A DNA stretch of 64,000 nucleotides. It comes from Halorussus marinus (GTDB taxonomy: Archaea > Halobacteriota > Halobacteria > Halobacteriales > Haladaptataceae). The stretch lies in assembly GCF_004765795.1 (NCBI RefSeq), contig NZ_SBIV01000001.1, positions 124,001 to 188,000 on the forward strand, read 5' to 3'. Each line of letters starts with the position of its first letter. Within the stretch, counting starts at the first letter, position 1. Shown here in pieces: positions 1 to 64,000 of the stretch. The notes beneath the pieces are model-generated. The model saw only the letters and a list, made by a program, of their open reading frames with translations. It had not been told where the DNA came from and did not search any database. The position numbers and the translations under genes were made by a program.

Positions 1-16
1 CCGCGAGACTCGTCAT
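1..16 (-). CDS. possible 5' end of a gene leaving the window
   Basis: Five codons (MTSLA) could begin a gene that runs off the left edge. The ATG reads leftward from position 16. A GTTTACTTG element at 38-46 lies 22-30 bases upstream, the usual place for a haloarchaeal TATA box on a leaderless transcript. Nothing about the product can be seen, and the match could be chance. Confidence 0.3.
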
Positions 17-170
17 GTGCGGGCCATCGCACGCCATCAAGTAAACGTTGCGTCAGACGCTCGCAATCCGTCGAACGCGACGGTGGCCCGGCCCCGACTC
101 CGGTCGGCGTCCGCGCCGGTGCGGTATCCATACGCCTTTCAGCCGGGACTCCGTACTCACGGCCACTCAC

Positions 171-449
171 ATGAAGGACGACGAAGACGCGCCCATGGAC
201 GCCGCGGACGTACAGCGACTCATCGAATCGAACCTCGACGGCGCCGAGGCCACCGTCACGCGCCCGCGGGGCGTCGACGACGACGACCACCTCGCGGCCA
301 CCGTCGTCTCGCCCGCCTTCGAGGGCGAGTCGCTGGTCGACCAACACGAGATGGTCTACGACGCGCTGGGCCAGCACATGACCACCGACATCCACGCGGT
401 AGAGCTGAAGACCTACACGCCCGAGGAGTACGAGGCCAGAGACGACTGA
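171..449 (+). CDS. BolA family protein
   Basis: A 92-residue acidic protein of the BolA family. Members are small KH-like proteins that partner monothiol glutaredoxins in iron-sulfur cluster handling. The family core is visible: an N-terminal helix (MDAADVQRLIE), a variable strand pair, then the DQHEMVYDALGQHM helix and a C-terminal strand (IHAVELKTYTPEEY). The length is typical. The ATG at 195 (MDAADV) is an equally plausible start and would give 84 residues. The open frame extends further upstream, but that part is arginine-rich and does not look coding. No glutaredoxin gene is adjacent. The family call is firm; the role is inferred from the family. Confidence 0.8.
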   Translation: MKDDEDAPMDAADVQRLIESNLDGAEATVTRPRGVDDDDHLAATVVSPAFEGESLVDQHEMVYDALGQHMTTDIHAVELKTYTPEEYEARDD

Positions 450-706
450 TCGGCGCGCCGTTCACCGGGCCCGACGGACGAGTCGCCGGAGGTCGAGGTG
501 GCCCGCGCCGTGATAGCGCTCGCCGCCGTGAGAAGCGTTTGCCTGCTACAATCTGTCATCCGACCGCACGTTGCTATCTTACCGGTATAAAATCTTTGAT
601 TAAATGCTGACTGTGCGTAGATTAGTGGCGTAGAAGGTTGCTTCATACCTCGCGAGCGGCCGGACTCATTTCGCCGACCGGCGGAGAAAGACTGCTCGCC
701 GGGCGC
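450..706. other. AT-rich convergent intergenic gap
   Basis: A 257-base gap between the convergent bolA-like gene and the ABC transporter ATPase. Its right half (about 545-640) is much richer in A/T than the surroundings. It contains GGTATAAAATC at 582-592 followed by GATTAAATG. This looks like a TATA box reading rightward, but no gene follows on that strand. It may hold the terminators of the two flanking genes or an unannotated short transcript. I see no ORF with coding character in it. Confidence 0.4.
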
Positions 707-1849
707 TCAGACGTTCGGCTCGGTGACCTCGGCCCGATCGAGCGTGCGGTTGTGGAGCGCCCGTCCGGTTTCTCGGTCGAAGACGTGGATCGCCTCCTCG
801 GGGATCCGCGCCGCGACCTGCTGGCCGGCGTCGACCTTCCGCATGCCCGAGACGGTGACCACGACGGTCTGGGCCGACGCGTCGTCGTCGAAGGTGAGAT
901 AGACGTTGTTCTCGTTGCCCATCGGTTCGACCACGTCGACGGTCGTGGGGTAGCTGTGGGACGCGTCGGCCGCGCCGTCGAGTTCGATGTCCTCGGGTCG
1001 GATTCCGACCACGAGACTGTCGTGGCCCTCCAGATCCGCGAGCGTCTCCTCGGAGAGGGGGTACTCGAAGGCGTCGCCGACCAGGCTCCCGCCGGCGAGT
1101 TCGACGTCGAGGAAGTTCATCGACGGCTCGCCGATGAACCCGGCGACGAACTGGTTCGCCGGCTCGTGGTAACACTCCAGCGGGGTGCCGACCTGCTGGA
1201 GCCGGCCGTCGTCGAGAATCGCGATCCGGTCGCCCATCGTCATCGCCTCGGTCTGGTCGTGGGTGACGTACATCGTCGTCACGTCGAGGTCCTCCTGGAT
1301 GCGCTGGAGCTCGGTGCGCATCTGGGCCCGGAGCTTCGCGTCGAGGTTCGAGAGGGGCTCGTCCATCAGGAACACTTCCGGGTCCCGGACGATGGCCCGT
1401 CCGAGCGCGACCCGCTGTTGCTGGCCGCCCGACAGCTCGCGAGGTTTGCGGTCAAGCAGGTCGGCGATGCCCATCATCTCGGCGGTCTCGGCGACCCGCG
1501 AGCGGATCTCGTCGTCGGGCATGTCGGTCGACTCTTCGAGCCCGAAGCTCATGTTCTCCCGGACGGTCATGTGGGGGTACAGCGCGTAGCTCTGGAACAC
1601 CATCGCGATGTCCCGGGTCGTCGGGGGCTCGTCGGTGATCGAGTGGTCGCCGAGCCGGATGTCGCCCTGCGAGACGGTTTCGAGCCCGGCGACCATCCGG
1701 AGCGTGGTCGATTTCCCGCAGCCGGACGGTCCCACGAGGACGAGAAACTCCCCGTCTTCGATCTCGACGTCGGCGTCGTCGACCGCGACGATGCGGTCGC
1801 CGCCGTCGTCGAACCACTTCGTGACTCCGTCGAGGGTCAGTTCGGCCAT
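707..1849 (-). CDS. sugar ABC transporter ATP-binding protein (MalK/UgpC type)
   Basis: A 380-residue ATPase subunit that powers a CUT1-type carbohydrate importer from the cytoplasmic face. Walker A (GPSGCGKST) is at residues 40-48, the ABC signature (LSGGQQQR) near 139-146 and Walker B (FLMDEP) at 160-165. About 150 further residues form the regulatory OB-like domain typical of MalK/UgpC proteins, including the GIRPEDIEL motif. It is the last gene of a four-gene minus-strand operon: binding protein, two permeases, ATPase. The substrate cannot be read from the sequence; a sugar or oligosaccharide is the usual one for this class. Confidence 0.93.
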   Translation of the reverse strand: MAELTLDGVTKWFDDGGDRIVAVDDADVEIEDGEFLVLVGPSGCGKSTTLRMVAGLETVSQGDIRLGDHSITDEPPTTRDIAMVFQSYALYPHMTVRENMSFGLEESTDMPDDEIRSRVAETAEMMGIADLLDRKPRELSGGQQQRVALGRAIVRDPEVFLMDEPLSNLDAKLRAQMRTELQRIQEDLDVTTMYVTHDQTEAMTMGDRIAILDDGRLQQVGTPLECYHEPANQFVAGFIGEPSMNFLDVELAGGSLVGDAFEYPLSEETLADLEGHDSLVVGIRPEDIELDGAADASHSYPTTVDVVEPMGNENNVYLTFDDDASAQTVVVTVSGMRKVDAGQQVAARIPEEAIHVFDRETGRALHNRTLDRAEVTEPNV

Positions 1850-1892
1850 CGGCTGTTCCTCCGTGATCGGGGTGGGTAATGGTTCCTCATGG

Positions 1893-2828
1893 TTAGGAAG
1901 CGACTCCTTTCGCGAACTGTTCGCCGAACAGCACGTAGACGATGAGCGTCGGGAGCGCCGCGACGAACGCGCCCGCCATCTGGGTGTTGAACGACTGGAC
2001 GATGCCGCCAGACAGGGCGTTGAGCGCGACGGTCACCGGCGCGGCGGCGCCGCCGCCCGACGGCAGGATGACCAGCGCGAACAGCAGGTCGTTCCAGATC
2101 TGGGTGAACTGATAGATGAGCGTGACCGCAAACATCGGCTTCGACAGCGGGAGCACGATGTTGCGGTAGATGCTGAACACGCTCGCGCCGTCGAGTTTCG
2201 CGGCCTCGATCATCTCGTTCGAGAACGACTGGTAGTACGCCCGGAACAACAGGAACGTGATCGGGATGCCGTACGCGACGTGAGTCACGATGAGGTTGAG
2301 GATCGACGCGTAGTGTTCCTCCATCAGCGGCAGACCCCACAGCACCGACAGCAGCGACTGGGTGTCCACGATGGCGAACAGCCGCGAGAGGGGCACCAAC
2401 ACCGCCTGATACGGGATGAAGATCCCAGCCACGAACAGCGCGACGATCGGCATCTGGTACTTCCAGTCGATCGTCGTCAGGCCGTAGGCCGCGATGCTCC
2501 CGAGCCCAGCCGACAGCACCGTCGCCGGCACCGCCAACAGCAGGCTGTTTATCAGGCCGTTCCACAGCTCTCGGAACGCGACCCGCCACGGTTCGAGGGT
2601 GAACCCCTCCGCTATCGGCGGGAGGAACGGCACGCTCCGGTTGAACGCGTCGGTCGTCTTGAACGCGGTCATCAGCCCCGCTTCGAGCGGCGCAAGGTAG
2701 AAGCCGACGAGCGCCCCTAGCACCGCGTACAGCGCGATCCGCGTTCGGTCGGCGTTTCGCGCGGCGCGGGCGAGTCGCTCGCGTCGCGTGTTCGATTCGG
2801 GCGTCGGACCGGCCGGTGGACTGCTCAT
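1893..2828 (-). CDS. carbohydrate ABC transporter permease (MalG type)
   Basis: A 311-residue inner-membrane permease of a CUT1 sugar importer, with about six transmembrane segments. The EAA loop that contacts the ATPase is clear: EMIEAAKLDGAS followed by IYRNIVLPLSKP. The N-terminal 35 residues are charged and cytoplasmic. Its ATG overlaps the stop of the upstream permease by four bases, so the two are probably translationally coupled. The ATPase gene follows 43 bases downstream. It would form the heterodimeric channel with the product of 2825-3898. Confidence 0.93.
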   Translation of the reverse strand: MSSPPAGPTPESNTRRERLARAARNADRTRIALYAVLGALVGFYLAPLEAGLMTAFKTTDAFNRSVPFLPPIAEGFTLEPWRVAFRELWNGLINSLLLAVPATVLSAGLGSIAAYGLTTIDWKYQMPIVALFVAGIFIPYQAVLVPLSRLFAIVDTQSLLSVLWGLPLMEEHYASILNLIVTHVAYGIPITFLLFRAYYQSFSNEMIEAAKLDGASVFSIYRNIVLPLSKPMFAVTLIYQFTQIWNDLLFALVILPSGGGAAAPVTVALNALSGGIVQSFNTQMAGAFVAALPTLIVYVLFGEQFAKGVAS

Positions 2829-3898
2829 AGTTCACCTCGTCTGTACTCGGCGTAGAGGTACGGCGCGACGACCGCGAGCGCCATCGCGAACAGCACGATG
2901 GCGATGGCCGACCCGTACGCCCACTGGTTCGACCCGAACGCCTCCCGGAACATCATCGTCGCGAGGATGTCGGCGGCCGGGCCGGGGTTGTTGCCGAACA
3001 TCACGTAGAGGAAGTCGAACGCCTTCAGCGCGAACACCATCAGCACCACCGCGGCGCTCATGGTCGAGGCTCTGAGCTGGGGGAGGATCACCCGCCAGTA
3101 CATCTTGAGCGTGCTCGCGCCGTCGACCCGCGCGGCCTCGTAGTGGTCGTCCGGGATCGCTCGCAGGCCCGCGAGGTACACGACCATCGCGTACCCCGAG
3201 AACTGCCAGATGAGCGCGAAGATGACCGCCGCCAGCTTGGTGTCGGGGTTCGAGATCCACTGGAGCGTCAGAACGTCCAGCCCCAGCTGGCTGAGCGTGA
3301 CGTTGATCATCCCGATCTCCGGGTTGTACATCCACGCCCAGAACTTCGCGGTCACCACGAACGAGAGGCTCATCGGGAGCAGGTAGATCGTCCGGAACGT
3401 GTTCTCGAACCGGATCCCCTGATCGACGAGGATGGCGAGGAGCAACCCGAACACCAGACACAGCGCGGTGAACACCACCAGCAGGACCAGCGTGTTCTGG
3501 GCCGCGGTCCAGAACGTGGGGTCGTTCAACGCCTGCCGATACATGTCGAGGTCGAAGTTCGAAACGTCGTACTCCGGTAGGACGAGCCCGCTGAAGTCGG
3601 TCAGCGAGATCACGAAGTTCCAGCCGATGGCGCCGTAGACGAAAAACCCCATCAGCAAGAACGGCGGCAGCCAGAAGGGGATCGACTGGACGAAGTCGCT
3701 CGAAAGAAGCGACCGTCGGCCCCCCGTCTCCTCGGCCGCGGCGACCCCGCCGTCCGCGCGGAGGCGCTCGTCGCCGGCGTCCGATCCGTCGCCGGACGCC
3801 GTCTGTCCGGGTTCGCCTTCGCCGCCGGCTCCCGAACCGCGTACGGACCCGCCCGCGCCGGGGCGGAGTCGTCGGAGTACGTCTGTGAGTCGTTGCAT
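2825..3898 (-). CDS. carbohydrate ABC transporter permease (MalF type)
   Basis: A 357-residue permease, partner of the MalG-type subunit encoded just downstream. It has six main transmembrane helices and an EAA loop (HYEAARVDGAS ... RVILPQLRAS). An unusual part is the first 70 or so residues. They form a Gly/Ser/Glu-rich, low-complexity cytoplasmic tail before the first membrane segment (IPFWLPPFLLMGFFVYG). The permease fold therefore occupies only about 285 residues. An internal start inside the tail is possible, but the reading frame keeps the same composition back to the ATG at 3898. Confidence 0.92.
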   Translation of the reverse strand: MQRLTDVLRRLRPGAGGSVRGSGAGGEGEPGQTASGDGSDAGDERLRADGGVAAAEETGGRRSLLSSDFVQSIPFWLPPFLLMGFFVYGAIGWNFVISLTDFSGLVLPEYDVSNFDLDMYRQALNDPTFWTAAQNTLVLLVVFTALCLVFGLLLAILVDQGIRFENTFRTIYLLPMSLSFVVTAKFWAWMYNPEIGMINVTLSQLGLDVLTLQWISNPDTKLAAVIFALIWQFSGYAMVVYLAGLRAIPDDHYEAARVDGASTLKMYWRVILPQLRASTMSAAVVLMVFALKAFDFLYVMFGNNPGPAADILATMMFREAFGSNQWAYGSAIAIVLFAMALAVVAPYLYAEYRRGEL

Positions 3899-3922
3899 GT
3901 GAAAACGAAAGGTGGGGCCGCG

Positions 3923-5302
3923 TCAGTTGAACGCCTGTTCGAGCTGGCCGTAGGTCTTGTCGACGTTCCAGTTCGAGATGAACCCCGCCATCGCGTCGCT
4001 GATGTTGCTCTTGGGGTTCGGCGGGACCGCGAGCCCGTGCTCGATCGACTGGACCTGCGAGTCGGAGTTCTGGAAGTCGTCCATCTGTCGGGTGAGGAAC
4101 GGCCCGAACTCGTCGCTCGGCACGTCGGTCCGGGGCGGGATCGACCCCTTCAGGGGGTTGAACCGCTCTTGGGCGTCGACCGAGCCGACGTACTGCAGGA
4201 ACTTCGCGGTCGCCTCGGGCGAGGGGTTGTTCGTCGGGAACGGGAACGAGTCCATGTTGAGCGCGTAGACGCCCTCGGTCCCGGGGAACGGAACGTGGTC
4301 CCAGTCGTCCTCGAACTCGAAGCCGTCCTGGTTGCGGTACATCCCGGCCGCCCAGTCGCCCTGGTGGAAGAACGCGGCCTCGTCGTTGAGGATCTTCTGG
4401 TTGGCCTCGGTCCAGCTCACCGAGCCGGCGTCCTCGTTGAGGTAGTCGGTGTAGTCGACGACCGTCTGAAGCGAGCTGGTGACCGCCTCTTCGTTGGCGG
4501 CGACCTCGCCCTCCGCGAACGCGTTGTACGTCTCGACGTCGGTCTCGCCGAGCAGTACGGTCGCCCACAGTTGGGTGGTCGACCACGCAGACGACGTCTG
4601 GTGGGCCATCCCGACCGCGTCGGTCTCGGACTCGACGGTCTCCATCGCGTCGACGAGGTCGCCCGGCGTCTCGATCGAGGCGGGGTCGACGCCAGCCTCC
4701 TCGACGACCGAGACGTTGTAGAACAGGTTGTTGATCCGGTGGATGTTCAGCGGAACGGTCACGAAGGTGCCGTCGGGGCGAGCCGCCTCTTTCGGGCCCT
4801 CGAGGTAGTTTTCCTTCATCCCGTTCTGGCCCCACACCGACTCGCCGATGTCTTCGAGCTTGTCGGCCTCGATGTACGGCTGGAGGTTCGCGCCGGGCCA
4901 CGCCTGCCACGAGCTCGGCGGGTTGTCGTTGAGCACGCGCTTTTTGATGACCGTCTCGAGGTTCTGGCCCGCGCCCCCAGAGACCGGGTTCTGCTTGACC
5001 TCGATGTCGGGATACGCTTCGGCGAAGCCTTCGAACAGCGCCTTGATCGCGGGTTCGCCGTCGCCGCCGGTCCACCAGTGCTGGACTTCGAGCGTGTTGT
5101 AGTCCGTCGAGGAGTCGCCCCCGGTCGTCGTCTCCTCGGTCGCGTCGCTCTCGGTCGTCTCCTCGCCCGCCGTGGTCGTTTCGTCCTGACCGCTGTCGCC
5201 GCCCATACAGCCGGCCAGTCCGGTGACTCCGAGGGTCCCCGCTCCGGCCGCCTTCAGGTAGTGTCGTCGCGAAACGTCGGTGTCATCGTTGGTGCCTGTC
5301 AT
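3923..5302 (-). CDS. sugar ABC transporter substrate-binding lipoprotein
   Basis: A 459-residue extracellular solute-binding protein (family 1) that should capture the sugar outside the cell. The N-terminus carries a Tat signal with twin arginines at residues 12-13 (SRRHYLK). A lipobox (GLAGC) follows, with Cys32 as the predicted lipid anchor. A Thr/Glu/Asp-rich linker then leads to the binding fold, which starts near LEVQHWWTGGDGEPAIKALF. It is the first gene of the importer operon. A TTTAAG element at about 5341-5347 on the minus strand suggests a promoter with a short leader. Substrate specificity is unknown. Confidence 0.93.
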   Translation of the reverse strand: MTGTNDDTDVSRRHYLKAAGAGTLGVTGLAGCMGGDSGQDETTTAGEETTESDATEETTTGGDSSTDYNTLEVQHWWTGGDGEPAIKALFEGFAEAYPDIEVKQNPVSGGAGQNLETVIKKRVLNDNPPSSWQAWPGANLQPYIEADKLEDIGESVWGQNGMKENYLEGPKEAARPDGTFVTVPLNIHRINNLFYNVSVVEEAGVDPASIETPGDLVDAMETVESETDAVGMAHQTSSAWSTTQLWATVLLGETDVETYNAFAEGEVAANEEAVTSSLQTVVDYTDYLNEDAGSVSWTEANQKILNDEAAFFHQGDWAAGMYRNQDGFEFEDDWDHVPFPGTEGVYALNMDSFPFPTNNPSPEATAKFLQYVGSVDAQERFNPLKGSIPPRTDVPSDEFGPFLTRQMDDFQNSDSQVQSIEHGLAVPPNPKSNISDAMAGFISNWNVDKTYGQLEQAFN

Positions 5303-5440
5303 ACTATCTGTGACCTAACACTGAGAAGAGGCTACCAGCCACTTAAACGTTGTTGAAATTAATGCAGAATCGAGTAAAGTGTCACTCGCTCCTACAGCTC
5401 CCGCCGGGGTCGCCGGTCGCTCCGGCGGCGTTCCGGTGGC

Positions 5441-5446
5441 TTTTAC
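5441..5446 (+). promoter_or_regulatory. TATA box of fumC
   Basis: TTTTAC centred 29 bases before the fumC ATG at 5473. This is the expected distance for a leaderless haloarchaeal transcript. Confidence 0.55.
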
Positions 5447-5472
5447 GCCCGGCCCCTCCTTGAGCCGAACGT

Positions 5473-6885
5473 ATGACCGACGAGGAGAGCTACCGGACCG
5501 AATCGGACAGCCTCGGAGAGATGCAGGTGCCCGCGGACGCCTACTGGGGCGCCCAGACACAGCGCGCGCTGGAGAACTTCCCCGTCTCGGGCATCACGTT
5601 CGGGCGGCGATTCGTCCGCGCGCTCGGCGTCGTCAAGAAAGCGGCCGCGCAGGCGAACCGCGACCTCGAACAGATCCCCGACGACAAGGCCGACGCCATC
5701 GTCGAGGCCGCCGACGAGGTCATCGCGGGCGACCACGACGACCAGTTCCCGGTCGACGTGTTCCAGACCGGCTCGGGGACCTCCTCGAACATGAACGCCA
5801 ACGAGGTCATCGCCAACCGCGCGACCGAGATCTACGGCGGCGACCTGGGCACCCGAGAGATCCACCCCAACGACCACGTCAACTACGGCCAGTCGAGCAA
5901 CGACGTGATCCCGACCGCGATGCACGTCGCGTCGCTGGAGGCCGTCGAGAAAGATCTCCTGCCCGCGCTCGACTCGCTGCGCGAGGCCCTCGAAGCCAAA
6001 GAGGCCGAGTTCGACGGCGTCGTCAAGACCGGCCGGACCCACCTCCAGGACGCGACGCCGATCCGGCTCGGCCAGGAGTTCTCGGGCTACCGCACGCAGG
6101 TCGAGAAGGGACTCGGCCGACTCGACCGCATCCGCGAGCACCTCTCGGAGCTCGCGCTGGGCGGGACCGCGGTCGGCACTGGGCTGAACACCCATCCGGA
6201 GTTCCCCGAGACGGCCGCCGAGTACATCTCCGAGGAGACCGGCGTCGAGTTCCGCGAGGCCGACAACCACTTCGAGGCCCAGGCCGCCCACGACGCGATG
6301 AGCGAGGCCCACGGCGCGCTCCGGACGGTCGCGGGCTCGCTCAACAAGATCGCCAACGACCTCCGGCTGCTCGCCTCCGGCCCGCGCAACGGGCTCGGCG
6401 AACTCGAACAGCCCGAGAACCAGCCCGGGAGCTCGATCATGCCCGGCAAGATCAACCCCGTGGTCGCCGAGGCGGTCAATCAGGTCCACAAGCAGGTCGT
6501 GGGCAACGACGCCGCGGTGAGCGCGGGCGCCGCCGAGGGCCAGATCGACCTCAACCTCTACAAGCCGGTGCTCGCGCACAACTTCCTCCAGTCGGCCGAA
6601 CTCCTCGCCAACTCCGCGGAGGTGTTCGGCGAGAAGTTCGTCCGCAAGCTGGAGGCAAACGAGGCCCACTGCGAGGACCAGGTCGAACAGAGCATGGCGC
6701 TCGCGACCGCGCTCAACCCCCACATCGGCTACGACAAGGCCAGCGAGGCCGCCAAGGCCGCGCTCAAGGAGGGCAAGACGGTCCGAGAGGTCGTCGTCGA
6801 GAAGGGGTATCTCAGCGAGGACGAGGCCGCCGAGGTCATCGACCCCGAAGCGATGACCCACCGCGGGATCCTCGGCGACGACTGA
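5473..6885 (+). CDS. fumC: class II fumarate hydratase
   Basis: A 470-residue fumarase interconverting fumarate and malate in the TCA cycle, in the cytoplasm. The superfamily signature GSSIMPGKINPV lies near residues 317-328. Other active-site blocks are present: TGSGTSSNMNANEV, GQSSNDVIPTAMHV and KTGRTHLQDATPI. The length matches bacterial-type FumC. The start is supported by a TATA box 29 bases upstream. The signature is shared with aspartase and argininosuccinate lyase, but the TGSGTSSNMN and DVIPTA blocks fit fumarase. It is a stand-alone gene. Confidence 0.96.
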   Translation: MTDEESYRTESDSLGEMQVPADAYWGAQTQRALENFPVSGITFGRRFVRALGVVKKAAAQANRDLEQIPDDKADAIVEAADEVIAGDHDDQFPVDVFQTGSGTSSNMNANEVIANRATEIYGGDLGTREIHPNDHVNYGQSSNDVIPTAMHVASLEAVEKDLLPALDSLREALEAKEAEFDGVVKTGRTHLQDATPIRLGQEFSGYRTQVEKGLGRLDRIREHLSELALGGTAVGTGLNTHPEFPETAAEYISEETGVEFREADNHFEAQAAHDAMSEAHGALRTVAGSLNKIANDLRLLASGPRNGLGELEQPENQPGSSIMPGKINPVVAEAVNQVHKQVVGNDAAVSAGAAEGQIDLNLYKPVLAHNFLQSAELLANSAEVFGEKFVRKLEANEAHCEDQVEQSMALATALNPHIGYDKASEAAKAALKEGKTVREVVVEKGYLSEDEAAEVIDPEAMTHRGILGDD

Positions 6886-6956
6886 TCGGCGCTCGGCCCA
6901 CCGGCCGATCGGTCCGCCCGTCAACCGTTTCACTGCCGGGCCCGTCTGTCGTTGGC

Positions 6957-7349
6957 ATGGCCGAGAACACCGACACGGTTACGGTCGATCTGACGCGGGG
7001 CGAGGCCCGGGTGGTCGTCGCCGCGCTGGCCGACGAGGAGATGACCGCCTCCGACGACCGGGGCCGCCGGCTTCAGGAGGTTCAAGACCGGCTCGCGGCC
7101 GCGTTCGAGTTCGATCAGTACCGCACCGGCGATGGGGGCGAGACGGCCGACGACGAGTGGTCCCCCGGCGAGTGGCTCGACGAGGATGGGCCACTCGACC
7201 CCGACGACACGGCCGAGGTCACCCTCTCGCGGGCGGGCGCCGACGCCGCGAGAGACGCCCTCGCCGCCTTCGAACTGGACGAGCGCGACGAGGACGCCGG
7301 GACCGCCGAGGCCGTCCGCCGGCGAATCGCCGACGCCGTCGGCGGATGA
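6957..7349 (+). CDS. acidic haloarchaeal protein of unknown function
   Basis: A 130-residue, very acidic protein that I do not recognise by function. It starts MAENTDTVTVDLTRGEARVV. A helical first part (RRLQEVQDRLAAAFEFDQY) and an acidic linker with tryptophans (DDEWSPGEWLDEDG) follow. A second half (VTLSRAGADAARDALAAFELDERD) then resembles the first. The product may be two copies of a small alpha/beta unit of the type T-V-[DT]-L-[ST]-R-x-[EG]-A. The start is set by a TTTCAC element about 28 bases upstream. The open frame extends far upstream over fumC, but only as a shadow. Confidence 0.75.
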   Translation: MAENTDTVTVDLTRGEARVVVAALADEEMTASDDRGRRLQEVQDRLAAAFEFDQYRTGDGGETADDEWSPGEWLDEDGPLDPDDTAEVTLSRAGADAARDALAAFELDERDEDAGTAEAVRRRIADAVGG

Positions 7350-7407
7350 TGGCCTGCTCGCCCGCCGGATGAGTGAACTTATCGGGCAGGAGGTAGTTCC
7401 ACGCGAC

Positions 7408-7872
7408 ATGGAAACGCTGAACCCGCGCATCCGACTGGTCTGGGGCGTCGGCGTGCTCGTGACCGCCGCGGTCCTCGGGGTCGGCGTCGGCGTCGCCGAC
7501 CGGTTCGCGCTCGGCGTCGGCGCGTGGATCGCGGTCGTCGCCGCGGTCGCCGTCCTCGGCGTCGGCGTCGGCTACGTCCTGGTCAAGTACCGGGTCTGGG
7601 CCTTCGAGGTGCGCGACGACGACCTCTACCTCGAACGGGGCGTTCTCACCCGCGTCCACACGGTGGTCCCGTTCGTTCGGGTCCAGCACGTCGACACCCA
7701 GCGGGGCCCCATCGAACGGGCGGCCGGGCTGTCGAGCGTGGTCGTCTACACCGCGGGCTCGCGGGGCGCGGACGTGACGATTCCGGGGCTGACCCCCGAC
7801 CGGGCCGACGCCCTCCAGGAGCGACTCCGCCGCCTCGCCATCGAGAGCGAAGGCGACTTCGACGCGGTATGA
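7408..7872 (+). CDS. membrane PH domain-containing protein (YdbS-like, bPH2)
   Basis: A 154-residue protein with two transmembrane helices at residues 8-57 and then one bacterial PH domain (DUF304/bPH2). The hallmark strand turn VPFVRVQHVDTQRGPIERAAGLSSV is recognisable from about residue 87. Its stop overlaps the ATG of the next gene, a larger protein with three such domains. The two should act as one membrane complex, as YdbS and YdbT do in bacteria; the molecular role of that pair is not established. I chose the ATG at 7408 (METLNPRI). An ATG at 7369 would add 13 residues. Confidence 0.85.
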   Translation: METLNPRIRLVWGVGVLVTAAVLGVGVGVADRFALGVGAWIAVVAAVAVLGVGVGYVLVKYRVWAFEVRDDDLYLERGVLTRVHTVVPFVRVQHVDTQRGPIERAAGLSSVVVYTAGSRGADVTIPGLTPDRADALQERLRRLAIESEGDFDAV

Positions 7873-9335
7873 AACTCCACCCGCTCTCGGTCCCGTACCG
7901 TGCGATCTCGCGGGGGATCAGCGTCGGCACCTCGGTGGTGTTCCTCGGGATCACGCTGTCGGGCACCGGCGCGATCCCCGATCTGATCGGCCCCGCGCTG
8001 GTCGGGCTCGCAATCTTGGGCGTGCTCGTCACCGCGGGCTGGGAGGTCGCCTACTACCGGCGGTTCGACTACGAACTCACCGACGACGGGCTCGACCTCG
8101 CCTCCGGGGTCGTCTCGCGACGCCACCGCGAGATTCCGCTCCGTCGGGTCCAGAACGTCGACATCTCGCGAAACGTGATCCAGCGCGCGCTCGGGCTCGC
8201 GGCGCTCGATCTCGAAACCGCCGGCGGCGGCGAGACCGAGGCGAGCCTGCGGTACGTCGGCTACGACGAGGCAAAGCGCCTCCAGCGCGAGATCCAGCGG
8301 CTGAAACGCGGCGGGGCCGCGACCGACGCCGGTGAGTCGGTCGGCCGCCCCGACGACCCCGAGGAGACGCTGTTCGAGCTCTCGATGCCCGAACTCGTCG
8401 CGCTGAGTCTCCTTTCGTTCGACCTGCGGTACGTCTCGGTGCTGGCGTTCGGGCCGGTCGCGTTCCCGTTCGTCCCCGGCATCGCCGACCTCGCTTTTCT
8501 CGGGGGCATCGTGATCGTCGGCCTGCTCGCGGTCGGGCTCTGGGCGATCAGTGCGGTGTTCACCTTCGCGCGCTACTACGGCTTCCGGCTCTCGCAGGTG
8601 GGCGAGGAGCTCCGGTACGAGCGGGGGCTGGTCCAGCGCTACGACGGCTCGATCCCGCTGGAGAAGGTCCAGACGGTGACCGTGCGCGAGAACGTCCTGA
8701 TGCGGCGGTTCGGGTACGCCGCGCTCGCGGTCGAGACCGCGGGGTACGCGCCGGGCCAGACGCCGTCTGGCGGGTCGGAGGCCGCGGTGCCGCTCGCGAC
8801 CCGCGAGCGCGTCCTCGATCTGGCGCGGGAGGTCGAGCCGTTCGATCCGCCCGAATTCGAGCGCCCGCCCAAGCGCGCCCGGACGCGCTACGTCGCCCGG
8901 TACACGCTCGCGCTGGCGGGCGTCGCGGGACTCCTCTTGGGCGCCCGGGCGCTGGCCGGCCGCCCCGACCTCTGGTACGCGCCGCTCGCGCTCGTCGTTC
9001 TCACCCCCGTCGCGGCCCAGCTGAAGTGGGCGAATCGCGGGTACGCCCGGGCCGACCGCCACGTCGTGACCCGCAACGGCTTCTGGCAGCGCACCACGAA
9101 GATCGTGGCCTACGATCGGGTCCAGACCGTGATCGAGACCCGGACCATCTTCCAGCGCCGCCGCCGGCTCGCGACGGTCGTGATCGACACCGCGAGTTCG
9201 GCCGGGTTCGGCGGCCGGGAGGCCAGCGCGGTCGACCTCGACCGGACCGACGCCCGGCGGCTCCGAGAGCTGGTCGGGCGGCGACTCCACGAGCGGCTCG
9301 GCGAGCGCTGGACCGAGCGGACCGGACGGCGCTGA
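7869..9335 (+). CDS. membrane protein with three PH domains (YdbT-like)
   Basis: A 488-residue integral membrane protein made of three repeats, each a pair of transmembrane helices followed by a bPH2 domain. The diagnostic turn occurs three times: IPLRRVQNVDISRNV, IPLEKVQTVTVRENV and VAYDRVQTVIETRTI. It matches VPFVRVQHVDTQ in the upstream partner, whose stop codon overlaps this ATG. Together the pair supplies four PH units facing the cytoplasm, plausibly as an envelope scaffold. The start is fixed by the ATGA overlap. The stop directly abuts the stop of the convergent gene at 9336. Confidence 0.87.
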   Translation: MKLHPLSVPYRAISRGISVGTSVVFLGITLSGTGAIPDLIGPALVGLAILGVLVTAGWEVAYYRRFDYELTDDGLDLASGVVSRRHREIPLRRVQNVDISRNVIQRALGLAALDLETAGGGETEASLRYVGYDEAKRLQREIQRLKRGGAATDAGESVGRPDDPEETLFELSMPELVALSLLSFDLRYVSVLAFGPVAFPFVPGIADLAFLGGIVIVGLLAVGLWAISAVFTFARYYGFRLSQVGEELRYERGLVQRYDGSIPLEKVQTVTVRENVLMRRFGYAALAVETAGYAPGQTPSGGSEAAVPLATRERVLDLAREVEPFDPPEFERPPKRARTRYVARYTLALAGVAGLLLGARALAGRPDLWYAPLALVVLTPVAAQLKWANRGYARADRHVVTRNGFWQRTTKIVAYDRVQTVIETRTIFQRRRRLATVVIDTASSAGFGGREASAVDLDRTDARRLRELVGRRLHERLGERWTERTGRR

Positions 9336-10052
9336 TCAGGCGTTCCGGCTGGCTTCGAGGTAGAGGTGGCCGACCGCGAGTCCGAACAGCGCGAGCAGTG
9401 CCGACGAGACGCCCGTACTGAGCGCGAGGGCGGCCGGTCCCGACACCGCCCCGATCGTCCTCGAGACGACCACGGACACCGAGGTGAGCGCGACGGAGAC
9501 CAGCGAGACGCCGACGATCTTCCAGACGCCCCCGCCGGCGACCGCCCAGCTCGATCTGAGGCTCGCGAGCGGCCCCCGCCCGTCGATCACGCAGGCCGGA
9601 TACGCCAGCACGAGCCGGTGGACGAGATACAGCCCCGGGAGCACGAACAGCGCGAAGCCGATCGAGACCAGCGGCCACAACAGCAGGGAGGCCCCGATTA
9701 CCGCGGGCACTCGCTTCGTGGCCCCGACGAGTCGCTCGGCGAGCGGGCTCGTTCGCTCGGCGACCGCGTCCGCCGCGGTCAGATAGCAGACGCCCCAGAC
9801 GACGACCAGCCCGACCGCGAAGGCGAGGGACGCCGGCCACGCCCAGTCGGCGACCGTCGGCGGGTCGGTCGGCGACTCGTAGGTCACCCCGAGCGACGCG
9901 CCGAGCCCAACGAGCTGGACGGCGAACGCGACCGCCGCGAGTTCGAGGTGGTCGCCGAGCGCGTACCACGACCACCGGAGCGTGTCGACCACGTCGAGCC
10001 GACGGACGTGGACCCCCTCGTTCGGGTCGGGTCCGTCGCGCTCGGATGCCAT
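9336..10052 (-). CDS. haloarchaeal polytopic membrane protein
   Basis: A 238-residue protein with about six transmembrane helices and no catalytic motif I can see. It begins with a cytoplasmic stretch (VRRLDVVDTLRWSWYALGDH) like that of the haloarchaeal DUF7847/DUF4013-type membrane families. It also carries the segment PGLYLVHRLVLAYPACVIDGRG, common in those families and of unknown function. It is convergent with the PH-domain operon, and the two stop codons are adjacent (TGATCA). I cannot give a role. Confidence 0.75.
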   Translation of the reverse strand: MASERDGPDPNEGVHVRRLDVVDTLRWSWYALGDHLELAAVAFAVQLVGLGASLGVTYESPTDPPTVADWAWPASLAFAVGLVVVWGVCYLTAADAVAERTSPLAERLVGATKRVPAVIGASLLLWPLVSIGFALFVLPGLYLVHRLVLAYPACVIDGRGPLASLRSSWAVAGGGVWKIVGVSLVSVALTSVSVVVSRTIGAVSGPAALALSTGVSSALLALFGLAVGHLYLEASRNA

Positions 10053-10133
10053 GCCCGGAAGTTAACGCACGGCTGATATAAACCTCGCGGACGCCCGAGT
10101 CGCCGACGCGACCCCGCCGGCCGAGACTGAACG

Positions 10134-10140
10134 GTTTTTT
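10134..10140 (+). promoter_or_regulatory. TATA-like box of gatE
   Basis: A run of T residues ending in A (TTTTTTA) lies about 27-33 bases before the gatE ATG at 10167. This spacing fits a leaderless transcript. Confidence 0.45.
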
Positions 10141-10166
10141 ACTCCTCGCGCTCGGAGTGGCGTGTA

Positions 10167-12035
10167 ATGACCGAGTACGACTACGAGGATCTCGGCCTCG
10201 TCGCGGGGCTGGAGATACACCAGCAACTCGACACCGAGACGAAGCTGTTCTGTAACTGTCCGACCGCGCTCCGCGAGCCCGAGGAGTCCGAGCGTCAGTT
10301 CAGCCGGTACCTCCACCCGACCAAGAGCGAACTGGGCGAACTCGACGAGGCCGCCCTAGAGGAGAGCCAGGTCGACCGCGAGTTCGAGTACCTCGCGTAC
10401 GACACCACTTGCCTCGTCGAGGAGGACGACGAGCCGCCCCACCGGCTCGACGGGGAGGCCCAGGAGGTCGTCCTCGAAATCGCCCAACTGCTCGACATGG
10501 ACCCGGTCGATCAGGCCCACGTCATGCGCAAGATCGTGGTCGACGGCTCGAACACCTCGGGGTTCCAGCGCTCGACCCTGATGGCGACCGACGGCGAGAT
10601 CGAGACCGACGACGGCCCGGTGGGGATCGAGGACCTGATGCTCGAAGAGGAGAGCGCCCAGCGCGTCGAGGAGACCGACGACGGGGTGCGGTACTCGCTC
10701 GACCGGCTCGGCATCCCGCTGGTCGAGATCGGCACCAAGCCCGACATCCGTTCGCCCGAGCAGGCCCGCGAGGCCGCCGAGACCATCGGCATGCTCCTGC
10801 GCTCGACCGGGAAGGTAAAGCGCGGGCTCGGCACCATCCGACAGGACGTCAACATCTCCATCGCGGAGGGCGCACGGGTCGAGGTCAAGGGCGTCCAGAG
10901 CCTCGACGACATCGACGACCTCGTCGAAAACGAGGTCCACCGGCAGGTCCGACTGCTCGAAGTCCGCGACGAACTCCGCGAGCGCGACGCCGAAGTGGGC
11001 GACGTCGCCGACGTGACCGACGTGTTCGAGGACACGGACTCGGGAGTCATCGACGGCGCGCTCAGTTCGGGCGGCACGGTTACCGCGGTAGCGCTGTACG
11101 GCTTCGACGGCCTCGTCGGGGCGGAACTCCAGCCCGACCGCCGGCTCGGCACCGAACTGTCGGACCACGCCAAGCGCCACGGCGCCGGCGGCATCTTCCA
11201 CACCGACGAACTGCCCGCCTACGGCGTCACCGAGGCGGAGGTCGAGTCGCTCCGCGAGGCGGTCGGCGCCGGCGAGACGGACGCGGTCGCCATCGTCGCG
11301 GCCGACCCCGAGACCGCCGAGGCCGCGATCGAGGCGGCGGCCGACCGGGCCGAGACCGCGCTGGAGGGCGTCCCCGAGGAGACCCGGGGCGCCAACGAGG
11401 ACGGCACCACTCGCTACCTCCGGCCCCTGCCGGGTGCGGCCCGGATGTACCCCGAGACCGACGTGCCGCCGGTCGACCCCGACCCCAGTGAGGTCGAACC
11501 CCCGGAGCTTCTGACCGAGAAGGTCGAGCGCTATCGGGACGAGTACGGTCTCGACGCCGGACTCGCCGAGCAGGTGGCGTACGGCGAGCGAATGGCGCTG
11601 TTCGAGACCGCGGTCGAGGCGGGGGTCGACCCCACGCTCGCGGCCGGCACCCTCGAGAGCACGGTCACCGAACTCCGCCGGGACGGCGTTGCGGTCGAGA
11701 ACCTCACCGACGACCACCTGCTGGAGACGCTCGAACTGGTCGCCGACGGCGAGACCGCGAAGGGCAACGTCGGCGCGGTGCTGACCGCGCTCGCCGAGCG
11801 TCCCGAGCGCAGTGCCGCCGAGGCCGTCGAGGCGGAGGGACTCGGGAGCGCGGGCGAAGATGAGGTCCGGGGCGCCGTCGTCGAGGTCGTCGAGCGAAAC
11901 GAGGGGCAGGTCGAACAAGAGGGGATGCAGGCGTTCTCCGGGCTGATGGGCGAAGCGATGGGCGCGCTCGGCGGGAAGGCCGACGGCGACCTCGTGAGCG
12001 AGGTGCTCCGCGAGGAGATCCAGAAGCGAGCCTGA
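10167..12035 (+). CDS. gatE: Glu-tRNA(Gln) amidotransferase subunit E
   Basis: A 622-residue tRNA-binding subunit of the archaeal GatDE amidotransferase, which converts Glu-tRNA(Gln) to Gln-tRNA(Gln). The N-terminal GatB/GatE kinase-like domain starts with GLVAGLEIHQQLDTETKLFC. Its conserved lines RKIVVDGSNTSGFQRSTLMA and IPLVEIGTKPDIRSPEQARE are intact. A GAD-type insertion (about residues 285-410), which distinguishes GatE from GatB, is present. The C-terminal YqeY-like helical tail runs to the end. The partner gatD is not in the window. The start is supported by the T-rich promoter element. Confidence 0.95.
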   Translation: MTEYDYEDLGLVAGLEIHQQLDTETKLFCNCPTALREPEESERQFSRYLHPTKSELGELDEAALEESQVDREFEYLAYDTTCLVEEDDEPPHRLDGEAQEVVLEIAQLLDMDPVDQAHVMRKIVVDGSNTSGFQRSTLMATDGEIETDDGPVGIEDLMLEEESAQRVEETDDGVRYSLDRLGIPLVEIGTKPDIRSPEQAREAAETIGMLLRSTGKVKRGLGTIRQDVNISIAEGARVEVKGVQSLDDIDDLVENEVHRQVRLLEVRDELRERDAEVGDVADVTDVFEDTDSGVIDGALSSGGTVTAVALYGFDGLVGAELQPDRRLGTELSDHAKRHGAGGIFHTDELPAYGVTEAEVESLREAVGAGETDAVAIVAADPETAEAAIEAAADRAETALEGVPEETRGANEDGTTRYLRPLPGAARMYPETDVPPVDPDPSEVEPPELLTEKVERYRDEYGLDAGLAEQVAYGERMALFETAVEAGVDPTLAAGTLESTVTELRRDGVAVENLTDDHLLETLELVADGETAKGNVGAVLTALAERPERSAAEAVEAEGLGSAGEDEVRGAVVEVVERNEGQVEQEGMQAFSGLMGEAMGALGGKADGDLVSEVLREEIQKRA

Positions 12036-12112
12036 GCGCCCACCCCGGTGGGAGTCGGTGCCGGGCGCCCGCGATCAGGGGTTCGACGCGACGCCGGACG
12101 CGATGTTCGGCG

Positions 12113-12421
12113 TCACCCCGCGACCGCGCGTCGTTGCTGGACCAACTCGAACACCAACAGCGCGGCGAACGTGCTCGCGGCCAGCAACACCATGACCGCG
12201 ACGCCCGTCCGGACGGAGGGCGCCGCGAGGCTCAACGTCCCGAGCGCCACGCCCGAGACCGCCGCGAGCGCCGACCGCCAGACGTCAGACAGCGCCACAC
12301 AGCGCTTGGCGAGGGTGGGATCGAGCCCGACGATCCGGGTCCAGACGACGTAGAGCGCCGTCACGAACAGAAAAGACAGCAGACCCACGCCGAGCAGGAG
12401 GGCGAACTTCGGGGCGTTCAT
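12113..12421 (-). CDS. small membrane protein
   Basis: A 102-residue protein with about three transmembrane helices: residues 6-28 (FALLLGVGLLSFLFVTALYVVW), 46-65 and 70-92. A short basic tail follows. I do not recognise a family with certainty. An AT-rich element at 12449-12459 lies about 33 bases upstream of the ATG. The gene diverges from the carotenoid operon and converges with gatE, so it is probably transcribed alone. Confidence 0.65.
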   Translation of the reverse strand: MNAPKFALLLGVGLLSFLFVTALYVVWTRIVGLDPTLAKRCVALSDVWRSALAAVSGVALGTLSLAAPSVRTGVAVMVLLAASTFAALLVFELVQQRRAVAG

Positions 12422-12519
12422 GGCTCTCTGTTTCGAACGGTCGCCGAGCCGATAATAAGTGTATCGGTGGACGGTCGGAACGACCGCGCCGGCCGTCGGC
12501 CGAGCGCGTCTCCGCATCG

Positions 12520-12526
12520 TTTTATG
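12520..12526 (+). promoter_or_regulatory. TATA box of the bacterioruberin operon
   Basis: The sequence GTTTTATG spans about 12519-12526, centred 28 bases before the ATG at 12551. Because this stretch is best read as the TATA box, its own ATG (12524) is an unlikely start codon for crtD. Confidence 0.55.
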
Positions 12527-12550
12527 TCGGTCGCGTCCCCAGATCCGAGT

Positions 12551-14032
12551 ATGCAACTCGCGGACAGGTCGGTCGCGATCGTCGGTGGCGGCTTCGGCGG
12601 CCTCTCGACGGCGTGTTATCTCGCCGACGCCGGCGCCGACGTGACAGTCGTGGAGCGAAACGACCAGTTGGGCGGCCGCGCGAGCGTTCTGGAGCGCGAC
12701 GGCTTCCGGTTCGACATGGGGCCGTCGTGGTACCTGATGCCCGACGTGTTCGAGCGGTTCTTCGGCCACTTCGGCCGCGAGCCCGAGGACTACTACGGGC
12801 TGGAGCATCTCGACCCCCACTACAAGATCTTCTTCAAGGACGGCGACGAGGTGACGGTCTCGGCCGACCGGGAGGAGACCAAAGCGATCTTCGAGGAGTA
12901 CGAGGACGGCGCCGGGGCGGCCCTCGACGCCTACCTCGCGGAGGCCGAGGAGACCTACGAGATCGGGATGGAGCACTTCGTCTACACCGACCGGCCCCGG
13001 TTCCGGGACTACGTCGACTGGGACGTGGTCCGCCACGCCCGCGGTCTGACGTTCCTCGGGTCGATGCAGGACCACGTCGCCGACTACTTCGACCACCCGA
13101 AGCTCCGCCAGATCATGCAGTACACGCTCGTGTTCCTCGGCGGGTCGCCGAGCAACACGCCCGCGCTCTACAACCTGATGAGCCACGTCGACTTCAACCT
13201 CGGCGTCCACTACCCCGAGGACGGACTGGGCGGCGTGGTCGACGGCATCGTCGACCTCGGCTCGGAGCTTGGCGTCGAGTACCGGACCGGGAGTCCGGTC
13301 GAGGCGATCGAGGGGTCGGCGGGCGACTTCGAAGTCGAGACCGACGAGGGGTTCCTCCGGGCGGACTTCGTGGTGAGCGACGCCGACTACGCCCACACCG
13401 AACAGGAGCTTCTGGCCCCCGAGCGCCGCCAGTACGACGAGGACTACTGGGACTCCCGGACGTACGCGCCCTCCGCGTTCCTGCTGTATCTCGGCGTCGA
13501 GGGATCGGTCGACTCCCTCGAACACCACACCCTCGTGCTCCCGACCGACTGGCACGAGCACTTCGAGCAGATCTTCGACGAGCCGGCGTGGCCCGACGAC
13601 CCGGCCTACTACCTCTGCGTGCCCAGCGAGACCGACGAGACCGTCGCCCCGGAGGGCCACAGCAACCTGTTCGCGCTGGTACCGATCGCGCCCGGGCTCG
13701 ACGACGACGCCGAGACCCGCGAGCGCTACCGCGACCTCGTGCTCGAGGACATCGCCGAGAACACGGGCGTCGACCTCCGGGATCGCATCGTGGTCGAAGA
13801 GCGCTTCTCCGTCTCCGAGTTCACCGACCGGTACAACAGCCGGGCGGGCACCGCGCTCGGGCTCGCTCACACCCTCCGCCAGACCGGCCCGCTCCGGCCG
13901 AGTCGCCGCTCGTCGGAGGTCGACGGGCTCTACTTCACCGGGTCGTACACCACGCCCGGCATCGGGGTGCCGATGTGTCTGATCGGCGGCCAGCACACCG
14001 CCGACGCGGTGCTGGAGGACCGCGGCGAGTAG
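12551..14032 (+). CDS. crtD: carotenoid desaturase (CrtD/CrtI family)
   Basis: A 493-residue FAD-dependent desaturase. The dinucleotide fold VAIVGGGFGGLSTACYLAD sits at residues 8-26, followed by VVERNDQLGGRAS. The C-terminal FAD motif TGSYTTPGIGVPMCLIGGQH is the signature of phytoene and carotenoid desaturases. The gene heads an operon with lycopene elongase and the CruF hydratase. In characterised haloarchaea that position is held by carotenoid 3,4-desaturase (CrtD), which makes bacterioruberin intermediates. Phytoene desaturase (CrtI) is the alternative. The start at 12551 is preferred over 12524 because of the TATA box. Confidence 0.88.
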   Translation: MQLADRSVAIVGGGFGGLSTACYLADAGADVTVVERNDQLGGRASVLERDGFRFDMGPSWYLMPDVFERFFGHFGREPEDYYGLEHLDPHYKIFFKDGDEVTVSADREETKAIFEEYEDGAGAALDAYLAEAEETYEIGMEHFVYTDRPRFRDYVDWDVVRHARGLTFLGSMQDHVADYFDHPKLRQIMQYTLVFLGGSPSNTPALYNLMSHVDFNLGVHYPEDGLGGVVDGIVDLGSELGVEYRTGSPVEAIEGSAGDFEVETDEGFLRADFVVSDADYAHTEQELLAPERRQYDEDYWDSRTYAPSAFLLYLGVEGSVDSLEHHTLVLPTDWHEHFEQIFDEPAWPDDPAYYLCVPSETDETVAPEGHSNLFALVPIAPGLDDDAETRERYRDLVLEDIAENTGVDLRDRIVVEERFSVSEFTDRYNSRAGTALGLAHTLRQTGPLRPSRRSSEVDGLYFTGSYTTPGIGVPMCLIGGQHTADAVLEDRGE

Positions 14033-14033
14033 C

Positions 14034-14861
14034 ATGCTCCGGTACCTGCTGGTGCTCTCGCGGCCCCGCTTTTGGTTCTATCTGGCGGGACCGGTGGTCG
14101 TCGGGGTCGCGTTCGGCGCGTCGACGACCGCCGACCTGTTCGCGCCGGAGGCGGTCGCGCTGTTCGCGTACTTCCTCGTCCCCGCAAACGTCTACCTCTA
14201 CGGGGTCAACGACGCCTTCGACGCCGAGATCGACGAGACAAATCCCAAAAAAGAGAACCGCGAAGCCCGGTATCGCGGCGGGCTCGCGGTCGGCGCGGTC
14301 GTCGCGGTCTGCGGGGTCGCGGGCGCGGCGCTGGTCGCCGTCCTCCCGCTCGGGGCCTCGGTCTGGGTCGCCGGGTTCCTCGCGCTCGGGTTCGCGTACA
14401 GCGCCCCGCCGCTCCGATTCAAGACGACGCCGCTGTTGGACTCGGTCTCGAACGGGCTGTACGTCCTGCCGGGCGCGGCGGCGTTCGCCGCGGTCGCGGG
14501 CCGCCAGCCCCCGGTGCTCGCGCTGGCCGGCGGCTGGCTCTGGGCGATGGCGATGCACACCTTCTCGGCGGTGCCCGACATCGAGCCCGACCGTCGGGCC
14601 GGTATCCGGACGACCGCGACGCTGCTGGGCGAGCGAGCCACGCTGGCGTACTGTGCGGGGTGCTGGCTCCTCGCGGCCGGCGCCTTCGGCGCGATTGACC
14701 TCTGGGCGGGGGCGTTGCTCGCGGTGTATCCCGCGCTCGCGGTCGGCGTCGCCGAGACCGACGTCGACGTCGCCCGGGCGTACTGGTGGTTCCCGGCGAT
14801 CAACGGCCTCGTCGGGATGGTGCTGACCCTCGGGGGCCTCTGGGGGGTCGTGCGTGCGTAG
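14034..14861 (+). CDS. lyeJ: lycopene elongase/hydratase, UbiA-type prenyltransferase
   Basis: A 275-residue polytopic membrane prenyltransferase. It carries the aspartate-rich UbiA motif NDAFDAEIDETNPKKENREA at about residues 61-80 and a second acidic motif (VPDIEPDRRAG) near 180. In haloarchaea the enzyme adds C5 units to both ends of lycopene on the way to C50 bacterioruberin. It starts two bases after the crtD stop. The cruF GTG lies inside its last codons, so the three genes form one operon. The role is inferred from family and context, and both agree. Confidence 0.92.
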   Translation: MLRYLLVLSRPRFWFYLAGPVVVGVAFGASTTADLFAPEAVALFAYFLVPANVYLYGVNDAFDAEIDETNPKKENREARYRGGLAVGAVVAVCGVAGAALVAVLPLGASVWVAGFLALGFAYSAPPLRFKTTPLLDSVSNGLYVLPGAAAFAAVAGRQPPVLALAGGWLWAMAMHTFSAVPDIEPDRRAGIRTTATLLGERATLAYCAGCWLLAAGAFGAIDLWAGALLAVYPALAVGVAETDVDVARAYWWFPAINGLVGMVLTLGGLWGVVRA

Positions 14862-15669
14862 AGACGCCGTCGAGGCGACGCTCGCCGAGGTCGTGCTGGA
14901 CAACCGCTTCACGATCGCGGTGGTGTTCCCGGTCGTCGGCGCCGCGCTGTTCGTCACGAGCCACGAGGGACTGCTCCCGGACTGGCTCGCGATGAACCCG
15001 CTGGCGGTGCTTTTCGGGACGCTCGTGATGCGGCTCCCGCTGGCGGCCGCGCTCGCCCCGCTGGTCGACCGGCGGGCGGCCGCCGGCCTGGTCGCGGTGA
15101 CCGCCTACAGCTACCTCATCGAGTTCGTCGGCGTGACGACCGGCTGGCCCTACGGCGAGTTCCACTACCAGACCGAACTGGGACCGATGATCGCGGGCGT
15201 GCCGGTGGGACTGCCGGTCTTTTTCCTCCCGCTGGTGCTCAACAGCTACCTGCTGGTGGGACTGCTGGCCCCGCGGCTGTCGACCGTCGGCCGGATCGGC
15301 GCGTCGCTGGCGGTCGTGCTGGTCGTCGACCTCGTGCTCGACCCCGCGGCGGTCGCGATCGGCTTCTGGACCTACGGCGGCGGCCCGTACTACGGGGTCC
15401 CGGTCTCGAACTACGTCGGGTGGGTGCTGAGCGGATTCGTGGCCGTCACCGCGATCGAGTACGCCTTCGACGCCGACGCGCTGGCCGCCCGACTCGCCGA
15501 CTGCGAGTTCGCGCTCGACGACTTCGTGAGCTTCGTGGTCCTGTGGGGCGCGACCAACGCCTACTTCGGCAACTGGGTCGCGGTCGGGCTGGCGGCCGCG
15601 CTGGCCGCCGGGCTGATTCGGGCCGACCGCTTCGACTTCGCGGTGTTCGGCCGGGGCAGTCCCGGGTAG
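14854..15669 (+). CDS. cruF: bisanhydrobacterioruberin hydratase
   Basis: A 271-residue protein with about seven transmembrane helices, of the CruF/DUF422 carotenoid hydratase family. It hydrates the C50 chain ends in the last step of bacterioruberin synthesis. Family stretches such as YSYLIEFVGVTTGWPYGEFHY and PVSNYVGWVLSGF are visible. It begins with GTG at 14854, eight bases inside the end of lyeJ, implying translational coupling. It converges with crtB, with 83 bases between the stops. Context and family agree on the function. Confidence 0.92.
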   Translation: MRRDAVEATLAEVVLDNRFTIAVVFPVVGAALFVTSHEGLLPDWLAMNPLAVLFGTLVMRLPLAAALAPLVDRRAAAGLVAVTAYSYLIEFVGVTTGWPYGEFHYQTELGPMIAGVPVGLPVFFLPLVLNSYLLVGLLAPRLSTVGRIGASLAVVLVVDLVLDPAAVAIGFWTYGGGPYYGVPVSNYVGWVLSGFVAVTAIEYAFDADALAARLADCEFALDDFVSFVVLWGATNAYFGNWVAVGLAAALAAGLIRADRFDFAVFGRGSPG

Positions 15670-15752
15670 TTCGAACGTGTGGGCGCCGCTCCACGGATCG
15701 CTATAGTGGGGGACACACCGGAAGAGCGGATCGACAGCGGTGCGACGACTCC

Positions 15753-16709
15753 CTACTCGAACTGGGGCGTTCCGCCGGGAACGTCGGCGCCGCCGGGCGA
15801 GCCGTCGCCGTCGGGGACGGCGCTGACTCGGCGGAACACCGTCTCGGGGTCGTCGGACCACTGCCAGTGCCACCGGGTCTTCGCCCAGAGCCACGCCGCG
15901 CGCGGCGCGCTCAGCTCCGGGGGCGAGGTCAGCACGTCGAACTCCCGCGCCCGGATGAGCCGGTGGTACTCGGCGTACAGTACCGCGGCGAAAAGCACCG
16001 CGAACTGACAGTCTTCGGGAAGGTACTCGATGCCCGCCACGCCCTCCCGGTACTTGCGCTCGGCGCGTCGGAGCTCCTCGGCCATGGTGGCTCGGAAGCC
16101 GTCGTCCGGGTCGCAACGCCGGAGCTGGGCCTCCGTGACGCCGTGGCGCTCGCGGGTCGTCCCGGGGAGATAGACGCGGTCGTGGTCGCGGATGTCCTCG
16201 CGCACGTCGCGCAGGAAGTTCGTCAGCTGGAACGCCTCGCCCAGCGCGACCGCGTGGGGCCGCGCCCGGTCGGGCTCCTCGACGCCCATGACCGCCTGCA
16301 TCATCACCCCGACGGCGGCCGCCGAGCCGCGAACGTACGACTCCAGTTCCTCGTAGTTCGCGTACCGACTCTTGTCGATGTCGGTCGCCATCGCGTCGAT
16401 GAACTCCTCGATCTCGTCGCCGGGGATGTCGTACTCTTCGCGCATCTCCTGAAACGCGGCGAGCACGGGGTCGTCGGTCTCACGACGGCCCTGCGCCTCG
16501 GCGCGCAGTTGCTCCAGTCGCTCGCGTTCCTCCTCCGGTGACAGGTCGGTCGCGCCGTCCACGACCTCGTCGGCCACGCGGAAGAACGCGTAGAGGACGT
16601 AGGTCGGGTTGCGCACCCGTTCGGGGAGGAGTCGCGTGGCGAAGTGGAAGGTTCTGCCAGTTCGCTGCTGTATCGTCTTGCTGCGTCGGAGTTGTCGGTC
16701 TGTGACCAT
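15753..16709 (-). CDS. crtB: phytoene synthase
   Basis: A 318-residue enzyme that condenses two geranylgeranyl diphosphates to phytoene, the first committed carotenoid step. The first aspartate-rich site is DEVVD at residues 47-51. The second is in NFLRDVREDIRDHDRVYLP, with the trans-isoprenyl diphosphate synthase pattern. The length is typical. The gene faces the crtD-lyeJ-cruF operon, completing a pigment cluster. It has a leader with GGAG about 11-14 bases before the ATG. A TTAGGG-type element near 16760 may be its promoter. Confidence 0.95.
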   Translation of the reverse strand: MVTDRQLRRSKTIQQRTGRTFHFATRLLPERVRNPTYVLYAFFRVADEVVDGATDLSPEEERERLEQLRAEAQGRRETDDPVLAAFQEMREEYDIPGDEIEEFIDAMATDIDKSRYANYEELESYVRGSAAAVGVMMQAVMGVEEPDRARPHAVALGEAFQLTNFLRDVREDIRDHDRVYLPGTTRERHGVTEAQLRRCDPDDGFRATMAEELRRAERKYREGVAGIEYLPEDCQFAVLFAAVLYAEYHRLIRAREFDVLTSPPELSAPRAAWLWAKTRWHWQWSDDPETVFRRVSAVPDGDGSPGGADVPGGTPQFE

Positions 16710-16830
16710 TCAGTGTCTCCTGTGTGAGAGTCCGGCCGTGCAACGGCGCCGCGGTACCCGCACTTAGGGCGCGTCCGAGTTAATTGTTGGCTTCGGTGAA
16801 ATCGTCTCCAGCGGACATAGCGCCCTCGTG

Positions 16831-17409
16831 TCATTTCGGCGCCGAACCGCCGTCACGGCTCCGTGGAGGTCTGCCGTCGGGGAGCGACGAGCCGTCTCGG
16901 GACGCCAGCGTCACGAGCACGACCGGGCGGTCATCGAGGTTGACGAGCCGGAGCACCAGCCGGTGGGTGCCCGCTCGGAGGAGCAGTGGGTCGGCGGTCG
17001 CGTCCCCGTCGGCGACCGACTCGGCCGGCCGGAGTTCGACCCCGATCCGACGGACCCGCCGCCGGCCGCCCGCGACCGTGGCGGCCACCACACCGTTGGC
17101 GTCGGTCTCGGCGTTCGAAGGCGGTTCGGCCGCGGCGCCGTCGAGCCGACTCCCGAGCGCGACCGACGCGACGGGGACGGCGGTCGCCGACCCAGACGGG
17201 AACGAGACGGTCAGCGCGCGCCGCGGCCCTTGCGCGCCGGGTGGTGCGGGACTCTCCTCGCGAACGAGGCGTTCGGCGGCCGCCTCGATGCGGTCGAGTT
17301 CGCCGTCGACGAGCCGCTCGGTTCTGGCGGTGCGAGCGTCGTCGACCGCGGGGGCGGCCGCGGCCGCCAGCGTCGCCGCCAGCGTCACCGAGAGCATCGT
17401 CCGTATCAC
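16831..17409 (-). CDS. DUF7311-like haloarchaeal protein with N-terminal signal/anchor
   Basis: A 192-residue protein that starts with GTG at 17409, overlapping the stop of the upstream coiled-coil gene (GTGA). The N-terminus IRTMLSVTLAATLAAAAAPAV is a hydrophobic signal or pseudopilin-like segment. It is followed by a charged helix (DDARTARTERLVDGELDRI). The rest is beta-rich with no catalytic motif. From memory it matches the haloarchaeal DUF7311 family, usually found beside type II/IV secretion ATPase genes with a DUF7310 coiled-coil partner. Here no ATPase or TadC gene follows; crtB does. Confidence 0.7.
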   Translation of the reverse strand: MIRTMLSVTLAATLAAAAAPAVDDARTARTERLVDGELDRIEAAAERLVREESPAPPGAQGPRRALTVSFPSGSATAVPVASVALGSRLDGAAAEPPSNAETDANGVVAATVAGGRRRVRRIGVELRPAESVADGDATADPLLLRAGTHRLVLRLVNLDDRPVVLVTLASRDGSSLPDGRPPRSRDGGSAPK

Positions 17410-17822
17410 CCGAGCGCCTCCGCGAGCCGGGCGAGAAGTCCCGCGTCGTCGCCACTGCGATCGGGGTCGGGTCGCTCGCTGTCGGCGCACTCGCCGGCGC
17501 GTCGGGGCTCGCAGTCACAGACGGGGCGCTCGACCGTCGGCGGTTCGCGTTCGAGCGCCTCGGCCTTCGCCAGCGCCGCGTCGGCCCGGCGCTCGACCGT
17601 CTCGTTGACGGTCCGTGCGTTGCCGACGTAGCCTCTGAGCGCCTGCGTGGCGGCGTCGAGCTCGTCGAGTCGGTTCTCGGCCTCGTCGAGGCGATCGGCG
17701 AGCGCGTCGGTCTCGGCGGCGAGTTCGGCGCCGGTCCGGAGGTCGGTCAGGTCGCGGTCCTCGCCGGTGAGCGCTCGCTCGACCGCGCGGAGTCGCTCGT
17801 CGAGCGTTTCGAGGTCGGACAT
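17406..17822 (-). CDS. coiled-coil protein (DUF7310-like)
   Basis: A 138-residue acidic protein, mostly one long coiled coil (about residues 5-93; ETLDERLRAVERAL ... DRLDEAENRLDELDAA). A segment with two close cysteines (VERPVCDCEPRRAGECADSE) and a terminal helix follow. It appears to match the haloarchaeal DUF7310 family, the partner of DUF7311. Its stop overlaps the GTG of that partner. A strong TATA element (TTTAAGTAT on the minus strand, 17843-17853) is centred about 26 bases upstream. It diverges from cetZ across 116 bases. Confidence 0.72.
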   Translation of the reverse strand: MSDLETLDERLRAVERALTGEDRDLTDLRTGAELAAETDALADRLDEAENRLDELDAATQALRGYVGNARTVNETVERRADAALAKAEALEREPPTVERPVCDCEPRRAGECADSERPDPDRSGDDAGLLARLAEALG

Positions 17823-17842
17823 GGCTCGGGGTGGTCCCGCTC

Positions 17843-17853
17843 CGATACTTAAA
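17843..17853 (-). promoter_or_regulatory. promoter of the DUF7310/DUF7311 pair
   Basis: ATACTTAAATG on the plus strand reads CATTTAAGTAT on the minus strand. It is centred about 26 bases before the ATG at 17822, so the transcript is probably leaderless. Confidence 0.6.
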
Positions 17854-17938
17854 TGTTCGTCCGACGACCGCCTCGATCCCGGCGCGGACGCCGCCGCGCG
17901 CCGGAAAGTTGATTGTCCTCCAATTCGAGTCCCCGTGC

Positions 17939-19018
17939 ATGAAAGTCGTCCTGATTGGTGTCGGGCAGGCCGGGGGCAAACTCACCCAGCGGCTCGCCGA
18001 GTACGACCGGAAGATGGGGTTCGGCGCGGTCAAGGGCGCCCTCGCGGTCAACTCCGCGAAGGCGGACCTCCGCGAACTCGATCTGGATACGGTGCTCATC
18101 GGACAGGATCGGGTGAAAGGCCACGGGGTCGGCGGCGACAACGAACTCGGCGCGGAGGTGATGCAGAGCGACGCGACCGAAGTGATGGATGCGCTCGACG
18201 GACGCATCACCGCCGAGGCCGAGGCGATATTCGTCGTCGCGGGCCTCGGCGGCGGCACCGGATCGGGCGGCGCGCCGGTGCTCGCCCGCGAACTCAACCG
18301 CGTCTACCAGATCCCGGTCTACGGCCTCGGCGTGTTGCCGGGCCGCGACGAGGGCGCGATGTATCAGGCCAACGCCGGCCGGTCGCTGATGACGCTGGTC
18401 CGGGAGGCCGATGCGACCCTCCTCATCGACAACGACGCGTGGCACACCTCGGGCGAGAGCGTCGGCGAGGCGTTCGACAAGATCAACGAGAACATCGCCC
18501 AGCGGGTCGGCCTGCTGTTCGCCTCGGGCGAGGCGGTCGAGGGCGTCGGCGAGAGCGTCGTCGACTCCAGCGAGGTCATCAACACTCTCCGGTCGGGCGG
18601 CATCGCCACGCTCGGGTTCGCCAGCGCCGAGGCGGGCGAGGACGCCGAGGCCAACATCAACACCGTCACCTCCACGACCCGGCGGGCGCTCCTCAGCAAC
18701 CTCAGCCTGCCCAACGCCGTCGAGGCCGACTCGGGACTGCTGGTGGTCGCCGGCCAGCCGGACGCGATCCCGCGGAAGGGCGTCGAGCGCGCCCGCAAGT
18801 GGATGGAAGACGAGACCGGGAGCCTGCAGGTCCGGGGCGGGGACTTCCCGCTCGACAGCGGCCGACTGGCGTCGCTCATCCTGCTGGGCGGGGTCGAGCG
18901 CTCGGATCGGATCGAGGCGTTCCTCGACCGCGCGAAAGAGGCGAGCAAGCGGGCCGAGGAACCGAAACAGGACCCGGCCGAGCAGTTCCGCACCGACGAG
19001 CTGGACGATTTGATCTAG
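17939..19018 (+). CDS. CetZ family tubulin-like protein
   Basis: A 359-residue FtsZ/tubulin superfamily GTPase of the archaeal CetZ group, which controls cell shape and motility rather than division. The N-terminus MKVVLIGVGQAGGKLTQRLA replaces the FtsZ pattern and is typical of CetZ. The GTP-binding glycine loop is GLGGGTGSGGAPVLA. The synergy loop and a short acidic tail (TDELDDLI) are present. The protein lacks the long disordered FtsZ tail. The start at 17939 is chosen because upstream codons in frame do not look coding. It diverges from the DUF7310/DUF7311 pair. Confidence 0.93.
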   Translation: MKVVLIGVGQAGGKLTQRLAEYDRKMGFGAVKGALAVNSAKADLRELDLDTVLIGQDRVKGHGVGGDNELGAEVMQSDATEVMDALDGRITAEAEAIFVVAGLGGGTGSGGAPVLARELNRVYQIPVYGLGVLPGRDEGAMYQANAGRSLMTLVREADATLLIDNDAWHTSGESVGEAFDKINENIAQRVGLLFASGEAVEGVGESVVDSSEVINTLRSGGIATLGFASAEAGEDAEANINTVTSTTRRALLSNLSLPNAVEADSGLLVVAGQPDAIPRKGVERARKWMEDETGSLQVRGGDFPLDSGRLASLILLGGVERSDRIEAFLDRAKEASKRAEEPKQDPAEQFRTDELDDLI

Positions 19019-19089
19019 CGGCCGGCGTCTTCGGTCGCGCGTTTCGACGGCGTCGAACTCACAGAGCCGACGGCTGAGCCTCGCCTCGG

Positions 19090-20433
19090 TCAGACCAGGC
19101 TCGCGCCGTCGAACTCGGCGGCGTCGTACTCGACCTCGAGCAGGTCGAGGATCGTCGGGGTGATGTCGAAGAGATCGACGTCACGAACCGTCGCTTCGGG
19201 GTCGTCGACGAACAGCGACGCGTTGTCGAAGCTGTGCATCCCGTTGCGCGGGCCCTGACCGAACACGTCCTCGTGGCCCTTGAACCCGGCCTTGAGGTCG
19301 AAGCCGTAGTTCGGGATTGCGACGAGGTCGGGCGCGATGTCGTCGTGGTCGCCGTGGAAGGCGTCTTCTTTCTCGACCACGCGCTCGACGACTTTCCGAC
19401 CGTCGGGACCCTCTACGGCTTCGAGCGCCTCTTTGAGCTGGTCGCGCTTGGTCTCGTACTCGCTCTCGGGGACGCTCCCGCGGGGCTCGCGGCCTTCGAG
19501 GTTGATGTAGAACCGGCCCGGGATCAGCGAGTAGGCCTCGGTGTCGTCGGTGATGTCGCCGAGCTCCTCGTGGTCGTCGTCCTCGTAGGAGAGCCACCCC
19601 TCCTGTTCGAGCCAGGTGTTCGCGTAGAACTCGTAGTCGAGGGAGGTGAACCCGTGGTCGGAGGCGACCAGCATCGTCACGTCGTCGGGGAGGTTCTGGC
19701 GGATCTCGCCGACGTATCGGTCGAGCTTCCGGTAGAAGTCGAGGAACTCCTCTCTGTACTCGCCGTCCTCCTCGTAGTGTTTGAACAGGAAGTGGTTGAC
19801 CCGGTCGGTCGTCATGAACACGCCGAAAAAGAGGTCCCAGTCGTCCTGCTGGAGGTAGTGTTTGAACGCCTCGTAGCGGGCGTCGAGGGTCTCGTGGGCG
19901 TTCTCGATGAAGTCGCCTTTGTCCTCGTCGTGGCCGAGCTTGGCGTTGGCGTCGATCTTGTAGTCGATCGAGTCGAGGTACGAGCCGAGTTCGTCGGGGT
20001 AGGCCGCCTTGTCGATGCCCGGCGAGAGAAAGCCCGAGACCATCCGCTGGACGTTGCGCTGGGGCGGGAAGGTGACGGGGACGTTCATCACGGTCGCGTC
20101 CCGGCCGGCGTTCTGGACGCGATCCCACACTCGGGTCGCCTGGACGTCCCGACCCATCGGGACGTAGGTGTCGTACGAGCCGGTTTCGCGGTCTTGGAAG
20201 CCGTAGACGCCGGTCTGTCCGGGGTTGACGCCGGTGGTGAGGGAGGGCCAACACGCCGACGACTCGGGCGGGACGATGCTGTCTATCGGCCCGGCCGACC
20301 CCTCGTCGGCGAGCGCGGCGAGGTTCTCGAACTCGTCGAAGTGATCCTCGAGGAAACTGTACGGCACGCCGTCGATACCGAAGAACGCGACGCGGGGCTT
20401 GTCGTCGCCGCGGAGCTTATCGAAGAGTCCCAT
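19090..20433 (-). CDS. alkaline phosphatase superfamily phosphodiesterase
   Basis: A 447-residue type I phosphodiesterase/nucleotide pyrophosphatase-like hydrolase, probably cytoplasmic as no signal is seen. The metal sites of the superfamily are visible. FFGIDGVPYSFLEDHF is the first Asp site, and CWPSLTTGVNPGQTGVYGF holds the nucleophile Thr/Ser. Other sites are TTDRVNHFLFKHY, ASDHGFTSLDYEFY and the late GMHSFDNASLF histidine. The substrate cannot be told. The ATG at 20433 gives MGLFDKLRGDDKPRVA; the open frame extends nine codons further. A perfect 12-base palindrome lies 26-37 bases upstream. Confidence 0.85.
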   Translation of the reverse strand: MGLFDKLRGDDKPRVAFFGIDGVPYSFLEDHFDEFENLAALADEGSAGPIDSIVPPESSACWPSLTTGVNPGQTGVYGFQDRETGSYDTYVPMGRDVQATRVWDRVQNAGRDATVMNVPVTFPPQRNVQRMVSGFLSPGIDKAAYPDELGSYLDSIDYKIDANAKLGHDEDKGDFIENAHETLDARYEAFKHYLQQDDWDLFFGVFMTTDRVNHFLFKHYEEDGEYREEFLDFYRKLDRYVGEIRQNLPDDVTMLVASDHGFTSLDYEFYANTWLEQEGWLSYEDDDHEELGDITDDTEAYSLIPGRFYINLEGREPRGSVPESEYETKRDQLKEALEAVEGPDGRKVVERVVEKEDAFHGDHDDIAPDLVAIPNYGFDLKAGFKGHEDVFGQGPRNGMHSFDNASLFVDDPEATVRDVDLFDITPTILDLLEVEYDAAEFDGASLV

Positions 20434-20458
20434 GCTTCCGGCTACGAGGACCGCATAC

Positions 20459-20470
20459 AAGAAATTTCTT
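20459..20470. repeat. perfect AT-rich palindrome in promoter region
   Basis: AAGAAATTTCTT is a 12-base perfect palindrome, 26-37 bases before the ATG of the phosphodiesterase gene, where its TATA box should be. It could be a promoter element overlapped by an operator. Chance is possible in an AT-rich gap. Confidence 0.4.
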
Positions 20471-20526
20471 TTCGTAAGCGCCGCCTTCGACCCGAACGAT
20501 GATGAAAGACCTCGCGACCGAGAAGA

Positions 20527-21642
20527 TCAGGAGCTCTCGAACGCCTCGAACAGCGCCTTCCGGGTGCTCGCGTCGATGAGCATGTCGAGGGTCTCTTCCT
20601 GATCGTCGTCGACCTGCGAGAACAGTCCGAGGGGGACCCGGGCCGTCGCGGCGTCGGTGTTGCCGCCGGTGGTCTCGCTGGTCTCGAACGCGGAGTCGAG
20701 GATGTCGAACGCGTTGGTCCGGACGTCCTCGGCGCGACACGACACCACGATGGTCTCCTCGTGTATCCCGAACACCGCCGCGGTCGAGACGCCTTCGAGC
20801 CGGAGCATGGCGTCGGCGGCCTCTTCGAGCGCCGAGACCGCCGGGATCGACCCGACGTTCGTCACCGCGAAGCTCGCCCGGCGCTCGCGGTTGGCGATCG
20901 CGTCGCCGATCACGTCGAAGGTGTCGCCGCTCATGCCGGGCGATCGGAGGTCCTCGATGCGCCCGAGGTCGGCGTAGGTGTGGAGGTAGCCGGCGGCCTC
21001 GTAGTCCTGCTGGCCGTTCGCCCGGCGGAACTCCCGCGTGCCGGCCCGGATGCCGTGAAGGAGCGCGGTCGCGATCCGCTGGTCGGGGACCACGTTCTCG
21101 GTCTGGAGGAATCGCGCGACCGTGGTCGAGGTCGAGCCGTCTTCGGTGGGCGTCACCGTCAGGATGTTCTCCGCGGCGGTCGGCCGGTGGCGGACCACCG
21201 CGACCACCGGCGGGTTGTTCGAGAGCCGGGGGACCGCCCCGCCCCCGCCGACCGCGATCGCGGCGTCGAACTCGGTCAGCTCCTCGCTCCCGTCGCCGAT
21301 GACCGCGAACTCGAGGTCGAAGATGTTCGAGAACGCCTTGGTGTCCTCGCCGGTGATCTCTCCCTCCGCGAACAGTCGGGCGGTGACGCCCCACTCCTTG
21401 CAGAGTGCCCGGAGCCCGACCGCCGCCGCGAGCGCGTCGATGCTCGGGCCGTCGGGCACCACCAGCGCGACCCGGTTCTGGCCGGCGACCGTGTTCTTGA
21501 GCGCGTCGACCGGTGCGGGCTCGCGATCGCGTCGCCAGCCGGTGACCGACCGGGCGGCGTAGAGGACGACTCCACCGGCGACCACCACCGTGGCTGCCAT
21601 CGCGGCTAACTCCGCGTTCCCGAATCCGGTCCCGAGCGCCAT
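20527..21642 (-). CDS. membrane-anchored DHH/DHHA1-like protein, degenerate active site
   Basis: A 371-residue protein with an N-terminal transmembrane helix (residues 12-32) and a DHH/DHHA1 (NrnA-like) body. NrnA-type enzymes hydrolyse short RNAs, pAp or cyclic dinucleotides. The four metal-binding motifs appear altered. The DGDAL motif reads PDGPSIDALAAA, the second Asp site is AIAVGGGGAVP, the DHH triad is VVRHRPTAAEN, and DTGxF is IRAGTREFR. The DHHA1 part keeps a GGN motif (ETTGGNTDAATARVPLG). Catalysis is therefore doubtful. Pyrophosphatase lies upstream on the same strand. The start MALGTGFGN is chosen because upstream sequence in frame is not coding. Confidence 0.82.
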   Translation of the reverse strand: MALGTGFGNAELAAMAATVVVAGGVVLYAARSVTGWRRDREPAPVDALKNTVAGQNRVALVVPDGPSIDALAAAVGLRALCKEWGVTARLFAEGEITGEDTKAFSNIFDLEFAVIGDGSEELTEFDAAIAVGGGGAVPRLSNNPPVVAVVRHRPTAAENILTVTPTEDGSTSTTVARFLQTENVVPDQRIATALLHGIRAGTREFRRANGQQDYEAAGYLHTYADLGRIEDLRSPGMSGDTFDVIGDAIANRERRASFAVTNVGSIPAVSALEEAADAMLRLEGVSTAAVFGIHEETIVVSCRAEDVRTNAFDILDSAFETSETTGGNTDAATARVPLGLFSQVDDDQEETLDMLIDASTRKALFEAFESS

Positions 21643-21731
21643 CGCTTCGGGGTCCCGATTCCAGCGATAAATATTTTCGGGAGGCCGTCCGGAACGTGAA
21701 AATACTCTGCAGACCGAGGGCGGCCGATCGA

Positions 21732-22265
21732 CTACGCGAACGTCTCGTCGTAGAGGTCCATCGCGTGCTCGATCGCGTCTTTGGCCGCCTGCTTGTCCTC
21801 CCAGCCCAGCGTCTCGACTTCCTTGCCCTCCTCGAGGTTCTTGTAGGTCGCGAAGAACTCGTCGATCTCGTCGAGGGTCTGTTGGGGGATGTCGTCGAGG
21901 TCCTCGACGTGGTCGTAGCGGGGGTCTTCGGTCGGCACCGCGATGACCTTGTCGTCCTGCTCGCCGTCGTCGTCCATCTTCATCAGCGCGACCGGGCGGG
22001 CCTCGACGATACAGCCCGGGAACGTCTGGTCCTCGACGAGGACGAGCACGTCGAAGGGGTCCTCGTCGTCGTAGTACGACTGGGGGATGAACCCGTAGTC
22101 GCTGGGGTAGTGGACGTTGCTGTGGAGGACGCGATCGAGCACGACGCCGGGGACGTCCTTGTCGTACTCGTACTTGTTGCGTTCGCCTTTGAGACACTCG
22201 ACGACGGCGTAGATCTCCTCGGGCGGGTTCGGTCCGGCTTCCAGGTCTTCCCAGAGGTTCGTCAT
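21732..22265 (-). CDS. ppa: inorganic pyrophosphatase
   Basis: A 177-residue soluble family I pyrophosphatase that hydrolyses PPi and drives biosynthetic reactions. Active-site blocks are intact: KYEYDKDVPGVVLDRVLHSN, HYPSDYGFIPQSYYDDEDPFD and the metal-binding EDPRYDHVEDLDDI. The length is typical. The gene diverges from padR, sharing a 217-base control region. A BRE-like GCCGAAAGG on its strand at about 22295-22303 lies near the expected promoter position. Confidence 0.96.
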   Translation of the reverse strand: MTNLWEDLEAGPNPPEEIYAVVECLKGERNKYEYDKDVPGVVLDRVLHSNVHYPSDYGFIPQSYYDDEDPFDVLVLVEDQTFPGCIVEARPVALMKMDDDGEQDDKVIAVPTEDPRYDHVEDLDDIPQQTLDEIDEFFATYKNLEEGKEVETLGWEDKQAAKDAIEHAMDLYDETFA

Positions 22266-22399
22266 GTGCAGTTCGTGAGTCGGTCCGAAGTCGGCAAAGT
22301 CCTTTCGGCATCTATCGGGGTCTCCCGAATCGTCACGACGCGTGACAGCTCCCGATAATCCACGAACTGGTATTTAAACTGCGTAACGTCTGGTACTAC

Positions 22400-22435
22400 A
22401 ACTCGGGGGTAAATTTCAGAAACTCGGCCCGAGTT
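22400..22435. promoter_or_regulatory. candidate PadR operator: direct and inverted AACTCGG repeats
   Basis: AACTCGG occurs at 22400-22406 and again at 22421-22427, exactly 21 bases (two helical turns) apart. The second copy forms a perfect inverted repeat with CCGAGTT at 22429-22435, across one base. The block ends eight bases before the ATTAAATA box of padR (22442-22449). Position and symmetry fit an operator for PadR autoregulation or for ppa/padR control. Confidence 0.5.
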
Positions 22436-22441
22436 GGGAAG

Positions 22442-22449
22442 GATTAAAT
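22442..22449 (+). promoter_or_regulatory. TATA box of padR
   Basis: ATTAAATA lies about 37 bases before the ATG at 22483. This predicts transcription start near 22472 and a leader of roughly ten bases. Confidence 0.55.
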
Positions 22450-22482
22450 ACGAGCGTGACAAATTATCGACTGTCAGAGTCT

Positions 22483-22839
22483 ATGTCAGAGGCACAGACA
22501 CTCACAGAGACGAGTACCGCTCGCAACCTCACCGCGTTCCAGCAGAACATCCTGACCATCCTCTCCGAGGAGCCGATGTACGGCCTCGCCATCAAGCGCG
22601 AACTCGAAGAGTTCTACGGCGAAGAGGTCAATCACGGACGTCTGTACCCCAACCTCGACACGCTCGTCGAGAAGGGCTACGTCGAGAAGAGCGAGCTCGA
22701 CAAGCGGACCAACCAGTACGAGCTGACCGACGAGGGCCTCGCGGTCGTCGTCGACGCGCTCCAGTGGACCCTCTCGAAGTTCGTCACCGACGACGAACGC
22801 GCCGAGCAGGTTCGGGAGCTCGTCGCCGACACCGAGTAG
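22483..22839 (+). CDS. PadR family transcriptional regulator
   Basis: A 118-residue winged-helix DNA-binding protein. The PadR core is clear: LTAFQQNILTILSEEPMYG, then GRLYPNLDTLVEKGYVEKSE as recognition helix and wing, and a short dimerisation helix. Haloarchaeal homologues share the disordered MSEAQ-type N-terminus. The ATG at 22483 is preferred over 22456 because the TATA box is too close to the latter. Symmetric repeats just upstream may be its own operator. The signal it senses is unknown. Its stop abuts the stop of the convergent gene at 22840. Confidence 0.9.
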   Translation: MSEAQTLTETSTARNLTAFQQNILTILSEEPMYGLAIKRELEEFYGEEVNHGRLYPNLDTLVEKGYVEKSELDKRTNQYELTDEGLAVVVDALQWTLSKFVTDDERAEQVRELVADTE

Positions 22840-23385
22840 TCACTCCTCGGCCGCCTCGAGCGCGAGCTCGACGGACTCCCCCACGACCGCTCGCTGTTTC
22901 TCCGACGGCCAGGCGTTCCGCGGAAAGTACTCCGTTAGAAACTCGTTCGCTTCGTCCGGGGTCGCCGATTCGATCGGCCGCGCGTAGTGGTTGCTCATGA
23001 AGTCGGCGAACGCCGCCGCGTTGTCGCCGTGGACCTCGCCGTGGGCCGCACGGACCCGAGCCGCCACTTCGCGGTTGCGTTCGGCGACCGCGTCCCAGTC
23101 GTCGGGGTCGCCGGCGCCGGCGAGTCGGATTTCGACCGCCCGGTCGGTGTCGTCGATCCGATCGGTGCGGATCGTTCCCTCGTCGGTCCACTCGTCGGGG
23201 TGGAGGACCAGCGTCTCGGCGTCGTCGTCCTCGCGGACCCGCGAGGTGAACCCGTGCTCGGCGAGCAGGTCGGTCCGTTCCTCGCGGTAGGCCTCGGCTT
23301 CGGCGTCGTCGACCGCCTCGCGGGCGAGTCGCGTGAGTCGTTCGGCTCGGTCCGCGGTCTCGTCTGGGAGTTGATCCTCAGCCAT
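22840..23385 (-). CDS. rnhA operon protein (DUF7108-like)
   Basis: A 181-residue acidic protein known in haloarchaea only as the 'rnhA operon protein'. It overlaps the end of the RNase HI gene by eight bases and so is cotranscribed with it. The sequence shows an N-terminal helical region (ADRAERLTRLAREAVDDAEA) and a central HPDEWTDEGTIRTDRID strand segment. A C-terminal helical part contains FMSNHYARPIESATPDEANE. I see no catalytic motif. A role in nucleic acid handling is suggested only by its neighbour. Confidence 0.82.
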   Translation of the reverse strand: MAEDQLPDETADRAERLTRLAREAVDDAEAEAYREERTDLLAEHGFTSRVREDDDAETLVLHPDEWTDEGTIRTDRIDDTDRAVEIRLAGAGDPDDWDAVAERNREVAARVRAAHGEVHGDNAAAFADFMSNHYARPIESATPDEANEFLTEYFPRNAWPSEKQRAVVGESVELALEAAEE

Positions 23386-23971
23386 CGTCGAGCGCCTCGT
23401 TCGCGAGGTTGTCGGCGCGTTCGTTTATCTCTCTCGGGACGTGGCTGAGCTCCCAGTCGTCGAACGCCGCGAGGAGTTCGCGCACCGTCACCCTGTGTTC
23501 GCGGAGTTCGGGGTCGTTGGCGTTCCACGCGCCGGTGACCTGCCTGACGATGAGTTCGGAGTCGCCTTTCACCTCGACCGTGTCGAACCCGTAGTCGCGG
23601 GCCGCCCGGAGCGCGCGGATCAGCGCCTCGTACTCGGCCTGATTGTTCGTCGCGCGCCCGATGCGCTCGCCGCCCTCGGCCGCGATGCCGTCGCTCGTGA
23701 CCAGCACCCACCCGACCGCCGCGGGCCCGGGATTTCCCCGGCTCGCGCCGTCGAAGTAGACGTAGGCGTGACCGCCCTCCTCGCGGAGGAGCGCCTCGAT
23801 GTCCTGCGGATTAGACCCCTGTACGACCACCTTCCCGTCGTAGGCGACCGCCACCGCGTCGCCGTACTCGGCGCGCCAGCGTTCGTGGTCGGAGTCGCCC
23901 GACGAGAGCCGAGCGCCCGCGTCGGCGAGCGTCTCGCGGGCGTCGTCGACGTCGCACTCGATGACGGGCAT
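23378..23971 (-). CDS. rnhA: ribonuclease HI
   Basis: A 197-residue RNase HI that cuts RNA in RNA-DNA hybrids. The catalytic carboxylates are in place: D74 (YFDGASRGNPGP), E113 (NNQAEYEALI), D137 (GDSELIVRQ) and D187 (ERADNLAN). About 65 extra residues precede the RNase H fold, ending in QGSNPQDIEALLREEGGH. This is the typical haloarchaeal architecture. The start MPVIECDVDD at 23971 is chosen from similarity to relatives; the open frame continues upstream as non-coding sequence. It is the first gene of a two-gene operon. Confidence 0.94.
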   Translation of the reverse strand: MPVIECDVDDARETLADAGARLSSGDSDHERWRAEYGDAVAVAYDGKVVVQGSNPQDIEALLREEGGHAYVYFDGASRGNPGPAAVGWVLVTSDGIAAEGGERIGRATNNQAEYEALIRALRAARDYGFDTVEVKGDSELIVRQVTGAWNANDPELREHRVTVRELLAAFDDWELSHVPREINERADNLANEALDDG

Positions 23972-24112
23972 GGGGTCACGTCCACGATACCGGCATTTAC
24001 GCTTTCCGATACCCGTCTCGTCGGGCGATTCGCGCGGAAGGCTCGATTTCGTCGGGCTGGCGTCGCGGGGCGTATTCTGTCGGACCTGATCGGTCGGAAG
24101 TTTCGGCCGAGG

Positions 24113-24118
24113 GTTTAA
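24113..24118 (+). promoter_or_regulatory. TATA box of the TFB gene
   Basis: TTTAAG lies about 31-36 bases before the ATG at 24149. A second AT-rich stretch, CTATAAAAG at 24136-24144, is too close to the ATG to be its TATA box. Confidence 0.45.
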
Positions 24119-24148
24119 GTGCGTTGGAAGTACTACTATAAAAGTGCG

Positions 24149-25111
24149 ATGACACGGTCCACTCGCCAGCGGGAGCGCCAAGCCGAGGCGGAGCAACAGG
24201 AGGAGGAAGAGGGTGTACGGGAGTGTCCGGAGTGTAACTCCGACAACCTGGTCAAGAGTTCCGACAGGGCGGAACTCGTGTGCGAAGACTGCGGTCTGGT
24301 CGTCGAGGAAGAGCAGATCGACCCGGGTCCTGAGTGGCGGGCGTTCAACCACCAGGAGCGCCAGGAGAAGTCACGGGTCGGCGCCCCGACGACCCAGACG
24401 ATGCACGACAAGGGACTGACGACCACTATCGACTGGAAGGACAAGGACGCCTACGGGCGGTCGATCTCCTCGAAAAAGCGGAGTCAGATGCACCGACTCC
24501 GAAAGTGGCAAGAGCGCATCCGCACCAAAGACGCCGGCGAGCGCAATCTCCAGTTCGCCCTGAGCGAAATCGACCGGATGGCCTCGGCACTCGGCGTCCC
24601 GCGGTCGGTGCGGGAGGTCGCGTCGGTGATCTACCGGCGCGCGCTCAAGGAGGACCTGATCCGAGGGCGCTCGATCGAAGGGGTCGCCACCTCCGCGCTG
24701 TACGCCGCCTGTCGAAAGGAAGGCATCCCGCGAAGCCTCGAAGAGATTTCGGAGGTATCGCGGGTCGAGCGAAAGGAGATCGGCCGCACCTATCGGTACA
24801 TCTCTCAGGAACTCGGACTCGAGATGAAACCGGTCGACCCCAAAAAGTACGTCCCGCGGTTCTGTTCTGAACTCGAACTCAGCGAAGAAGTCCAGACGAA
24901 AGCTAACGAGATCATCGAGACGACCGCCGAGGAGGGCCTGCTCTCTGGCAAGTCCCCGACCGGCTACGCCGCCGCCGCCATCTACGCCGCCTCGCTTTTG
25001 TGCAACGAGAAAAAGACCCAGCGGGAGGTCGCCGACGTCGCGCAGGTGACCGAGGTCACCATCCGCAATCGCTATCAGGAACAGATCGAAGCGATGGGCA
25101 TCCACAGCTAG
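24149..25111 (+). CDS. tfb: transcription initiation factor IIB
   Basis: A 320-residue archaeal TFB, which binds TBP-DNA and recruits RNA polymerase. A Glu-rich N-terminal tail (residues 11-22) precedes the zinc ribbon with C26, C29, C45 and C48. The B-reader/linker segment [21 protein letters not shown] follows. Two cyclin repeats come next, about 125-220 and 225-315; the second includes [18 protein letters not shown]. Haloarchaea usually have several TFBs; which paralogue this is cannot be told. The start at 24149 removes ten weakly coding codons in the open frame. Confidence 0.96.
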
Positions 25112-25196
25112 GTGGCCTCGCGCCGGAGCGAGCCGGACCGTCCGGTCGCCCCGAAGCGAGTAAGCTTCAAACCCGTCCGGTCCCAAGGGGAGTCGA

Positions 25197-26456
25197 ATGC
25201 GGCTCGACGAGTACATCGAGGACCTCGAACCCGACGCCGACCAGCGCCGCCGACGCCTCGCCGAAGAAAAATCCTACGAGATCCTCGACTACGTCGACGA
25301 GGTCAAAGACCGCTTCGCCGACGTGGCGCAGGGCGACTCGCTGGTCGGTAGCACCTCCCCGTCGGTGTTCGTGGGCCGATCGAACTACCCCAACGTCTCG
25401 ACCGGCATCCTCTCGCCGGTCGGCGAAGAAGAGCGGGCCGCCGAGTTCGCCACCAGCAGCGAGTGGTACGAGCGCGGACTCGACATCGACAACGTGCTCC
25501 AGTATCGGACCGGGCTCCTGAACTCGAACCACTCGGCCGACGTCGAGAACGTCGCCGAGGCGTGGGACGGGTTCGTCGGCACCCAGCGGGAGGTCGCGAT
25601 CGCCGACCGACCGGTCGACGTCGAGATCGGGCTCTCGGACTCGCTGGACCTCGATCTGGACGTCGACGACATCACGACCCCGACGGGCCCGTCGGCGCGG
25701 GCGACCTCCGCGGACCTCACCGAGAACCCCCACGTCCCGCGCCCGGTCAAAAAGACCCTCGAAGACGACGACTGGCAGGCCCAGGGCGCGATGACCTACC
25801 TCTACCGCCGGGGCTTCGACGTCTACGAGATCAACGACATCCTCTCGGCCGGCGCGCTCGGGCGCGGCCAGAACCGGCGGCTGGTCCCTACCCGGTGGTC
25901 GATCACCGCGGTCGACGACACCATCGGGCAGTTCCTCCGGGGCCAGATCACCACGAACCCCGGCGTCGACGAGACGCAGGTCTGGGTGAACGAGTACGTC
26001 GGCAACCGCTACTGGGTGATCCTCACGCCCGGTCAGTGGGAGTTCGAACTCGTCGAGATGAAAGCGCCGGGTAGCATCTGGAATCAGGACCCGACCGGCG
26101 AGACGTGGATGGCCAGCGCCTCGGAGGGGTTCGACGGTCGGACCGGCTACGTCGACGAGACCGCCGGCGCCTACTACGCCTCCCGGCTGGCAGTGCTCGA
26201 ACACCTCGAATCCATCGGACGGCAGGCCAAGTGTCTGGTCCTCCGGGAGGTCTCGGACGACTACTGGGCGCCGGTCGGCGTCTGGCAGATCCGCGAGAGC
26301 GTCCGGAACGCCTTCGAGGGAGAGTACGGCGCGGCCGAGACCTTCCACGGCGCGGTTCGCGAACTGGCCCCACAGCTCCCGGTGGCGCTGGGGGACCTCC
26401 GGCGCAAGTCAGACATGCTCTCGGGCCTGCAGGCTAACCTCGCGGACTTCTCGTGA
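25197..26456 (+). CDS. nreA: DNA repair protein NreA
   Basis: A 419-residue member of the archaeal Nre family, linked in Haloferax to repair of alkylation damage together with the UvrABC system. The conserved core appears as SPSVFVGRSNYPNVSTGIL near the N-terminus and GRGQNRRLVPTRWSITAVDD in the middle. The C-terminus ends QANLADFS, close to the PCNA-interacting box QxxLxxF(F). This suggests recruitment by the sliding clamp. The CxxC zinc finger seen in some Nre proteins is absent. It follows the TFB gene by 85 bases and has its own AT-rich element near 25165. Confidence 0.9.
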   Translation: MRLDEYIEDLEPDADQRRRRLAEEKSYEILDYVDEVKDRFADVAQGDSLVGSTSPSVFVGRSNYPNVSTGILSPVGEEERAAEFATSSEWYERGLDIDNVLQYRTGLLNSNHSADVENVAEAWDGFVGTQREVAIADRPVDVEIGLSDSLDLDLDVDDITTPTGPSARATSADLTENPHVPRPVKKTLEDDDWQAQGAMTYLYRRGFDVYEINDILSAGALGRGQNRRLVPTRWSITAVDDTIGQFLRGQITTNPGVDETQVWVNEYVGNRYWVILTPGQWEFELVEMKAPGSIWNQDPTGETWMASASEGFDGRTGYVDETAGAYYASRLAVLEHLESIGRQAKCLVLREVSDDYWAPVGVWQIRESVRNAFEGEYGAAETFHGAVRELAPQLPVALGDLRRKSDMLSGLQANLADFS

Positions 26457-26490
26457 CAAGACTTATTCTGACGCTCCGGCGACGTCCGGT

Positions 26491-26712
26491 ATGATCCCCC
26501 TGTTCGGGGCGGTCCCCGGCGGAATGGAACTGGCCGTTATCCTCCTTATCGCGCTCGTGGTGTTCGGGCTCCCGCTGGTGTTGCTCGGCGGGAGCGTCTA
26601 CCTCTTCGGTCGGTCGAACGCCGACGGCTCGGAGACCGAAGAGCTCGCGGCGCTCCGCCGGGAAGTCGAGCGACTGCGCGAGGAGGTCGAGCGGCTGGAC
26701 GACGAATCGTAA
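26491..26712 (+). CDS. small single-span membrane protein with coiled-coil tail
   Basis: A 73-residue protein. One or two membrane spans (GGMELAVILLIALVVFGLPLVLLGG) are followed by a polar hinge. A perfect heptad coiled coil (ELAALRREVERLREEVERL) forms the tail. The start resembles TatA in its ELAVILLIALVVFG-P pattern, but the amphipathic helix required of TatA is missing. I do not call it a translocase subunit. An ACTTATTC element about 27 bases upstream supports the ATG at 26491. Confidence 0.7.
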   Translation: MIPLFGAVPGGMELAVILLIALVVFGLPLVLLGGSVYLFGRSNADGSETEELAALRREVERLREEVERLDDES

Positions 26713-26733
26713 CCCCGCCGCGTCGAGGTTCGA

Positions 26734-27183
26734 CTACGCCGTGTCGAGGTTCGACCACGCCTCGTCGACGTACTCGCCGGTATCGGCGACGATATCGTCC
26801 CATTCCTCGTCGTCGGGTGCGAGCCCGAGCAGGCGAGCCCCACGCATGATGCTGACGTGGTAGACTTTCTGTCGCCCCGGTTGCTCCTCCCAGACGACCA
26901 CGTTACACGGGAACAGCGCGCCGATGCGACCGTCGCTGGCGTCGAGCGCGCGATCGGCCACCTCGGGGTTGCACGCGCCGAGCACGTAGTAGGGATCGCG
27001 GTCGGCGTCGACCTTCTCGTTGAGCATCTCGGCGGGCGAGAACTCGACCGGGACGCCGAATCCCGCGTCGACGAACGCCTCCCGGACGTGTTCGATCGCG
27101 GTCTCGTGGTCCATCTCCAGGGTCGCTTCCATCTCGCCGACGTCGTCGCCGTCGAGTGCCGTGGGGTCAATTGGAAGACTCAT
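26734..27183 (-). CDS. DUF302 domain-containing protein
   Basis: A 149-residue protein with the DUF302 fold. This is a small domain found in bacteria and archaea whose function is not settled. Recognisable parts are the N-terminal HETAIEHVREAFVDAGFGVPVEF, the YYVLGACNPEVADRALD loop and the LFPCNVVVWEE strand, with the conserved Cys. It is acidic and without a signal peptide. A TTTTTAG element (27208-27217, minus strand) is centred about 29 bases before the ATG, so it is probably a monocistronic leaderless gene. Confidence 0.85.
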   Translation of the reverse strand: MSLPIDPTALDGDDVGEMEATLEMDHETAIEHVREAFVDAGFGVPVEFSPAEMLNEKVDADRDPYYVLGACNPEVADRALDASDGRIGALFPCNVVVWEEQPGRQKVYHVSIMRGARLLGLAPDDEEWDDIVADTGEYVDEAWSNLDTA

Positions 27184-27264
27184 GCAAGACTCCCTTCGTG
27201 CCCGACCCTAAAAAGGTGCGCGCCCGGTCGGGGCGGGACGGCGGCGGTCGCGGGACGAGCGGTC

Positions 27265-27945
27265 TCAGAGCGACACCGGGAGCCACGACAGCCACCGCAG
27301 GACGCGCTCGGTCGCGATGATCGGCGGGTGCAACACCAGCCAGTCCAGCAGGGCCAACCCCAGTCCGTGGGCGACCACCGACGGGAGGATCGAGTCGCTC
27401 TGGTAGTCGACCGCGCCGAACAGCACGTCGGTCGGTCCCGACAGCGCCAGTTCGATCGGCGGCTTGTAGAGGTGGTGAAACGCGTAGACGACCGGGCTGA
27501 TGAAGACGCTCTTGAACCCGAGTTCGCGGACGCCGACACAGAGCAGTCCCCGGTAATAAGTCTCTGCGGCCGCCGCGATGACGAACTGCTTGAGCGCGTG
27601 GGGCAGAAACTCCCCGAGCGCGGCGCCGGTCTCCCACATGGGGTAGTAGCTCCGGATCGTCGGGAGCGACGAGCCGACGACGTAGAACGGGACCACGAAA
27701 AGCGAGAGCAACAGCGTGTTCCGGACCGCGCGCCGGTCGACGCGAAAGCCGAGGTGTCGGCCGTGGGTGATCGCGAGGACGGCGGGCGCGAGGATGTAGA
27801 CGGTGACGTCGCGGACGAGGCGCTCGTGCAGTCCGGCCACGTCCCACGACATCCACGCGACGGTGAGGACGCCGCCAGCGACCAGCGCGCGCTGGACCCA
27901 CCCCAGACCGGCGAGCCGTCGGCGGACCGTCCGCGCGACCGACAC
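27265..27945 (-). CDS. CPBP (CAAX/Rce1-like) intramembrane protein, altered motifs
   Basis: A 226-residue polytopic protein of the CPBP family (Abi/Rce1-like putative intramembrane proteases). The usual EExxxR is AETYYR here, so the first glutamate is lost. FxxxH appears as YAFHH, and HxxxN as HGLGL without the Asn. If the family mechanism applies, activity is doubtful. The gene starts with GTG one base after the stop of the upstream DUF5789-type gene, so the two are cotranscribed. I see about six membrane spans. Confidence 0.78.
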   Translation of the reverse strand: MSVARTVRRRLAGLGWVQRALVAGGVLTVAWMSWDVAGLHERLVRDVTVYILAPAVLAITHGRHLGFRVDRRAVRNTLLLSLFVVPFYVVGSSLPTIRSYYPMWETGAALGEFLPHALKQFVIAAAAETYYRGLLCVGVRELGFKSVFISPVVYAFHHLYKPPIELALSGPTDVLFGAVDYQSDSILPSVVAHGLGLALLDWLVLHPPIIATERVLRWLSWLPVSL

Positions 27946-27946
27946 G

Positions 27947-28234
27947 TTACTCGTCGGCGGTCGGTACCGCGCCGGTGGCGGTGACCGCCCGGATCTCGCC
28001 GAGGAAATCCCGCTGGCTCTCGAAGTAGGTCTCCTCGACGTCGGTCAGCAGGTCGCCCAACTCGCGGGGGCCCTCGGGGGTCCGGACGGTCTCGTCGCCA
28101 ACTCTCCGAGCGACTTCGCTCTTCTGGATCGGCCAGTGCAGTCGGGAGGCGAGGCGCGCGACCGGCGCGCCGTCGACCGGTTCGCCCTCGCCGAGTTCGA
28201 CGGCTGGCTCGTCGTCTTCGTTTTCGTCGGCCAT
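27947..28234 (-). CDS. small acidic haloarchaeal protein (DUF5789-like)
   Basis: A 95-residue acidic protein resembling the haloarchaeal DUF5789 family, of unknown function. The N-terminal 20 residues are almost all Asp/Glu. A conserved-looking helical core follows: LASRLHWPIQKSEVARRVGD, then TPEGPRELGDLLTDVEETYFES. The basic turn with QKSEV may bind nucleic acid or a partner, but this is a guess. The ATG at 28234 (MADENED) fits relatives. The CPBP-like gene starts one base after its stop. Confidence 0.75.
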   Translation of the reverse strand: MADENEDDEPAVELGEGEPVDGAPVARLASRLHWPIQKSEVARRVGDETVRTPEGPRELGDLLTDVEETYFESQRDFLGEIRAVTATGAVPTADE

Positions 28235-28390
28235 GGCCGCCGATTCGGAGTCCTCCCGATTAGAGCTTTCGGAACGGCCTCTCACCGCGAGCGCGTCGGC
28301 CGGCGTTCCGCGCCGGCGGGGCCCGCCCGGACCGCCCGCGATCCGCCGTCGGGTCCCGTCCCGCGAGCCGACACGCGCCGCGAGCGAGCC

Positions 28391-28696
28391 TCAGTCGTGG
28401 ACCACGACCTGACCGTCGCTGTAGACGGTTACCTCGTATTCGAGGAGCGTAAACGCCACATGGCCGGTCCCGCGGGGCTGTCCGTTGTGCCTGTCGCTGA
28501 ACAGGTTGTCGAGGGCGTCGGGGTCGATCTGGTCGTAGAGCGACGCCCCGAGCTCGGCGGGTTCGACGCCGGCCGCGTCGGCGACCGCGTCTATCACCGC
28601 GGTGCTGAGCGGCTCGTCCCGACGCTGGGACGCGTTCGATGGTTTCCCGGTAGTGGCGACTGTCTCGTTTGGATTTTCGGTCAGGTTCTCGGTCAT
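28391..28696 (-). CDS. HalOD1 output domain protein
   Basis: A 101-residue stand-alone HalOD1 domain. This haloarchaeal output module is often attached to response regulators and is proposed to act in signal transduction. Key parts are LSTAVIDAVADAAGVEPAEL, the YDQIDPDALDNLF turn and the final strand pair VAFTLLEYEVTVYSDGQVVV. Unlike most neighbours it has a leader. A strong TATA element lies at 28745-28755 and a GGAGGAGGAC ribosome-binding site directly precedes the ATG at 28696. No receiver or kinase gene is adjacent. Confidence 0.88.
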   Translation of the reverse strand: MTENLTENPNETVATTGKPSNASQRRDEPLSTAVIDAVADAAGVEPAELGASLYDQIDPDALDNLFSDRHNGQPRGTGHVAFTLLEYEVTVYSDGQVVVHD

Positions 28697-28701
28697 TCGT
28701 T

Positions 28702-28711
28702 GTCCTCCTCC
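28702..28711 (-). promoter_or_regulatory. strong Shine-Dalgarno site
   Basis: GGAGGAGGAC on the minus strand, six to fifteen bases before the HalOD1 ATG. It is complementary to the 3' end of haloarchaeal 16S rRNA. It is noteworthy because most genes here look leaderless. Confidence 0.6.
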
Positions 28712-28744
28712 GCAAGCGGGAGTGTTTAGCGTTGGCGGTGCAAA

Positions 28745-28755
28745 GAATAAAAACT
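28745..28755 (-). promoter_or_regulatory. TATA box of the HalOD1 gene
   Basis: AGTTTTTATTC on the minus strand. It predicts a start about 27 bases downstream, near 28723, leaving a leader of some 27 bases that contains the Shine-Dalgarno site. Confidence 0.55.
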
Positions 28756-28790
28756 CTCCGCATAACATTGAATATATTAGGCCGATCACA

Positions 28791-30074
28791 TTACGGTCTG
28801 CGCTCGGCGATCTCGCGGACGGCACCCGCGAGCACGTCGATCCCGATCGGGATCGACTCCTCGTCGACGTCGAAGGTCGCGGTGTGATGGCCGCCGGGGT
28901 GGTCGGTCCCGACCCCGACGTACGCGGCCCGGCCGCCGTTCTGCTGGACCGTCCGCATCAGGTACGTCGCGTCCTCGCTTCCGCCGAGTTCGTCGCGGTC
29001 GACGACGGTGTCGACGCCGTCGGTCGTCCCGGCCACGTCGCCGACCACGTCGACGAGCTCCTGATCGCTCTCGGCGCTCGGGGCCTCGCCGTTGGTCGAG
29101 CGCTCGACGGTACAGCCGTGCATCTCGGCGGCCGATTCGAGCGCGCGCTCGGCCCGGGCTTTCATGTAGTCTTTGAGCTCGGTCGTCTCGCCGCGCACCT
29201 CCCCCTCGACGTGGGCGCTCTCGGCGATGATGTTCGTCGCGGTGCCGCCGCCGATCTTCCCGGCGTTGACCCGGGTCGCACCGTCCTCGTGGCGCGGGAT
29301 CGCGTAGAGGTTCTGGATCGCGGTCGCGACCGCCTGAATGGCGTTCTCGCCGTCGTTGGGCTGGCCGCCGGCGTGGGCCGGTTCGCCCTCGAACTCCGCG
29401 CGGAAGTGGCTGACCGCGAGAAAGCCGTCCAGCCCCGCGACGACCTCGCCGGTCGGGTGGTCGAGCCCGACGTGGGCCGCGAGCAGGTACTCGACGTCGT
29501 CGATGTGGTCGCTCTCGGCCATCGCCTTCCCGCCAGCGATCATCTCCTCGCCGGGCTGGAAGAACACCTTGAGGGTGCCCTCGAAGTCGCTGTCGGCGAT
29601 CGCCTCGATCACGCCGACGCCGAAGGTCGCGTGGGCGTCGTGACCGCAGGCGTGCATCGCGCCGTCGTGTTCGGACCGGAACCCCTCGGCGACGGGGGCG
29701 TGATCGTCGTCGGTCGACTCCGCACGGAGGAGCCCGTCGATGTCGACTCTGAGTCCGACCGTCGGCCCGTCGCCGGCCTCGACGACCGCGACCGCGCCGG
29801 TGTAGCCGCCCTCAAGCCGTTCGAGTATCTCCTCGTCGGCGCCCGCGTCGCGGGCCTGCTCGTACCACGTCTCGAGTTCGTCGTCGCCGGGAACCGCCAT
29901 CCGCTCGTCCTCGGCGACGGCGTCGCGTCCGACGTGGAGTTCGTCGACGCCGATCCGTTCGAGTTCCTCGACGATGCGGGCGGTGGTGTAGAACTCCCGC
30001 CACGCCGGCTCGGGGTGTCGGTGGAGGTCTCGTCGGAGTTCGATGAGTCGGTCGCGTTCGGCCTGCTGGCTCAT
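28791..30074 (-). CDS. M20 family amidohydrolase
   Basis: A 427-residue zinc hydrolase of the M20D type (N-acyl amino acid or hippurate-like amidohydrolases). Metal and catalytic blocks are visible: HACGHDAHATFGVG, FQPGEEMIAGGKAM and the internal dimerisation domain with GEPAHAGGQPNDGENA. The N-terminal RRDLHRHPEPAWREFYT is the family hallmark. The start MSQQAERDRLIEL at 30074 is supported by a TTAAG box about 29 bases upstream. It diverges from nhaC. The substrate cannot be read from the sequence. Confidence 0.9.
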   Translation of the reverse strand: MSQQAERDRLIELRRDLHRHPEPAWREFYTTARIVEELERIGVDELHVGRDAVAEDERMAVPGDDELETWYEQARDAGADEEILERLEGGYTGAVAVVEAGDGPTVGLRVDIDGLLRAESTDDDHAPVAEGFRSEHDGAMHACGHDAHATFGVGVIEAIADSDFEGTLKVFFQPGEEMIAGGKAMAESDHIDDVEYLLAAHVGLDHPTGEVVAGLDGFLAVSHFRAEFEGEPAHAGGQPNDGENAIQAVATAIQNLYAIPRHEDGATRVNAGKIGGGTATNIIAESAHVEGEVRGETTELKDYMKARAERALESAAEMHGCTVERSTNGEAPSAESDQELVDVVGDVAGTTDGVDTVVDRDELGGSEDATYLMRTVQQNGGRAAYVGVGTDHPGGHHTATFDVDEESIPIGIDVLAGAVREIAERRP

Positions 30075-30098
30075 ATCCGCCCCGTGGCGCGCCCGGAC

Positions 30099-30153
30099 CT
30101 TAAGTGCTTGAGGCCCGGCAAGGTGCGCTCCCGAGATTGAACGGTTACTTAAG
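30099..30153. promoter_or_regulatory. divergent promoters of the M20 gene and nhaC
   Basis: GCACTTAAGG on the minus strand (30099-30108) serves the amidohydrolase at -29. TTACTTAAG (30145-30153) precedes nhaC by 33-41 bases, predicting a short leader. The two boxes sit 37 bases apart. Confidence 0.5.
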
Positions 30154-30185
30154 GGTCCCACGGATACTCTCGACCGAGGCCTACT

Positions 30186-31760
30186 ATGGTCGACGACGAG
30201 CCACCTGACGAAGCTGTCGAAGAGGAACTGGCGGAGGCCCGCCGCGCCCGCGGCGGCTCCCGGATCGAGTTCTACGGCGGCCCCGCCGCCAGCACCATCC
30301 CCATCGCGTTGTTCATCGTGTGGGCGATCGTCCAGAGCGGACTGTTCCGCATCGGGGACACGACCGGCCTCGTCGCGGGGATGTTGCTCGCGCTCATCGT
30401 CGGGATGTTCTTCGCCAAGGGCGACTGGAAGACCTACGCCAACACCATCTTCGACGGGATGACCCAGCGCGTGGCCGCGACCGCGATCGTGGCGTGGCTC
30501 TGGGCCGGCATGTTCGCCGACACGATCCAGGCGGGCCAGTTCGTGAGCGGCCTCGTGTGGGCCGCCGACGCGCTGTCGGTCAGCGGGACGCTGTTCCCCG
30601 CGATCACCTTCGTGCTGGCCGCACTACTCGCGACCGGCATCGGCACCGGCTACGGGACCACCATCGCGTTCACCGGACTGTTCTTCCCGGCGGGACTGCT
30701 CGTCGGCGCGAACCCCGTCCTGCTGTTCGGCGCCATCCTCTCGGGCGCGGTGTTCGGGGACAACCTCGCGCCGGTCAGCGACACCACCATCGTGAGCGCG
30801 GTCACCCAGAACTCCGACATCGGCGGCGTGGTCGCCTCGCGGTTCAAGTACGCGATCGTGGCGGCGGTGCTCGCGTTCGTCGGCTACCTCGTCGCGGGCT
30901 CGGTGATGCCCGGCGCCGACATCGCGGCCAGCGGCGCGGTGCTCGGCGACGAGGCCGAACCGCTCGGGCTGATCCACCTCGCCTCGATCGGCGTGGTCAT
31001 CTTCACCGCGGTGCGGGGCCGCCACATCGTCGAGGCGGTCTCGTGGGGCATCATCGTCGCGGCGATCGCGAACGTCGCGTTCGGGCTCGCGGCGGTCTCG
31101 GACATGATCCTGTTTCGCGCGCCCGACTCCGTCGCGCTCGCCGACTCGCTGTCGTGGCTCCCGTTCCTGACGACGGTGCCGGCCGGCTCCGATCAGGTCG
31201 GGGTCGCCGGGAGCATCTACACGGGCGCGGCGGGCTTTTTCCCGCTGATCGTACTCACCTTGCTCATCGTAGCCGGCGCCCGGATCATGATCCGGGGCGG
31301 GGGCTTCGAGGCGATTCAGGACTTCCTGCTCGAACGGGTCGCGACCAACGTCCGGCGGGCCGAGACCACGATGGTGCTTGGCACCGCGTCGGTCAACGCG
31401 ATGATCACGATCAACACCGCCGCCGAGATCGCGATCGCGCCGTACATCGCGCGAATCGGCGAGCGGTTCAACATCAACGGCTACCGCCGGGCGAACATCC
31501 TCGACGCCAACACCTCGGCGCTGGGCTACATCTTCCCGTGGGCGGGCGGCGTCCTCGTGGGCTACACCGAGATGCAGGGTCTCGTCGGCTCCGAGGAGTT
31601 CGGGTGGTTCACTCGCGAACTCCTCGTCAATCCCGCCGAGGTCTGGCCGTTCGTCTTCCACGGGTGGCTGCTGTTCGGCGTGTTCCTCGTCTCGGCGCTG
31701 ACCGGGTTCGGGCTCGAATACGTCTCTGACCGCGAGTCCGAGGAGGTGGCTCGCGTATGA
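30186..31760 (+). CDS. nhaC: Na+/H+ antiporter NhaC family
   Basis: A 524-residue antiporter of the NhaC family with about 11-12 membrane helices, exporting sodium or exchanging related substrates across the cytoplasmic membrane. Family motifs include [20 protein letters not shown] and [20 protein letters not shown]. The first 25 residues are charged and cytoplasmic. Some NhaC-like proteins exchange organic acids instead of sodium; the divergent M20 hydrolase makes an amino-acid-derived substrate conceivable. Its stop overlaps the start of a small TRAM-like gene. Confidence 0.9.
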
Positions 31761-32023
31761 GCCTCCTCGAGAAGTACCTCGCCGGAATCGGCTTCCGCAC
31801 CAACACGCCCGCGTTCGAGTCGGGCCAAGAGATTTCGGCGTTCGTCACGGGCTACGACGGCGACACGCCGATCGCGCGTATCGGCGACACCGTGCTCCGT
31901 GTCGAGGACGCGCCGGCCGACGCGGTCGACGCCCGGGCGCTCCTCCGGGTCGAGTCGTTCGACGACGCCGACCACACCGGCACCGCGACGTATCTGGAGC
32001 GGACCGGCGAGTCGGCGTTTTAG
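31757..32023 (+). CDS. small TRAM-like beta protein coupled to nhaC
   Basis: An 88-residue protein whose ATG overlaps the nhaC stop (ATGA), indicating one transcript and coupled translation. Residues 20-85 look like a small beta barrel: [20 protein letters not shown], then a strand with [12 protein letters not shown], then [20 protein letters not shown]. The pattern is reminiscent of TRAM/OB domains, as found in tRNA-modifying enzymes. I recall an uncharacterised haloarchaeal DUF7513 for this type. The link to an antiporter is unexplained. Confidence 0.7.
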
Positions 32024-32109
32024 CGGCCGGCGAGCGCGGTCGGTCGCCGCCGTCGGACCCGCGCGCAGAACGCGCTCTTTTTGACCCCGCGACGACTACG
32101 CCCGATTAT

Positions 32110-32715
32110 ATGGGCAAGGTCAGCATCGGCCTCCGGGGCTGGCGCTTCGACGAGGACGAGGTGTTCACCGACGAGGGGGAGTTCCGGCCGCTGGACGAGA
32201 TCCCCCAAGACCCCCGCGACCGCCTGCTCCGGCTTCAGGCGCTGGTGGGGTCGCCGTGCGACGCCTGCTGGCTGATTCACGGCGACGAGAACATCGAGGA
32301 GTGCAACGTCACCGAGGTCGTCTACGGCGAACCGCTCGCGGAGGTCGTGCTCTGCTCGGAGCACGAGGCCGACTTCCGCTACTGGTTCGCCGAGGCCGGC
32401 GGGAGCCGGTACAAGGGAAGCGACGAACTCGAAGACGCGTTCCACGAGTGGTTTCTCGACGGCGGGCGCGCGCCCGAGGGGTACGGCGGCATCGAGCACG
32501 TCGAGACCGACCCCGACGACATCCCCGAGCCGCCGGACCCCGACCCCGAGGACCTCGAAGTCGAGGTCCCCGGCGCGGAGCGAGAGCGCATCGACCTCCG
32601 GAACATGGAGGTCACCACCGTCGAGGAGGGCCGGGACGACGACGAGACCGACGACCGCGAGGACGTGACTATCGACGAGGACGACCTCGATCTGAATCAG
32701 GACTACCCCAAATGA
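32110..32715 (+). CDS. cysteine-cluster protein coupled to RNA methyltransferase gene
   Basis: A 201-residue protein. Residues 1-110 form a compact region with a likely zinc site: C50, C53, C65, C82 and H85 ([25 protein letters not shown]). The second half is a long Asp/Glu/Pro-rich tail. I do not recognise a named family. Its TGA overlaps the ATG of the TrmJ-type methyltransferase gene, so the two are cotranscribed and coupled. A role as RNA-binding or docking partner of that enzyme is an inference from position. Confidence 0.78.
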
Positions 32716-33431
32716 AGCCCGCCGTCGCGATCGTCGAGCCGAAGACGCCGGGCAACATCGGCACCATCGCTCGGGCGATGAAGAACTTCGGGATGGACGA
32801 CCTGAAGCTGGTCGACCCCCCGGCGTTCGGCCGCGACAGCGAGGCGTACGGCTACGCGGGCCAGGCCCGCGAGGACGTGCTCCCGAACTACGACGAGGTC
32901 AGCTTCGACCATCTCGTCGAGAACTACCACACCGTCGGGCTGACCGCCACGACCAACGAGGACGCCCGCAAGCACCGGCGGTTCCCGTTCAAGACCACCG
33001 ACGAACTCGCCGACAGCCTGCGCGACGTGGCGGCCCCGACCGTCCTCGTCTTCGGCCGGGAGGACAACGGCCTGACCAACGAGGAGGTCGCGCGCCTCGA
33101 CGAGGTGTGTTCGATCCCGGCCAGCGCCGACTACCCGTCGCTGAACCTCGGGCAGGCCGCCACCGTCACCCTCTACGAGCTCCGGGAGCTGACCGTCCCC
33201 GAGACCCAGCTCCCCGACGTCGAGCGCGAGCGGGCCGACGAGGCCGAGATCGAGGGGTTCTACGACCACTTCGGCTCGTTCCTCGACGCGATCGACCACC
33301 CCGAGGAGAAACGCGAGAAGACCCTGCGGCTCGCCCGGCGACTGCTCGGTCGAGCCCACCCGACCGGCCGAGAGCTCCGGACGCTTCGGGGCGTGCTCCG
33401 GCGCGCGATGTACCACGCCGACGACGAGTAG
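32712..33431 (+). CDS. SPOUT RNA methyltransferase (TrmJ/SpoU type)
   Basis: A 239-residue SAM-dependent methyltransferase with the knotted SPOUT fold, probably a 2'-O-methylase acting on tRNA. The three SpoU motifs are clear: [39 protein letters not shown] and [19 protein letters not shown]-terminal helical extension ([17 protein letters not shown]) is typical of TrmJ. The start at 32712 overlaps the stop of the preceding cysteine-cluster gene. Archaeal TrmJ methylates position 32 of tRNAs; that this protein does so is inferred. Confidence 0.9.
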
Positions 33432-33483
33432 CTCGCCCAGATAGTCAAATACTTTACCGAAGCGCGGCGTAACACCCACGAAT

Positions 33484-34332
33484 ATGTCTCCCGCAGCACA
33501 GCTGGCCGCCCGGTTCGGCTCGCTCCCGCTGGGCACCCAGTTTACCCTCCTCGTCGCGGTCCCGAGCGTCGCGGTCATGCTCGTCGGCAAGCGACTCTTC
33601 TTGCCGGACGTGGGGTTCCGGCGTCTCGTCGGCGACTTCGTCCGGACAGACTGGAAGTACCTCGGGGTCGCGTGGGTGGTCACGCAGGGCGTGAACACGC
33701 TGGCGATGCACTTTCACGCCCCGCGGACGTTCACGGGGATGGTGTACGCCGTCGAGGGCGCGACCGTCGCCATGTTTCAGGCGATCGCCGTCACCCCCCT
33801 CACCGTCGTCGCGACCGGGATCTACCTCGTGGGGTTCCCGTTCGTGGTCCTGTTCACGTACTTCAAAGTGAAGGCCCACGACGAGGAGCAGGCCCACCGG
33901 TACGCGCTGGCCTACACGGTGCTGGTCGTCACCGCGGTCCCGTTTTTCCTCCTCTTCCCGGTGAAGGTGTCGTCGCTGTACCTCTCGACGGTCGATCCGC
34001 TGATGTACGAACTCAGCCCCGCGATCCAGTACGGTATCTTCTCGACCGACACGCTGGTGAAGGCGTTCCCGAGCCTCCACACCGGCCTGTCGGTGCTGGC
34101 GGCGCTGTACGCCCGGAAGGTAGACGGCCGGTACGCCAACACCGTGACCGCCCTGACGGTCGGCATCGTCTTCTCGACGCTGTATCTGGGCATCCACTGG
34201 GTCATCGACGCCGTGTTCGCGGTGCTTTTGGTCTGGGTGGCCTACCGGTTCTCCCAGTCGGTCAGCGACCCCAAGTGGTCGACGGTCTCCCGGGAGGTCC
34301 TCGCGGGCGTTCGGCGGTACGCGCCGCTGTGA
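33484..34332 (+). CDS. PAP2 superfamily membrane protein (Aur1/Ipt1-like)
   Basis: A 282-residue membrane protein with about six or seven spans. It carries the PAP2 phosphatase/transferase motifs PSLHTGLSVLAALYARK and STLYLGIHWVIDAVF. The two histidines and final Asp form the usual catalytic set. The PSLH (not PSGH) form and the late position resemble the inositolphosphotransferase Aur1/Ipt1 branch. It may therefore act on lipid phosphates, as phosphatase or head-group transferase. An ATACTTTACC element about 28 bases upstream supports the start. Confidence 0.87.
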   Translation: MSPAAQLAARFGSLPLGTQFTLLVAVPSVAVMLVGKRLFLPDVGFRRLVGDFVRTDWKYLGVAWVVTQGVNTLAMHFHAPRTFTGMVYAVEGATVAMFQAIAVTPLTVVATGIYLVGFPFVVLFTYFKVKAHDEEQAHRYALAYTVLVVTAVPFFLLFPVKVSSLYLSTVDPLMYELSPAIQYGIFSTDTLVKAFPSLHTGLSVLAALYARKVDGRYANTVTALTVGIVFSTLYLGIHWVIDAVFAVLLVWVAYRFSQSVSDPKWSTVSREVLAGVRRYAPL

Positions 34333-34417
34333 GGGCTCTGAGTCCCTCAGCGTCCCGAGGCGGCGACCCCGGCTCCGGGGAAAAGGTTTTGTCGCCCATG
34401 CCCATTACGTAGCCCGG

Positions 34418-36313
34418 ATGACAGAACTCTCAGGCTCCGATCCGCTCGAAGCGCTGGCTCGCCTGCCGGAGATGGCCCACCCGACCGTCTCGCCCGACGG
34501 CGAGTCCGTCGCCTTCTACTACAACGGGACGGGGCGAAACGAACTCCACGTCCTCGACGTCGAGACCGGCGAGTGCGAGCGCTGGAGCGACGGTGAGGTC
34601 CCCCGGAACAACCGGTGGCCGGTGGCGTGGGCCGCCGACGGCGAGCGCGTCTTCTTCCATCGCGACGAGGACGGCGACGAGCAAAACGACGTCTACGCCA
34701 TCGACGCGACCGGCGCGACCGAACCGGTGTTCGAGTCGGCGGGACAGGCCAGCCTCCAGGACGTCGGCGAGGACGGCGAGACCCTGCTTGTCGGCTCGAA
34801 CGAAGACGGCCAGATGAACCTCTACCGCCGGGACCTGTCGGCCGGGGAGACGACGAAGCTCACCGACTACGACCGGGCGGTGCGGGCGGGCCACCTCTCG
34901 CCCGACTGCGAGCGCGTCGCGTACGCCACCAACGAGGCCGACGACCTCACAAACGAGGACGTCTACGTCGCCGACGCCGACGGGTCGAACCCGCGGAACC
35001 TCGACGTGGGCGCGACCGGCGCGGAGGTCCTGCCGGTCGACTGGGGGCCGGAGGGCGACCGACTCCTGATCGCCGACAACACCGAAGATCTCGGTCGGTG
35101 TGGGATCTACGACCTCGACGCCGACGCGGTGGAGTGGTACGGCGACCTCGAACGCGAGGAGTCCCCCCGGTGTTTCCTGCCCGACGGCGAGCGGTTCGTG
35201 GCGACCCGGATGCGCGAGGCGACCACCGTCCCTGTCGTCTACGACGCCGCGACCGGCGAGTGTCGGGAGTTCGACCTCCCCGACGGGGTGGCCTCGTTCG
35301 GGTGGACCAGCGAGCGCGTCATCGACGAGGACCGCGTGCTCGTGAGCTACACCACGCCCACCCGCCGAACCGAACTCCTCGACTACGATCTGGCGACCGA
35401 CGAGTACGAGCGTTGCTTCGACCGCGAGTACGGTCCCTTCTCGCGCGAGGACTTCGCCGACGCCGAGTACTTCACCTTCGAGTCCGACGGGGTCCCGGAG
35501 ACGCCCGCGCGAGCGGTCGACCTCGACCCCTACGAGACCCTCGACATCGGCGCGCTGTTGTACGACTCGGGCGAGCGTCCCTCGCCGCTGGTCGTCAACC
35601 CCCACGGCGGGCCCCGGGCGGCCGACCGGAAGTCGTTCGACTACCGCACGCAGTTTCTCGTCCACCGGGGCTTTTCGGTCCTGCAGGTGAACTACCGGGG
35701 CTCGACCGGTCGGGGCCGGGCGTTCGTCGAGTCCATCTACGACGACTGGGGCGGCGCCGAGCAGGGCGACATCGCGACCGCGGTCGAGCACGTCCTCGAC
35801 GACCGCGAGTGGCTCGACGGCGACCGCGTGGTCGTCTACGGCGGGTCGTACGGCGGCTACTCCGCCTACTGGCAGGCGGTCCAGTACCCCGACCTCTACG
35901 CCGGCGCGGCCGCCTCGGTGGGGCTCACCGATCTCGAAGACATGTACGAGAACACCATGCCTCACTTCCGGACCGCGCTACTTGAGACCAACCTCGGGAC
36001 GCCCGAAACGAACCCCGACCTCTACCGCGAGCGCAGTCCGGTCGAGCACGCCCAGAACCTCTCGGCGCCGCTGTTGATGACCCACGGCGTCAACGACCGG
36101 CGCGTCCCGGTCTCGCAGGCGCGCATCTTCCGCGAGACGCTACTGGACCTCGGCTACGAGGAGGGCGAGGACGGCGACTTCGAGTACCACGAACTCGGCG
36201 AGGAGGGCCACGGCTCGTCGGACATCGATCAGAAGATCCGGTCGCTCGAACTCCTCGACGGCTTCCTCGACCGACGGATCGACCCGCCGGCGGCCCAAGC
36301 CGACGACGACTGA
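34418..36313 (+). CDS. S9 family (prolyl oligopeptidase-like) peptidase
   Basis: A 631-residue serine peptidase, probably cytoplasmic. An N-terminal beta-propeller (about residues 20-350, with repeats such as HPTVSPDGESVAFYY and DGSNPRNLDV) gates an alpha/beta-hydrolase domain. The catalytic triad is predicted as S477 (YGGSYGGYSAYW), D560 (HGVNDRRVPVSQ) and H598 (GEEGHGSS). The family trims peptides, often N-acylated ones or those with proline. No signal is seen. Its stop is one base from the stop of convergent btuD. Confidence 0.94.
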   Translation: MTELSGSDPLEALARLPEMAHPTVSPDGESVAFYYNGTGRNELHVLDVETGECERWSDGEVPRNNRWPVAWAADGERVFFHRDEDGDEQNDVYAIDATGATEPVFESAGQASLQDVGEDGETLLVGSNEDGQMNLYRRDLSAGETTKLTDYDRAVRAGHLSPDCERVAYATNEADDLTNEDVYVADADGSNPRNLDVGATGAEVLPVDWGPEGDRLLIADNTEDLGRCGIYDLDADAVEWYGDLEREESPRCFLPDGERFVATRMREATTVPVVYDAATGECREFDLPDGVASFGWTSERVIDEDRVLVSYTTPTRRTELLDYDLATDEYERCFDREYGPFSREDFADAEYFTFESDGVPETPARAVDLDPYETLDIGALLYDSGERPSPLVVNPHGGPRAADRKSFDYRTQFLVHRGFSVLQVNYRGSTGRGRAFVESIYDDWGGAEQGDIATAVEHVLDDREWLDGDRVVVYGGSYGGYSAYWQAVQYPDLYAGAAASVGLTDLEDMYENTMPHFRTALLETNLGTPETNPDLYRERSPVEHAQNLSAPLLMTHGVNDRRVPVSQARIFRETLLDLGYEEGEDGDFEYHELGEEGHGSSDIDQKIRSLELLDGFLDRRIDPPAAQADDD

Positions 36314-36314
36314 G

Positions 36315-37610
36315 TCACTCGGCGTCGACGCGGCCGACCGGGTCGGAGCGCTCGACGGCGGCGGCGACGGCCGAGAGGAGTTCGTCGGGACCGACCACCC
36401 GGCCGCGCTCGGACAGCGACTCGTACAGCGCGGCGGCCTCGCTCCCGGCGAAGTTGCGCTCGGCGAACGGGCGCTCCTCGACCACGACCACCTCGTCGGC
36501 CTCCCGGGCGGCCCGGAGGTTGGCGAGGTTGCCCGCCCCGACCTCCACGTCGGCGAGCACGGTCGCGTCGGCCGCCCGGATCCGGTCTTCGACCTCGCGT
36601 CTGGCCGCCTCGCCGACCGGGGCGAACGGCTCTTCGGTCACCGCCTCGACCCCGAGCGACCGGGCGGTCTCGAGGTCCGAGTCGCCCTCGTTGAGCGCGC
36701 CGACCGACACCTCGTAGCCCGCGGCCGAGAGCACGTACAACAGCCGCGAGACCGTCCCGCCGCCGCCCACGACGTGGACGCGGCCCGCGGGGCGGTCGGG
36801 ACGCTCGGGCAGGGCGGTGACGTACGTCGAGCCGGTCACCGGGTGGCGAGAGACCACCGCCCGCGTGTCGAACGCGGCTTCGAGGTGCCTCTCCGAGAGC
36901 ACCGTCGCGGGGTCGCCGCTCGCCCTGATTCCGCCGTCGGCGAGCAACAGTAGTTCGTCGCAGTAGTGGGCCGCGAGGTTGAGGTCGTGGATCGCCGCGA
37001 TCACGGTCTTGCCGTCGTCGTCGACCAGTTCGCGGACCAACTCCAAGGTCCGGACCTGGTGGTTGATGTCGAGGCTGGCGGTCGGCTCGTCGAGCAACAG
37101 CGCGGGCGCGTCCTGAGCCAGCGCCCGCGCGAGCAGGACGCGCTGGCGCTCGCCGCCCGACACGGCGGTGATCGGCCTGTCGGCGAACCGAGCCACCTCG
37201 GTGCGTTCCATCGCGGCCTCGACGTGTTCGCGACCGGCGTCGCTGGGCCCGGAGAACCGCGACTTGTAGGGGTTGCGCCCCATCGCGACCACTTCCTCGA
37301 CCGGGAAGTCGAAGGCGAGGCCGGTGTCCTGGGGAACCACCGCGATCCGGCGGCTCGCCTCCTTCGAGGAGAGGTCGGCGATCGGATCGCCCGCCACGCG
37401 GACCTCGCCGGCGTCGGGGCCGACGGCTCCGTGGATCGCCCGGAGTAGCGTGGTCTTGCCCGCGCCGTTCGGGCCGACCAGCCCGACGAACCGCCCCTCC
37501 GGGACGCTCGCGCTCACCGAATCGAGGACGCGGTTGCCCCCGAGTTCGACCGTCACGCCGTCGATCTCGATCGCGGATCGGCGGTCGTCGCCGCTCGCCC
37601 CGTCGCTCAC
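36315..37610 (-). CDS. btuD: cobalamin ABC transporter ATPase with C-terminal extra domain
   Basis: A 431-residue ATPase subunit of a FecCD-type importer, most likely for vitamin B12. Walker A (GPNGAGKTT) is at 46-54, the signature [11 protein letters not shown] near 150-160 and Walker B LLLDEP near 171-176. It is far longer than a usual BtuD (about 250-270 residues). From about residue 276 a second domain begins with [18 protein letters not shown], like a Rossmann nucleotide-binding fold. It starts with GTG overlapping the btuC stop. Confidence 0.92.
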
Positions 37611-38707
37611 AGCGCGTGCACCTCCCGCGTCCGGAGCAGATAGAGGAAGAACGGCGCCCCGAGGAAGGCGGTGACGATGCCGACCGGGATCTCGGCGGCG
37701 CCCGAGCGGGCCACCGTGTCGGTCGCCACGAGGAACGTCGCGCCCGCAAGCGCGGAGGTCGGCAGGAGGACGCGGTGGTCCGGCCCCACGAGCAGTCGCA
37801 TTACGTGCGGGACCACGAGGCCGACGAAGCCGATGATGCCCGACACCGCGACCGCCGCGCCCGTCACCACGCTGGCGACCGCCAGCAGGAGGCGCTTGGT
37901 GCGCTCGACCTCGACGCCGAGCGCGTGGGCGTCCTCCTCGCCCAGCAGTAGGACGTTGAGGTCCCGTGCGTACGCGAACAGCACCGCGAACCCGATCACC
38001 GCGACCGGGAGCGTGAGCGTCACGTCGTCCCACGACGCCAGGTGGAGGTGGCCCATCAGCCAGTAGACGGCCCGTTCGAGGCTCTCGCCGGCGTGGAGTA
38101 GCAGGAACGAGACGATCGCCCCGAGAAACGTCTGGACGGCCACGCCCGCGAGCAACAGCGTCGCGACCGGCGTCCGGCCGTCCTCGGTGCCGAGCAGGTA
38201 GACCCCGAACGCCGCGACGACCGCGCCGAGGAACGCGGCCGTCGGCAGTCCGAAGGGGACCGCGAACGGGAGCGCGATCGTGGCGACCGCCCCGACCGCC
38301 GCCCCAGAGGAGACGCCGATGATCGAGGGGTCGGCCATCGGGTTCCGAAAGAACCCCTGCATCACGACGCCGGCGGTGGCGAGCGCGAACCCGACCGTCG
38401 CCCCGAGCGCGATCCGGGGCAGTCGGAGGGTCATCACGATCGTTCGGGCGGTCTCGGGCACCGCGAAGTCGAAGGCCGACCGGAACTCCACGGCGGGCAC
38501 GGGAATCGAGAGCGCCGCCCCGGCGAGCCGGAGGGTGTGTTCGTCGAGCGCCACGCCCGCGGGAACCGCGAGCGCGTTCACTAACACCTTTCCGACGACG
38601 ACGTAGTCGAGGCTCACCGGCCCGACCGCCGCGCTGACCACGACGACCCCGATCAGCGCGGCGACCAGTCCGGCCGACCACCACGCCGCGCGAGCGCCCC
38701 ATCGCAT
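37607..38707 (-). CDS. btuC: cobalamin ABC transporter permease
   Basis: A 366-residue FecCD-type permease with about ten membrane helices. Family stretches include [49 protein letters not shown] and [20 protein letters not shown]. It forms the channel with BtuD, whose GTG start overlaps its stop. The ATG at 38707 follows a TTTACC box about 25 bases upstream. The open frame continues further but crosses into the divergent promoter, so it is not coding. Iron-siderophore transport is the main alternative to B12. Confidence 0.93.
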
Positions 38708-38723
38708 CGTATGAAAGCCTCTT

Positions 38724-38745
38724 TGCTTTAGGTAAATACTTATTG
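38724..38745. promoter_or_regulatory. overlapping divergent btuC/btuF promoters
   Basis: The 61-base gap holds both promoters. GTATTTACC on the minus strand (38729-38737) serves btuC at about -26. TACTTATT on the plus strand (38737-38744) serves btuF at about -29. The boxes touch, so the two transcripts should compete or be co-regulated. I see no cobalamin riboswitch. Confidence 0.55.
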
Positions 38746-38768
38746 GATACTGTCCGAGGTGGTGACGC

Positions 38769-39917
38769 ATGAAGGCGAAACTCACGAGCGCACTGCTCGC
38801 ACTACTGGTCGTCGCGGCGGTCCCGACGGGAGTCGGAGCCGCCGGGACGGCCCAGGCGGAGTGTTCGTTCCCGGTAACCGCGACCGACGCGACGGGAACT
38901 GAAGTGACTGTCGACGAGCGCCCCGAGCGGGTCACCACCCTCTCGCCGAGCGCGGCCCAGACGATGTGGGAGATCGGCGGCGAGTCTCAGGTCGTCGGGC
39001 TGTCCGAACACGCGCTGTATCTCGACGGTGCGGCCGAGCGCACGAACGTCTCGGCCGCCGGAGAGGGCCGGATCAGCGTCGAGAAAGTGGTCTCGACCCA
39101 GCCCAACCTCGTCCTCGCGCCGAACGTCATCTCGAACGACACCGTCACCAAGCTCCGCGAGGCTGGACTCACCGTCTACAAGTTCGGGTTCGCCGCGTCG
39201 ATCGACGACATCTACGCGAAGACCGAGGTGACCGGCGAACTCACCGGTAACTGCGAAGCCGCCGACGAGACCGTCACCTCGATGCGCGACCGCATCGCGA
39301 CGGTTCAGGAGGCGGTCGAGAACTCCGAGCGGCCCGGCGTGTTCGTCTCGGTCGGGGGCGGCTACACCGCCGGCGACGGGACCTTCATCAACAGCATGGT
39401 GGAGCTCGCGGGCGGGACCAACGTCGCGGTCGAGGCCAACGTCTCGGGCTACCAGACGATCAGCGAAGAGATCATCGTCCAGCAGGACCCCGAGTGGATC
39501 GTCGAACTCGGCGCGTTCGGCGCGTACCCGAAGACCGACGCCTACAACGGGACCCACGCGGTCCAGAACGGGCAGGTCATGACCGTCAGCAACCAGAACA
39601 TCAGCCAGCCCGCGCCGCGGGTCGTCAACGCGATCGTCCGGATGGCCGACGCGTTCCACCCCGAGGCGTACGCCGAGGCGAACGCGACCGAAACGACTGC
39701 GACCGAAACGACTGCGACCGAAACGACTGCGATAGAGACGACCGAAACCGCCGAGACCGCCACTACCGCGCTCACGACCGACGAGAGCGCGATGGCCGAC
39801 GCGACCACGGAGACGACCACGGAATCCGGCGGCGCGTCGGGCGGCGTGCCCGGATTCGGCGTGCCCGCGGCGCTCGCGGCCCTCGCCGGGGCGGCGCTTC
39901 TCGCCGGCCGGCGCTGA
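38769..39917 (+). CDS. btuF: cobalamin-binding protein, PGF-CTERM anchored
   Basis: A 382-residue substrate-binding protein of the BtuF/FecB type. A Sec signal (residues 1-24) is followed by the binding fold, starting [20 protein letters not shown] and [19 protein letters not shown] Thr/Glu-rich linker with three perfect ATETT repeats leads to a C-terminal PGF-CTERM signal ([16 protein letters not shown]). That signal directs archaeosortase processing and lipid attachment outside the cell. It diverges from btuCD. B12 is the likely ligand; a siderophore is possible. Confidence 0.9.
39684..39728 (+). repeat. three perfect 15-base tandem repeats in btuF
   Basis: The unit GCGACCGAAACGACT occurs three times head to tail, at 39684, 39699 and 39714. 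It encodes ATETT in the linker before the PGF-CTERM segment. Perfect DNA identity suggests recent slippage, so the linker length may vary between strains. Confidence 0.9.
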
Positions 39918-39965
39918 AGTTCCGAACGGGAAAGGTGTTTAACCGACGGGTCCGACCGACCACGT

Positions 39966-40247
39966 ATGGTCGAGAAAGTCCTCTGGCCCGCGTACTTCGA
40001 CGCGGACAAGAGCCGGAACGAGGGGCGACGGGTCGCCGCCGAGATGGCGATCGCCGAGCCGACCGTCGACGAGATCGCCAAGGCGGTCCAGCAGGTGGGG
40101 TACGACGCGGTCATCGAGCGCGACAAGGCCTACTCCCGGGAGAACTGGGACGAGCGGGGCCGGGTGCTGGTGAAAGACGCCGACGACTCGACGAAAAACG
40201 ACCTGATACAGGCGGTCGCCGCGTACGCGGCGGCGCTCCGGGACTGA
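39966..40247 (+). CDS. srp19: signal recognition particle 19 kDa protein
   Basis: A 93-residue SRP19, the RNA-binding protein that prepares 7S RNA for SRP54 binding. The family lines are clear: [20 protein letters not shown] near the N-terminus and [16 protein letters not shown] near the middle. The length is normal for archaea. A GTTTAACC box about 27 bases upstream supports the start. Its TGA shares one base with the ATG of the gar1 gene (TGATG), so both are made from one mRNA. The 7S RNA gene is not in the window. Confidence 0.95.
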
Positions 40248-40474
40248 TGGAGCGTCTCGGCGAGGTCGTCAGGACCGCACAGGGGCTGGCGATCGTCCGG
40301 TGCGGCGACGAGCGCCACCCCGACGTGGGGACCGAGGCGGTCGACGAACAGCTGACCGCGGTCGGGCGGGTCGTCGACGTGTTCGGGCCGGTCTCGCGCC
40401 CGTACGTCGCGGTCTCGCCCGACGACGGGGTCGCGCTCCCGACGCTGTTGGGCGAGAAGCTCTACGCCCGCTGA
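40247..40474 (+). CDS. gar1: H/ACA RNP protein Gar1
   Basis: A 75-residue Gar1-like protein, a component of H/ACA ribonucleoprotein particles that guide pseudouridylation with Cbf5, Nop10 and L7Ae. The beta-barrel pattern is visible: LGEVVRTAQGLAIVRC, then LTAVGRVVDVFGPVSRPYVAV, ending GEKLYAR. It lacks the glycine-arginine tails of eukaryotic Gar1, as expected. It is translationally coupled to srp19 by the TGATG junction. A presenilin-like protease gene follows 48 bases later. Confidence 0.92.
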   Translation: MERLGEVVRTAQGLAIVRCGDERHPDVGTEAVDEQLTAVGRVVDVFGPVSRPYVAVSPDDGVALPTLLGEKLYAR

Positions 40475-40522
40475 CCGTCCCAATCCACAACCCCAAAGGC
40501 CGAGGCCTGCGAGCGTCCCGAC

Positions 40523-41563
40523 ATGGAAGACAGAACGCGTCTGCTCGGGGCGGTCGGGCTCACCGTCGCGATGTTTCTGCTGGTCCAACTCGGCGCGCTG
40601 GCGCTGGTCGAGCCGTTCCAGCGCGCCGGCTACCAGCAGGTCGAGAACCCCTCGGACCCGACCAACAGCCTCCTGTACGTCGGCGCGGTGCTGGTCCTGA
40701 CCGCGGCGATGCTCGCGATCATCAAACTCGACGTGCAGTGGCTCCTCCGGGGCGGGATCATCCTCACCAGCGGCCTGCTGTCGTGGTACGTCTTCTCGGT
40801 GGTGATGCCCGCCGGCCTCGCCGTGACCGTCGACGGCGCGGCCGTGAACGTCCTCGCGATCGGCGCCGCGCTGGCGGTGTCGGTCGCCCTGCTGGTCCAC
40901 CCCGAGTGGTACGTCATCGACGCCACCGGGGTCATCATCGGCGCGGGGGCGGCCGGCCTCTTTGGCATCAGTTTCGGGCTGTTGCCCGCCATCCTCCTGT
41001 TGGGCGTGCTCGCGATCTACGACGCGATCAGCGTCTACGGCACCGAGCACATGCTGACGCTCGCCTCGGGCGTGATGGATCTCAAGATTCCGGTGGTGTT
41101 CGTGGTGCCGATGACCCTCTCGTACTCGTATCTCGACGCCGGCGACGACTCCGACGGCGACGACGACGGCCCGGCGGACACGGAGTCGTCGGTCGGCGAC
41201 GCCGAGGACGCGGCCGCGAATCCCGACGGCGCTGACGCCGACCACCCCGAGGCCGAGCGCCCCGACATCACCGACCGCGACGCGCTGTTCATCGGCCTCG
41301 GCGACGCCGTGATGCCGACGGTGATGGTCGCCAGCGCGGCCTTCTTCGCCGACGCCGAGCCGCTGGTATCGGGCATCGCGCTGAACCTCCCTGCACTGAC
41401 CTCCCTGCTCGGGACGATGGCCGGCCTGCTGGTCCTGCTCTGGATGGTGCTGAAAGGCCGGGCCCACGCCGGGCTTCCCCTGCTGAACGGCGGCGCCATC
41501 GGCGGCTACCTGATCGGCGCGCTGGCGAGCGGGCTGACGCTGACCCAGGCGCTCGGACTGTAA
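40523..41563 (+). CDS. presenilin/signal peptide peptidase family aspartyl protease
   Basis: A 346-residue intramembrane aspartyl protease (family A22) with about nine membrane helices. The two catalytic aspartates are D167 in AIYDAISVYG and D261 in GLGDAVMPT. The third conserved motif appears as LPAL near residue 290. A 45-residue Asp/Glu-rich loop (about 207-252) separates the two catalytic helices. Such enzymes cut transmembrane segments, for example remnant signal peptides. It lies downstream of srp19-gar1 and may share their transcript. A short hairpin follows the stop. Confidence 0.92.
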   Translation: MEDRTRLLGAVGLTVAMFLLVQLGALALVEPFQRAGYQQVENPSDPTNSLLYVGAVLVLTAAMLAIIKLDVQWLLRGGIILTSGLLSWYVFSVVMPAGLAVTVDGAAVNVLAIGAALAVSVALLVHPEWYVIDATGVIIGAGAAGLFGISFGLLPAILLLGVLAIYDAISVYGTEHMLTLASGVMDLKIPVVFVVPMTLSYSYLDAGDDSDGDDDGPADTESSVGDAEDAAANPDGADADHPEAERPDITDRDALFIGLGDAVMPTVMVASAAFFADAEPLVSGIALNLPALTSLLGTMAGLLVLLWMVLKGRAHAGLPLLNGGAIGGYLIGALASGLTLTQALGL

Positions 41564-41566
41564 GGT

Positions 41567-41581
41567 GCGGTGTGTCACCGC
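41567..41581. terminator. short hairpin after the presenilin-like gene
   Basis: GCGGTG-TGT-CACCGC is a perfect six-base-pair stem starting four bases after the stop codon. No T-run follows, so it may stabilise the mRNA 3' end rather than terminate. Confidence 0.35.
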
Positions 41582-41655
41582 GACTGGCTCGGGAGCCGTT
41601 CTCGGGGCGCCACCGGAACGACATACTCAAACCCGAGTAAACATTTAAACCGCCT

Positions 41656-41763
41656 ATGAACTGGACGCACCCCCGAAACATGTCGAACGCCGAGCGCAAG
41701 CAACACGAGACCAGAGCGGGCACCGACTCGAACTTCGTCGCCGCGATAGTACTCGCGGCCTGA
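41656..41763 (+). CDS. possible small ORF with its own promoter
   Basis: A 35-codon ORF, or 27 codons from the second ATG at 41680 (MSNAERKQHETRAGTDSN, then FVAAIVLAA). ATTTAAAC at 41643-41650 is a good TATA box. Its distance (about 34 bases) favours the second ATG with a short leader. The peptide is polar with a short hydrophobic end. It might be a small protein or the remnant of a longer membrane protein. Thirteen bases separate it from the stop of the convergent gene. I do not recognise it. Confidence 0.35.
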   Translation: MNWTHPRNMSNAERKQHETRAGTDSNFVAAIVLAA

Positions 41764-41775
41764 ACGCCTCTCGGA

Positions 41776-42774
41776 TTACTTCCCGGTGAGCGCCTCGCTC
41801 GCGGGCGCGAACGAGATCTCCGACCCCAGTCCCTCCTCGCGGGCCTTCTCGTAGAGCATGTGGGCCGCCGCTACCGTCTCGATGGCGGTGCCCCCGGAGT
41901 CGAAGACGGTGATCTCCTCGTCGGTCTCCCGACCGGGCGCCGCTCCGGCGACGACCTCGCCGAGTTCGGCGTGGACGTGGTCCTCCGAGACGACGCCCGC
42001 CTCGACCGCCGCGATGAACGACCCCGCGTCCTGGGAGACGCGCTCGCGGAGGTCCGGGACGTAGGTCGACCGCTCGATCGTCGTCGCGTCGAGTTCCCGC
42101 TTTTCGGGGTGGTACTGGCCCATCGCGGTGACGTGGGCCCCGTCGGCGAGCATGTCGCCGTCGAAGACGGGGTCGCTGGCGGTGGTCGCGGTCACCACGA
42201 TACCCGCGTCGTCGATCGCGGCCGCGCTGGAGGCGACCGCCGCCACCGAGGCGTCGAGCTGTTCGTTCATCTCGGCGGCGAACGACTCGCGGGACGCCTT
42301 GGTCGGGGAGTACACCCGGACGGTGTCGAGATCCCGGACGGCCGCGATCGCGCGCAGTTGCCCGCGGGCCTGCGAGCCGCTACCGACGATCCCGAGGGTG
42401 TCGGCGTCCTCGTGGGCGAGGGCGTCGGTGCCGACCGCCCCGGTCGCGCCGGTCTTGAACGGGTTCATGCTCGCGCCGTCGAGCAACGCGATCGGCTCGC
42501 CCGACTCGGCGTCGAACACCGGCGTCACGAACCACGCGTCCTTGGCGCCGAACCCGGAGGCGTACATGTACCCGCCCATCGCGCCCGTCTCGGGCAGGAT
42601 CGCCGAGTAGCCGGTCAGCATCCCCGGCGGTTCGGCGTTGGGGAGCTTCGTGCGGGGTTCGGCGGGCGCGCCCTCGCCGCGCTGGCGGTAACCCTCTCGG
42701 ACCGCCTCGACGTACTCCTCGGGGCTCGCGAGTCCGGACACATCCTCGCTCGTCAGAAACAGCGTGTCGCTCAT
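41776..42774 (-). CDS. ornithine cyclodeaminase/mu-crystallin family protein
   Basis: A 332-residue NAD(P)-dependent protein of the ornithine cyclodeaminase/mu-crystallin family, which also includes archaeal alanine dehydrogenase. The Rossmann loop GIVGSGSQARGQLRAIAAV is near residue 128. The substrate-side stretch GASMNPFKTGATGAVGTDAL lies before it. The TATTASDPVFDG segment and the late FDSGGTAIETVAAAHMLYEKA block are typical. The reaction (ornithine to proline, alanine dehydrogenation or imine reduction) cannot be decided here. It converges with the small ORF at 41656-41763. Confidence 0.9.
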   Translation of the reverse strand: MSDTLFLTSEDVSGLASPEEYVEAVREGYRQRGEGAPAEPRTKLPNAEPPGMLTGYSAILPETGAMGGYMYASGFGAKDAWFVTPVFDAESGEPIALLDGASMNPFKTGATGAVGTDALAHEDADTLGIVGSGSQARGQLRAIAAVRDLDTVRVYSPTKASRESFAAEMNEQLDASVAAVASSAAAIDDAGIVVTATTASDPVFDGDMLADGAHVTAMGQYHPEKRELDATTIERSTYVPDLRERVSQDAGSFIAAVEAGVVSEDHVHAELGEVVAGAAPGRETDEEITVFDSGGTAIETVAAAHMLYEKAREEGLGSEISFAPASEALTGK

Positions 42775-42851
42775 GGCCCAACCAACACAGGCCAGCCTGA
42801 AAACCGTTGAGGCGCCGGAGAAAAACGGGGATAGCGTCGTCGGGAGACGGT

Positions 42852-43082
42852 TCAGTCGGCGGCCTCGAAGCCGTTCGACTCCGACGCGGACTGGGTGGTC
42901 GCGACGGACGTCCGGTCGACGGGGCCGTTGACGAACAGCGCGTGAGCGATGAGCGCGACCGGGACGGTCGCCGCGACCGGGACGGCGGCGGTCACCGAGA
43001 CGCCGATGGCGCTCATGGCGGCGGTGATACCGATCAGCGAGAGCGGGATGAGTCCGAGAATGATGTCGTAGTACCCAGTCAT
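42852..43082 (-). CDS. two-span haloarchaeal membrane protein
   Basis: A 76-residue protein with two membrane helices (YYDIILGLIPLSLIGITAAM and VTAAVPVAATVPVALIAHAL). A polar tail follows, ending ASESNGFEAAD. Similar short proteins are common in haloarchaea and have no known role. It has one of the strongest TATA boxes in the window (ATATAATT at 43111-43118), suggesting high or regulated expression. It is transcribed alone. Confidence 0.72.
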   Translation of the reverse strand: MTGYYDIILGLIPLSLIGITAAMSAIGVSVTAAVPVAATVPVALIAHALFVNGPVDRTSVATTQSASESNGFEAAD

Positions 43083-43110
43083 AATCTATTACATTCTATG
43101 CGGCGTGGGT

Positions 43111-43118
43111 ATATAATT
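43111..43118 (-). promoter_or_regulatory. strong TATA box of the two-span membrane protein gene
   Basis: The plus strand reads GTATATAATTC here. On the minus strand the box is AATTATAT, 29-36 bases before the ATG at 43082. Confidence 0.6.
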
Positions 43119-43130
43119 CTTTCCCGTACC

Positions 43131-43152
43131 TCTGGTGGGCATTTCTGGTGGG
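43131..43152 (+). repeat. paired TCTGGTGGG direct repeat
   Basis: TCTGGTGGG at 43131-43139 and again at 43144-43152, in the gap between the two-span membrane gene and the SdpI-like gene. It is a possible protein-binding site for either promoter. Confidence 0.35.
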
Positions 43153-43187
43153 TTCGAAATACTCTCCCTGTAATGTCCTCATAAGTT

Positions 43188-43322
43188 ATGAGTTGGTTAC
43201 GAGGGTGTTTCGAGCGTCTCCTGATCCGAAACCGTCGATACCGGGAAGCTCACGATTGCCGCTATATTTTCACGAGTTATCCGACCGACGCGCAGTCGAC
43301 GCGCGACCGCGGCCGGATCTGA
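43188..43322 (+). CDS. possible small basic ORF
   Basis: A 44-codon ORF (MSWLRGCFERLLIRNRRYRE ...) in a 290-base gap. The peptide is basic and cysteine-containing, unlike the acidic proteome around it. CGAAATACT at 43155-43163 lies about 28 bases upstream and resembles a BRE plus TATA box. The DNA is less GC-rich than its neighbours. The ATG overlaps a CATAA-G-TTATG palindrome (43180-43190). It could be a small gene, a decayed remnant, or chance. Confidence 0.3.
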   Translation: MSWLRGCFERLLIRNRRYREAHDCRYIFTSYPTDAQSTRDRGRI

Positions 43323-43372
43323 CCCTCGCGATCGGCCACACATTTACCTTCGACCACGGAGAACTCCCGGCT

Positions 43373-44014
43373 ATGGACACCCGACAGAGCTACGCGGTCG
43401 GCCTCGCGCTCGTGGCGGTCGGAGTCGTGGCGAGCGCGCTGGCGTCCCCCGAGATGCCCGCGCGGATGGCGACCCACTGGAACGCCGCGGGCGTGGCCGA
43501 CGGCCGGACTCCGAAGGTCATCGCGCTCGCGACCATCCCCGCGGTGTCGGCGGGACTGCTCGCGCTGTTCGCGGTCCTCCCCCGGCTCGACCCCCTCGGG
43601 GAGAACGTCGCGGCGTTTCGCGAGCAGTACGACGCGTTCGTCGTGTTGGTCGTCGGGATGCTGACGTACCTCCACCTCCTGGTGCTCGCCTGGAACGCCG
43701 GCTTCGAGTTCGGGATGATCCAGGCGCTCGCGCCCGCGATGGGGGTCGTCTTCTACTACGCCGGCGTCGTGTTAGAACGCGCCGAGCAGAACTGGTTCGT
43801 CGGCATCCGGACCCCCTGGACCCTCTCGGACGAGGAGGTGTGGCGCCGGACCCACGACCGCGCGGCCCCGCTGTTCAAACTCGCGGGCGTCGTGGCGGCG
43901 CTCGGGGCGGTCGTCCCCTCCGCCGCGATTCTCCTCATCGTCGTGCCGGTCGTCGCCGTCGGGGCGTACGCGACCGCCTACTCCTATCTGGTCCACCGCC
44001 GCGTCGCGGGCTAA
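43373..44014 (+). CDS. SdpI family / DUF1648 membrane protein
   Basis: A 213-residue membrane protein with about six spans. The DUF1648 signature is near the N-terminus (PARMATHWNAAGVADGRTPK). The SdpI C-terminal signature NWFVGIRTPWTLSDEEVWRR lies near residue 145. In Bacillus SdpI gives immunity to a killing toxin and acts as a signal receptor. In archaea its role is unknown. A CATTTACC box about 28 bases upstream supports the start. Its stop overlaps that of the convergent DUF3054 gene (CTAA). Confidence 0.9.
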   Translation: MDTRQSYAVGLALVAVGVVASALASPEMPARMATHWNAAGVADGRTPKVIALATIPAVSAGLLALFAVLPRLDPLGENVAAFREQYDAFVVLVVGMLTYLHLLVLAWNAGFEFGMIQALAPAMGVVFYYAGVVLERAEQNWFVGIRTPWTLSDEEVWRRTHDRAAPLFKLAGVVAALGAVVPSAAILLIVVPVVAVGAYATAYSYLVHRRVAG

Positions 44015-44430
44015 CGAAGCCCCACCGCGGCCGCCCGCCAGACCGCGAACGAGACCGCGCCCACGGTCGTCACGACGAGCGCGAACGTCCACGGCGCGCT
44101 CCCGTGGAAGTACGCGGTCGACCGGATCGCGAGGCCGATCGGCGCGGCGACGATCCACGCGCCGACCGCGCGGACCACGGCGGTGCGGACCCGTCGGGTC
44201 GTTCCGGGGGCGTACGCGCCGATCGCCAGCGCCCCGACGACCCACCCGGCGAGGAACGGCGCGATCGTGCCCGCGACTCGCCCGGGCATCGCGACCGGGT
44301 CGACGCCGTGGTTGATCGATCCGAGCGTGAGAAAGCTCGCGAGCACGAGCAGATCCCCGACCGCGAGGCCGACCGTCCCGGTCGAGCGCTCGACTCGCGA
44401 CCCGAACAGTCCGTCGACGGCGTTGCTCAT
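44011..44430 (-). CDS. DUF3054 membrane protein
   Basis: A 139-residue protein with four membrane helices matching DUF3054. Parts include GDLLVLASFLTLGSINHGVD, the central FLAGWVVGALAIGAYAPGT and RSTAYFHGSAPWTFALVVTT. The function is unknown. The start at 44430 (MSNAVDGLFGS) fits relatives. It converges with the SdpI-like gene, sharing four bases at the stops, so their transcripts must overlap. Confidence 0.85.
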   Translation of the reverse strand: MSNAVDGLFGSRVERSTGTVGLAVGDLLVLASFLTLGSINHGVDPVAMPGRVAGTIAPFLAGWVVGALAIGAYAPGTTRRVRTAVVRAVGAWIVAAPIGLAIRSTAYFHGSAPWTFALVVTTVGAVSFAVWRAAAVGLR

Positions 44431-44527
44431 GGCCGGCGGTTGGGGCCGACGCGTTATGATTCCCGCGGTGCGCGCCGACCGGTGCCGGAGCGAAGGACAG
44501 TTGCCGGAGGCCCCCCAACCCGAAGCC

Positions 44528-45067
44528 ATGGAGTACGCGCTGGTCGGCTGGCCCGAGGACGACCCCAAGCTCCGGCTCGACCACCGGGAGTTCAGCTACG
44601 CGGGGAAGTTCGTGATGTCCAACACCGGGAAGGCGGTCGCCCGCGAGGACGGGGCCGACGGCGACCGCCTCGGGGCGATCGCGTTCAACGAGGACCGCAC
44701 CGACCCGGCCGCCGCGTGGCTCCGGTACGTCACGGTGCGGGCCGACCGCCGCGGGGAGGGGATCGGCGCGCGGCTCGCGGCGTTCGCGGCCGACCGGCTC
44801 GACGCGCGGGGGTACGACCGGGTGAAGATCGCGGTCAACAACCCCTTCGCCTACCACGCCCTCTACAAGGCCGGGTTCGGGTACGCCGGCGAGGAGACCG
44901 GGCTCGCCGAACTGGTGTTGGTGCGGCCCGGCGACCGCTCGCCGGCGACCTATCGGGCGGGCCTCGACGCCTACCGGGGACGGGAGGACCTCGCGGCCGA
45001 GGAACGGGACTTTCTGGACGCGAAGTCGGCGGCGGGCCCGCCCGAGACGATCCCCGCGCCCGAGTGA
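44528..45067 (+). CDS. GNAT family N-acetyltransferase
   Basis: A 179-residue acetyl-CoA-dependent acyltransferase. The acetyl-CoA loop is RRGEGIGARLAAFAADRL, preceded by the strand AWLRYVTVRADR. The motif B region NPFAYHALYKAGFGYAGEET follows, with the conserved tyrosine. A C-terminal extension (YRAGLDAYRGREDLAAEER) is outside the core fold. The substrate is unknown. The ATG at 44528 is chosen because upstream codons overlap the divergent DUF3054 promoter. Confidence 0.87.
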   Translation: MEYALVGWPEDDPKLRLDHREFSYAGKFVMSNTGKAVAREDGADGDRLGAIAFNEDRTDPAAAWLRYVTVRADRRGEGIGARLAAFAADRLDARGYDRVKIAVNNPFAYHALYKAGFGYAGEETGLAELVLVRPGDRSPATYRAGLDAYRGREDLAAEERDFLDAKSAAGPPETIPAPE

Positions 45068-45135
45068 GACCCCGCCGGCCGGTGGGGATAAGGCCGCCCC
45101 GATCGAATCACGCCCACATTCTGGGGGGTTCGGGC

Positions 45136-46659
45136 ATGCACGAACGAGAGCTACCGGGACGACACGAATCGCTGTGGACGAGCACGACGCCGCGGACCGA
45201 CTTCCCACCGCTCGACGGCGACCGCCGGGTCGACACCGCGGTCGTCGGCGGCGGGATCGTCGGGGTGACCGCGGCGCTTGAGTGTGCGGAGGCGGGCCGG
45301 GAGGTGGCGCTGCTCGAAGCCGATCGCGTGGTCGAGGGCGTCACGGGCAAGACGACCGCGAAGGTCACCGCCCTACACGGGCTCGTCTACGACGACCTGC
45401 TCCGGACCCACGGGCGCGAACGCGCTCGGGGGTACGCCGACGCCAACGCGGCGGCGATCGAGGCGATCGCCGACCGGGTCGACGAGCGCGACATCGACTG
45501 CGACTTCCGGCGCGTCCCCGCCTACACCTACGCCGCCGACGAGGACCAGCGTGGGGCCGTCGAGCGCGAGGCGGCCGCCGCCGAGCGTCTGGGGCTCCCG
45601 GCGTCGTACGTGCCCGACCCGGCGTTTCCCGGGGCGACACACGGCGCCGTGAAGTTCGCCGAGCAGGCCCAGTTTCACCCCCGAAAGTACCTGCTCGACC
45701 TCGCGGAGGCGATCCCGGAGGCGGGCTCGCACGTCCTCGAGGAGACGGCGGTGACCGGGATCGACGACGGCTCGCCCTGCGAGGTCGAGACCGAGCGCGG
45801 GACCGTCACCGCCGAGAACGTGATCGTGGCGACCCACTTCCCGATCGAGGACCCGGGCTTTTACTTCGCGCGCCAGTACCCCAAGCGGTCGTACGTGCTG
45901 GCGGTTCGGCTCGCCGACGACCCGCCGGACGGGCTGTTCTACCGGGACGCCGAGCCGTACTTCTCTGTGCGTCCGCACCCGACCGACGACGGCACGCTGG
46001 CGCTGGTCGGCGGCCAGAACCACAAGACCGGACAGGGCGGGTCGACGGCGGCGCGCTACCGGCGGCTCCTCGAACAGGCCCGCGAGCACTTCGACGTCGA
46101 GTCGGTCGAGTACCGGTGGTCGACCCAGGACTTCGTCTCGGTCGACGACGTGCCGTTCGTCGGGCGACTCGGTCCGACGTCCGAGCGCGTCTACGGCGCG
46201 ACCGGGTTCGGCGGCTGGGGGATGACCAACGGCACCGCGGCCGGGATGTTACTCGCGGCTCTCGCGCAGGGGGAGTCGCGGCCGTGGGCCGGAACGTTCG
46301 ACCCCCAGCGGTTCGACCCCGCGGCGTCGGGCCGGGACCTCCTCGCCGAGAACGTCGACGTCGGCGCGCAGTTCGCCCGGGACTGGACCGCGGCCGCCCT
46401 CGCGAGCGCGGACGGCGCGGACCTCGCGCCCGGGGAGGGGACGGTCCTCAGGCGGGGGGACACGCCGCTGGCGGTCTCTCGGGACGAGGACGGCGACATC
46501 CGGGCGGTGTCGGCGGTCTGTACGCATCTGGACTGTCTGGTCCGGTGGAACGACGCCGAGGGTTCGTGGGACTGTCCGTGTCACGGCTCGCGGTTCTCAC
46601 CGGAGGGCGAGGTGCTGAACGGCCCCGCGGTCGAGGACCTCCCGAAGCGCGGGGAGTGA
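45136..46659 (+). CDS. FAD-dependent oxidoreductase with C-terminal Rieske domain
   Basis: A 507-residue two-domain protein. Residues 30-390 form a DAO-type FAD domain (VVGGGIVGVTAALECAEAGR). The C-terminus is a Rieske [2Fe-2S] domain. The cluster ligands are C462 and H464 (CTHLDC) and C480 and H483 (CPCHGSRF), with C467 and C482 forming the disulfide pair. The product may pass electrons from an amine or amino-acid-like substrate to the cluster. The substrate is unknown. Similar DAO-Rieske fusions occur in bacteria and archaea. The gene follows the GNAT gene by 68 bases. Confidence 0.92.
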   Translation: MHERELPGRHESLWTSTTPRTDFPPLDGDRRVDTAVVGGGIVGVTAALECAEAGREVALLEADRVVEGVTGKTTAKVTALHGLVYDDLLRTHGRERARGYADANAAAIEAIADRVDERDIDCDFRRVPAYTYAADEDQRGAVEREAAAAERLGLPASYVPDPAFPGATHGAVKFAEQAQFHPRKYLLDLAEAIPEAGSHVLEETAVTGIDDGSPCEVETERGTVTAENVIVATHFPIEDPGFYFARQYPKRSYVLAVRLADDPPDGLFYRDAEPYFSVRPHPTDDGTLALVGGQNHKTGQGGSTAARYRRLLEQAREHFDVESVEYRWSTQDFVSVDDVPFVGRLGPTSERVYGATGFGGWGMTNGTAAGMLLAALAQGESRPWAGTFDPQRFDPAASGRDLLAENVDVGAQFARDWTAAALASADGADLAPGEGTVLRRGDTPLAVSRDEDGDIRAVSAVCTHLDCLVRWNDAEGSWDCPCHGSRFSPEGEVLNGPAVEDLPKRGE

Positions 46660-46721
46660 CCCCGAGGGCGCGGCCGGCCGCGTTCAGAGGATTCAAACGC
46701 CGCCGCCACCCATACCGACCC

Positions 46722-47501
46722 ATGAAGGCCTTCGCCCCCGGAAGCGTCACCGCCGTCTTCGCGCCCGCTGAGTCGGGCGACGAGTCGATGGGCGCGAGCT
46801 TCGCGATCGAGGACGGCGTGGTCGCGGACGTCCGTCCCGCCGACGAACCCGCGGTCGCGGTCGACGGCGAGCCGACCGACTTCGAACCCGTCGAGTTGGC
46901 GCTCGACGCCCTCGACGTCGCGGCGGCGGTCGACCTCGCCTCGTCGGTCCCGATCGGGTGCGGGTTCGGCGCGAGCGGGGCCGCCACGCTCGCGACCGCC
47001 CTCGCGGCGAACGAGGCGTTCGATCTCGGGCGGACGCGCGAGGAGCTGGTCGCGGTCGCCCACCGCGCGGAGGTGGCGGCCGGCACCGGGCTCGGCGACG
47101 TGTTCGTCCAAGAGATGGGCGGGCTGGTGGTCGGCGACGGGCGCGACCGGTGGCGGGTCGGGACCGACGCGCCGATCGAGTACGACTCGTTCGGCGGGAT
47201 CGCCACCGAGGAGATGCTGGGCGACGACGAACTGATGGCTCGGATCGAGCGGGCGGGGACCCGAACGCTCGACGCGCTCCCGGCCGACCCGTCGTTCTCG
47301 GAGCTGACCCGTGCGGCGTGGTCGTTCGCCGAGGCGACGGGTCTCCCGACGCCGGCGGTCCGGGAGGCGGTCGCGTCGGTCGAGAACGCCGGCGGGCTCG
47401 CGAGCATGGCGATGGTCGGCGAGACCGTCTTCGCGGTCGGCGTCGAGGGCACACTGCCCGACCGGACCCGAATCTGTCCGGACGGCGCGTCCCTGCGATG
47501 A
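46722..47501 (+). CDS. pantoate kinase (GHMP family)
   Basis: A 259-residue GHMP-type kinase of the archaeal pantoate kinase family, which phosphorylates pantoate for coenzyme A synthesis. The ATP loop is SSVPIGCGFGASGAATLATA. The N-terminal KAFAPGSVTAVFAP and the later AEVAAGTGLGDVFVQEMGGLV are family hallmarks. The partner phosphopantothenate synthetase is not in the window. A GATTCAAAC element about 29 bases upstream supports the start. It converges with the IPP isomerase gene. Confidence 0.92.
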   Translation: MKAFAPGSVTAVFAPAESGDESMGASFAIEDGVVADVRPADEPAVAVDGEPTDFEPVELALDALDVAAAVDLASSVPIGCGFGASGAATLATALAANEAFDLGRTREELVAVAHRAEVAAGTGLGDVFVQEMGGLVVGDGRDRWRVGTDAPIEYDSFGGIATEEMLGDDELMARIERAGTRTLDALPADPSFSELTRAAWSFAEATGLPTPAVREAVASVENAGGLASMAMVGETVFAVGVEGTLPDRTRICPDGASLR

Positions 47502-47591
47502 CCGCGGTCTGTGCTCCTCGCGTGCTGTTCGTCTACGACCGCCGAATTAGCGTACGGAGCCGATAGCACGGCGGGACGGAGAAGCCGGGCG

Positions 47592-48674
47592 TCACTCGCC
47601 GATAGCTCGCTGGTCGACGTACTCGCGGGTCGCTCCCTGCAACACGTAGTCGGTCTCTCGAAGCGCTCGGACCGACCCCGACCCGGTGACGAACATCGCC
47701 GTTTCCAGCTCGGCACGCAGGTCCTCGATCCGCTCGACGACGGCGTCCGGGCCGTCCGTGGCGGGTTTCAGGAACGGTTTCGCCAACCCGCCGGCCCGCG
47801 CGCCAAGCGCGATCGCCTTGGCCACGTCCAGGCCCGTGCGCACGCCGCCGCTCGCGATCACGCAGTCGTGTTCGGCCCCGCACTCGATCGTGCTCGCCGC
47901 GGTCGGGATCCCCCACTCCCGGAACAGGGTCCCGATGCGCTCCTGTCGGGGCGCGTTCGCGGTGGCCGCGCGGTAGGCTTCGATCCCCGACCACGTCGTG
48001 CCGCCCTTTCCGGCGACGTCGATCGCATCGACCCCTGCGGCGGTCAGCTTCCGGGCGGTCTCCCCGGAAATCCCGTTGCCCGTCTCCTTGACGATGAGCG
48101 GCACCGAGAGATCCGCGGCGACTCGTTCGATCGCGCTCAAGCAGTTTCGCCCGTCGACGTCGCCCTCGGGCTGGACGGCCTCTTGGAGGAAGTTCAGGTG
48201 GACCGCGAGCGCGTCGGCCTCGACCATCTCGACCGCGCGCTCGACCGTCTCGATGTCGTACTCTCGAAGCTGGGCGGCGCCGAGGTTCCCGTAGATGAAC
48301 GCGTCTGGCGCGGCATCACGCACGACCGTGTACGACTCGAGGACGCCCTCGTCGTCGAGTTCGAGGCCGGCTCGCTGACTTCCGAGCCCCATCGCGATCC
48401 CGGTCTCGCCGGCGGCCCGGGCCAGCGCTCGGTTGATCTCGGTGGTGTTTTGGTGGCCGCCGGTCATGCTCTCGATGAAGATCGGGGCCGACAGCTCGTG
48501 GCCCAGAAACTCGACGGACGTGTCGATCGCGTCGCGGTCGAGTTCCGGAAGCGCTTCGTGGACGAGTCGGACGTCCTCGAAGCCGGTTCCACTGGTCTCG
48601 ACGTCTCGTTCCTGCACGATCTGAATGTGGTCGTCTTTCCGGTCCTCGGTCTCCGACGAGCGCCGTTCGGTCAT
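47592..48674 (-). CDS. fni: type 2 isopentenyl-diphosphate isomerase
   Basis: A 360-residue FMN-dependent isomerase that converts IPP to DMAPP for isoprenoid (lipid, carotenoid, quinone) synthesis. Type 2 motifs are present: RKDDHIQIV at the N-terminus, [31 protein letters not shown] and the FMN phosphate site [20 protein letters not shown]. The length is standard. A GTTTTCC-type element on the minus strand near 48700 may be the promoter. It supplies precursors for the crt genes 32 kb away. Confidence 0.95.
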
Positions 48675-48734
48675 TAGGCTATCTTGGGAAAGCGGCGGGG
48701 AAAACAGTACTGCTGTCTCGACGCGACGACTCGC

Positions 48735-50327
48735 CTACTCGGCGGCGATCACGTCGTCGATGCGCGCGATCATCGTCGCGGCCTCGGTCGCGGACTCGAA
48801 CGCCTCGCGCTTGACCGCGACCGGGTCGAGGACGCCCGCCTCGACGGGGTCGCCCACCTCGCCGTGCTGGCCGGTGGCGATGACGCCCGCCCGGCCGTCG
48901 CGGCTCTCGTTTTCGGCCCGGAGGTCGACCAGTGCGTCGATCGGGTCCATCCCGGTGTTCTCGGCCAGCGTGCGCGCGAGCACGTCGACCGCGTCGGCGA
49001 ACGCCTCGACCGCGAGTTGCCTGCGGCCCTCGACGCCGGCGGCCGCCTCCCGAACCCGGTCGGCGACGACGATCTCGGTCGCGCCCGCGCCCGGGACGAC
49101 CCCGCCCGCGTCGAGCGCGGCCGCCACGACGTCGAGCGCGTCCGAGAGGGCGCGTTCGAGTTCGTCGACGACGTGCTCGGTGCCGCCCCGGATCAGGACG
49201 GTGACCGACTCGGCCGCCGCGCCGCCCTCGACGAACACGAGGTCCTCGTCGCCGAACGTCCGGACGCGGACGGTCTCGGCCCGACCGAGATCCGCGTCCT
49301 CCACGTCCTCGACCTTGCCGGATCGGCTCGCGCCGGTCGCGGAGGCGATCGCCCGGGCCTCGTCGTCGTCGACGCTCTCGAACGCGAGGATGCCGGCGTC
49401 GGCGAGCGCGGCCGCCGCGCCGTCGGCGATCGAGTCGGTCGCCAGCACCACGTCGACGCCGGCCGCCGACAGCGACTCGGCGTACGACTCCAGTTCGCGC
49501 CGCTCGGCGTCGACCGCCGCGGTGAGCTGTTCGACGCTCTCGACGCTGTACTCGGCGTCGATCTCGGCCTCGCGGACCCCGAGCTCTTCGTCGACGACCG
49601 CGATGGTCGCGTCGGAGACCTCGCGGGGCATGTTGGCGTGGGCGGGCTCCTCGTCGGTGACGACTCCGGGGACGAGCTCCGTCGCCGACGAGGAGGCCCC
49701 CGTCTGGGTGTGGACTCGGACGTCGTCGCGGGCCACGCCGTCCTCGCCGTCGACGTGGCGGATCGCCTCGACCACGACCTCGGCGAGCCGCTCGGTCGTC
49801 ACGTCGCCGGTCCCCTTGCCGGTCATGCTCGACTCGGCGACCTGCCCGAGCAACTCGTCGTCGGTCTCGGCGTCGAGCACCTGCTCCTCGACGGCTTCGA
49901 TCGCGATGTCGCGGGCGCGGGCGTACCCCTCGACGATCGTCGTCGGGTGGACGTCGTCCTCGAGCAGGTCCTCGGCCTTCGCGAGGAGTTCGCCCGCGAG
50001 CACCGCGGCCGTCGTGGTGCCGTCGCCGACCTCGGCCTCCTGGGACTCGGCGACCTCCACGATCATCTGGGCCGCGGGGTGGTCGATGTCCATCGTGTTC
50101 AGGATGGTCGCCCCGTCGTTCGTGATCGTCACGTCGCCGGTGTCGCTCACCAGCATCTTGTCCATCCCTCGCGGTCCGAGCGTGGTGCGTACGGCCTCGC
50201 TGACCGCCTTGCCCGCGTCGATGTTCGACGTCTGTGCATCGCGTCCGTGGGTGCGCTCGGTGTCCTCCGCGAGGACGAACATCGGTCGACCGCCCATGCG
50301 CTGCTGTCCGAATCCTGACTCCGACAT
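48735..50327 (-). CDS. thermosome subunit (group II chaperonin)
   Basis: A 530-residue subunit of the archaeal thermosome, the ATP-driven protein-folding ring related to eukaryotic CCT. ATP-site motifs are intact: TLGPRGMDKMLV, NDGATILNTMDIDHP and GDGTTTAAVLAGELL. The C-terminus lacks the Gly-Gly-Met tail seen in some subunits and ends in DVIAAE. Haloarchaea have two or three paralogues; which one this is cannot be told. A strong TATA box with a purine-rich BRE at 50358-50369 fits a heat-shock-inducible gene. Confidence 0.96.
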   Translation of the reverse strand: MSESGFGQQRMGGRPMFVLAEDTERTHGRDAQTSNIDAGKAVSEAVRTTLGPRGMDKMLVSDTGDVTITNDGATILNTMDIDHPAAQMIVEVAESQEAEVGDGTTTAAVLAGELLAKAEDLLEDDVHPTTIVEGYARARDIAIEAVEEQVLDAETDDELLGQVAESSMTGKGTGDVTTERLAEVVVEAIRHVDGEDGVARDDVRVHTQTGASSSATELVPGVVTDEEPAHANMPREVSDATIAVVDEELGVREAEIDAEYSVESVEQLTAAVDAERRELESYAESLSAAGVDVVLATDSIADGAAAALADAGILAFESVDDDEARAIASATGASRSGKVEDVEDADLGRAETVRVRTFGDEDLVFVEGGAAAESVTVLIRGGTEHVVDELERALSDALDVVAAALDAGGVVPGAGATEIVVADRVREAAAGVEGRRQLAVEAFADAVDVLARTLAENTGMDPIDALVDLRAENESRDGRAGVIATGQHGEVGDPVEAGVLDPVAVKREAFESATEAATMIARIDDVIAAE

Positions 50328-50357
50328 CTGTATCCCCGTTCGAAAAATGATTGAACT

Positions 50358-50369
50358 TCTATATAAAAG
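50358..50369 (-). promoter_or_regulatory. strong promoter of the thermosome gene
   Basis: The minus strand reads GGAAACTTTTATATAGAAG across 50356-50374. CTTTTATATAG is the TATA box and the purines before it the BRE. It lies about 31-42 bases before the ATG, giving a short leader. Confidence 0.65.
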
Positions 50370-50411
50370 TTTCCCCGATCGCCGACTCTCTCGCTCTCGG
50401 CCCCGGCGACC

Positions 50412-51824
50412 TCAGTCCCGCAACCGCCGCCACGCGCCCGCCCCGACCAGCCCCGCGAGGGCGGCCGGCACGCCGAAGCCGGGGACGCCCGAGGAGGCGC
50501 CGTCGTCGGTCGTGGCGTCGTCGGCGAGCGCGGCCTGTTCGGTTCCTGTCGCGGTCGTGGTCTCGGTATCGCCCCCCGCGGTCGTCGTCAGCGACGGCGG
50601 ATTCCTCTGCTCGCCGGCGTGGTTGCCGAAGGTGTACAGCGCGCCTCGACTCCCCTCCAGTTGGCCCGCACTGCTGGCGACGAAAAACCGGTCGGTGACC
50701 GGTCTCGCCGTCCAGAACGCCGCCTCGTCGGGCTTGCGCCACCACGCCAACAGCTCGGGGTTCGCGGGGTCGGAGATGTCGTGGATCTTGACCCCGCCCT
50801 GATACCACGAGGAGAACAGCCGGTCGCCGACGATGTCGAAGTTGTGGGAGGTGGTCCACGTACCGCTGAGGCTTGGGTCGGGGGTCGGCGGCGGGTCGAT
50901 GGTCGACAGCCGGGTCGGGTCCTCGAGGTCCGAGACGTCCCAGAGTTCGAGCTCGCCGGGGGTCCCGCGGCCGTCGACGGCCCACGCCTCCTTGTTGATC
51001 CCGAGTAGCGAGCCGTCGTCGTTGGGCATCGAGAAGTGGTGGTTGCCGGGCTTGCGGAGTATCTGGGCCCGGACCGACTCGTCGGAAACGGCCGCGAGTT
51101 CCTCGCGGGACCGACCCCCGACCCGGCCGGCGAACGACGGGGCCGCGGGGTCGCTCACGTCGACGATCCACGTCCCGGCGTCCCACTGGGCGAGGTAGGC
51201 CCGTCCGTCGCCGACCCACACGTCGTGGACCGTCCGGAGGTTCGAGGGGGTCTCGGTCCACGCCGACTCGTGGCCGGGGATCGACCACCGTCCGATCTCG
51301 GTCGGGTCGTCGCCGCTCACGTCGACCATCACGAGGGGGTTGTCGGCGTTGTCGTTGCCGGTCAGGTAGGCGACCCCGTCCCGGAGAAAGCAGTTGTGGA
51401 TCGGGTAGTCGGTCTCGAAGAAGGCGACTCGCTCGGGGTCGGTCGGCTCGCTCACGTCGTAGATCAGCACGCCCCGAAGCACGTCGCCGGGGATCGGATC
51501 GGCGGGCCCGGCGACGATCAGCCGGTCGCCCTCGACCTTCGCGTCTTGGAGCCCCCGGAGCGGGCCGGTCTCGCGGTCGGCGAGCAGTTCCCGGCGCTCC
51601 GCGACGACCTGCGGGTCGTCCGGGCGCGCCACGTCTACGACCGCGAACCCGTCCATCGCGGCGACGTAGACGTACTCGTCGTCCGGACCCGGGACCGCTT
51701 CGGCCGCGTTCGCTACCGAGACGCTCCCGTACGGCCGGTACGGGCCGGGGTGGCCCGAGGCGGTGCCGACCGCCGACAGACCGAGCGTCCCGACGATGCC
51801 CCCCAGAAATTCGCGCCGTCGCAT
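50412..51824 (-). CDS. LVIVD-repeat beta-propeller protein, Tat-exported, PGF-CTERM
   Basis: A 470-residue secreted protein. The Tat signal is RRREFLGGIVGTLGLS at the N-terminus. The body holds LVIVD-type propeller repeats, for example GFAVVDVARPDDPQVV, GVLIYDVSEPTDPERV and GVKIHDISDPANPELL. A Thr-rich linker and a PGF-CTERM signal ([16 protein letters not shown]) end the protein, so it should be anchored at the cell surface. The function of LVIVD propellers is unknown. A TTTTAT box centred about 29 bases upstream supports the ATG at 51824. Confidence 0.9.
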   Translation of the reverse strand: MRRREFLGGIVGTLGLSAVGTASGHPGPYRPYGSVSVANAAEAVPGPDDEYVYVAAMDGFAVVDVARPDDPQVVAERRELLADRETGPLRGLQDAKVEGDRLIVAGPADPIPGDVLRGVLIYDVSEPTDPERVAFFETDYPIHNCFLRDGVAYLTGNDNADNPLVMVDVSGDDPTEIGRWSIPGHESAWTETPSNLRTVHDVWVGDGRAYLAQWDAGTWIVDVSDPAAPSFAGRVGGRSREELAAVSDESVRAQILRKPGNHHFSMPNDDGSLLGINKEAWAVDGRGTPGELELWDVSDLEDPTRLSTIDPPPTPDPSLSGTWTTSHNFDIVGDRLFSSWYQGGVKIHDISDPANPELLAWWRKPDEAAFWTARPVTDRFFVASSAGQLEGSRGALYTFGNHAGEQRNPPSLTTTAGGDTETTTATGTEQAALADDATTDDGASSGVPGFGVPAALAGLVGAGAWRRLRD

Positions 51825-51880
51825 GCGTCTACCGATGCGACACAGCGGGATAAAAGGGGCGGACCCCGGCCCGGCCGTCC

Positions 51881-52855
51881 TCACGCGACCCGCGAGCGGT
51901 CGCCCGTCCCGCCGGTCAGCGCGCTGGCGATGGCGCCTTTCAACACCACGTCGTCGCCGAGGTTCGTCAGTTGGACGTCCGGGACGTTGTTGAACACCGT
52001 CTCCCGGAGGCGCTCGCGGAGCGGGTCCACGACGAGTTCCTCGTTGTTGAGCGCGACCGCGCCCCCGACGTAGACGACCAGCGGAGCGTACGCCTGCACG
52101 ATGTTCGTCACCCCGAGGGTGTTCCAGTGGGCGACCTGCTCGACGACGTGGTCGGCGAACGCGTCCTGACCCGCGTACTCGAACACGTCCGCCGCCGAGA
52201 AGTCGGCGGCGTCGATCGGGAGGGCGGTGTCCAGTCCCGGGTCGTCCTCGGCCAGCATCGTCGCGTACTCGGGGATGTTGTTGCCCGAGCAGTACGCCTC
52301 CCAGTGGCCGTCGTGGCCGCACCCGCAGGTCCGCCGTCCCCGGGGGTCGACGACCATGTGGCCGACCTCGCCCGCGTTGCCGTCCCACCCCGACAGCACC
52401 TCGCCGTCGACACAGACCCCGGCGCCGATGCCCGACGAGATGGTGAGATACACCATGTCGTCAGGATTGCGGTCGCTGTAGAAGCGCTCGCCGATGACCC
52501 CCGCCACGGTGTCGTTGTGGAGGTACACCCGGTCGGAGTCGACGAGCTGGCCGATCGGTCCGGAAAGCGGGATCCGGCCGACGGCGTCGGGGAGGTTCGC
52601 GGGGCCGTCGACGATCCCCTCCGCGAGGTCGAGCGGCCCGATGCTACCGATCCCGACGGCCTCGATCTCGTCGGGGTCGACGCCGACGGCCCCGCAGGCC
52701 TCCCGGAGACACGACAGCACCGCCTCGGTGACCGCGATGCCGGTCGGCCCCCTCGGCGTGTCCGCGCGGTGAACGCTCACCACCGCCCCGTCCCCGTCGG
52801 CGACTGCCGCCCTGACGTTCGTCGCACCGAGGTCAACGCCCGCGTAGTACGCCAT
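51881..52855 (-). CDS. ROK family sugar kinase (glucokinase-like)
   Basis: A 324-residue ROK-family kinase, probably phosphorylating glucose or a related sugar. The ATP loop is AGVDLGATNVRAAVAD, the catalytic Asp is in VYLHNDTVAGVIGE, and the ROK zinc site is CGCGHDGHWEAYCSG. GIGAGVCVDGEVLSGWDGNA adds the family signature. A TTAAG box about 30 bases upstream supports the ATG. It may act on sugars imported by the ABC system at 0.7-5.3 kb, but no shared regulation is visible. Confidence 0.9.
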   Translation of the reverse strand: MAYYAGVDLGATNVRAAVADGDGAVVSVHRADTPRGPTGIAVTEAVLSCLREACGAVGVDPDEIEAVGIGSIGPLDLAEGIVDGPANLPDAVGRIPLSGPIGQLVDSDRVYLHNDTVAGVIGERFYSDRNPDDMVYLTISSGIGAGVCVDGEVLSGWDGNAGEVGHMVVDPRGRRTCGCGHDGHWEAYCSGNNIPEYATMLAEDDPGLDTALPIDAADFSAADVFEYAGQDAFADHVVEQVAHWNTLGVTNIVQAYAPLVVYVGGAVALNNEELVVDPLRERLRETVFNNVPDVQLTNLGDDVVLKGAIASALTGGTGDRSRVA

Positions 52856-52999
52856 TCACGCCGGGAAGACGTGACGGCCGCACTTAACAACAATCATTTA
52901 CTCGGCATCGAGTATGCGGTTTCCTCACACCGTCGGGTCGCCGGACGGGCGATTCGAGCAGACGCCAGACCTATGGCCTCGCGCATGTTAGTAAGTGTC

Positions 53000-53398
53000 A
53001 TGGATCGCGACCCCGACAGACCCGGCGGCGACCTCTCGGAGTCGGAGATCGAGGCGCTCCACGAGGTCGAACTCGGCCTCGAGTGGCTCCACCGCGCCCA
53101 CGGCAGTCTCGTCGAATTCCACCACGCGACGGGCCACGCGATGGACCACCTCGCCGACGCGGAGGCGACGTTGCGCGCGAGCGGCTACGACAAACTGGCC
53201 GACCGGCTCCGCGAGGAGTTGCTCCCGACCGGCGTGTTCGATCAGACGTGGTCGTACGACGTGGTCGAGACGTTTCAGGACGGCTGTCTCGCGGACGTGA
53301 CCGCGTTCGAGTCCGACGTCCGCGAGACGGTCTCGGACGGCCGGCGCCACGTCGCCGAGCGCCGCCAGGAGCGCGAGTGGAAGGGCCGACGCGACTAA
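53000..53398 (+). CDS. haloarchaeal helical protein of unknown function
   Basis: A 132-residue acidic, almost entirely helical protein. The pattern HEVELGLEWLHRAHGSLVEF followed by HHATGHAMDHLADAEATLRA is rich in histidines and could bind a metal or form a helical bundle. I do not recognise a characterised family; it is common in haloarchaea as a hypothetical. The start at 53000 (MDRDPDRPGG) is preferred. An ATG at 52985 would add five residues. Its stop overlaps that of the convergent uspA-type gene (CTAA). Confidence 0.75.
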   Translation: MDRDPDRPGGDLSESEIEALHEVELGLEWLHRAHGSLVEFHHATGHAMDHLADAEATLRASGYDKLADRLREELLPTGVFDQTWSYDVVETFQDGCLADVTAFESDVRETVSDGRRHVAERRQEREWKGRRD

Positions 53399-53844
53399 TC
53401 CGACCGGACGAAGGTGACCGGACACGGCGAGGACAGCATCACGGTCTGGGCGACCGAGCCGAAGACGGCCTTCCCCGTCGGCGATCTGGTGCGACCGCCC
53501 ACGACCACGCGGTCGGCGTCGACCTCGCTGGCGAGGTCCGCGATGGTCTCGCCGTGAGAGCCGACCGCGCCCCGAACCCGATACGTGATGCCGGCGTCGG
53601 CGAGCCGGTCGGTTAGCTCGCGGATCGTGGCGTGGCGCGCGGCCACCTCGTCCGGGTTGATCTCGCCCATCGGATCGTAGTCGAGTCGCGCGACGACCTC
53701 GTCGTACTCCTCGTCGGTGAACACATGAGCAAGGATCACCGTCGCGCCCGTCGGTTCGGCCACCTCGGCGACGGCGTCCGCCAGCGTCTCGGTGCGGTCG
53801 GCGTCGCCGGGTCCGACCGCGAGCAGTATCGTTTCCAGCGTCAT
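53395..53844 (-). CDS. universal stress protein (UspA family)
   Basis: A 149-residue UspA-family nucleotide-binding protein. The ATP-binding pattern G-2x-G-9x-G-S appears late in the sequence as VVVGGRTRSPTGKAVFGSVA. The N-terminal strand MTLETILLAVGPGDADRTET fits the family. These proteins respond to stress; the precise role is not known. A TTAATT box about 26 bases upstream supports the ATG. It overlaps the convergent gene by four bases. Confidence 0.92.
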   Translation of the reverse strand: MTLETILLAVGPGDADRTETLADAVAEVAEPTGATVILAHVFTDEEYDEVVARLDYDPMGEINPDEVAARHATIRELTDRLADAGITYRVRGAVGSHGETIADLASEVDADRVVVGGRTRSPTGKAVFGSVAQTVMLSSPCPVTFVRSD

Positions 53845-53972
53845 ACGCCCTCCTCCGCGGCCCGACCAATTAAGCGTGTGGGACGGTTTACTCGCCGGCG
53901 AGTAGTACAGTCGGTCCTCGACCCCGAGCCGGTTCCCGCACACCGATATGGATCGAGCCCCAACCGACGGCC

Positions 53973-54713
53973 ATGCTACGACCTGACCTGTCGGGACGGA
54001 CCGCGCTGGTGACCGGGAGCGCGACGGGCGTCGGCCGCGAACTGGTGTTCGCGCTCGCCGACCGGGGCGCCTCGACCGCGGTCCACTATCGGACGAGCGA
54101 CGAGGCCGCGGCGGCGACCGCCGAGACGGCCCGCGAGCGGGGCGCGCCCGACGCGACCACCGTGCAGGCCGACGTGGCCGATCCCGACGACGTCGAGGCG
54201 ATGTTCGAGGCGGTCGAGGCGGACCTCGGGACGGTCGACGTGCTCGTCAACAACGTCGGCCCGTTCGCGCCCGACCACTGGGAGGACCTTTCCTACGAGG
54301 AGTGGAACACCGTCCTGCAGGCGAACGTCAACGGCACGTATCTGTGCTGTAAACGCGCGCTCCCCGGGATGCGCGACCAGTCGTGGGGCCGGATCGTGAA
54401 CGTCGGCTACGCGAGCGCCGAGAAGGGGCTGATGTCGCCGAAGAACGCGCCGTACTTCATCGCCAAGCAGGGCGTGTTGATGTTCACCCGGATGCTGGCG
54501 GCCGACACCCGGGACGACGGGATCACCGCGAACGCGGTGTCGCCGTACGTCGTCGAGAACTCCGACGAGTTCCCCGACGACCTCCCCCGCGGGCGACCCG
54601 CGAGCTTCGAGGACATCGCGCAGGCCGTCCTCTTTTTCCTCGACGAGGACAGCGGCTACATCAGCGGCGAGAACGTCGAGGTCGACGGCGGGTGGCTACC
54701 GGAATCGGTGTGA
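53973..54713 (+). CDS. SDR family oxidoreductase
   Basis: A 246-residue short-chain dehydrogenase/reductase, similar to FabG-type 3-oxoacyl reductases. The NAD(P) loop is VTGSATGVGRELVFALADRG, the NNVG motif is VLVNNVGPFAPDHW, and the catalytic Tyr-Lys pair lies in APYFIAKQGVLM. The product keeps the C-terminal SGENVEVDGGWLPES typical of the family. The substrate cannot be told. A neighbouring CBS-domain gene converges on it with 20 bases between. Confidence 0.9.
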   Translation: MLRPDLSGRTALVTGSATGVGRELVFALADRGASTAVHYRTSDEAAAATAETARERGAPDATTVQADVADPDDVEAMFEAVEADLGTVDVLVNNVGPFAPDHWEDLSYEEWNTVLQANVNGTYLCCKRALPGMRDQSWGRIVNVGYASAEKGLMSPKNAPYFIAKQGVLMFTRMLAADTRDDGITANAVSPYVVENSDEFPDDLPRGRPASFEDIAQAVLFFLDEDSGYISGENVEVDGGWLPESV

Positions 54714-54733
54714 GTCGCGGTCGCTCGGGGCCG

Positions 54734-55162
54734 CTACCGGTCCGGCGTCCATCCCGATCGGCCCTGCTCCAGTCGGATCGCCTCGTCGATGAGCGTCTCC
54801 TGCTCGCGGACCACGTCGGTCATCGTGAGGATGCCGACCACGTCGAGACCTTCGACCGCCGGGAGCTTCTTCACGTCCTCGGCCCGCATCCGCCTGACCG
54901 CCGTCCGGACGGTCGCGTCCGGCGAGATCGTGACGACGCCGTCGCTCCCGGCCTTCGTCACCGGGATCTCGCCGAACGGCCGCTCGAAGCGATAGCCCGC
55001 CTTGAGCGCGTCGGTCTCGGTCACGATTCCGGCGGGATCGCCGTCCCGGGTGACGACGGCGCTCCCCACGCCCTCCCGAAGCATCACGCCCACCGCGCGC
55101 CGGAGCGGCGCGTCGGCCGGGACCGTCACCACGTCGGTCGTCATCGCGTCGCGAACGAGCAT
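54734..55162 (-). CDS. CBS domain pair protein
   Basis: A 142-residue protein made of two CBS domains that together form an adenosyl-ligand-binding Bateman module. The first is VRDAMTTDVVTVPADAPLRR to VTRDGDPAGIVTETD. The second runs from GVVTISPDATVRTAVRRMRA to VVGILTMTDVVREQ. No enzyme domain is attached, so it probably senses AMP, ATP or SAM and binds a partner. The ATG at 55162 is chosen because upstream sequence does not look coding. Confidence 0.9.
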   Translation of the reverse strand: MLVRDAMTTDVVTVPADAPLRRAVGVMLREGVGSAVVTRDGDPAGIVTETDALKAGYRFERPFGEIPVTKAGSDGVVTISPDATVRTAVRRMRAEDVKKLPAVEGLDVVGILTMTDVVREQETLIDEAIRLEQGRSGWTPDR

Positions 55163-55286
55163 ACTCCCCCGTGTCGGGGGCGCCGGATGTACGTTTGGGT
55201 CGCGGCGTGGGTCCGGACAGAGAGCCGGCGCCGCCGGACGCTTCCCGAACAACTAAGCCCCCGCGAGGACCCTCACCCGACAACGG

Positions 55287-55784
55287 ATGAGCCACACGAC
55301 GGACGAACTCGCCGGGGTGGTCGACCTCTTCGGCGCGCTGACTGCCGACGAACTCCGGGAGGCGCTCTCGGAACTCGCGTTCAAGCGGGGCGAGTCGGTC
55401 GACGACGAGGCGCTGACCGCCGAGATCGAGCGTGCGCTCGCCGACTACCACCTCGTCGAGATCGACCGCGACGGCGACCGCCTGCTGGTCGCCGGCCCGG
55501 CCGCCTTCCCCGCGGTGCCAGAACACGGTCCGGACCTGCCCCACATCATGGACGTGCCCGACCGCGACCTCGACCGCGAGGCGGTCGGCGAGGCGGTCGC
55601 CGACCGCCTCCGCGAGGAGAGCCGGACGGTCGCCGCGGCGGGCGAGACCGACCGCGCCGAGCGACTCCTCGACGTGAGCTACGACCTCGAAGCGTGGGCG
55701 CCGGTCGGGGTCGCCGACGTGCGCGAGACGCTGGATCGGGCCTTCGAGTCGCCCGGCACCGACTGCGCCGAACGCACGAATTAA
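55287..55784 (+). CDS. helical haloarchaeal protein upstream of a Nudix hydrolase
   Basis: A 165-residue acidic protein of unknown function that resembles haloarchaeal DUF7109. Its N-terminal half (ELAGVVDLFGALTADELREA to RALADYHLVEIDRDGDRLLV) reads like a winged-helix domain. The second half is helical with a conserved-looking PDLPHIMDVPDRDLDREAVG. The winged-helix pattern suggests DNA or protein binding, but this is not proven. The Nudix gene follows 25 bases later, with its TATA box over this stop codon. Confidence 0.72.
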   Translation: MSHTTDELAGVVDLFGALTADELREALSELAFKRGESVDDEALTAEIERALADYHLVEIDRDGDRLLVAGPAAFPAVPEHGPDLPHIMDVPDRDLDREAVGEAVADRLREESRTVAAAGETDRAERLLDVSYDLEAWAPVGVADVRETLDRAFESPGTDCAERTN

Positions 55785-55809
55785 GGCCGGCGAGTCCGAG
55801 GTTCCGGAT

Positions 55810-56412
55810 ATGGAACTGGGCCGCGTGACCGAGTACGTCCCGCGAGCGGTCACCGACGAGGAGCGCAACGCGGCGGTGTTAGCGCCGGTCGCGGTCCGCG
55901 ACGGCGAGCCCCACCTCGTGTTCACCAAGCGCGCGGACCACCTCGGCGAACACGCCGGCCAGATGAGCTTCCCCGGCGGCGGTCGCGAGCCCAGCGACGA
56001 GGATCTGCTGGCGACCGCGCTCCGGGAGGCCGACGAGGAGATCGGACTCGGGCCCGACGAGGCCGACGTCGTGGGGCGACTCGACGACATCCGGACGACC
56101 ACCCGGTACGCGGTCTCGCCGTTCGTCGCGCGGGTGCCCGACCGACAGTACACCCCCGACGAGCGCGAGGTCGCCGAGATCGCGGTCCTGCCGGTCTCGG
56201 GGCTGGTCGATCCCGACAACTACGAGAACGAGCGCCGCGAGCACCCCCAGTACGGCGAGGCGATCGTCCACTTCTTCCGGGTCGATGGCTACACCGTCTG
56301 GGGCGCGACCGCCCGGATCCTCGTCCAGTTGCTGGAGCTTGCGACCGACTGGCGCGCGCCCGAGACGATCGACCGAGTGCTCGACCCCGACGCCGACGTC
56401 GGGCGGCGCTGA
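55810..56412 (+). CDS. Nudix hydrolase, CoA pyrophosphatase type
   Basis: A 200-residue Nudix enzyme. The Nudix box GGGREPSDEDLLATALREAD followed by EEIGL sits near residues 56-80. The upstream HLGEHAGQMSFPGG matches the UPF0035 motif of CoA diphosphatases (NudL/YeaB-like). It should hydrolyse CoA or related nucleotides and thus balance cofactor pools. GAATTAAGG about 30 bases upstream supports the start. Other nucleotide diphosphate substrates are possible. Confidence 0.9.
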   Translation: MELGRVTEYVPRAVTDEERNAAVLAPVAVRDGEPHLVFTKRADHLGEHAGQMSFPGGGREPSDEDLLATALREADEEIGLGPDEADVVGRLDDIRTTTRYAVSPFVARVPDRQYTPDEREVAEIAVLPVSGLVDPDNYENERREHPQYGEAIVHFFRVDGYTVWGATARILVQLLELATDWRAPETIDRVLDPDADVGRR

Positions 56413-56481
56413 CACCGCCGGGCCGGTAAGAACCGACAGTGCCGACACGCTTTTGAGTCCTCCCGGGGTACGGTGGGGTAC

Positions 56482-56523
56482 ATGGTCGCACAGACGATGG
56501 ATCGCGTTCCGCACGGGTCGTAG
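56482..56523 (+). CDS. candidate 13-residue upstream ORF
   Basis: An ATG at 56482 opens a 13-codon ORF (MVAQTMDRVPHGS). Its TATA-like box TTTTGAG lies at 56451-56457, 28 bases before. It ends 30 bases before the GTG of the luciferase-like gene. It may be a leader peptide or chance. Confidence 0.3.
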   Translation: MVAQTMDRVPHGS

Positions 56524-56553
56524 AGTTCTCACTGTTACTGGCGGTGGTCGCGC

Positions 56554-57336
56554 GTGCTGACTACTGGCGAGTCCGTCGCGACGACCGGGCTCGACGCCGT
56601 CGCGCTCAAGCCCGCCGAGTGCGACGTCTCGCGCGCGCTCGACCTCCCGTTCGAGAGAGTGACGATAGATTACGAGGGCCGCGAGCACCGCCCGAGCGAG
56701 GAGACGCTCGCGGCCCTCGCCAGCGAAAAGACGGTCCGGCTCACCACGCCGGTCCGGGCCGCGGGGTACGATCCCCTCGGCGACGACGCCCTCTACGGAG
56801 CCATCCCCGAGGGCGTCAAACGGGTCGCGGTCGCGGGTCACGCCGCCTACCTCACCGACGAGGAGCGATCGAAGGCGGTCGCGCCCCGGCTCGGGGCGGC
56901 TGTCGAGCGCGCACCCGACGCGTGGGTCGGCACCGAGGGCGTCGAGCGCGTGGCGCTCGCGACCGGGGCGACGCAGTTCGAGCTCCTGTCGCGGTCGACC
57001 GAGCGCGACCTCCGGGCGCTCCGGGCAGGGGGCTTCGACGGCGAGGTCGCGGTGTACGCCCCGACGGTCCTCACCGACGACGACGATGCGGTGCTCGACG
57101 CCGTCGGCGCGTACGCGGCCCGGCGCGGGCCGGTCGCGAGCGCGCTTCCCGAGGGCGCCGCGACCGACCACACGGCGTCGGGACGGGCCCGCGAGGTCCT
57201 CACGGCGGCGACCCGCGACTACGCGCTGGTCGGCACCCCGACGGCGGTCGGCGAGCAGGTCGCCGCGCTGAAGGAGGCCGGCGCCGACCTCGTGGTCGGC
57301 TACCCCGCCCGCGGCGTCGAGGCGTTGGTCTCCTGA
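56554..57336 (+). CDS. luciferase-like TIM-barrel protein (DUF7388-like)
   Basis: A 260-residue protein with a GTG start. From memory it fits the haloarchaeal DUF7388 group. The C-terminal VGTPTAVGEQVAALKEAGADLVVGYPARG closely resembles the end of F420-dependent methylene-tetrahydromethanopterin reductase and related luciferase-like monooxygenases. The N-terminal half diverges and shows no clear cofactor site, so activity is uncertain. A GGCGGTGGTC segment about 8-17 bases before the GTG could serve as ribosome-binding site, with a mini-ORF in the leader. Confidence 0.75.
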   Translation: MLTTGESVATTGLDAVALKPAECDVSRALDLPFERVTIDYEGREHRPSEETLAALASEKTVRLTTPVRAAGYDPLGDDALYGAIPEGVKRVAVAGHAAYLTDEERSKAVAPRLGAAVERAPDAWVGTEGVERVALATGATQFELLSRSTERDLRALRAGGFDGEVAVYAPTVLTDDDDAVLDAVGAYAARRGPVASALPEGAATDHTASGRAREVLTAATRDYALVGTPTAVGEQVAALKEAGADLVVGYPARGVEALVS

Positions 57337-57388
57337 CGCTGGCGGGGGTTTCCGAACACGGATGGGGCCCGAGCCCGTACCCCGCCCT

Positions 57389-57934
57389 ATGCCCACCTTC
57401 GTCGCGGAGATCCAGTCGGTCGGCGACCCCGCCGACTTCCGACGGCGCATCGCCGAACGCATCGAGACGGTCGGCGACGCGGTCGCGGTCCTCGAAGACT
57501 GGACCGAGTCCAGCCGCGAGACCAGGACCGAACTCGCCTCGAAGTACGACACCGCCAAGTCGCTCGCCAGAGACGAAGTCGCCGAGGACGGCGACGGGGA
57601 AGACGACGCCGCCGACCTCCCGGCCGAGGACCTTCTCACCCACCCCGCGGTCTCGGACGGAACCAAGCGGCGCCTCCGGGAGTACAGCACGAAGCTCTAC
57701 GTGTTCCTCGACGAGGAGCGCTCTTACGAGGGTGCTCGCGAGGAGCTTTTGACCGCCCTCGACGCCGAGCTCGGCCTCTATCGGCGCCTGCTGGAAGCGG
57801 TCGGCGCGGACGAGACGGTCCGGGACGGCCAGGCGGCGATCGCCCGGTTCGCCCGCGAGACGGCGCCGGGCTCGCCGACCCAGACCGCGACCGAACTCCT
57901 GCTCGAATCGGCGGTCGACGATCGGCCCGACTAG
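57389..57934 (+). CDS. haloarchaeal helical protein
   Basis: A 181-residue acidic protein predicted to be nearly all helical. Stretches such as DFRRRIAERIETVGDAVAVL and DGTKRRLREYSTKLYVFLDE suggest a coiled or helical-bundle fold. The middle is Asp/Glu-rich. It resembles uncharacterised haloarchaeal proteins, and I can assign no function. The ATG at 57389 (MPTFVAEI) is preferred to an in-frame upstream ATG at 57362. It lies between the luciferase-like gene and the FAH gene on the same strand. Confidence 0.72.
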   Translation: MPTFVAEIQSVGDPADFRRRIAERIETVGDAVAVLEDWTESSRETRTELASKYDTAKSLARDEVAEDGDGEDDAADLPAEDLLTHPAVSDGTKRRLREYSTKLYVFLDEERSYEGAREELLTALDAELGLYRRLLEAVGADETVRDGQAAIARFARETAPGSPTQTATELLLESAVDDRPD

Positions 57935-57991
57935 GGCCGAGCGCCGGCGCGGGTCGGTACCCCTTTGGCGGTCGGTTTCGAACGCGGTCGT

Positions 57992-58711
57992 ATGCGACTC
58001 GCACGACTGCTGACGCCGGACGGACCGGTGAGTGGGACCTACGACGACGGCGTCGTCCGCGCCGACGACGGCACCTACGAGGTCGGAACCGACGGCCGGC
58101 TCCTGCCGCCCTGCGAGCCCTCTGCGGTGTACTGCGTCGGGCGAAACTACGCCGAGACGCTCGATCAGATGGAGTACGAGCGCCCCGAGGAGCCCGACTT
58201 CTTCGTGAAGCCGCCCGCCTCGCTGGTCGGGCACGGCAGACCGATCCCGTACCCCGAGTTCACCGACGAGCTGACCTACGCCGGCGAGCTCGCGGCGGTC
58301 ATCGGCGAGCGGTGTCGGGCGGTCGCCCCCGAGTCGGTGCCCGAGGTGGTTCGAGGGTACACCGTGATGAACGACGTCGACGCCCTCGACCAGCAGGGCC
58401 GGACCGCCCGGAAGGCCTTCGACGCCTCGGGGCCGCTCGGCCCGTGGATCGAGACGGACATCGACCCGACGGACGTCGACATGCGGACCGACGTGGGCGG
58501 CGAGCGCCGACAGGAGGCCAACACAGAGCTGATGCTGTTCGACCCCTACGAGATCGTCTCGTACCTCTCACGGCGGTTCACCTTCCGGCCCGGCGACGTG
58601 GTCGCGTTCGGGAGCCCGGCCAACCCCGGGCTGGTCAAGCCCGGCGAGACCGTCGAGATCACCTACGAGGGCGTCGGGACGCTCCGGAACCGCGTGGTCG
58701 CCCCGGAGTGA
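57992..58711 (+). CDS. fumarylacetoacetate hydrolase family protein
   Basis: A 239-residue FAH-family enzyme. It resembles acylpyruvate hydrolases and 2-hydroxyhepta-2,4-diene-1,7-dioate isomerases. The family core is intact: YCVGRNYAETLDQM, FFVKPPASLVGHG, the acidic metal residues in DELTYAGELAAVIGERC and GYTVMNDVDALDQQ. The first 45 residues form a small N-terminal domain. Oxaloacetate decarboxylation or aromatic-compound breakdown are both possible. The start MRLARLLTPDG fits relatives. Promoter elements are weak. Confidence 0.88.
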   Translation: MRLARLLTPDGPVSGTYDDGVVRADDGTYEVGTDGRLLPPCEPSAVYCVGRNYAETLDQMEYERPEEPDFFVKPPASLVGHGRPIPYPEFTDELTYAGELAAVIGERCRAVAPESVPEVVRGYTVMNDVDALDQQGRTARKAFDASGPLGPWIETDIDPTDVDMRTDVGGERRQEANTELMLFDPYEIVSYLSRRFTFRPGDVVAFGSPANPGLVKPGETVEITYEGVGTLRNRVVAPE

Positions 58712-58819
58712 GACCGGCCCCACTCACACTGACCGACGCCGTCCGCTCGGGCGTTCGGCCTCGAGAGCCGATTTTCCGGCGGGCGTACGCCTAAGTGCCC
58801 GCACTTCGTCGGCTCGACC

Positions 58820-58888
58820 ATGCGCCGAGTCCGAGACACAGACCGAGCACCGAGCGCGACCGCCGTCTCGCCCCGGAGGCGACCATGA
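58820..58888 (+). CDS. candidate 22-residue upstream ORF coupled to DadA-like gene
   Basis: An ATG at 58820 opens a 22-codon ORF (MRRVRDTDRAPSATAVSPRR ...) that is basic, unlike the proteome. CTAAG at 58791-58795 lies about 27 bases before it. Its TGA (58886-58888) overlaps the ATG of the next gene (ATGA). A GGAGG site for that gene is embedded in it. Confidence 0.35.
   Translation: MRRVRDTDRAPSATAVSPRRRP
58872..58881 (+). promoter_or_regulatory. Shine-Dalgarno site of the DadA-like gene
   Basis: The stretch CCCGGAGGCGACC contains GGAGG about five bases before the ATG at 58885. It is a good match to the haloarchaeal 16S rRNA tail and decides this start over upstream in-frame codons. Confidence 0.5.
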
Positions 58889-59997
58889 GAGTCGCAGTCG
58901 TCGGCGGCGGCGCCGTCGGCACGACCGCCGCCTACGACCTCGCCGACCGCGGCGCGTCCGTGGTCCTCTACGAGAAGGGAGAGATCGGCGGCGCGTCGAC
59001 CGGCCGGGCCGCGGGCGTCCTCTACGACGCGTTCGCCGCGCCCGAGGACGCCCGCGTCGGCGACCGCGCGATCGAGCGCTTTCGGGCGTTCTCCGGCGAG
59101 GGCGAGTTCGAGTTCCGCGAGACGCCGTACGTCTTGCTCGCCCGCGAGGGCGACCGGAAGCGCGCCGATGCGATCCGCGAGCAGGTGCCCCGGATGCGCG
59201 AGGCCGACCGCGAGGTGGCGTTCGCCGACCCCGACGAGCTCCGCGACCGGTTCCCGGCGGTCGAGTGGGACGACGTGGGCGTCGCGGCCGTCGCGGAGAA
59301 CGCCGGCTGTACCCTGCCGGGAGCGTACGCCGACCTGCTGGCCGAGAAGGCCCGCGAGGCGGGCGCGGAGATCCGGACACACACCGCCGCCCGGCTCGAC
59401 CCCGACGGCCCGAGCGTCGAGACCGACGCGGGGTCGGCGTCGTTCGACGCGGTGGTGGTCGCGGCGGGCGCCCACACCAAGCGACTGCTCGCGGCGGCCG
59501 GGATTTCGGTCCCGCTCAAGCCCTACCGGGTGCAGGCGCTCACCGCGGGCTTCGACGACGAAAAGGGCTCGCTCCCCATGGTCTACGACGCCACCGAGGG
59601 GTACTACCTCCGGCCCCATCCCGACGGACTGCTCTCCGGGGACGGCACCGAGGAGGTCGAGAGCGACCCCGACGAGTGGAAGCGAGACGCCGACGAGGCG
59701 TTCGTGGACGCGACCCGCGAGCGACTCGACCACCGCGTCGGCGACTTCGGGCCGGTCGAAGACGCGTGGGCCGGCCTCTGCGTGGCGACGCCCGACCGCG
59801 ACCCGCTCGTCGGCGAACTCCGCGACGGGGTGTTCGTCGCGGCCGGCTGGCAGGGCCACGGGTTCATGCGAGCCCCGGCGCTCGGGGAGGCGGCCGCCGA
59901 GGCTGTCCTCGGCGACAGCCCGGTCCCGGAGTTCGATCCGACGCGGTTCGACGGCGACGAAGCGTTCGAGATCGTCGAGGGGATGGCGGTCGACTGA
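58885..59997 (+). CDS. FAD-dependent amino acid oxidase-like protein (DadA type)
   Basis: A 370-residue DAO-family flavoprotein. The FAD loop is VAVVGGGAVGTTAAYDLADR at residues 3-22. The substrate-binding middle and the final GWQGHGFMRAPALGEAAAEA are typical of glycine/D-amino-acid dehydrogenases such as DadA and glycine oxidase. No signal is seen. The ATG at 58885 is preceded by GGAGG and overlaps the stop of a 22-codon upstream ORF. The exact amine substrate is unknown. It converges on the Hsp20 gene. Confidence 0.9.
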   Translation: MRVAVVGGGAVGTTAAYDLADRGASVVLYEKGEIGGASTGRAAGVLYDAFAAPEDARVGDRAIERFRAFSGEGEFEFRETPYVLLAREGDRKRADAIREQVPRMREADREVAFADPDELRDRFPAVEWDDVGVAAVAENAGCTLPGAYADLLAEKAREAGAEIRTHTAARLDPDGPSVETDAGSASFDAVVVAAGAHTKRLLAAAGISVPLKPYRVQALTAGFDDEKGSLPMVYDATEGYYLRPHPDGLLSGDGTEEVESDPDEWKRDADEAFVDATRERLDHRVGDFGPVEDAWAGLCVATPDRDPLVGELRDGVFVAAGWQGHGFMRAPALGEAAAEAVLGDSPVPEFDPTRFDGDEAFEIVEGMAVD

Positions 59998-60006
59998 CCC
60001 GCCCGG

Positions 60007-60423
60007 TCAGGCTTCGACCGACTCGGTGGGCGAATCGTCGGACGACGCCTCGCGCTTCGGGACTTGGACCTTGAGCGTCCCGCTCTCGGCCAGCGTCGCG
60101 GTCGCGGCCTCGGCGTCGACGACGGCGTCTGCGGGGAGTTCGGCCTCGCCGTCGAGCGAGAGCCCGCGACCCGGGAACACCATCTCGAACCCCTCGTGGA
60201 ACTCCCGGAAGCGGTCGATGCGCACGAGGACCGAGCCGTCGGCGTACCGGACCTGCACGTCGCTACCGGTCGCGCCCGGCGCGTCGAACACGACGAGGTA
60301 GGCGTCGTCGCTCTCGAGCAGGTCGACCGGGAGGGGTTTGGACTCGTGGATCTTGCTCGCGCCGCGGCCGACCCGGCGGAGGACGGCGCCGCCGACCGAC
60401 CGACCGAGTTCCCGGACGTTCAT
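60007..60423 (-). CDS. Hsp20/alpha-crystallin family protein
   Basis: A 138-residue small heat-shock protein, an ATP-independent holdase chaperone. The alpha-crystallin strands are visible from PVDLLESDDAYLVVFDAPGA to GTLKVQVPKREA. The canonical GVL motif reads SGTLKVQVPK. The N-terminal arm is basic (GGAVLRRVGRGASKIHESK), unusual for this acidic proteome. Its ATG overlaps the stop of a 52-residue zinc-ribbon gene, so both come from one mRNA. Confidence 0.87.
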   Translation of the reverse strand: MNVRELGRSVGGAVLRRVGRGASKIHESKPLPVDLLESDDAYLVVFDAPGATGSDVQVRYADGSVLVRIDRFREFHEGFEMVFPGRGLSLDGEAELPADAVVDAEAATATLAESGTLKVQVPKREASSDDSPTESVEA

Positions 60424-60578
60424 AGCTCGATTTCGTCGAGCGAGTCGGTCTGGGCGCAGTACGGACACTGGAAGTCGGAGACGCCGGTCTCCTCGGGCAT
60501 GTCGTAGGTGTAGTGCAGTTCGAACATGTCGAGTTCGCAGTCCTCGTTCGTGCACTTCACTTCGAGGGTGGCAGGCAT
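60420..60578 (-). CDS. 52-residue zinc-ribbon protein
   Basis: A 52-residue protein starting MPATLEVKCTNEDCELDMFE and ending QCPYCAQTDSLDEIEL. Two cysteine pairs (KCTNEDC and QCPYC) should bind one zinc. It resembles the small haloarchaeal DUF7559 zinc-binding proteins, whose role is unknown. It is the first gene of a two-gene operon with Hsp20, joined by an ATGA overlap. A strong TATA box at 60599-60611, centred about 29 bases upstream, supports the ATG. It is easily missed because of its length. Confidence 0.82.
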   Translation of the reverse strand: MPATLEVKCTNEDCELDMFELHYTYDMPEETGVSDFQCPYCAQTDSLDEIEL

Positions 60579-60598
60579 ACGCTGAACCTAACGCCTGC

Positions 60599-60611
60599 GC
60601 GACTATAAACA
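60599..60611 (-). promoter_or_regulatory. promoter of the zinc-ribbon/Hsp20 operon
   Basis: CGTGTTTATAGTC on the minus strand has a clear TTTATA core, centred about 29 bases before the ATG at 60578. The transcript is probably leaderless. Confidence 0.65.
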
Positions 60612-60745
60612 CGCGGGCTTCGGCGAGTCCACGCTGCTCTCGGCCGGCTCCGGCCCCGGGGCCGGTCCGCGGTCGGGACGCCCGTCGGGCCCGGCGCCCC
60701 GAGCGTGTAGTCACTGTTTTACCCGTCGGCGGGCAATGTGACTAC

Positions 60746-62473
60746 ATGACCGACCTCGCGGACCTCGACGTGACGCTCGTGGACGGGTACGTCGACGAAC
60801 CCGCCCACTTCGGCGTCCCGCCGTACATCTCGACGTACCCCCGATACACCGCCGGGGCGATCGTGGACGCCGGCGTCCCCGAGGCCAACGTCACCTATCA
60901 CACCATCGACGAACTCCGCGACGACAGCGCGCGGTGGCGCGACGTGGAGGACGCCGACCTGTTCGTCTACCTCGGGGGCATGACCGTCCCCGGCAAGTAC
61001 GTCGGGGGCACGCCCGCCGAACCCGACGAGGTGCGAAAGCTGGCGTGGACCGCCGACGGGACCAGCCTGATGGGCGGTCCCGTCAAGTTCGGCGTCGGCG
61101 ACGAGAACGCCGGCGGCACCGAGACCGAGCGCGACGACCTCGACTTCGACTTCGTGGCGAAAGGCGACGTGGAGGCCGCCGCCTACGACTTGCTCGACAG
61201 CGGGTTCGAGGGGTTCAACAACCGGATGCGCGACAACGAGGAGATCGACCGGTGGGCCGCGAAGGGGGCGTTCGTGATCGAACACCACCCCAACCACCCC
61301 GACTACCTCATCGCCGAGATGGAGACCTCCCGGGGGTGTCCCTACCGGTGTTCGTTCTGCACCGAACCCCTGTACGGCAACCCCTCGTTCCGGCGGCCCG
61401 AGTCGGTCGTCGCGGAGGTCGAGACCCTCTACGACCGCGGGGCGCGCCACTTCCGGCTCGGCCGGCAGGCCGACATCCTCGCGTACGGCGGCGACGGCGA
61501 GAAGCCCAACCCCGACGCCCTCCGCGAGCTCTACGGCGGCATCCGGTCGGTCGCCCCCGACCTCGAAACCCTCCACCTCGACAACATGAACCCCATCACC
61601 GTGGTGGAGTGGCCCGAACTGGCCCGGGAGGGCATCAGGGTGATCGCCGAGCACAACACGCCGGGCGACACCGCGGCGTTCGGCCTCGAATCGGCCGACC
61701 CCCTCGTTCAGGAGGAGAACAACCTCAACGTCACCGCCGAGGAGTGTTTCCGGGCAGTGGAGATCGTCAACGAGGAAGCGGGGTGGCGGCCTGGAGAGGA
61801 CCCCGAGAACGCTCCGACGCACGGCGAGGACGCCGCGAACCGCCTCCCGAAGCTCCTGCCCGGCATCAACCTCCTCCACGGGCTGAAAGGCGAGCGCCGC
61901 GAGACGTTCGAGCACAACAAGGCGTTTCTCGAACGGGTGTACGACGCCGGCCTGATGCTCCGGCGTGTCAACATCCGGCAGGTGATGGCGTTCGACGGCA
62001 CCGAGATGAGCGACGTGGGCGCGGACATCGCCAAGGACCACAAGAAGCTGTTCAAGCAGTACAAGACCGAGGTCCGCGAGGAGATCGACAACCCGATGCT
62101 CCGTCGGCTCGCGCCGGCGGGGACCGTCCTGCCCGACGTCCACCTCGAATACCACCGCGACGGCCGGACGTTCGGTCGACAGCTCGGCACCTACCCCCTG
62201 CTCGTGGGCATCCCGGGCGAGCGCGAACTCGGCCGGACGATCGACGTGGCGGTCGTCGACCACGGCTACCGGTCGGTGACGGGCGTGCCGTATCCGCTCG
62301 ATCTCAACAGCGCGACGATGGACGAACTCACCGCGATCCCCGGACTCGGCACTCAGCGGGCGGGCAACGTCATCGTGAACCGGCCGTACGAGTCGCCGAC
62401 CGAGCTCTCGGCGGACGTGAGCGTGAATCTCGACTCGTTCGCGACCGCGGAGAACCCGGAAGGCGCGGACTGA
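60746..62473 (+). CDS. radical SAM protein with C-terminal helix-hairpin-helix
   Basis: A 575-residue radical SAM enzyme. A cobalamin-like or variable N-terminal domain (residues 1-180) is followed by the iron-sulfur motif C198xxxC202xxC205 (RGCPYRCSFCTEP). The (beta-alpha)6 barrel includes FGLESADPLVQEENNLN. The C-terminus has a nucleic-acid-binding HhH motif (LNSATMDELTAIPGLGTQRA). The protein may modify RNA or another nucleic acid; the substrate is unknown. CTGTTTTACC about 28 bases upstream supports the ATG. The stop abuts that of the DUF106 gene. Confidence 0.9.
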   Translation: MTDLADLDVTLVDGYVDEPAHFGVPPYISTYPRYTAGAIVDAGVPEANVTYHTIDELRDDSARWRDVEDADLFVYLGGMTVPGKYVGGTPAEPDEVRKLAWTADGTSLMGGPVKFGVGDENAGGTETERDDLDFDFVAKGDVEAAAYDLLDSGFEGFNNRMRDNEEIDRWAAKGAFVIEHHPNHPDYLIAEMETSRGCPYRCSFCTEPLYGNPSFRRPESVVAEVETLYDRGARHFRLGRQADILAYGGDGEKPNPDALRELYGGIRSVAPDLETLHLDNMNPITVVEWPELAREGIRVIAEHNTPGDTAAFGLESADPLVQEENNLNVTAEECFRAVEIVNEEAGWRPGEDPENAPTHGEDAANRLPKLLPGINLLHGLKGERRETFEHNKAFLERVYDAGLMLRRVNIRQVMAFDGTEMSDVGADIAKDHKKLFKQYKTEVREEIDNPMLRRLAPAGTVLPDVHLEYHRDGRTFGRQLGTYPLLVGIPGERELGRTIDVAVVDHGYRSVTGVPYPLDLNSATMDELTAIPGLGTQRAGNVIVNRPYESPTELSADVSVNLDSFATAENPEGAD

Positions 62474-63091
62474 CTACCCGACTCGCGCGACGATCTTTCT
62501 GGCGACGATCCCGGTCGAGACCGAACAGCCGACGTACCACGCGAGCCACACCTGGAGCGGGCCGACGATCGTCGCGGTCCACGCGACGTGTCCCACGACG
62601 GGGAGCGCGAGCGCGGCGGGCGCGACGGCGGCGCTCGGCGCCAGAAACACCCACCGCAGGTAGAGGAACGCCGGCACCGAGACGAGCATGCTCCAGACCA
62701 TCGGCCGGAACTGGGTCTTCATCTGGGCCAGCCAGTCGCCCATCAACTCTTGCTGTTCGGCGCGCAGTTCCTCGACGGCGTCGTCGTCACCGCGGTCCCG
62801 GGCGTTCTCGACGCGGTCGCGGATCTCGGTCATCCGATCGCGAAGCTCCGCCATCCGCTCTTGGTTCCGGAGCTTCGCGTTGAGTAGCGCCGACGACAGC
62901 CCCGCGGTGCCCGCCAGCAGGAAGACGAGCACCGAGAAGGGGACGAACGACGCCGCCGGCGCGAGCGCCGCCTGCATCCCGGCGCCGACGGCGGTCCCGA
63001 TCGGATCCACGAAGTACCCCGACAGCATGACGAGCGCGCCGACCCCGGCGAGCTTGTCGCGTGCGGTCCACCCCGCCGATTCGGTTGCCAT
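62474..63091 (-). CDS. DUF106 family membrane protein (Oxa1/EMC3-like)
   Basis: A 205-residue membrane protein of DUF106, the archaeal relative of the YidC/Oxa1/Alb3 and EMC3 insertases. It has a first helix (VGALVMLSGYFVDPIGTAVG), a second helix and a long cytoplasmic coiled coil (KLRNQERMAELRDRMTEIRD). Further helices follow, including FRPMVWSMLVSVPAFLYLRW. It should help insert membrane proteins. Haloarchaeal members are often encoded next to SecY or adenylate kinase; here the neighbour is a radical SAM gene. A GATAACGC element about 26 bases upstream may be the promoter. Confidence 0.88.
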   Translation of the reverse strand: MATESAGWTARDKLAGVGALVMLSGYFVDPIGTAVGAGMQAALAPAASFVPFSVLVFLLAGTAGLSSALLNAKLRNQERMAELRDRMTEIRDRVENARDRGDDDAVEELRAEQQELMGDWLAQMKTQFRPMVWSMLVSVPAFLYLRWVFLAPSAAVAPAALALPVVGHVAWTATIVGPLQVWLAWYVGCSVSTGIVARKIVARVG

Positions 63092-63307
63092 ACCAACAGG
63101 TTCCGGGCGAAGCGTTATCAATGCTTTCCCGCCACGGGGCGTCGGCCCGTCGGGACCAGATCGGCCGCGACGGCGTCCCACGCGTCGTTTCGGTGTCGGC
63201 GACGAGTCCGACCGGGCCGACCGCGAGCGAAGGTCGGCGGTGGCTCTCCGACGGGCGTCCCAAAGAGAACCCCGGGACGCGCTCGCGGCTCCGATCGCGA
63301 GCGAGCC

Positions 63308-63724
63308 CTAGAACTCTTCTTCGATGATCTCGCCGACCGCGAAGTTCGACTTGACTTCGGTGATCTCGACTTTCACGCGCTCGCCGATCTCGGCGTCGGG
63401 GACGATGATGACGTACCCGCGCTCGACGCGGGCGATGCCGTCGCCCTGCTTGCCGATGTCTTCGACCTCGACGTAGCGAATTTCGCCCTCCTCGACGGGG
63501 GGTTGCGGTTCCGACGACGTGGAAGTGCCGGAGCTTTCGCTCTTCGAACTCGACTCGGCGCTCGACGACTCGGAGTCGTCCGCGATGAGTGCGACCCGAT
63601 AGGTCTCGCCCGGCTCGACCGAGCCGGTTTCGATCTCGCGACGCGGCACCTCTACGACGTACTTGTCGTCCTCGATAGTGACATCAGCACTGAACAGACA
63701 CAGGAGTTTGTCAGAGATCTCCAA
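63308..63724 (-). CDS. TRAM domain protein, TTG start
   Basis: A 138-residue protein ending in a TRAM domain (GDGIARVERGYVIIVPDAEI), an RNA-binding beta barrel also found in tRNA-modifying enzymes. The N-terminal EISDKLLCLFSADVTIEDDK is followed by a Ser/Glu linker rich in SSS. I chose TTG at 63724 because TTTATG (63761-63766, minus strand) is best read as the TATA box. The ATG inside it (63763) would then lie upstream of the transcription start. An ATG start would add 13 residues. Confidence 0.82.
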   Translation of the reverse strand: MEISDKLLCLFSADVTIEDDKYVVEVPRREIETGSVEPGETYRVALIADDSESSSAESSSKSESSGTSTSSEPQPPVEEGEIRYVEVEDIGKQGDGIARVERGYVIIVPDAEIGERVKVEITEVKSNFAVGEIIEEEF

Positions 63725-63931
63725 GGTTATATGCCTCCGTTCGGACGCAAGGGAGTAGGCCATAAAGAACTTTACCACCGACCTTTCAAATCCCCGAGAG
63801 TATCTGGCCGAACGAGCGCCGCCGGGCGGCCCAGCCGCGGCCAGCGAGCGCCTGTCGGCAGTTCCGCGACCCGGCGAGACTCGCGGCCGGACTGTCAGAT
63901 GCCGGAGTTGAACGGCGATCGGCGATCGCTC

Positions 63932-64000
63932 TCAGCCGTCGTAGGTCGAGCCGTCCGGTCGTTTGGCGCCCTCCGAGTCGTGGACGACCACGCCCCCGTC
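63932..64000 (-). CDS. C-terminal fragment of a gene leaving the window
   Basis: The last 22 codons of a minus-strand frame that enters from the right edge, ending GAKRPDGSTYDG before TGA. The codon use fits the window, but the product cannot be recognised from so little. Confidence 0.4.
   Translation of the reverse strand, partial: DGGVVVHDSEGAKRPDGSTYDG

Follow-up and report, generated by a model that had tools for sequence, protein, structure and literature searches.

What does a membrane-anchored DHH-DHHA1 protein do once most of the residues expected at its active site have been replaced? This question is raised by pDHH (pseudo-DHH-DHHA1 gene), a gene in the window, by which we mean the whole 64,000-nucleotide stretch of Halorussus marinus DNA analyzed here. 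The coordinates given for pDHH in the original prediction were exact, with the gene on the minus strand (Table 1). Among the titles listed in our literature searches, there is no description of this protein.

Table 1. Features of the pDHH locus, with positions in the window
Feature	Positions	Strand	Basis
pDHH, 371 aa	20527..21642	minus	open frame (ATG at 21642, stop ends at 20527, 371 codons), DHHA1 match, paralogue identity
N-terminal membrane helix, residues 9-33, Arg after helix	21544..21618	minus	hydropathy, Arg/Lys count, model
Altered motif I, residues 63-69, P63 for H20, S67 for D24, D69 = D26	21436..21456	minus	alignments
Altered motif II, residues 131-135, VGGGG for VDH	21238..21252	minus	alignments
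Altered motif III, residues 151-154, RHRP for DHH-P	21181..21192	minus	alignments
Altered motif IV, residues 199-207, RAGTREFRR, G201 at D156 position	21022..21048	minus	alignments
DHHA1-like region, residues 263-345	20608..20856	minus	PF02272 below cut-off; model low-confidence here
DHHA1 GGH motif changed to GGN (N328)	20659..20667	minus	36 loci compared with intact paralogues
TATA-like box, 23-38 bases before ATG	21665..21680	minus	AT core in 34/34 orthologues
Family I inorganic pyrophosphatase, upstream neighbor	21732..22265	minus	PF00719, 4e-56
Type I phosphodiesterase/nucleotide pyrophosphatase-like protein, downstream neighbor	19090..20433	minus	PF01663, 7.6e-51

A DHH protein with a DHHA1-like region and an N-terminal membrane helix

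The 371-residue pDHH protein consists of one N-terminal membrane helix followed by a body of the NrnA/GdpP class, with a DHH domain and a DHHA1-like region. It is acidic overall, with 55 Asp and Glu compared to 30 Lys and Arg, and contains only 4 His and 2 Cys. Hydropathy revealed a hydrophobic N-terminal stretch near residues 9-33 in 34 of 36 orthologous loci, bearing out the earlier claim that a membrane anchor is kept, and a helix at the same residues is also present in the predicted model of pDHH. The two loci without this stretch (L030 and L034) both have disrupted frames. Since the 15 residues after the helix hold more Arg and Lys than those before it in all 34 orthologues counted, the positive-inside rule would assign the body to the cytoplasmic side, where it also lies in GdpP, and we predict this orientation for pDHH. 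Separately, we observed that the pDHH frame is disrupted in two Haladaptatus-group genomes, with the anchor out of frame in L030 and an internal stop in L034/L066; the gene may be dispensable or in the course of being lost in some Haladaptatus, or these may be sequencing errors.

The homology of the body was most evident from comparisons within the window's own genome and order. In Pfam, pDHH matched DHHA1 (PF02272) at 7.1e-5 with 23.6 bits, which lies below the cut-off of 25.9, and the DHH family at only 0.2, while DHHA2 gave no match at E ≤ 1. A search of PDB chains with the single pDHH sequence returned one match, the GdpP-type phosphodiesterase 5xt3 (E 0.029). A mixed profile of seven pDHH and three RCK-DHH rows matched the c-di-AMP phosphodiesterase 9n0l at 7e-17, a strength owed to the three RCK-DHH rows in the profile. 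Within the genome of the window, blastp found four DHH proteins at 29-33% identity to pDHH over more than 300 residues, and the alignment to an RCK-DHH paralogue of the intact class (32-33% identity over 317 aa) extends through the DHHA1-like region to residue 368. A profile of 28 of the 36 orthologous loci (A1, leaving out L013, L015, L018, L020, L021, L028, L034, and L041) matched four NrnA-type paralogues in the same genome (L001-L004) at 1.5e-62 to 1.4e-39; a second set, A2, comprises 10 of 11 named loci of Halorussus, Haladaptatus, and Halobacterium, leaving out the broken L066. The two RecJ-type paralogues of the genome (L005 and L006) were unmatched by A1 at E ≤ 10, and we rejected a replication pseudoenzyme of the RecJ/Cdc45 type on this ground.

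An AlphaFold2 model of pDHH built from 11 sequences reached a mean confidence of 52.5 over all residues and was usable only in the DHH part, from residue 41 to about 225, where blocks mostly scored 52-89. With this predicted model, Foldseek gave 48 PDB matches at E ≤ 0.001, and those listed comprised family II pyrophosphatases in the first row, then GdpP and NrnA-like proteins, as well as RecJ-like entries named just "DNA replication protein". VIA-align of the model over residues of about 40-234, which make up the DHH fold, gave Z scores of 16 to 20 against family II pyrophosphatases, NrnA, and GdpP, the GdpP catalytic domain with pApA reaching Z 20.0 (rmsd 3.2, 190 aligned), and 11.6 to 12.7 against RecJ- and Cdc45-type rows. 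The model supports the earlier claim that the fold is kept, as far as the first domain is concerned. The DHHA1 half was low in confidence and still poor when modeled alone; a fold search with this poor model listed RecJ, DhhP, and the AlaRS C-Ala domain at about 1e-3, none at 0.001 or below, with histidine-kinase rows lower in the list.

GdpP has a membrane and regulatory part, in place of which pDHH has one helix. The original prediction had compared pDHH to GdpP-like proteins, and this analogy holds in part: GdpP is the best structural match of the DHH part, and both have a membrane-tethered body of the DHH-DHHA1 type that is cytoplasmic in GdpP and predicted to be so in pDHH, but the site residues are lost in pDHH, and no other GdpP-type domain was listed beside the body, with neither PAS nor GGDEF among the four Pfam families at E ≤ 1.

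Replacement and conservation of the active-site residues

The active site of NrnA, as described in PMC9757072, comprises D24, D26, D80, D156, H20, H103, and H104. By alignment, five of these seven residues are replaced in pDHH (H20 by P63, D24 by S67, D80 by a Gly run, H104 by R153, and D156 by G201), while D26 and H103 survive as D69 and H152. In addition, the Asp of the DHH motif has become R151. Motif I changes from H-x-N-P-D-P-D in intact paralogues to P-x-x-[P/A]-S-[I/V]-D, and the VDH of motif II gives way to a run of four glycines (132-135), where the aligner leaves a gap of two residues at the D and H columns. The original prediction that all four metal-binding motifs are changed was therefore confirmed against intact paralogues, and neither a DHH string nor H-x3-D-x-D occurs elsewhere in the protein. 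Its reading of DHH as RHR also stands, but the proposed change of DTG to AGT was one residue out of register: the D/E-T of the paralogues is G-T in pDHH, with G201 at the Asp position and the Thr kept as T202. In the DHHA1-like region, the GGGH His, which is present in all intact paralogues tabulated, is Asn in 28 of 36 loci and Asp in the other 8, Asp being the residue in Halobacterium.

These replacements recur in all 36 orthologues examined, wherever they could be read. P63 and S67 are invariant in 35 of 35 loci, one copy being broken at its N-terminus so that motif I was read in 35 of 36; R151, R153, and G132-135 show no variation in any of the 36; and position 201 is Gly in 35 and Ala in one. 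The eight loci left out of A1 agree on the site residues, L034 being readable only from motif II on, and the 36-locus readings leave aside five Halobacterium orthologues (G135, G146, G151, G160, and G165). Overall, Pro, Ser, Gly, and Arg have taken the place of acidic residues that bind metal. NrnA with D80N and D156N has no detectable RNase activity while still binding dinucleotide with metals, according to PMC9757072. Since pDHH retains only one of the five Asp at this site, a two-metal site should be unable to form and hydrolysis would be very unlikely, as extrapolated from that NrnA mutant, and the loss of the DHHA1 His speaks against an unchanged nucleotide site.

We found that the altered positions are held by selection. 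In motif windows that we chose ourselves, 24 of 36 positions are invariant, against 135 of 324 over the core as a whole (hypergeometric p 0.0012), and the replaced residues are fixed across 54% identity. The median pairwise dN/dS within genus is 0.162 for pDHH and 0.129 for the pyrophosphatase, each over 18 rows; the downstream gene gives 0.158 over 16 rows. Since the replacements recur in 36 loci and dN/dS resembles that of the flanking genes, these findings point to a maintained pseudoenzyme and not a decaying gene, in line with the earlier view of lost catalytic residues, the new ones being fixed under purifying selection. Together, the sequence comparisons establish the homology, the anchor, the loss of five of seven site residues and the DHHA1 His, and the fixation of the new residues, and by the same comparisons the site is rebuilt and kept rather than abandoned.

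Relatives and distribution among haloarchaea

A pDHH orthologue was found in 41 of 293 evenly drawn genomes of the order (best E 3.5e-102 or lower), namely in all 28 genomes of the window's family (Halorussus and Haladaptatus) and, within another family, in all 13 genomes of a single genus, Halobacterium. Genomes without an orthologue gave a best match of 1.5e-57 or weaker, and the matches listed are longer DHH proteins with no more than 38% identity. Two small incomplete genomes gave no match at all. The viral contigs scanned held no relative. In a tree of the downstream gene, Halobacterium groups with its own family (98/92) while Halorussus and Haladaptatus fall elsewhere, and on this basis we rejected the idea that the gene block passed as a unit from one lineage to the other. 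From this tree, the presence of pDHH needs at least two changes, and loss elsewhere is indistinguishable from one transfer of pDHH alone. One genome, G130, carries a second pDHH copy (L128:5476-6612) with 53% identity beside a HAD-type hydrolase gene; this copy keeps P-S-D, RHR, and G-T, and has a GGAG glycine run and Gln in place of R303.

In a tree of 43 rows, whose root was not inferred, pDHH forms one clade (100/100), which a split supported at 95/86 places together with RCK-DHH family A and apart from B, C, and D. Since the pDHH branch is long, at 1.7 changes per column, this placement could be an artifact. Family A, an RCK(TrkA-N)-DHH-DHHA1 family represented in the window's genome by L001, is nearest to pDHH by both score and tree, and has likewise changed H104 and D156: in 24 of 26 rows the second His of DHH has given way to Phe, Tyr, or some other residue, and Glu stands in for D156 in all 26, which include one identical pair. 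On the other hand, family A has TrkA_N instead of a membrane helix, and all 26 of its rows retain D26, D80, the DHH Asp, and the GGH His. Isolated changes in family A occur at H20 (3), D24 (4), and H103 (2). All seven site residues are intact in family B (10 rows) and in family C (6 rows), and family D (3 rows) has only D156 changed to Glu. Since the nearest RCK-DHH relatives are already half-altered, stepwise loss of the site is suggested, in a graded series ending in pDHH. The ancestor would be a haloarchaeal phosphoesterase of the DHH-DHHA1 type and the NrnA/GdpP class, most likely from the RCK-DHH lineage, with the RCK domain either lost or never acquired by pDHH. Family C, represented by L004, resembles pDHH in having one N-terminal helix and a DHH-DHHA1 body, but its site residues are intact and it lies far from pDHH in the tree. 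Family A proteins (L001, L043-L058, L102-L109, and L118), with DHF, DHY, or DHN motifs, occurred in every genome sampled for the tree, and the activity of family A may likewise be weakened or altered. By description, it is probably arCOG01566 of PMC3307487, where arCOG01565 and arCOG01566 are given as DHH-DHHA1 proteins, some with NAD-binding domains, in an account that does not call them inactivated.

Other known DHH proteins also differ from pDHH in site or context. NrnA/CnpB nanoRNases and pAp/pApA phosphatases share its apparent domain order, length, and DHH fold (Z 18 to 19), but pDHH has replaced five of the seven site residues and the GGGH His and has a membrane anchor. Family II pyrophosphatases have the same DHH fold and occupy the first Foldseek row, but theirs is a DHHA2 domain, according to PMC3307487, while pDHH shows the DHHA1 match described above. 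The neighboring pyrophosphatase belongs to family I and is unrelated to family II. Inactivated DHH proteins are established, as PMC7776575 and PMC3307487 describe for Cdc45, RecJdbh, and haloarchaeal arCOG00428, and these sources offer a precedent for DHH proteins that lose catalysis and become structural; those proteins, however, belong to the RecJ branch and a replication context, whereas pDHH is membrane-anchored. PMC3307487 places arCOG00428-type genes near ribosomal S15/S3 and Pcc1, and in the loci compared these are not direct neighbors of pDHH, which has the pyrophosphatase and phosphodiesterase-like genes instead. What is new in pDHH is a probably inactivated member of the NrnA/GdpP branch that is anchored in the membrane.

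Possible roles and genomic context

The reading that we favor, and consider somewhat probable, is that pDHH is a maintained pseudoenzyme acting as a membrane-tethered, non-hydrolyzing receptor or scaffold with a metal-poor pocket that contains Arg. One helix would hold the body on the cytoplasmic face of the membrane. With most metal ligands replaced by Pro, Ser, Gly, and two Arg, the site would neither hold two metals nor hydrolyze, and the former cleft, with the two new Arg, the kept His152, Asp69, and Arg303, and the Gly-rich loop, could serve as a metal-free binding site for a phosphorylated ligand or as a docking surface, through which the tethered protein would act on another protein. 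Since the rebuilt cleft is invariant, something may still bind there, and the arginines favor an anion such as a phosphate ester; the ligand and the partner are our conjecture from these residues. If this reading is right, pDHH would represent a third, independent route by which catalysis is lost in the DHH fold, in the second-messenger NrnA/GdpP branch and at the membrane. Its intermediate stages would still exist in the same genomes, as DHF/DHY and E-T in RCK-DHH family A. The reading would also bear on how haloarchaea read and remove c-di-AMP, and since Halobacterium salinarum carries pDHH, a cultivable model is available for this question.

Mixed pairs of active and inactive subunits are a common mode of pseudoenzyme action. 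We considered whether pDHH is a dead subunit of an active DHH-DHHA1 enzyme, such as RCK-DHH A or B, which it would join in a mixed dimer and recruit to the membrane with no ligand of its own. The DHHA1-like body is kept in pDHH, and A and B are present in all whole genomes with pDHH that were searched with A1 (G000, G017, G027, and G064). In the Halobacterium genomes G027 and G064, pDHH, A, and B were the only NrnA-type proteins found, and A or B are thus the candidates if pDHH pairs with an intact DHH protein; families C and D were not found in these two pDHH-bearing genomes, and an obligate pairing with the intact, membrane-anchored family C was rejected on this ground. However, pDHH is not genetically linked to A or B, and both also occur in all six searched genomes without pDHH, so there is no co-occurrence signal. 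Pure docking also fails by itself to explain why conservation is highest at the former active-site residues. We regard this alternative as possible but improbable.

The original prediction offered a non-catalytic nucleotide sensor or a partner of an active DHH enzyme as possible roles, and sensing of a cyclic dinucleotide or pAp by pDHH is likewise conjectural here. A more specific form of the receptor reading is that pDHH, tethered to the membrane, binds c-di-AMP or its product pApA in haloarchaea without needing metals, because the glycine loop and the two arginines that are new to the site have taken phosphate binding over from the lost metals. If true, a degrading enzyme would have turned into a sensor of the same molecule. 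The genome of the window holds a gene with a diadenylate cyclase domain, and the c-di-AMP phosphodiesterase of Haloferax and other haloarchaea awaits identification according to the literature consulted. We consider this form unlikely.

Changed chemistry is another explanation for a site whose residues are invariant in 36 loci and in which D69 and H152 are kept: R-H-R, the Gly-rich loop, and D69/H152 might form a new site, for instance for metal-free phosphotransfer or hydrolysis. We recognized no known catalytic motif, though, and a protein with so few His and Cys, in which four of the five site Asp are gone, makes such an activity quite unlikely.

The gene order raises the alternative that pDHH regulates the pyrophosphatase or the downstream phosphodiesterase-like protein. 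In all 36 loci, the pyrophosphatase gene adjoins pDHH on the same strand. The phosphodiesterase-like gene comes next, also on that strand, in the 34 of 36 loci that have it within the flank; in G050 it lies about 4 kb away. However, these two genes also stand together in genomes without pDHH. In one set of 17 loci from such genomes, the pair lies within 1.5 kb in 9; a further comparison of 17 loci, including nine preselected ones, showed the order in 14, and no remnant of pDHH was detected in the 14 gaps (best E 1.7). The order PadR-pyrophosphatase-phosphodiesterase also exists without pDHH. The second copy in G130 lies elsewhere, and pDHH has a promoter-like box of its own. In the window, the box upstream of the pDHH ATG reads CCGAAAATATTTATC, which is compatible with an archaeal BRE/TATA element and a leaderless start. 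An AT core at -38 to -23 was found in 34 of 34 orthologues, compared to 1.4% on average and 5.9% at most in control windows, with a wide pattern chosen after seeing the sequences; the first, narrow pattern matched 5 of 34 upstream regions, and a sigma-70 scan is not suited to archaea. These findings suggest that pDHH has its own promoter and a leaderless transcript. Since the pair occurs without pDHH and pDHH has its own promoter-like box, the gene order says little about function: the pyrophosphatase does lie beside pDHH, as originally predicted, but its value as a functional hint is weakened, a pyrophosphatase operon partner was rejected as the main reading, and regulation of either neighbor appears very unlikely.

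Although frames are disrupted in 2 of 36 orthologues and the distribution is patchy, pDHH is extremely unlikely to be a pseudogene in decay or what neutrally remains of a lost enzyme, and this reading is ruled out for the clade by the substitution pattern, with dN/dS of 0.16 within the range of the neighbors and replacements fixed across 54% identity.

Two further observations concern the flanking genes. A gene for a PadR-type regulator (window positions 22456-22839, plus strand) lies divergently beside the pyrophosphatase gene, and the same arrangement is seen in the named loci L059-L069. A short frame encoding the peptide H-x-T-V-V-P, unmatched in the window and in the Halorussus and Haladaptatus loci, lies between the pyrophosphatase and phosphodiesterase-like genes in several families and in Halobacterium (L035, L036, L037, L038, L040, L041, L067, L069, L089, L091, L092, L096, L097, L129-L131, and L133-L136), and some of these frames also carry a CPxCG Cys pair.
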